Positions 1 through 22,034 of a stretch of DNA of 22,034 nt are shown here, piece by piece. This DNA comes from a virus. The number at the start of each line of letters is the position of its first letter. Position 1 is the first letter of the stretch. Under the pieces are notes generated by a model, which saw only the letters and a list, made by a program, of their open reading frames with translations, was not told the DNA's origin and did no database searches. The stretch spans positions 1 to 22,034 of the IMG/VR virus record IMGVR_UViG_3300023180_000452; one strand, written 5' to 3'. A program made the position numbers and the translations under genes.

Positions 1-2
1 GC

Positions 3-2390
3 GAAGCAACATTAAGTGTAGAGCAACTAGCTAAAAGAGAGGATGAAAGAAGAAAGAAAATAGCTGGCGGCATTGTTGATAGAGGTTCGGAGTCTCCTAT
101 ACTTAAAAGAATTAAGGATGGAGAAAAATTACGTGCATCTGATGAAGCTAATTTACGAAAAGCATTTAAGTCAGCAGAGCGTCAATATGAAGAAAATGGA
201 AAAATTACTACAGGTATTTTTAAAGGACAAGCTATAAGAAGAGTTAAACTGTTAAAAGAGTCATTGGAAAAGAAAAACAATCTTACAATCTCTTGGAGGC
301 AGAAAACTGCTAACCAGTTCAAGCTTGTAGGATTAGGCTTTCAAAAATTTACTGCGGGTATAAAATTACGTTGGTCTCAAACAATGACTGGGCTTGCTAA
401 AACGGCATCTGTTGCTGGAGCGGCTATAAATAAAGCAGTAAGCATCATTGGCTTCATAGGAACTATTACCCTTCTTGTAGAAGCTTTTAAGCAACTTCAG
501 GCAAATGCATTTAACTTTTTAACAGCTATTGTCAAAGGGATAGAAGCAATAGTAAATAAAACTCTAAGTCTTATAAGAGTTCCCTTAGCTTCTCTCTTAA
601 GAGGACTCGGAGATATACAAAAAGTAATAGGAGAGTTTGCTGATTATGTTGCCCAAACATTTATAAGTTTAGCCCAAAAAGTACTCATAGCACTTAACTC
701 TAGCGGTTTATTTGACCTAAACGAAACCCTTATAGAATTAGAACAGGCCAAAATAGGCTTTGATTTAGACAATAATCTTCAAAATAGTCTACAAAATTTA
801 GGTGACGCACTGTTTGAAAATACGGAGTATGCAATTGACCTTCAGAGTGCTTTAGAGGGAGATGGACTATTAGGTACTTTTGCCAATTGGACAATGGTTC
901 TTCAAAGTAATACACAAGCCACGTTAGCTGCGGAAGAAGCAAATAAACAATTCGCAGACTCTTTATCCACAGTAAAAGAAGACTTGGAAGCAATCCAAGG
1001 AGGCTTTAGTTTTGAAGATACTGGTGTAGAGAGAACACTTAGAGAGCTTCAAGCCTATCAGTCCTTACCTCTAGCAAGACTATTAGAAGATGCAGTAAAG
1101 CTCGGAAAAACTAGCGATGTCTTAGAGTTATTAGGAAATACTAGTCTCCCCCTTGTATCGAGAGCTTTAGAAGAAGCCGGGGACGACGTAGGATCACTAA
1201 TACAAAAACTTCAAGAACTACAAGAAACGTCTTCAGAAGCTATTAGTTTTAATGCTAGTTTGGATAACTCTATAGTAGCATTAAAAGAAGCACTCTTGAG
1301 CCCAGATCTATTTAATTTAGCAACGGCTTTAGAGAATGCGGATGTTGCTGCTCAAGCAGTTGTTAGAACATTTGGAGAACTAGAAGGCCAAGAAAATGCT
1401 TTTGAAAAATTAAATGAAGCCGTACAAGGCGGAGACTTTGTAGCTCTTAAGAACAGAATTGATGGATTAATAGAGTCTCAACAAAAACTAGCTCTTTCTA
1501 GAATCGCTCTTCAAGAGGCTACAGATAAATCTGTGATGGCGGGAACCCTTCTATCTCAAGAAATTAATAGACAGATTCAAGCTGAAAGCGCATTGCTAGA
1601 CGTAAGACAAAAGCAATTAGAGATAGAAAACTTATTGATTGCGATAGAAGAAGCAAAATTAAATCCTGCCTTAGAAGCTCAGAAAAAGTTAGAACTAGAG
1701 CGGGCAAGAGCGGAACTAACAAGACTAGAAAATCTTCAGAGGCAAAAAGAAGAACAAATTAGTGATCTTGGTAGATTGACTGCAACATTTAGAGATAATT
1801 TTCAAACTGGAATAGCTTCTGCCTTTGACTCTGTTATTCAAGGAACCATGAGCGTAAAAGATGCTTTTGCAAATATGGCGACAAATATATTGAAGTCACT
1901 TTCTAAAGTTATTGCTGAGATGCTTACAATTCGCATTCTTCAAGCAGCGATCTCAGGTCTATCGACTTCTGCGTCTACTAGTAATGCTATTTTAGACCAA
2001 TCACAAAACTTTAATACAGCCCTGCTACCTGCACCTGCACCACCATCAGTTAGAATGGGAGGTGTAGTAAGTAACGGTAAAACTGTACCAAGCTATTCTT
2101 CCGGCGGTGTTGCTTCAGGAAGCACTTCGGGCTATCCAGCCATTTTACATGGTACGGAAGCCGTCGTCCCGCTCCCTAACGGAAGGTCTATTCCTGTAGA
2201 AATGATGGGAGGCTCAAGTCAACAGAATAATGTTACAGTAAATGTAGCTATTGATAATCAAGGTAATGCTACTACCGATACTTCCCAGCAGGGGCCAAAT
2301 ATTGGAAACATTATTGCACAAGCAGTACAAAAAGAACTTCAGAATCAAAAGAGAGCAGGCGGAATACTTAGTCCGTATGGAGTAGCATAA
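3..2390 (+). CDS. Tape measure protein, C-terminal part (5' end outside window)
   Basis: The frame is open from nt 3, so this is an incomplete gene; a TTG at 264 is not needed as a start. About 795 residues are visible. They begin with a charged Lys/Arg/Glu-rich helical stretch, then a hydrophobic segment at about nt 400-490 (AINKAVSIIGFIGTITLLVE). Long helical regions follow, with a strongly predicted coiled coil at about nt 1470-1790 (repeated Glu/Leu/Arg/Gln heptads). The C-terminus has the usual tape-measure pattern: helices ending near ILKSLSKVIAEML, then a Gly/Ser-rich tail with HGTEAVVPL (about nt 2145-2180). Known for the family: the protein fills the tail tube, fixes tail length and may help DNA cross the membrane. 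The position directly before M, L, K and J matches lambda H. It overlaps the next gene by one base (TAATG). Confidence 0.9.
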   Translation, partial: EATLSVEQLAKREDERRKKIAGGIVDRGSESPILKRIKDGEKLRASDEANLRKAFKSAERQYEENGKITTGIFKGQAIRRVKLLKESLEKKNNLTISWRQKTANQFKLVGLGFQKFTAGIKLRWSQTMTGLAKTASVAGAAINKAVSIIGFIGTITLLVEAFKQLQANAFNFLTAIVKGIEAIVNKTLSLIRVPLASLLRGLGDIQKVIGEFADYVAQTFISLAQKVLIALNSSGLFDLNETLIELEQAKIGFDLDNNLQNSLQNLGDALFENTEYAIDLQSALEGDGLLGTFANWTMVLQSNTQATLAAEEANKQFADSLSTVKEDLEAIQGGFSFEDTGVERTLRELQAYQSLPLARLLEDAVKLGKTSDVLELLGNTSLPLVSRALEEAGDDVGSLIQKLQELQETSSEAISFNASLDNSIVALKEALLSPDLFNLATALENADVAAQAVVRTFGELEGQENAFEKLNEAVQGGDFVALKNRIDGLIESQQKLALSRIALQEATDKSVMAGTLLSQEINRQIQAESALLDVRQKQLEIENLLIAIEEAKLNPALEAQKKLELERARAELTRLENLQRQKEEQISDLGRLTATFRDNFQTGIASAFDSVIQGTMSVKDAFANMATNILKSLSKVIAEMLTIRILQAAISGLSTSASTSNAILDQSQNFNTALLPAPAPPSVRMGGVVSNGKTVPSYSSGGVASGSTSGYPAILHGTEAVVPLPNGRSIPVEMMGGSSQQNNVTVNVAIDNQGNATTDTSQQGPNIGNIIAQAVQKELQNQKRAGGILSPYGVA

Positions 2391-2773
2391 TGGCGATCGG
2401 ATTTACAACTTCAGCACCATATGGAAGCAGGGATATAAAACCAGACCGTTCTTTAGCTAAAAGAAGTAATCCCAAAGTTCTTACTGCTCGTTTTGGCGAT
2501 GGATATGAACAAAGAGCGATTGATGGCATAAATAGCGTAGCTGAGACTTTCAACATATCCTTCGTCAATCGGCCATCCGCCGAAGCGGATGATATAGTAG
2601 GCTACTTCGAGTCTCTCGGTGGCGCAACCTCCTTTAATTATACAATTAGTGATACGAATGAGTCACCTCCCGAAAGAACGCTCAAAGTAGTATGCGAGAC
2701 CTGGAATATGGTCTATACTCAGAACGACTGCCATACAGTTACAGCAACCTTTAGAAGAGTTTACGAAGCATGA
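2390..2773 (+). CDS. M: Minor tail protein, lambda gpM-like
   Basis: This is a 127-residue protein, slightly longer than lambda gpM (about 109). The diagnostic segment is ARFGDGYEQRAIDGIN, which parallels the RFGDGYSQRAPAGLN segment of gpM. It is followed by a beta-rich body and an aromatic, positively charged end (VTATFRRVYEA). In lambda, gpM belongs to the tail-tip complex that forms before tube polymerisation. The start is supported by GGAG at 2379-2382, seven bases upstream, and by TAATG coupling to the tape measure gene. It overlaps the L-like gene by four bases (ATGA). The family call is secure from motif and synteny; the exact role in this phage is inferred from lambda. Confidence 0.92.
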   Translation: MAIGFTTSAPYGSRDIKPDRSLAKRSNPKVLTARFGDGYEQRAIDGINSVAETFNISFVNRPSAEADDIVGYFESLGGATSFNYTISDTNESPPERTLKVVCETWNMVYTQNDCHTVTATFRRVYEA

Positions 2774-3696
2774 CAGATTTAATAGATGTAGTTCAACTTC
2801 ATGAGATAGGTGGAATACTATACTTCTATGAAATTGAACTCTCAGGAGGAACCATATATCTGCACCCAGGAGTCGACGAGACTCTTGCAGATCTTGTGTT
2901 TGATGGAAATACTTACTCAGCATTTCCAATTGAAGTTACTGGCCTTGAGATAAATGCTGACGGAGCTATCAACCGCCCCGAGATGACTGTAGCGAATGTA
3001 CTTTCTACTTGGTCAGATTCTCTTGGCGGGCTTCAAAACAAAGACCTTATTGGTACAAAAGTTACTGTTCGTAGCACTCTTGAGCAGCATCTCTCTACAA
3101 GCCCAACTGTCGAGTTTCCCAAAAAGATTTACTATATAGACAGAATCTCAGCAGAAACCGCTGTCTCCGTATCTTTTGAACTCGCTGCACCCTTTGATGT
3201 TACAGGTATCACAATTCCAGGTAGAACTGTAGTTGGAAAATACTGCTCTTGGGTATATCAGGGATACGATAGGTCAGATGTCGGTGGATGTACCTGGAGA
3301 GTAAACAGCCAGATTAATATAGACGGTACCGATTATAAAGCATATTTTACAGATGGGGATGTGCCAATTATTCCTTCTGGTGATACACTCACAATTCCTT
3401 ACGAAACTTACACAGTATATTCCGCAGCTACAGCTTATGCTGTAGACGACTATGTAGAATATGATAACACTGTATGGAAGTGTGTACGCGCAGGAACAGG
3501 AAATACTCCAGACCCAGACTCTCGCTTTTGGGTTCGTGGAGATGTCTGCGGTAAGAAACTTTCTTCTTGTAAAGCAAGATTTCAGTTTCGACCAGACATA
3601 AATGGAAATGCCGATGTAGATGGCGGCGCACAAAGACATATGACAACCGAACCCTTGCCTTTTGGAGCATTCCCAGGCAGCAGGAAGTTTAGATGA
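2770..3696 (+). CDS. L: Minor tail protein, lambda gpL-like, with inserted carbohydrate-binding-like module
   Basis: This 308-residue protein is longer than lambda gpL (about 232). It keeps the gpL hallmarks: YCSWVYQG, GGCTW, CGKKLSSCKARF and the C-terminal LPFGAFPG. Four cysteines (C159, C174, C260, C267) occupy the places of the cysteines that bind an iron-sulfur cluster in gpL. Residues about 217-255 (YSAATAYAVDDYVEYDNTVW...DPDSRFW) look like a small carbohydrate-binding module of the CBM5/12 type, with its own cysteine C238. It is inserted between the second and third cluster cysteines. It probably acts in the tail tip with M, K and J. The start has AGAAGAG about ten bases upstream and an ATGA overlap with M; the end has an ATGA overlap with K. 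Confidence 0.9.
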   Translation: MTDLIDVVQLHEIGGILYFYEIELSGGTIYLHPGVDETLADLVFDGNTYSAFPIEVTGLEINADGAINRPEMTVANVLSTWSDSLGGLQNKDLIGTKVTVRSTLEQHLSTSPTVEFPKKIYYIDRISAETAVSVSFELAAPFDVTGITIPGRTVVGKYCSWVYQGYDRSDVGGCTWRVNSQINIDGTDYKAYFTDGDVPIIPSGDTLTIPYETYTVYSAATAYAVDDYVEYDNTVWKCVRAGTGNTPDPDSRFWVRGDVCGKKLSSCKARFQFRPDINGNADVDGGAQRHMTTEPLPFGAFPGSRKFR

Positions 3697-4385
3697 TCGA
3701 AGAGATACAGGAGCACTTTGACAAGTGGTATCCAAAAGAAGCGTGTGGCATAATTGGAATAGTAAAAGGAAAGAAAGAGTGGTTTCCTTGTGACAATCTT
3801 GCCGAAGACTACGAAGACTTCATACTTGACCCAAAGCAGTATAATGAAATTAGAAAAAGAGCTGACATATTCGCTATTGTTCATAACCATCCTGGCGGAT
3901 CTTCTGATCCTAGTAGCAATGATATCAAACATTGTAACATACTAGGAATACCATACTGGATATTTTCTTATCCTGGTATGGACTTAAATATTGTGGAGCC
4001 TGAAGAGGTACTGAATCCTCTTATAGGCAGAGAGTATGAGTTCGGTGTCACAGACTGCCTAGAGGCAGCAAGAGATTACTACAAGCATTACTTTAATATA
4101 GATTTGAGAGAACGTGCCCCATATCTCGATGATTGGTGGGAAAAAGGGCACAATTATTTTACAGACGAGCATATAGCTGAGTGGGGCTTTAGAAAAGTAG
4201 AAGATGACCCACAGCCACAAGACTTACTAATTTTTACAATGGGAGCAGATGTTCCTAATCACTGCGGAGTTTTTATTGGTGATGATGTGATGTTTCATCA
4301 TGCAGTAAATCGACTATCTTGCAGAGAAAGTTTATACCCTTTATGGATAAAGTACTTAACCGGAATTTACAGATATGAACCGTAA
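3693..4385 (+). CDS. K: Tail assembly protein gpK-like: JAMM metalloprotease plus NlpC/P60 peptidase
   Basis: This 230-residue protein has two catalytic domains. The N-terminal half is a Mov34/JAMM metallopeptidase: E16 in KEACGIIG, then the zinc motif H64-N-H66, S74 and D77, an exact H-x-H-x7-S-x2-D pattern. The C-terminal half is NlpC/P60: catalytic C122 (VTDCLEA), H190 (NHCGVFIG) and H202, with the 12-residue His-His spacing of Spr-type enzymes. Both active sites look intact. In lambda, K is required for tail-tip assembly. The NlpC domain may cut peptidoglycan peptides, and the JAMM domain may process a ubiquitin-like partner. The start has AGGA at 3682-3685, seven bases upstream. The gene overlaps the following I-J gene by 11 bases, so the two are probably translated together. 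Confidence 0.93.
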   Translation: MIEEIQEHFDKWYPKEACGIIGIVKGKKEWFPCDNLAEDYEDFILDPKQYNEIRKRADIFAIVHNHPGGSSDPSSNDIKHCNILGIPYWIFSYPGMDLNIVEPEEVLNPLIGREYEFGVTDCLEAARDYYKHYFNIDLRERAPYLDDWWEKGHNYFTDEHIAEWGFRKVEDDPQPQDLLIFTMGADVPNHCGVFIGDDVMFHHAVNRLSCRESLYPLWIKYLTGIYRYEP

Positions 4386-7300
4386 AATATTTTTAGACGG
4401 ACACTTAGGCAAAGAGATTACTCCAGTACTGGACTTCTGTGGCGATAGCGTTGCAGAAGCGTTCCGTTGTATTCAGGCAAACTATCCTGATTTTAGAAAA
4501 TATTTAATTGAAGCCCATGAACAAGATATAGGATTCTCTGTAGAGATACAGGGACGAATGCTTGAAGACCCTCGTGAATGTCTGTTGCCTTTTCGAGAAG
4601 GTGATATTATCATTACTCCTGTCATCGGAGGTTCAAAGTCTGGTGGGGCAAAGATTCTTACCGCAGTAGCAATTGCAGCTCTATTAGTAGTGTCTGCAGG
4701 AGGCTCGGGTGCATTAAACGCCTTTTTCTTCAACACTACGGCCGCTGGAGCCCAGACACTAAGTACCTATGGTCTAGTAGCCGCAGGTATTGCGACTAAC
4801 TTAGCATTAACTGGTATTCAGCAGCTTATGGCCCCTGACCCCTCTGTGGACTCAGACCCAGAAGAAAGCTACCTTTTTAATGGTGGACAAAGAAACGTTT
4901 CCGAAGGTGACCCAGTACCTGTTCTTTACGGCGAACTTCGCGTACCTGGAATGCCTGTCTCTCTCAATATTGATCAAGACGATTATAAGTCTGGTTCTGA
5001 CATAGCGGCTGTTAATGCTTGGGTAGATGCAGAGGGAAATATAACTGACGCAGCCGAAAACGAGGCATACGATGCAAATGTTCCGTCTAGTGATTCTTCG
5101 GGTGGGTTAGAGAATATTAATGATCCTGGACAGGGCGTCGATATTGACTCCGCTTCTGAATTTAATAATGTAAAATCAAATGCTCAGTATATTACAGCAG
5201 TCGACATTATTTCAGAGGGGCCAATTTACGGACTTGTAAACGGCACTTCGTCTGTATATTTTGATGATAAGCCATTAGCAGATGCTTCTGATAGTCCTGT
5301 GTATGCAAGTGCAACTTCAGCAGACTTTACTTTTAATGGAACCACTACAGTAACTTCAGCAAATGTTCCTTCCAATTTAGATTTTGGTGACTTCACAGAA
5401 AAAAGATACCTTACAGCGGTAGGCGGCGAAACAGGCACTACTAGCAGTGTAGCAATAACATCCGGCTGGCCAAATAAAAGCAGGCTTACAGTAAATACTG
5501 TAACATCTATATTTGATACTAGCTATACAATAGGATCGGGAGACTCTGTAGCAGGTAGAGGAGAATCTTACACAATAGTAAGTCTTATTGATTCTGAAGG
5601 ACAGGTCGTAGCTTCCGGACCTATTGAATCTAGAACGAGCGCTTCCTCTGTTAGAATAGCTACAGAAGGATTTATAAATAGAATAACCGATTTTACTGCG
5701 ACCTATTCTGTAAGAGTTGATGTTGCTCATGAAGTTGCAAGTTATTCAACCGGAACATTTACACTCGCTTCTGCTTCCACTCTCACAGGTACTTTTAAAG
5801 GAAATATTTCTGGAAACTCTATAGATTCTGGTACTACTGCTACAAGCAAGTATAAAAATACAACTCCTCAATTTCGAACAGGAACTTTGGGACAAGCCCC
5901 AATTATTTCAAAAGATAGTTCCCTTTCCAGTGCTGCTGCTGTAACTACTTCTGTTAGTAATGCAATTGTAGGGCCAGGTGACACAGGAACTCAAGTATAT
6001 GAATATGCTGGAAGCGATTTTTACTCTGGAGGAACTGTTGATAAGTATACTCAGACAGACTTAGTAAAAATTCTTTTTAATTATCCTGCACTTTATAATA
6101 GATCTGATAAAGGAGCGACTCTACCTGGACAAGCTTTTTACAAGATAGAGGTTGCACTTGCTACTGATGCGGCAGGTTCTTCTTTCGGAGCATATCAGCC
6201 CTATAATTTGGAGGTTTTTCACGGAGGAACACACACTTCTCCAATTAGCTTTTTAGAGACTATAGACCTTAATAAATTTGGTACGTTTACAAACTTTAAG
6301 ATTCGTGTTACAAGAGAATCAAATATTGATGCAGCAGCAAACTATGGCACGAACGGCCCCAATGTAGACGGCTATGAAGGAACCAGTGCTGCAACAATTA
6401 CTCAACTTACAGCAGTGATTTCAGAGCCACTTACTTGGCCTTACACAGCATACGCACACACACGATTTTCTACAAGAGATTTCTCGAATAATCCAAAAAG
6501 AACTTATCTCTGCCGAGGCATGAAGGTACTTGTTCCAGATACTTACACAACTCGAGAAAAGTCCTCCACAGGAGTCGCATCATACTCAGGAACATGGTCG
6601 GGTGCTTTCAAATCCGAGAAAGAATATACAAATAATCCAGCGTGGGTTTTCTACGACATGGTGGTTAATAATCGCTACGGTCTAGGAAATTGGATTCAAG
6701 AGACTGATATTGATAAGTTCGCTCTGTATCGAATTGCAAAATACTGCGATGAATTAGTGCCTGACGGCAATGGAGGTCAAGAGCCTCGATTTACTTCAAA
6801 TGTATATTTGACTAAGGCTACCGATGCTTACAAAGTTCTCAAAGATCTGGCGACGATTTTTAGAGGTATGCTCTATTGGCTTGATGGACAGATTTACGCT
6901 GTTTCCGACAGAGCGGGAGACCCGATATACAATTTTTCTAAAGGAAATGTTATTGATGGTACTTTCGCCTATGAAGGCACAGGGAATAGAACTCGGTCAA
7001 ACCAAGTTATTGTAACATGGAACAATCCATCCTCCGACTATCGGCAGGAAGCTCTGATAGTTGAAGACCGCGAAAATATCATTAAGACTTCAAAAATCAT
7101 TTCGGAAAATGCTGTAGCTTTCGGTGCAACTTCTGAGGGCCAAGCGCTTCGATATGGTCGATGGAAGCTGTGGACTGCTATAAATCAAACTGAGATTGTA
7201 TCATTTAAGACTGCGATAAATGCAGCTTTTCTTATGCCTGGAGATATTATACAGGTACAGGATGCAGATAGACATCCTGGCGATGTTCGTTACAGCGGAA

Positions 7301-10300
7301 GAATATCTTCTACAGGAACTCTTAGCACGACTCAAGTACCTCTGGATAGTTCTGTGGAGCTGAATGTTGGCTCTACTTATGAACTCAATGTACTGATTAC
7401 TTCTCCAGGCGCATTTCTTAACCAAGATACTGCAACTATTAGCAGCGCCGTGTATACCAGAGGAGATTTAATACCTGGAATTACTACTGAAAGTGCTGCA
7501 AGTAATCTTACTGATGATAGCGGTGATGACGTGCAGGTTACTTGGAGCGAGTATACGCGAGTTGAAAGTCAACCAGTATCTACTGGCGCAGGAACTGTAA
7601 ATGCACTTACTGTAAGTTCTCCTTTTACTGCGGCTCCGCAGGCACAGAACGTGTGGGCACTACGAGAGACTAATAGTGAGGGTCTTCCAGTTCTCGGCTC
7701 TGCAAAGTCTTATAAGATTCTGTCAATTACAGAAGATTCAAAGAATGAATACTCTATTACAGCTGTAGAACACTATAATGAAAAATTTGACAGTATTGAT
7801 GATGATTTTGTTCTTAGTGTAACTGACCCAGTAAATCCTCCGCTTGGTATAGATGACAGTATTCCACCGCCAAAGAATCTCAAGATGATACTTGAGAATC
7901 TCGATAATGGAACAGTCGCCAACGATGGAACACTTAGTTGGGATGCCCCTGATTATGGTTTTATCGGCGGATATCGTATAACTCATACTTTTGGGCCCAA
8001 ATTTCAACCTTTCTATCTTGTATCCAGAGATACCACGACAGTTACAGGATTTAACTTACCTCTTGGAACTTATACTGTATCTGTACAGACAGTTGCAACT
8101 AACGGAAATCGGTCAAGAGCTGCATCTGTTACTTTTGGTGTAGGAGTCGAAAAAGAAACAGTAGTTTCTCGACTTTTCGGCGTGCCTATAGGAGCCACTT
8201 CTAGTCAAGATATTGATATTGAAGGAACCGATTTACAATTTGAGGCCAATACATATGTCTTCACGACGAAAGGAAACCCCGCTAAACAATACGAGTTCAC
8301 CTCAGGAGCTTCTGACACGTATATTCAGGATGTTTCTGGTGTACCCTCTCAAGACTTTTCTGCGATGGGGTCCGACGTTGAACGAAGAAACAATTCTCAT
8401 TTTATTTACTTCGATGCTAGTAATACATCTGACCCTCTTCGGCTGGTAAAATATTATAATGATACCACAAACAATATTTGGTATTTATATGATACAGGAA
8501 CGGGAGGCGGCGCACCGAGTACTTACTGGAGTGCAGGATCTGGAACTATATCAGTTCCTGCGAGTTCGAGTACTATAACTGGTTCTGGTACTTCTTTTAC
8601 TACAGATTTTGCAGTAGGCGGCTATATAAAAGCAGGCTCTACTGTTGCAACTGTTACACAAATTAATAGTGATACTGAGCTACTCGTAAATCTAATTAAT
8701 AGCGATACAGCTATATCGGGAGCTGCTTACGAAAAACCTCAGTTTAATGTTGATATAAATAACGACTGTATATTTGGGTATGTACGAAATGACTCTTCAA
8801 TTAGTCCTTCTTTGCGCTTCTATCCAATGGAACTTACTATTAAGCCAGAGGAATTAGCAACAAGAACAGTTCGACTCGAGTCAGATGATTACTCAGTAGT
8901 ATATGATACGAGCACCTCTCCAGATACTATCTATATTAGTAATGGAACAAGTCCTCCTACTATTACTATTACTGCAACTCAAACTGGTTTTACAAACCCT
9001 GTCTATAGATTTAAAGTTAATGGAGCTGAGTTTCCTGCCGGCTCTCCAGAATGGGTAACGGATAATTTTATTTCAGGCCCAGTACCTGCAACTCTTGCAG
9101 ATTGGAATACTGGATTTTTTGGAAGCAACCCTGTAGTAGTTTCAGTAGAAGTAGCAGAAGATACGCCTATAAAGGAAGTGAAAGCAACAGACTCCGTATC
9201 TATCTTCGCAGTAGCAGATGGAGTTGACGGTAACGATGGCATAGATGGCTACACAGTAATTAACACAAACTCTGCTCATGTATTTCCAGCACAGACGGAC
9301 GGCACAGTTACAAGCTATACTGGCTCAGGAACTACTTTCGAAGTATTTAAGGGAGCTGTAGAACTAGAGGGTATTACTACGGGAACTCCTACTGCGGGAG
9401 AGTATAAAATAACTGCATCAGCTACAAATATAGCTGCATCTTCTACAAATGGAACAGCAGTTTCTCCTGGCGGCGCCATAACTTTTTCTGATCACTCTGG
9501 AATGACTGGTGATACTGCTGAAATCACTTACACTTTTGATATAGAGGGCACATCTAGTGGTACTCAAAAACAAACATTTACAGTAGGAAAACAAGGAGTA
9601 GCTGGAACGAGCGGTAAGGTTGTTCGACTTGAAGCAGATGATTATTCAGTAGTATACGATACGAGTACCTCTCCAGATACTGTATACATTAGTAATGGAA
9701 CAAGTCCGCCCACTATTACTGCCACTGCTACTCCCTCTGGATTTACGAATCCAATATATAGGTTCAAAATTAATGGAGCCGCAGGCTCTCCAGAGTGGAT
9801 AACGGATAATTTTATTTCAGGACAAGTTCCTGCAACTCTTGCAGATTGGAATGCTGGATTTTTCGGAAGTAATCCTGTAGTAGTTTCAGTAGAAGTAGCA
9901 GAAAATACTTCTCCGGAAGTTGTAGAGGCTTCAGATTCAGTTTCTATTTTTGCAGTAGCAGAAGGCGTAGATGGCGCTGATGGTATTGATGGCTATACTG
10001 TTGTACTTACAAATGCAGCACATTCTTTTACTTCGGATGCCGCTGGGAATGTCTCCAGTTATCTAGGCTCTGGAACGGACATAGAAGTATTTAAAGGAGC
10101 AACAGAGCTTAATAGTGTAACAGGCACTCCAACAGCCGGAGAATTTTCTGTAAGTGTAAGCGCTTCAAATATTACTGCAGGCACTACCAATGTAACCGCA
10201 AATAAATTTACTATTGGCGATCATAGTAATATGAGTGCGGGCTCAGATACAGCAAATATTGTCTATACTTTGAATATAGAAAATCTTGTAACAGGAGATC

Positions 10301-11910
10301 AAAAACAAACATTTAGTAAATCTAAACAAGGAACTTCCGGGGAAACTTTTTTCCAAACTTCTCCACCTAGCGGCCAAGGAGAAGTAGAAGGCGATATATG
10401 GTTTGACTCAGACGATGGATTTAAAATATACCGTTATCAAGGCTCCCCCTTAGCCTGGGTAAATATACAAGACCAAGATATTGGCCAAGCCCTGCTAGAT
10501 GCTGCAGAAGCTTTGGGAACTATGCAAATTTTTGTACAAACTACCCAACCATCTACATCTGGCAGAATTACTGGAGATATATGGATAGATATTTCAGGCT
10601 CTCCAGCTCCCCCAGCTGTTCCTTATACTTATTCTATGCTTTATAGATGGGATGGAAGTTCTTGGGTAGCAGCAGCAGCAGACTTAATTGGCAGAGCACA
10701 TATTGACGCTCTTAATGCCATTGACGCTGCTGATGCTGCTCAAACAACAGCAGATGGTAAAATAGTTTCTTTTGTTCAGGCAACTGCCCCTACTGCTGAT
10801 GGCGTTGGAGATTTCTGGCTCGATACAGATGATAATAATAAATTATACAGATGGAGCGGTTCTGCTTGGGTAGAGTATGAACAAGCAGGTAATTTAGCTA
10901 ATGCTGTTGGAGACTTGGATGATATAGCAGATGGTTCGACTTTCTTTAAAGCTGACGCAAATGAGCTTACAGGAGCCAGTAGAGCCTTTAACGCTTTAGA
11001 CTCAAGCAGTGATTATAAAAGGACTATACAGACAAGTACTATAGCTGTGGCTGGAGCCAATCCTACATCGGGAGTAGTTATAGATAATGCAGGATTACGA
11101 GGATATTCCGGAGGTACTTTAGGATTTAATATTAATACTTCTGGAACCGTTTTCTTTGGCGGAGATATTGATACTGATGGCCAGCTAAAATCAACAGGAG
11201 TTGTTTCTTCTGTATCCGCATCACAAGACGCTTGTATACTCGGAGAATCAACAACAAGCGGCAGACAGGGAATCCTAGGAACAAATTCTACTGTAAGTTC
11301 AGGAGTTGTTGGATTTAACAGTAGAGGAACAGTATCAACATCAGGTAACGCGGGCGTAAATGGAACTTCGGAAAATGGAGTTGGAGTATATGCACAAACA
11401 CTTAATTCAGGAAGTTACGCACTATATCTACGTAATAGTGCTGGTGGCGATGCAGTCTTTTTTAATGGAAGCTCTCCCGGAGTCGTTGGCGATGTAAATT
11501 TTAAAGATGATGTAGATATAGATCTTACCCTTAATGTAGATGGAGCAACAACCCTTAAGTCAGGACTAGCAGTCACTGGCGATATAACTGCGACAGGAGA
11601 TATTACAGCATTTTTTACCTCAGATAAAAGATATAAAGACAATGTCACTCCTATCTCTAACTCACTTGAAAAAGTAACTCAACTAGGAGGATATGAGTTT
11701 GATTGGAATCACGTATCTCCCTATGAAGGAATGCACGACATCGGTGTAATCGCACAAGAAGTATTGAAAGTCGCTCCGGAAGCTGTAGCAAGACGAGAGA
11801 ATGATATGCTTGCAGTTCGCTACGAAAAACTTGTTCCATTATTAATTGAAGCGATAAAAGAGCTAAAAGAAGAAGTAGAGGAATTAAAGCGTGGCTCTGC
11901 CAACGACTAA
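4375..11910 (+). CDS. J: Fused gpI-like / gpJ-like central tail tip protein with C-terminal S74 chaperone
   Basis: One uninterrupted 2511-residue frame. Residues 1-86 look like a ubiquitin-like beta-grasp domain ending ITPVIGG, then SKSGG. Two hydrophobic segments follow (about 92-110 and 128-155, ending IQQLMAP), then PVPVLYGELRV (about 180-190), the signature end of lambda gpI. After an acidic linker, gpJ homology starts near residue 263 (AVDIISEGPIYGLVNG) and includes NNPAWVFYDMVVNNRYGLGNW (from 753) and RFTSNVYL. Then come a fibronectin-III-like domain (about 1165-1260), two approximately 251-residue tandem repeats from 1499, three GDxWxD...LYRW-type repeats, and a Gly-rich beta region. 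The end is a Peptidase_S74/endosialidase-type chaperone from S2416 (SDKRYKDN). In lambda, J forms the tail tip and binds the receptor. The ribosome site is weak (GGA at 4362-4364), so coupling to K is likely. Confidence 0.92.
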   Translation: MNRKIFLDGHLGKEITPVLDFCGDSVAEAFRCIQANYPDFRKYLIEAHEQDIGFSVEIQGRMLEDPRECLLPFREGDIIITPVIGGSKSGGAKILTAVAIAALLVVSAGGSGALNAFFFNTTAAGAQTLSTYGLVAAGIATNLALTGIQQLMAPDPSVDSDPEESYLFNGGQRNVSEGDPVPVLYGELRVPGMPVSLNIDQDDYKSGSDIAAVNAWVDAEGNITDAAENEAYDANVPSSDSSGGLENINDPGQGVDIDSASEFNNVKSNAQYITAVDIISEGPIYGLVNGTSSVYFDDKPLADASDSPVYASATSADFTFNGTTTVTSANVPSNLDFGDFTEKRYLTAVGGETGTTSSVAITSGWPNKSRLTVNTVTSIFDTSYTIGSGDSVAGRGESYTIVSLIDSEGQVVASGPIESRTSASSVRIATEGFINRITDFTATYSVRVDVAHEVASYSTGTFTLASASTLTGTFKGNISGNSIDSGTTATSKYKNTTPQFRTGTLGQAPIISKDSSLSSAAAVTTSVSNAIVGPGDTGTQVYEYAGSDFYSGGTVDKYTQTDLVKILFNYPALYNRSDKGATLPGQAFYKIEVALATDAAGSSFGAYQPYNLEVFHGGTHTSPISFLETIDLNKFGTFTNFKIRVTRESNIDAAANYGTNGPNVDGYEGTSAATITQLTAVISEPLTWPYTAYAHTRFSTRDFSNNPKRTYLCRGMKVLVPDTYTTREKSSTGVASYSGTWSGAFKSEKEYTNNPAWVFYDMVVNNRYGLGNWIQETDIDKFALYRIAKYCDELVPDGNGGQEPRFTSNVYLTKATDAYKVLKDLATIFRGMLYWLDGQIYAVSDRAGDPIYNFSKGNVIDGTFAYEGTGNRTRSNQVIVTWNNPSSDYRQEALIVEDRENIIKTSKIISENAVAFGATSEGQALRYGRWKLWTAINQTEIVSFKTAINAAFLMPGDIIQVQDADRHPGDVRYSGRISSTGTLSTTQVPLDSSVELNVGSTYELNVLITSPGAFLNQDTATISSAVYTRGDLIPGITTESAASNLTDDSGDDVQVTWSEYTRVESQPVSTGAGTVNALTVSSPFTAAPQAQNVWALRETNSEGLPVLGSAKSYKILSITEDSKNEYSITAVEHYNEKFDSIDDDFVLSVTDPVNPPLGIDDSIPPPKNLKMILENLDNGTVANDGTLSWDAPDYGFIGGYRITHTFGPKFQPFYLVSRDTTTVTGFNLPLGTYTVSVQTVATNGNRSRAASVTFGVGVEKETVVSRLFGVPIGATSSQDIDIEGTDLQFEANTYVFTTKGNPAKQYEFTSGASDTYIQDVSGVPSQDFSAMGSDVERRNNSHFIYFDASNTSDPLRLVKYYNDTTNNIWYLYDTGTGGGAPSTYWSAGSGTISVPASSSTITGSGTSFTTDFAVGGYIKAGSTVATVTQINSDTELLVNLINSDTAISGAAYEKPQFNVDINNDCIFGYVRNDSSISPSLRFYPMELTIKPEELATRTVRLESDDYSVVYDTSTSPDTIYISNGTSPPTITITATQTGFTNPVYRFKVNGAEFPAGSPEWVTDNFISGPVPATLADWNTGFFGSNPVVVSVEVAEDTPIKEVKATDSVSIFAVADGVDGNDGIDGYTVINTNSAHVFPAQTDGTVTSYTGSGTTFEVFKGAVELEGITTGTPTAGEYKITASATNIAASSTNGTAVSPGGAITFSDHSGMTGDTAEITYTFDIEGTSSGTQKQTFTVGKQGVAGTSGKVVRLEADDYSVVYDTSTSPDTVYISNGTSPPTITATATPSGFTNPIYRFKINGAAGSPEWITDNFISGQVPATLADWNAGFFGSNPVVVSVEVAENTSPEVVEASDSVSIFAVAEGVDGADGIDGYTVVLTNAAHSFTSDAAGNVSSYLGSGTDIEVFKGATELNSVTGTPTAGEFSVSVSASNITAGTTNVTANKFTIGDHSNMSAGSDTANIVYTLNIENLVTGDQKQTFSKSKQGTSGETFFQTSPPSGQGEVEGDIWFDSDDGFKIYRYQGSPLAWVNIQDQDIGQALLDAAEALGTMQIFVQTTQPSTSGRITGDIWIDISGSPAPPAVPYTYSMLYRWDGSSWVAAAADLIGRAHIDALNAIDAADAAQTTADGKIVSFVQATAPTADGVGDFWLDTDDNNKLYRWSGSAWVEYEQAGNLANAVGDLDDIADGSTFFKADANELTGASRAFNALDSSSDYKRTIQTSTIAVAGANPTSGVVIDNAGLRGYSGGTLGFNINTSGTVFFGGDIDTDGQLKSTGVVSSVSASQDACILGESTTSGRQGILGTNSTVSSGVVGFNSRGTVSTSGNAGVNGTSENGVGVYAQTLNSGSYALYLRNSAGGDAVFFNGSSPGVVGDVNFKDDVDIDLTLNVDGATTLKSGLAVTGDITATGDITAFFTSDKRYKDNVTPISNSLEKVTQLGGYEFDWNHVSPYEGMHDIGVIAQEVLKVAPEAVARRENDMLAVRYEKLVPLLIEAIKELKEEVEELKRGSAND
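8869..9621 (+). repeat. Tandem domain repeat, copy 1, inside J-like gene
   Basis: Copy 1 of a direct repeat encodes residues 1499-1749. It begins VRLESDDYSVVYDTSTSPDT and includes FGSNPVVVSVEVAE, SVSIFAVADGVDGNDGIDGY and TPTAGEY. A short collagen-like Gly-x-x run at 9217-9249 separates two beta domains. Copy 2 starts 753 bases later and is closely similar in both protein and DNA, which suggests duplication. Confidence 0.93.
9622..10340 (+). repeat. Tandem domain repeat, copy 2, inside J-like gene
   Basis: Copy 2 begins at V1750 with VRLEADDYSVVYDTSTSPDT and repeats the order of copy 1, including FGSNPVVVSVEVAE, SVSIFAVAEGVDGADGIDGY (Gly-x-x run at 9958-9993) and TPTAGEF. It lacks a few residues relative to copy 1 (GAEFPAGSPEW becomes GAAGSPEW) and diverges most in its second half. 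It ends at KQGTSGE, matching KQGVAGT in copy 1. Confidence 0.92.
11620..11910 (+). other. S74 intramolecular chaperone domain and predicted self-cleavage site of the J-like protein
   Basis: This encodes residues 2416-2511. The segment SDKRYKDNVTPI is the start of endosialidase-type chaperones. It is followed by YEFDWN, HDIGVIAQEV, VRYEKLVPLLIEAIKEL and a terminal coiled coil. In known members the chain trimerises, then cuts itself just before the Ser, here S2416. Release of the last 96 residues is therefore predicted, and the mature fibre would be trimeric. Cleavage in this protein is inferred from the motif. Confidence 0.88.
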
Positions 11911-13189
11911 TTTGTCAATGAGTGCCATCCAAACTGAGTTTGGAGGTAGCAACCCTATATCCTTGAGTGAATACTATAAGGGAGGGGCTAATGTGTCCGC
12001 AGGAGCCACAGACCCGAATACCATTCCCACTTCAGGCACAATCACTATAGGAGACTTTAGAGGTGCTTCTCAAGCATTACCTACTGTTACAATAAGTGCA
12101 GTAAGAAGCACAACCTCTGTAAATGAAGGAAGCGCATTTACATTTAGTGCGAGTGCCTCTACCGCTATAACAGGTACTGTTGATTTCACTCTTACAGGTT
12201 CTGCTACAGATGGATCTGATTATAACACAAGTGGAGCCTCTACAGGCACCACAGGTTCTTTTACTTTTAGTAATAGCACTACATCGAATACTTTGACAGT
12301 AACTACTGTTGCTGATTCTACTACTGAAGGCTCAGAAAATGTAATATGTACAATTAGTAACCCAAATGTTTCTGGATACACAGAAAGCATAGGAACAGCT
12401 TCCAGAACTGTTACAATTAATGATACATCTACAACGCCCACTCCAACTTATGCCTTTAGCGCGGGCTCTTACACTGTATTAGAAGGGTCTTCTGAGTCTA
12501 TAACAGTAAATACTACAAATGTCTCAAATGGTACAACATTATACTGGAGTCTTGCGAGTGACCCAGGTAATGATATAGTTACGGATAGTGGGTCTTTTAC
12601 TATAAGCAGCAACTCAGGAAGTTTTACTGTTAGTGCTGCATCCGATTCAAACAATGAATCTACAGAAACTTTGACTCTTCAGCTTAGAACAGGGAGCACT
12701 TCTGGCACTATACGAGATACGGCTGATCTCAATATACAGAATGTCGCCAATATAAACTTAACTCCAGCCACAGATACATTGCCTATTGTTGATGAAGATG
12801 GTACAGTCTCCGCTGCTGGAGGTATTCAATTAGAAGGAACTTCTAGTGCCGATACTTATAATATAGGCACAATTATTGATGGAGTCCAATCCCAAGAGCA
12901 TTCAAATGTTTGGATTACTGGAGGTGACCCTGCAGATTATGAGGCTAGAGTCACAGTAACTTCAGGAACTGTTAATTCTAATGTAAGTTTTACTAATAAT
13001 GGCACAGGCACCAGTGTAGGTAGCTGGATTACTCTTAGTGGTACTAATTATCTTTGGATTTGGCAGACCACATCAGAGCTTAGTAACACATTTACAATCA
13101 CTTTAGAAATAAGAGATTCCGCTACACAAACAGTACAAGATTCGGCTACAGTAGAACTTAACTTCGAAACAGTTTTTGTTCCAGCATAG
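11891..13189 (+). CDS. Calx-beta / Ig-like virion surface protein
   Basis: This 432-residue protein starts at a GTG inside the end of the J gene (20-base overlap), with GAGGAA at 11878-11883 seven bases upstream. Residues 1-60 (LSMSAIQTEFGG, ISLSEYYKGG, IPTSGTITIGDFRGA) form a leader I associate with marine phage structural proteins, perhaps a virion anchor. Two Calx-beta-like repeats follow at about 68-176 and 183-287: VNEG...TDGSDY...DSTTEGSENV...VTINDTS, then VLEGSS...DSNNESTETLTL. The rest is a beta-rich Ig-like domain. The composition is very rich in Ser and Thr, with almost no Cys. Calx-beta domains in surface proteins often mediate adhesion, so a side fibre or decoration role is likely. 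It probably sits on the tail because it directly follows J, but its location is unproven. Confidence 0.85.
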   Translation: MALPTTNLSMSAIQTEFGGSNPISLSEYYKGGANVSAGATDPNTIPTSGTITIGDFRGASQALPTVTISAVRSTTSVNEGSAFTFSASASTAITGTVDFTLTGSATDGSDYNTSGASTGTTGSFTFSNSTTSNTLTVTTVADSTTEGSENVICTISNPNVSGYTESIGTASRTVTINDTSTTPTPTYAFSAGSYTVLEGSSESITVNTTNVSNGTTLYWSLASDPGNDIVTDSGSFTISSNSGSFTVSAASDSNNESTETLTLQLRTGSTSGTIRDTADLNIQNVANINLTPATDTLPIVDEDGTVSAAGGIQLEGTSSADTYNIGTIIDGVQSQEHSNVWITGGDPADYEARVTVTSGTVNSNVSFTNNGTGTSVGSWITLSGTNYLWIWQTTSELSNTFTITLEIRDSATQTVQDSATVELNFETVFVPA

Positions 13190-13197
13190 GATAAAAA

Positions 13198-13572
13198 ATG
13201 GTAAATTATTTTAAAGATCCAACACCCACTCCTGCTCCCGCAGGAGAACCTACAAAACATTTTATTTTAACAGGAAGTGACATTAATCTTCCTATTTGTG
13301 GCCTAACAAATGCTGATGCTGTAATTATTATGACTCCTCTTCAGGTTACTTGTGTTGAATGTCTTCAAATGATAGATGACTTGGCAAGAGCCAGTAATTT
13401 TACACAAGCTACTGAAATAGTATCTAATATATCAAATAGACCTGGCAATATAATAGGTGATCAAGAAGAAACTTTTTATAAGAATATGACTAATTTTAGT
13501 TTTGTTACTGAATTAGGTGACCCGGAAGAAGAGTATTTAACTAAAATAGCAAATATAAGAGATAATTTATAG
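13198..13572 (+). CDS. Small protein with putative H-C-CxxC zinc-binding motif, paralogue 1
   Basis: This 124-residue protein has no function I can assign. After a Pro-rich N-terminus (PTPTPAPAGEP) it has KHFILTG, then PICG and VTCVECL. H21, C34, C52 and C55 could bind one zinc ion. The next gene has the same four residues in the same order (KHIIFSG, PLCG, VTCKNCL) and a similar end (FYKNMTNF there YYYNMVEF), so the two are paralogues. The ribosome site is AGGA at 13188-13191, six bases before ATG. It lies between virion protein genes, but it is soluble-looking and does not resemble a fibre. It could be an assembly factor, a regulator or a minor virion component. Confidence 0.82.
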   Translation: MVNYFKDPTPTPAPAGEPTKHFILTGSDINLPICGLTNADAVIIMTPLQVTCVECLQMIDDLARASNFTQATEIVSNISNRPGNIIGDQEETFYKNMTNFSFVTELGDPEEEYLTKIANIRDNL

Positions 13573-13581
13573 GAGATAAAA

Positions 13582-14118
13582 ATGCACGAAATTCAAGAAC
13601 TTTTACAGCAAGATCCAAACTCACTCACATCTCAAATCAAAGCTGCAAGACCAGATAAACATATTATATTTTCTGGATTTTTTGATACAGAAGCGGTAAC
13701 TATACCTCTTTGCGGAGATATTAGTAATCCTTTAGCTACTAGAAAAATTTCCCGAGTGACTTGCAAAAATTGCTTGCTTAGATTAAAAGAAATTTCTACT
13801 ATGGAAACACATCAAGAAGCTTTAAATTATATAGCAACTTTTGCCCCTGTTTTTCAAGATCCTGATTTATCTGTAATCGACGATAAAATAGGAAGAGAGC
13901 CCACTCTTGCTGCAAAAGAAGCAATGGAAAAGAGATTTATTCTACAAAATTATAGATTAGAAGTTGCTGCTGATGCTCCAAAGGCAATGATAGGGCCAAG
14001 CAAAAATGCTTACTATTATAACATGGTAGAGTTTGAGATATTTAATACGGACGGAACAAAAAATCAAGAAACCTTAGACATGATTCAAGCTCAAATAGAC
14101 TCTCTTGATAGTCCATAG
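13582..14118 (+). CDS. Small protein with putative H-C-CxxC zinc-binding motif, paralogue 2
   Basis: This 178-residue protein is the paralogue of the preceding gene. The putative zinc ligands are H27, C44, C61 and C64 (KHIIFSG, PLCGD, VTCKNCLLRL). The region after the CxxC is longer and helical (about 66-135), then comes YYYNMVEFEIF and a helical end (ETLDMIQAQIDSL) that matches ETEYLTKIA-like helix placement in the first copy. AGGAG at 13571-13575 lies six bases before ATG and overlaps the stop of the first copy, so the pair is one translational unit. It is the last gene before the internal promoter. The function is unknown; Cys and His spacing is conserved while the rest has diverged, which argues for a metal site under selection. 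Confidence 0.82.
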   Translation: MHEIQELLQQDPNSLTSQIKAARPDKHIIFSGFFDTEAVTIPLCGDISNPLATRKISRVTCKNCLLRLKEISTMETHQEALNYIATFAPVFQDPDLSVIDDKIGREPTLAAKEAMEKRFILQNYRLEVAADAPKAMIGPSKNAYYYNMVEFEIFNTDGTKNQETLDMIQAQIDSLDSP

Positions 14119-14119
14119 T

Positions 14120-14127
14120 GGTATACC
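14120..14127. promoter_or_regulatory. Possible operator: 8-bp palindrome upstream of promoter
   Basis: GGTATACC is a perfect 8-bp inverted repeat ending 16 bases before the -35 box. It does not extend further as a palindrome and occurs once here. It could bind a dimeric regulator or be chance; the evidence is weak. Confidence 0.25.
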
Positions 14128-14143
14128 TCATAAAAAATAATTC

Positions 14144-14172
14144 TTGACAATTACGTTAGGGGTTGCTATAAT
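14144..14172 (+). promoter_or_regulatory. Perfect consensus sigma-70-type promoter with extended -10
   Basis: TTGACA (14144-14149), a 17-base spacer and TATAAT (14167-14172) match the bacterial housekeeping consensus at all twelve positions with optimal spacing. TG at 14164-14165 also gives an extended -10 (TGCTATAAT). It lies in one of the few intergenic gaps of the window (14119-14225). Transcription would start near 14179 and read into the 119-residue gene. TTAGGGG occurs at 14156-14162 inside the spacer and again at 14195-14201 in the leader, where CCCTTAGGG could form a small hairpin or operator. Confidence 0.9.
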
Positions 14173-14225
14173 TCTCATAATATTGAAAAAACCCTTAGGG
14201 GAGTTAGTTACCGGAAAAATCAATA

Positions 14226-14585
14226 ATGTCGTTTACAGCACGAGACCTACAACCATTGGTACGGGGAGATGACTGGAATATAAAGTTAACCCTTACCAGT
14301 GAAAATTCCCCTGTGGACATAACTGGCTACAGTTATATCTTTACGCTGAAAGAAAACATTGACGATATTGATGCAGACGCTGCATTACAGATTACTATAA
14401 ATGCTTCTGCTCCGGATGATGCCCTCGGTATTATCTATATTACCGCAACAAACGCACAAACAAATAATCTTGTAGCTAATAAGAATTACCATTACGACAT
14501 ACAACAAACCGATACAGGAGGAAATGTCCAGACGCTGCTAATTGGTAAGGTCAAAGTCGTAAAAGACGTTACTAGAACTACTTAA
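14226..14585 (+). CDS. BppU-like baseplate/fibre protein, single domain
   Basis: This 119-residue beta-rich protein has the pattern RGDDWNIKLTL...VDITGYSYIFTLKENID...YHYDIQQTDTGGNVQTLLIGKVKVVKDVT. I associate this with the N-terminal domain of BppU-type baseplate upper proteins of Gram-positive siphophages and similar proteins in other phages. The first half of the 19518-20285 gene has the same pattern (RGDSWDITVTI, IFTLKSDID, ILIGSLRVRKDVT), so the two are paralogous domains. It is the first gene behind the consensus promoter. The ribosome site near ATG is weak (GGA at 14213-14215); a better AGGGGAG lies about 22 bases upstream. The protein probably attaches the following 600-residue protein or another fibre to the virion; this role is inferred. 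Confidence 0.8.
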   Translation: MSFTARDLQPLVRGDDWNIKLTLTSENSPVDITGYSYIFTLKENIDDIDADAALQITINASAPDDALGIIYITATNAQTNNLVANKNYHYDIQQTDTGGNVQTLLIGKVKVVKDVTRTT

Positions 14586-14642
14586 AAACTTTTCCTAGGC
14601 GAACCCGCCAAAGAGCTTTTTAGCTTCAAAAAGGAATGCCCC

Positions 14643-16445
14643 ATGTCACGAATAAGTGATCCTGATTTTCTGACGAGATCTAGCGCACCTAGTACAGGTT
14701 CTCCGAATGGAAATGTATACTTTGATCTAAACAATTTAACGATCGAGCTAATTTCAGACTCAGATGAGTCTACTTTTTCCCCAAATCCTCTGCTAAATGC
14801 AGGAGGTGACGCAGGTGGCGTTGATTTGCAAGCACTGTATTCTTTTATTAAGGATATGTGGAAATCTGAAACTGATTTACCTAAATACCCTTTCCCAATG
14901 GAAGCAATTACAGCGGAGCAATTTGAATTTCGTAATGGTTGGAGACTTACAAATTCGACAGATTCTGGTCTTGTAGACTCTATTCCTTATATTCGTAATG
15001 GTGGATGGGCAGAAAGAGACTCAGCAGGTGTTATTCAGTTCGAATATGCTGGTATTATTACTCTCGGTAATATCGAATCTAACCACAGAGTTTACTACGC
15101 TTTTGACGATGATACAACAAAAACTGACTTTGACTATGACGGTCGGGTTAATCAGCCTATTCTTGTATTTACAAATGGGGGTACTGACGAAAGAAGTAAA
15201 GTACTCACTGTTTATATTCGTTCAGCTCCAGAAGGTACTACAGGTAACGTAACTGGCTTTACTTATGACCAGGCTACTACAACCGATATTGGTGTATCCA
15301 CAATTGCTACTCAGGTGTATCGATTCCCACTTGCAGAAGGCGTAGACTCAAATATTGCTCTGCTTGATTCAGAGATTACGGGATCTCCCCATGATGCCGT
15401 ATTTGATAATATTAGAATCGAATACTATGCTTCTCCAGGAGAAACTATTTCCGATACTGGTACTTCTTTTACTGTTGGGGTCGTAATTGATGCAAGATTT
15501 AGTGATTCAGGAGATTTTGCTACACTTGCTCAAATTTATCAATATGTACAGCTACAGTTACGTTCTACTGGCGATATTAATACTTCCCCAGGTGATGAAA
15601 CTAGCACTCACTTTGGCGTACTTGCGGACCCGCTCTTAGAATTTGTGGGGGCTACTCTGAAAACTCTTCGTCAGTCAGATAACGATGGCGTATTTATTGA
15701 GGGAGTTGGTAATGATTTCCGAAACGACGTAGAATTTGTTGACGATAGCGGAACTGCTCAGACTTATCCGTTTACAGTGTCTGTTACATTGAACTTCAAT
15801 CAAAATATGATTGATGATGCAAATGCAAAATATTACCTCTTTTATACAAATATTACCGAGGTATCTCCAGACGCAACTTTTGGTACCGCAACAGCAGTTC
15901 TTGTAACAGAAAGCGATGCGGTAGTATCTCCAGACCCAGAAGTATCTGGATTTTTGCATAATGAAACTCCTACAGGACTTACTGGGCCTACTTCTGGTAC
16001 TGGTGCAAGCGCTACTGCGGGTGGATTTGCTCTTAATGTTACAGCTACTAGCCCGGACTACGATGCTACAGGAAACGGAGAGTTGGAAGGAAAAGTACTC
16101 GTTATTACTTCCGGAGACAATGCAGGTAGATACTTCATAACTTCAAATACAGGAACTACTATTACTATTAATTCAGATGTTCCTTTTGATGCTACTGATG
16201 CTTCTATTAGTTATGAGATTAAGGATAAGAATACTGCCGGTACTTATAACTTCGTATATGATTATACTGCAAATGACGACGGGGGTCGCACTCCTGATGC
16301 AAATGCAGCAGTAACTCTTGTAGGTCTTGGCCTGCACTCAGCTCAGTATGCAACAGCTACTGGCTTGATAGAAAAACTCAATACTGCAAGTATTACAGTT
16401 TCAAATCCTTTGGAAAGAAACTACGCAGATCCTGTTGGTGTATAA
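14643..16445 (+). CDS. Large virion structural protein, probable fibre or baseplate component
   Basis: This 600-residue acidic, beta-rich protein is made from the internal promoter. The N-terminus (GNVYFDLNNLTIELISDS, VDLQALYSFIKDMWKSET, YPFPMEAITAEQFEFRNGW) matches a pattern I recall from structural proteins of marine phages, including T4-like cyanophages. The middle contains many beta strands and Thr/Gly turns. Residues about 430-560 have a Gly/Thr linker, then GKVLVITSGDNAGRYFITSNTG, resembling a small beta domain found in phage fibres. There are no transmembrane segments or cysteines. AAGGAA at 14631-14636 is six bases before ATG. The 57-base gap before it has two weak hairpins. A strong terminator follows within 10 bases of the stop. 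Its own transcription unit suggests high copy number; the exact virion position is unknown. Confidence 0.82.
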   Translation: MSRISDPDFLTRSSAPSTGSPNGNVYFDLNNLTIELISDSDESTFSPNPLLNAGGDAGGVDLQALYSFIKDMWKSETDLPKYPFPMEAITAEQFEFRNGWRLTNSTDSGLVDSIPYIRNGGWAERDSAGVIQFEYAGIITLGNIESNHRVYYAFDDDTTKTDFDYDGRVNQPILVFTNGGTDERSKVLTVYIRSAPEGTTGNVTGFTYDQATTTDIGVSTIATQVYRFPLAEGVDSNIALLDSEITGSPHDAVFDNIRIEYYASPGETISDTGTSFTVGVVIDARFSDSGDFATLAQIYQYVQLQLRSTGDINTSPGDETSTHFGVLADPLLEFVGATLKTLRQSDNDGVFIEGVGNDFRNDVEFVDDSGTAQTYPFTVSVTLNFNQNMIDDANAKYYLFYTNITEVSPDATFGTATAVLVTESDAVVSPDPEVSGFLHNETPTGLTGPTSGTGASATAGGFALNVTATSPDYDATGNGELEGKVLVITSGDNAGRYFITSNTGTTITINSDVPFDATDASISYEIKDKNTAGTYNFVYDYTANDDGGRTPDANAAVTLVGLGLHSAQYATATGLIEKLNTASITVSNPLERNYADPVGV

Positions 16446-16452
16446 CTTTGAT

Positions 16453-16486
16453 AGTGGGGCTCTTCGGGGCCCCGCTTCTACTTTTT
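16453..16486 (+). terminator. Rho-independent terminator with UUCG tetraloop
   Basis: A 10-bp stem, AGTGGGGCTC pairing with GGGCCCCGCT (two G-U pairs), closes a cUUCGg tetraloop. TTCTAC and a T5 run at 16482-16486 follow. It starts eight bases after the stop of the 600-residue gene. The stem is very GC-rich in an AT-rich genome, so efficient termination is expected. Genes after it have no visible promoter nearby, so some read-through from the main late transcript is implied. Confidence 0.92.
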
Positions 16487-16496
16487 AGGTTTAAGG

Positions 16497-16655
16497 ATGA
16501 ATAAAGAATTACAAGAAGCTATTAATTATTTTGACAAATTTGTAAATGCCGCTCTCACAACAGTAGACTCTGAAGAGTTCGGCTCGCTAGAAGTGGTGAA
16601 AAACTACAGCGTCATAAAGGGCGCACTGGCAGAGGTACTATCGGACAAGGACTAA
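16497..16655 (+). CDS. Small helical protein of 52 residues, unknown function
   Basis: A short frame from ATG at 16497 encodes 52 residues starting MNKELQEAINYFDKFVNAAL and ending IKGALAEVLSDKD. It is predicted to be mostly amphipathic helix and acidic, with no Cys and no signal peptide. AGG at 16487-16489 is seven bases before ATG, though it overlaps the terminator T-tract region; a second AGG touches the ATG itself. The stop is three bases before the next gene's ATG, so it fits the tight operon. It is the first gene after the terminator. It could be a small assembly chaperone for the next fibre-type gene, but nothing in the sequence proves this. Confidence 0.65.
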   Translation: MNKELQEAINYFDKFVNAALTTVDSEEFGSLEVVKNYSVIKGALAEVLSDKD

Positions 16656-16658
16656 TAA

Positions 16659-18740
16659 ATGGCAGGCGAGAAGAGATATACAAGAATACCACCAGAGAGC
16701 ACTGGTGATCGTGTGTACATGATACACACTGCCGAGATTGAGTACAAGAATTTTAACTCGATTGTGGGCGGCAGCACTGACCATTCATGGCAGATTGGTC
16801 AGATGTACAATGTTGCAGGGTTTGGTGGTAACGGCATGATGCACGTTCACGGCGTATTTGATCGCGGTGACGGTACAGGCATCCTTGCGGTTCACTATAA
16901 TAAAACAGCTAAGTTTGAAAATTTAGAGCCTGCCGCAGACGCTATCATTTCTTATGAAGGCCAAAGCATTGCTCAAGTCACCCTCGCCTATGACGTATAC
17001 ATACCTGCCAACAATATCATGGGTTACGACAATCCAGAATACGGTATGGATGTTGACATCACAGGTTCGGCAAACGTTCGATTTGCAGAAGGTCTCCCTC
17101 AGTTAGACGCATGGGGTAAATTGCGTACATCGGGTGCTACTCATATCGGTGACTATGTATTTGGTCAAAAAGACGTTCTCGATGATAACTTCTCTCCGTC
17201 AGAATTAAATGGTGGCTCTGTCGTTTACGATAACGACAGAAACTCAGTCACAGTCAAAGTGCCAGGAGCTACTGATCCCGACCATGTAGCAAATGAAGGA
17301 TTTGCCTCTTGTTCATCTAACCTATACCACCACTATGTTGCGGGTAGTTCACATCTTTATATGGCCACTGCGCGATTAAATAACACAGGGGGTGCATCGG
17401 GTTGTGTAAGAAACTGGGGTTTGTTTGATGCTAGCAACGGTTTCATGTTCCGACTTGATCAAAACAACAATCTAAATGTTGTTATTCGAAGTTCCACTTC
17501 GGGCAGTAGAGTCGATACGGTAATCGCACAAAGTGATTGGAACGGTGATAAAGTCGACGGATCTGGTGATTCACAATCAACATTAGATTTATCAAAAGAT
17601 AACATTTACTGGATTGATATTCAGTGGCACGGTGCAGGTCGAGTACGATTTGGTACATACATCGACGGTGCTCGTGTTGTGATGCATTCATATTTTCATG
17701 GCAATAACTACGAAGTTGCTATGTCACAGACTGCTTCATTGCCCACGTGTTGGAGTGTAAAAGCAGTTACTGGTCCAACTGATGATACGTCTATCGAAAC
17801 ATGGTCTGCATCGGTATGGACTGAGACAACATTAGATCTTAATGAGAAAGGTAAGTCATCGACCTATGCAACACAACACGCAACTGTAACCGCAAATATT
17901 TCAGACGATTGGCAATACCTCTTTTCTATCACTCCAAAAGTAGAACTACCTAACGGAGAAGTAAACCACACACTCTATATGCCAACCTCTGTATCTGCGT
18001 ATGGTTTTGATGCTGGATTCGATGGTGGTACGGCTACTCCTGGGAAAGGTCTTGGTTTAGATGCAGTAATTGATCTCAAAGCAGAGATTAATTCTGTCGC
18101 TACTGGATTTGACTTTTCAGCAGTTCCCGGTACTTCCGTAGAGGTAGACTCTTCGGCTACATCTTATGAGAACGGCAAGATTCTACTTCAAGAAATGTTC
18201 GCTGGACGATACGAAACAGATACAACTGATACTTTTAATAACTGGCAATACGGTGCTGTTAAAAACTTTGCGGATGATGGCGGTACTATTGTCAATAACA
18301 TTCAGTCCGTAACAAATGCTTCTCCCGCTGTAATTACAGTTGCATCGGGAGAAAGAGTTGAAGTGCGTGATCCGATTGCGGCAGGTGCAGCAGAATTTCC
18401 ACTCAACATTGCAGAGTATGCATCAGACGTAGATGGAAACCAACAGTACGAAGTCTATGACGCACCCGCAGGTTGGGAATCGTTCGGCGGTACTTACTAC
18501 TATGTGAAACCTGTTGCGGCAAACCAGTTCGAAGTCTATAGTGATTATGACAGAGCGACCGATACGTTCTCAAATCCAGTTGATACTACAAGTCTTCCAG
18601 CATGGCCTGGCGGTAACGCATACATCAAAGGATTCAGAGGTTCACGAATCATCTGGTCTTTCTATGCTAAGACAAGAACCGCTTTACACAATAATGTGAA
18701 ACTGATGGTCACAGTAAACTGGAAAGAGATTATTCAGTAA
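16659..18740 (+). CDS. Large virion structural protein resembling cyanophage structural proteins
   Basis: This 693-residue protein has features I recall from large structural proteins of marine T4-like phages: LDAWGKLRTSGATHIGDYVFGQKD, VRNWGLFDASNGFMFRLDQ, RSSTSGSRVDTVIAQSDWNGD and NIYWIDIQWHGAGRVRFG. The region about 170-400 looks like a concanavalin/LamG-type beta sandwich, which would suit glycan binding. The C-terminal part is also beta-rich and ends LHNNVKLMVTVNWKEIIQ. AAGGA at 16647-16651 is seven bases before ATG. Codon use differs from the neighbours: CGN codons make up roughly half of Arg codons, while the tape measure gene uses almost only AGA. This suggests acquisition from another phage. 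A receptor-binding or side fibre role is likely but inferred. Confidence 0.82.
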   Translation: MAGEKRYTRIPPESTGDRVYMIHTAEIEYKNFNSIVGGSTDHSWQIGQMYNVAGFGGNGMMHVHGVFDRGDGTGILAVHYNKTAKFENLEPAADAIISYEGQSIAQVTLAYDVYIPANNIMGYDNPEYGMDVDITGSANVRFAEGLPQLDAWGKLRTSGATHIGDYVFGQKDVLDDNFSPSELNGGSVVYDNDRNSVTVKVPGATDPDHVANEGFASCSSNLYHHYVAGSSHLYMATARLNNTGGASGCVRNWGLFDASNGFMFRLDQNNNLNVVIRSSTSGSRVDTVIAQSDWNGDKVDGSGDSQSTLDLSKDNIYWIDIQWHGAGRVRFGTYIDGARVVMHSYFHGNNYEVAMSQTASLPTCWSVKAVTGPTDDTSIETWSASVWTETTLDLNEKGKSSTYATQHATVTANISDDWQYLFSITPKVELPNGEVNHTLYMPTSVSAYGFDAGFDGGTATPGKGLGLDAVIDLKAEINSVATGFDFSAVPGTSVEVDSSATSYENGKILLQEMFAGRYETDTTDTFNNWQYGAVKNFADDGGTIVNNIQSVTNASPAVITVASGERVEVRDPIAAGAAEFPLNIAEYASDVDGNQQYEVYDAPAGWESFGGTYYYVKPVAANQFEVYSDYDRATDTFSNPVDTTSLPAWPGGNAYIKGFRGSRIIWSFYAKTRTALHNNVKLMVTVNWKEIIQ

Positions 18741-19333
18741 TGCCCTCTATACATTTCAATTATGGTAACTATGCTTTATGGGAACTTTACCATAAAGTTA
18801 CTTTTGATGGATTGAATAAACATATATTAGTAAATTCTGATGTAACGGAATTAGATATAAAAGAAGATGTCTACTCTGCTTGGAAAGAATGGGTATCTTC
18901 TTTTAATGACAATGCAAAATGGGATCCAGCTATAAGAAGCACCGGCGGAGACCCAACAGTAGGCTCAAGCTTTTCGGGTGATATATACTTTCTTATAAAT
19001 GACTGGAAATTGCTTATAGATTTTACAAAAGTAAGAGTAACTGGAGTTCTTTTCTCAGATGATTTTGATACTGCTTATTATGCTTACGATCTTACTCCTC
19101 AATATGCGGTAGAAGTAAGCTCAATCGTAAACACAGTTTCAGAAGGTGTTTCGGCTTCCGCAGTTACTCCTATACTATTAGAACTGCAAAATAGAATTGG
19201 GGAAATGTGGCAAGTTGATGGACTTGACTCCTCAAATAACGTAACGATTACAGATGAGTCAATCACTGTAGGAAATATTACTGTAACAATCGGTCAACCA
19301 AACAGGGATACTACAACACTTAGCAGATCATGA
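18740..19333 (+). CDS. Phage structural protein, fibre/baseplate-associated, conserved in marine phages
   Basis: This 197-residue protein has two recognisable parts. Residues about 14-100 (KVTFDGLNKHILVNSDVTEL, DVYSAWKEWV, NDNAKWDPAIRSTGGDPTVG, IYFLINDWKL) match a pattern I recall from virion proteins of several marine and other siphophages. The C-terminal part (LQNRIGEMWQVDGLDSSNNV, then a beta strand pattern to TTTLSRS) matches the short 'GLD' domain often seen at the ends of such proteins. The start is coupled to the preceding gene by TAATG; the only upstream purine run (GGAAAGAGA, 18720-18729) is about 11 bases away. It ends with an ATGA overlap. It probably bridges fibre and virion; its precise position is unknown. 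Confidence 0.8.
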   Translation: MPSIHFNYGNYALWELYHKVTFDGLNKHILVNSDVTELDIKEDVYSAWKEWVSSFNDNAKWDPAIRSTGGDPTVGSSFSGDIYFLINDWKLLIDFTKVRVTGVLFSDDFDTAYYAYDLTPQYAVEVSSIVNTVSEGVSASAVTPILLELQNRIGEMWQVDGLDSSNNVTITDESITVGNITVTIGQPNRDTTTLSRS

Positions 19334-19518
19334 GTTTAGCATCAAGACTTTCCATAGCCACAAACGGATTCAGGGGTGGAAACAGTATTTTTGTTGATTC
19401 TGCGCTGAAGCTCTCTTTAGAGTATGAAGAAATAGAAGTGGACGTAGAGACTGTACAAGCTATAGGAGCTGATTTCGGCCCAGTAAAAGTAGATATTGAA
19501 ATTGAGGGTTGTTACTAA
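19330..19518 (+). CDS. Small protein of 62 residues, unknown function
   Basis: This protein starts SLASRLSIATNGFRGG and continues as a beta-strand-rich acidic stretch (LSLEYEEIEVDVETV, VKVDIEIEGCY). Similar short genes beginning MSLASR often follow the preceding gene type in phages, from memory. The ATG overlaps the previous stop (ATGA) and there is no good ribosome site, so expression depends on coupling. Its own stop overlaps the next ATG (TAATG). The alternating hydrophobic pattern of its end resembles the 28-residue micro-ORF at 21776. Its tight overlaps on both sides and conserved frame support a real gene. Confidence 0.7.
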   Translation: MSLASRLSIATNGFRGGNSIFVDSALKLSLEYEEIEVDVETVQAIGADFGPVKVDIEIEGCY

Positions 19519-20285
19519 TGGTTGCTAAGGTTTTTACATTTCCAGAACAAATTAGAGGTGACTCTTGGGACATTACAGTAACAATTGTAGACTCCTCTAA
19601 TAATGCGATTGACATTAGTGGAAATGAGTACATATTTACACTGAAGAGCGATATTGATACCTCAGATGTAGATGCCGACCTTCAATATGGCCCAGTGTCT
19701 CCAGGCTCTCCAGATGGATCAAACGGAATACTCAATTTTGTAATACCTGGAAATTTTACTAAAGACTTAGAAGGAAAAACTTATAAGTATGACTTGCAGG
19801 AAGTAACTTCGGCAAATAAAGTCTCAACAATACTTATAGGCAGCTTACGAGTTCGCAAAGATGTAACTATAACAGCTACGTATTCGGGAGTAACAGATGA
19901 AAGTTTTAGCTCTGCTGGGCTTGGGATCTATTCTGGCTCTACTACTACTACCTCTCCTACTGAATTATATTTAGGTGGAACTTCTGGAAGTACACTCAAT
20001 ATATCAGAAAATAGTGTGTTGTCTTTTACAGCTTTGGTAGTAGGAAAGGATATAGTAACAAATGAATCGTGCGCATTTGAATTCACGGGAGCTATAGAGC
20101 GAGACACAGGAAACACTACAGCAATAATTGGAACCGTAGGAAAAACAATACTCGGTCTAGAAAATGCGGCTTTCGATGCTAGTGTATTAGCTGGCACAAA
20201 TAAATTGCAAATTAATGTAACTGCGGCATCTGCTAACGAAACAAGATGGTCTGCAAGAGTAAATTACACGGAGGTTAGTTTCTAA
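19518..20285 (+). CDS. BppU-like N-terminal domain fused to a beta-rich fibre tip domain
   Basis: This is a 255-residue protein. ATG at 19518 is chosen over an in-frame TTG at 19509, because GAGGG at 19504-19508 has proper spacing only for the ATG and TAATG joins it to the previous gene. Residues about 10-125 repeat the pattern of the 14226-14585 protein: RGDSWDITVTI, DISGNEYIFTLKSDID, YKYDLQE, ILIGSLRVRKDVT. Residues about 135-255 form a second domain of a type I recall from fibre ends: LNISENSVLSFTALVVGKD, CAFEFTGAIERDTG, NKLQINVTAASANETRWSARVNYTEV. It probably binds the baseplate through the first domain and exposes the second. The 3' end carries GGAGG, which serves the next gene. Confidence 0.82.
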   Translation: MVAKVFTFPEQIRGDSWDITVTIVDSSNNAIDISGNEYIFTLKSDIDTSDVDADLQYGPVSPGSPDGSNGILNFVIPGNFTKDLEGKTYKYDLQEVTSANKVSTILIGSLRVRKDVTITATYSGVTDESFSSAGLGIYSGSTTTTSPTELYLGGTSGSTLNISENSVLSFTALVVGKDIVTNESCAFEFTGAIERDTGNTTAIIGTVGKTILGLENAAFDASVLAGTNKLQINVTAASANETRWSARVNYTEVSF

Positions 20286-20287
20286 TG
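20270..20287 (+). promoter_or_regulatory. Coupling junction: GGAGGT inside the gene end, then TTTCTAATG
   Basis: GGAGGT at 20270-20275 lies inside the last codons (Thr-Glu-Val) of the upstream gene, nine bases before the downstream ATG at 20285. Stop and start overlap as TAATG. The same layout recurs at 21762-21778, with the GGAGGT in a different codon frame, so the DNA motif rather than the protein seems to be kept. Confidence 0.8.
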
Positions 20288-20620
20288 GCTATAGAATTAG
20301 ACTATCAGAATCAAAAGATCACCGTAAATGGTACAGATATAATTGATATAAACGGAGTAATTCCAGCAAATGTTTCCATAGCACCAGTAGGAGCAATTAC
20401 TACAGATACTCTTGAAGATGCTTTGGCACAATTAGCGGATCAAATTTTTTATAGTGAAACAATACCTGCGAGCGACTATCTAAGAGAAGGTGCTCTTTGG
20501 TATAAGAACAGTACTTTGACTTTAGCTGTATATAGACAAGTGTCTCTCGGAGTTTTCGAATGGACACCTATCTCCACGGGTACTGATAATTCAGACTCAC
20601 TCGATGGAGGAGCCTTTTAA
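20285..20620 (+). CDS. Small fibre-associated protein with DGGAF C-terminus
   Basis: This 111-residue protein begins with a beta hairpin (AIELDYQNQKITVNGTDIIDING), then a helical segment (TTDTLEDALAQLADQIFY). It continues with EGALWYKNSTLTLAVYRQVSLGVFEW, a version of the GxLWYD...LYRW pattern also seen three times in the J-like protein. It ends DSDSLDGGAF-like (DSLDGGAF), and the next gene ends VDGGTF, so the two share a C-terminal signature. GGAGGT at 20270-20275 serves its start. After its stop, AAGGGG at 20619-20624 serves the next gene. It probably belongs to a fibre complex; the exact role is unknown. Confidence 0.75.
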   Translation: MAIELDYQNQKITVNGTDIIDINGVIPANVSIAPVGAITTDTLEDALAQLADQIFYSETIPASDYLREGALWYKNSTLTLAVYRQVSLGVFEWTPISTGTDNSDSLDGGAF

Positions 20621-20633
20621 GGGGAAATAAATT

Positions 20634-21776
20634 ATGGTACAGAAAATTAAGATAAAACGAAGTGATACTACCTCAGCTCCCTCTTCATTAGAAGAAGGGG
20701 AACTGGCGTATTCTTCGGCATCTGGTAGTAACAAGCTATACATAGGAAATCCTGGAAGTGGGTCTCCTGCGTCTGTTACTGTAATCGGCGGTAAAGCCTA
20801 TGTAGATTTGCTAGACCATACCCCAGGCACTTTGACTGCGAGTAGCGCTGTTCTTGTAGATGCTTCTGGTAAAATTGATGTATTCGATGTTGATAATGTA
20901 AATATTAACGGCAATACTGTAAGCTCTAGCGATACAAATGGAAACTTGAATCTTACTCCGAACGGGGCAGGTAATCTTGTACTTGATGGAGTAAACTGGC
21001 CTCAAGCTGACGGAGGCACTGGTCAGGTACTCAGTACGAATGGGGCGGGGCAGACTTCTTGGATTACTCCAGCATCTCAATCTTTTAATATTAGTGACGG
21101 TACTACTTCTCCAGAAGATGAGTTTACTCTTGGTAATACACTTAGTTTTCTTGGAACTGCGAATGAAATAGTAACCACAATCAGTAATGATACTATTACT
21201 TTCGCCCTACCAAACGATGTAACTATAGGTAATGATCTCACAGTTACAGGAGATTTGGTAGTAAACGGTACAACCACTACAGTAAACTCGACTACAGTGA
21301 GTATTGATGACCCGATTTTTACTCTCGGTTCTGTATCTCCAGTAGTAGACGATAACAAAGATAGAGGTATAGAGTTTAATTGGAACAATGGTTCGGCAGT
21401 AGTTGGATTTTTCGGGCATGACGATAGTACAGGTAAGTTTATCTATATTCCCGATGCAACAAATACTTCGGAAGTATTTAGCGGAACTACCGGTGTTATT
21501 CAAGCAGACTTTGAAGTTGTAAATACTTTTACTTTCGACAGTGTTGGACTTACAGCAGTAACTACAAGTGCTGAAGCTTTTGCAGATAACGATACTTCTC
21601 TCATGACTTCGGCAGCAATTGATGATCGAATTCTGAGTTATGGTTATGGCGTGGGCGATATCACCTCTGTGCAAATTACTAGCACAGATTCAAGCATAAG
21701 CGGTACTGGTACAGGCTCTACTGGAGCAATCTCGTTCGACCTTCAGGTAGCTACAGTGGACGGAGGTACTTTCTAA
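20634..21776 (+). CDS. Tail fibre protein with tropism-determinant-like N-terminus
   Basis: This is a 380-residue fibre-type protein. The N-terminus VQKIKIKRSDTTSAPSSLEEGELAYS...NKLYIGN is the short beta domain seen at the start of many phage fibres and of the Bordetella phage tropism determinant Mtd. It is followed by repeats with INGNTVSSSDTNGNLNLTPNGAGNLVLDGVNW and DGGTGQVLSTNGAGQTSW, then beta-strand repeats (IGNDLTVTGDLVVNGTTTTVNS) typical of a trimeric shaft. Near the end it has DRGIEFNWN and FGHDDSTGKF, like known fibre shaft repeats, and it terminates VATVDGGTF. No C-lectin fold or variable-repeat pattern is visible. It is expected to form a trimeric receptor-binding side fibre. AAGGGG at 20619-20624 is nine bases before ATG; the end overlaps the next ORF by TAATG. 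Confidence 0.85.
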   Translation: MVQKIKIKRSDTTSAPSSLEEGELAYSSASGSNKLYIGNPGSGSPASVTVIGGKAYVDLLDHTPGTLTASSAVLVDASGKIDVFDVDNVNINGNTVSSSDTNGNLNLTPNGAGNLVLDGVNWPQADGGTGQVLSTNGAGQTSWITPASQSFNISDGTTSPEDEFTLGNTLSFLGTANEIVTTISNDTITFALPNDVTIGNDLTVTGDLVVNGTTTTVNSTTVSIDDPIFTLGSVSPVVDDNKDRGIEFNWNNGSAVVGFFGHDDSTGKFIYIPDATNTSEVFSGTTGVIQADFEVVNTFTFDSVGLTAVTTSAEAFADNDTSLMTSAAIDDRILSYGYGVGDITSVQITSTDSSISGTGTGSTGAISFDLQVATVDGGTF

Positions 21777-21778
21777 TG
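21762..21778 (+). promoter_or_regulatory. Coupling junction: GGAGGT in the DGG codons, then TTTCTAATG
   Basis: GGAGGT (21762-21767) is encoded by the Gly-Gly codons of the terminal DGGTF and sits eight bases before the ATG of the 28-residue ORF, with a TAATG overlap. It makes translation of the tiny ORF plausible. Confidence 0.82.
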
Positions 21779-21862
21779 TCCACTACCTGTGTAACGGTAG
21801 TAAAAGATACAGTAAATGTAACAGTAAAACCACAAATAAGTATAAAAGTTGTTAAAAAATAA
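21776..21862 (+). CDS. 28-residue micro-ORF, beta-strand-rich, unknown function
   Basis: ATG at 21776 overlaps the stop of the fibre gene and TAA at 21860-21862 overlaps the next ATG, so it fills the gap between two fibre genes exactly. The product starts MSTTCVTVVKDTVNVTVKPQ and ends ISIKVVKK: alternating hydrophobic and polar residues, basic, with one Cys. A strong GGAGGT lies eight bases upstream. It could be a real microprotein or a translated spacer that couples the neighbours. The precise TAATG fit at both ends favours translation; function is unknown. Confidence 0.6.
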   Translation: MSTTCVTVVKDTVNVTVKPQISIKVVKK

Positions 21863-22034
21863 TGTCTAAAATACAATTTAAGAGAGGCTTAGAAGCTGAC
21901 CGTTTAAATCAATCTCCTGCATTTGTTCCAGATGCGGGAGAACCTATATGGGTTACTGATAAAAATACACTATATATTGGGGACGGCAGTACCGAGGGAG
22001 GTGTTCCTGTCTCAAAAGGTCTCGATGTTTTATA
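21862..22034 (+). CDS. Fibre protein with tropism-determinant-like N-terminus, cut by window edge
   Basis: Only the first 57 residues are visible. SKIQFKRGLEADRLNQSPAF, AGEPIWVTDKNTLYIGDGST and GGVPVSK match the N-terminal domain of phage tropism-determinant and fibre proteins (IQ.KRG...GE..W.TD...LYIGDG). This is a second gene of this class directly after the one at 20634, so the phage may carry several fibres with similar attachment domains. The start overlaps the micro-ORF stop (TAATG) and no strong ribosome site precedes it, so coupling is likely. The end lies beyond the window. Confidence 0.85.
   Translation, partial: MSKIQFKRGLEADRLNQSPAFVPDAGEPIWVTDKNTLYIGDGSTEGGVPVSKGLDVL

Follow-up and report, generated by a model that had tools for sequence, protein, structure and literature searches.

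The window, the whole 22,034-nt stretch of viral DNA analysed here, which comes from an uncultured salt-water phage, contains within its late structural operon a conserved unit in which a full-consensus host-type promoter and a GC-rich hairpin frame two genes. We propose, with a probability of about 0.62, that this is a high-output transcription unit making in quantity the two products that it encodes, BppU1 and a homolog of gp53 of the Synechococcus phage Syn5. The proposal is drawn from sequence elements, their conservation, protein homologies and synteny, and it extends from these to transcription, timing, amount of protein and place in the virion.

The features of the unit are collected in Table 1. 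The first-pass annotation had reported a promoter matching the sigma-70 consensus at all twelve box positions, with a 17-nt spacer and an extended TG; it is present at that position, and a promoter scan showed it to be the sole 12/12 match within the window. Since 0.03 such sites are expected per 22-kb window and 3 of 100 shuffled sequences have one, the likelihood of a chance origin, judged on one window, is low but not negligible, and it is conservation that decides. The first-pass annotation had not mentioned the A-tract AAAAAATAATTC, whose stretch AAAAAATAA (14132-14140) lies immediately 5' of the −35 box. From its sequence, this tract resembles the proximal subsite of an UP element, the AT-rich region 5' of the −35 box that is bound by the α C-terminal domains (PMC10911233). 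A perfect promoter need not be the strongest, because promoter escape can limit full-consensus promoters and in vivo expression peaked when one box deviated from the consensus (PMC10911233). Just 5' of the promoter, at 13198-14118, are two small genes of low GC content (0.32-0.34), which have weak similarity to each other (19%, E 0.006) and no family matches.

Table 1. Coordinates of the features of the promoter-BppU1-gp53 unit in the window (feature, position, strand, basis)
A-tract AAAAAATAATTC, UP-like proximal element abutting the −35 box	14132-14143	+	sequence; AAAAATA and the C preceding TTGACA invariant in 14/14 lineages
Predicted sigma-70 full-consensus promoter, extended TGn	14144-14172	+	sequence; exact in 34/36 contigs
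−35 box TTGACA, followed by the 17-nt spacer	14144-14149		
TGC of the extended −10	14164-14166		
TATAAT	14167-14172		
Untranslated leader	14177-14225	+	predicted start 14177-14179; length 43-58 nt in relatives
BppU1, 119 aa, stand-alone Ig-like BppU-type domain	14226-14585	+	phrog_1084, AlphaFold2, Foldseek
600-aa homolog of Synechococcus phage Syn5 gp53	14643-16445	+	tblastn
GC-rich hairpin, UUCG loop, imperfect U-tract; terminator-like or 3'-end hairpin	16453-16487	+	hairpin scan

A BppU1 protein query against 2.9 million virus contigs, which was blind to the promoter, returned 36 loci, and an alignment query added two. Promoters were compared in 36 contigs, a set that includes the window and excludes two contigs near-identical to it. 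In 34 of these 36 close-BppU1 contigs the exact TTGACA-17-TATAAT is found at the same place; the other two (L022 and L025) carry an 11/12 promoter with a −35 box that reads TTGACT. The distance from promoter to start codon in the relatives is 78-93 nt. No such promoter was found in L044, a distant BppU1 relative (37% identity). When the comparison was made among 14 lineages, defined by less than 80% nucleotide identity across 130 nt upstream, all 14 had the 12/12 promoter, and the hexamers, AAAAATA, the C preceding TTGACA and the G of TGn were invariant, while the complete TG of the extended −10 was kept in 13. With the sites aligned on the promoter itself, and with zero BppU1 loci dropped for a missing promoter, the information per position in the 14 lineages was 2.0 bits in the hexamers, against 0.63 for the spacer and 0.58 for the downstream part; spacer and leader have drifted while the hexamers stayed fixed. 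One more lineage (L153) shows the same promoter-BppU1 design. Purifying selection acting on the function of the promoter, beyond the shared ancestry of the stretch, best explains the pattern.

At the other end of the unit, the hairpin described earlier, with a 10-bp stem and a UUCG loop, was recovered as AGTGGGGCTC-UUCG-GGGCCCCGCT at 16453-16476 (10 pairs, 7 of them GC). It is the top terminator-like site of the window scan, and the U-tract after it is imperfect (TTCTACTTTTT). Sixteen of 17 relatives, counting the window, have a GC-rich hairpin after gp53, with differing sequences and a median z of −2.7; L153 is the lone relative lacking one. The hairpin may either terminate the transcript or shield a 3' end that arises by processing, an ambiguity that arises because the U-tract is good in some relatives (L012, L014 and L017) and missing in others (L015 and L025). 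The hairpin must also leak, because the downstream genes are without a clear promoter of their own. Because the promoter is kept in diverged lineages and the hairpin in nearly all relatives, the framing of the unit appears to be under selection; it is real and conserved, as well as likely functional.

Between promoter and hairpin the two open reading frames of the earlier description were confirmed (Table 1). The order promoter-BppU1-gp53 recurs in L012, L013, L014, L037-L040 and L102, and a gene of ~550 codons lies between BppU1 and gp53 in L011, L015, L017, L018, L023, L025, L026, L029, L031 and L043, with an additional small ORF in L025. This gene is homologous to the gp53-adjacent gene of virus Rctr197k, and its C-terminal part is weakly homologous to Syn5 gp54. 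In L016, L019 and L041 no gp53 was found after BppU1. Searching with a gp53 alignment recovered 161 relatives, 80 of which were kept, and none of the kept relatives without a close BppU1 had a comparable promoter; isolated 12/12 matches in gp53 relatives were seen in L120 (inside an ORF) and L134, both in unrelated contexts. The promoter tracks BppU1, not gp53.

The unit had also been proposed to be moron-like. A moron would have been acquired with its own promoter and terminator and would be useful in a lysogen or outside the late phase. The possession of a promoter and a terminator-like hairpin fits such an origin, and in two more distant phages (L103 and L104) a gene of similar size to the ~550-aa gene stands with gp53 in a module without BppU1 and without the consensus promoter. 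However, when 14119-16486 was checked for presence or absence as a block, in loci collected via BppU1 or gp53, its components varied independently. The GC content of the two cassette genes (0.394 and 0.404, against 0.404 for the window) is that of their neighbours, the pairing of promoter and BppU1 is unbroken in every close relative, and bacterial genomes yielded no BppU1 relative that would point to expression in a lysogen. We consider a moron very unlikely.

BppU1 matched phrog_1084, a family of unknown function, with an E value of 1.3e-20, and had weak links to phrog_3304, an L-shaped tail-fibre assembly family (E 6e-4), and to the L-shaped tail-fibre assembly protein 8hqz_Q (E 0.35). Its AlphaFold2 model is a confident Ig-like fold (pLDDT 86.7), which Foldseek matched to phage proteins, among them S5MV39 (E 6.8e-6, TM 0.67/0.74), named for its BppU N-terminal domain; the fold matches in the PDB included a connector chain of phage Bas63 and many antibody Ig domains. 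As modelled, BppU1 has the Ig-like fold of the BppU N-terminal domain type. Pfam gave no match to BppU1 at E 0.01, and a search of nine proteins of the window, both cassette products and seven of their neighbours among them, likewise produced no hit. No BppU1 relative was found in cultured phages, and a DNA-level search of phage records returned no match. The window encodes a second protein of this kind, BppU2 (19509-20285, 258 aa), whose N-terminal domain is 42% identical to BppU1 and whose gene has no consensus promoter.

The 600-aa protein is related to Syn5 gp53 with a tblastn E value of 4e-48 and 36.8% identity, and the homology covers most of its length, namely the first 421 residues and a further stretch in the C-terminal part. 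Its model was too uncertain (pLDDT 67) and a fold search with it gave no useful match. Syn5 gp53 is annotated as a structural protein, and we take gp53 and gp54 to be the horn proteins of that phage. The Syn5 horn sits at the vertex opposite the tail (PMC10575957). Two observations concern the downstream genes: a 693-aa protein (16659-18740) contains a region related to the phrog_1645 virion structural proteins of many Synechococcus phages, and a 197-aa protein (18740-19333) is a homolog of Syn5 gp55 (34% over 70 residues), the Syn5 order thus being partly kept.

Perfect consensus promoters, which had been called rare, number 15 in G004 (92 kb), 11 in G007 (96 kb) and 9 in G011 (34 kb), and some lie in the structural block; a reversed control pattern occurs once in G007, once in G011 and in none of the other larger relatives. 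At L058:2052-2085 (G003:22052-22085), 5' of a glycosyltransferase-like gene, two full-consensus promoters on opposite strands overlap. Apart from the BppU1 promoter, most full-consensus promoters of the larger relatives are placed outside the structural block, mainly on the opposite strand, and G011 has no other such promoter on the strand of its BppU1 promoter. This distribution would suit the main rival to control of stoichiometry, namely that the sigma-70 promoter is a timing device through which BppU1 and gp53 are expressed at an early stage or during the whole of infection, ahead of the late switch, for slow appendage assembly or a role in the cell. We nevertheless judge early expression to be unlikely: full-consensus promoters at the tail-tube/chaperone site of G002, G003 and G004 show that they are not confined to early genes, and TGn, characteristic of the BppU1 site, is missing from most of the others, which suggests a different use.

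The tail-tube gene marks a second conserved late site, where a full or 11/12 promoter with an A-tract lies near a terminator-like hairpin; the gene names used for this site are a reading from sequence and gene order, without a database match. The order in G002 and G003 is terminator-like hairpin, promoter, tail-assembly-chaperone gene. In G001, G004, G005, G012 and G015 a 12/12 or 11/12 promoter with an A-tract comes directly after the tail-tube ORF, and at these loci (L177-L181, in G001, G005, G004, G015 and G012, respectively) a GGGGGA-type GC hairpin with a T-rich tail is found ~10 nt past the predicted start; in G007 a hairpin is followed by a weaker promoter-like site. G001 is a 30-kb contig that is 99.9% identical to the window across the full window length, so the phage from which the window derives very probably has both promoter sites. 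The tail-tube promoter and hairpin could give rise to a ~40-nt RNA or to attenuation. A broader generalization, which we regard as quite doubtful, is that full-consensus promoters of host type, placed at fixed sites and each coupled to a nearby hairpin, drive the late operon in an entire unclassified group of salt-water siphoviruses, and that the tail-tube hairpin, right after the start, would yield the ~40-nt RNA or load an antiterminating polymerase; control of stoichiometry by promoter plus hairpin in this way would not have been described before.

That strong GC hairpin at the tail-tube site, together with the constrained length of the BppU1 leader and a short stem that can form in many relatives, with compensatory change (GUUC/GAAC in L037, GUCC/GGAC in L040), would also be consistent with a promoter and leader that serve mainly to load antitermination or some other RNA-based control, with the activity residing in the leader hairpin. 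The stem, however, is not significant by energy. Folding energies of the leaders equal those of shuffled sequences (mean z −0.07), the stem test was weakly above shuffles with p 0.06 or higher at every locus, the leader of the window has no clear stem, and Rfam gave no match to the leader. The leader was rejected as a structured RNA, and RNA-based control as the main role of this region is highly improbable.

Dedicated high expression of abundant virion proteins, already suggested in the first-pass annotation, is thus kept as the best reading of the sequence. Host RNA polymerase with sigma-70 would initiate at the A-tract/−35/TGn/−10 promoter, the transcript would cover BppU1 and the gp53 homolog, the GC hairpin 3' of gp53 would end or protect it, and the output of the two genes would exceed that of the preceding and following genes. 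BppU1 would be an adaptor domain, present in multiple copies, that docks appendages such as fibres on the virion; the gp53 homolog would belong to the virion surface or to an appendage. Transcription of the late block would restart internally at two or more points, this unit being one and the site adjoining the tail-tube gene another. If this is true, selection has kept an ideal host promoter, complete with its A-tract and extended −10, unchanged inside the late operon of diverged phages, the control of virion-part stoichiometry becomes directly testable, and BppU1 and gp53 are marked as virion parts probably needed in quantity.

Morons of lambdoid phages lie in the late operon with a sigma-70 promoter and a terminator of their own; the unit is likewise placed and has its own promoter and terminator-like hairpin. 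Unlike those morons, it has neighbour-like composition, keeps promoter and BppU1 together in all close relatives and, among loci collected via BppU1 or gp53, shows no block-wise gain or loss between conserved neighbours. In TP901-1 and 80alpha, N-terminal domains of the BppU type form fibre-carrying rings (PMC10747895). The Ig-like docking fold predicted for BppU1 is shared with the N-termini of TP901-1 BppU, 80alpha FibU-FibL and the T5-type L-shaped fibre collar protein, the last of which also has a weak sequence link to it; unlike these proteins, BppU1 is a free-standing domain without a C-terminal fibre part. With the gp52-gp55 region of Syn5 (EF372997) the window shares the gp53 homolog and, further on, the gp55 homolog. 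A gene related to the Syn5 gp54 C-terminus is present in relatives, whereas gp53 of the window has no gp54-like neighbour; Syn5 gp52 was rejected as a BppU1 homolog (profile E 0.5), there being no detectable kinship, and the tail genes of the window are of siphovirus type whereas those of Syn5 are T7-like. In the T7 class III unit phi10 - gene 10 - T-phi, a strong internal promoter and a terminator raise one abundant virion protein. The unit resembles it in having a presumably strong internal promoter and a subsequent terminator-like hairpin inside the late block; its promoter is of the host sigma-70 type and that of phi10 of the phage-polymerase type, and it encodes a BppU-type domain and a gp53 homolog where T7 gene 10 encodes the capsid protein. 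By this analogy, the late operon is best read as segmented to set the amounts of its subunits, as in T7.
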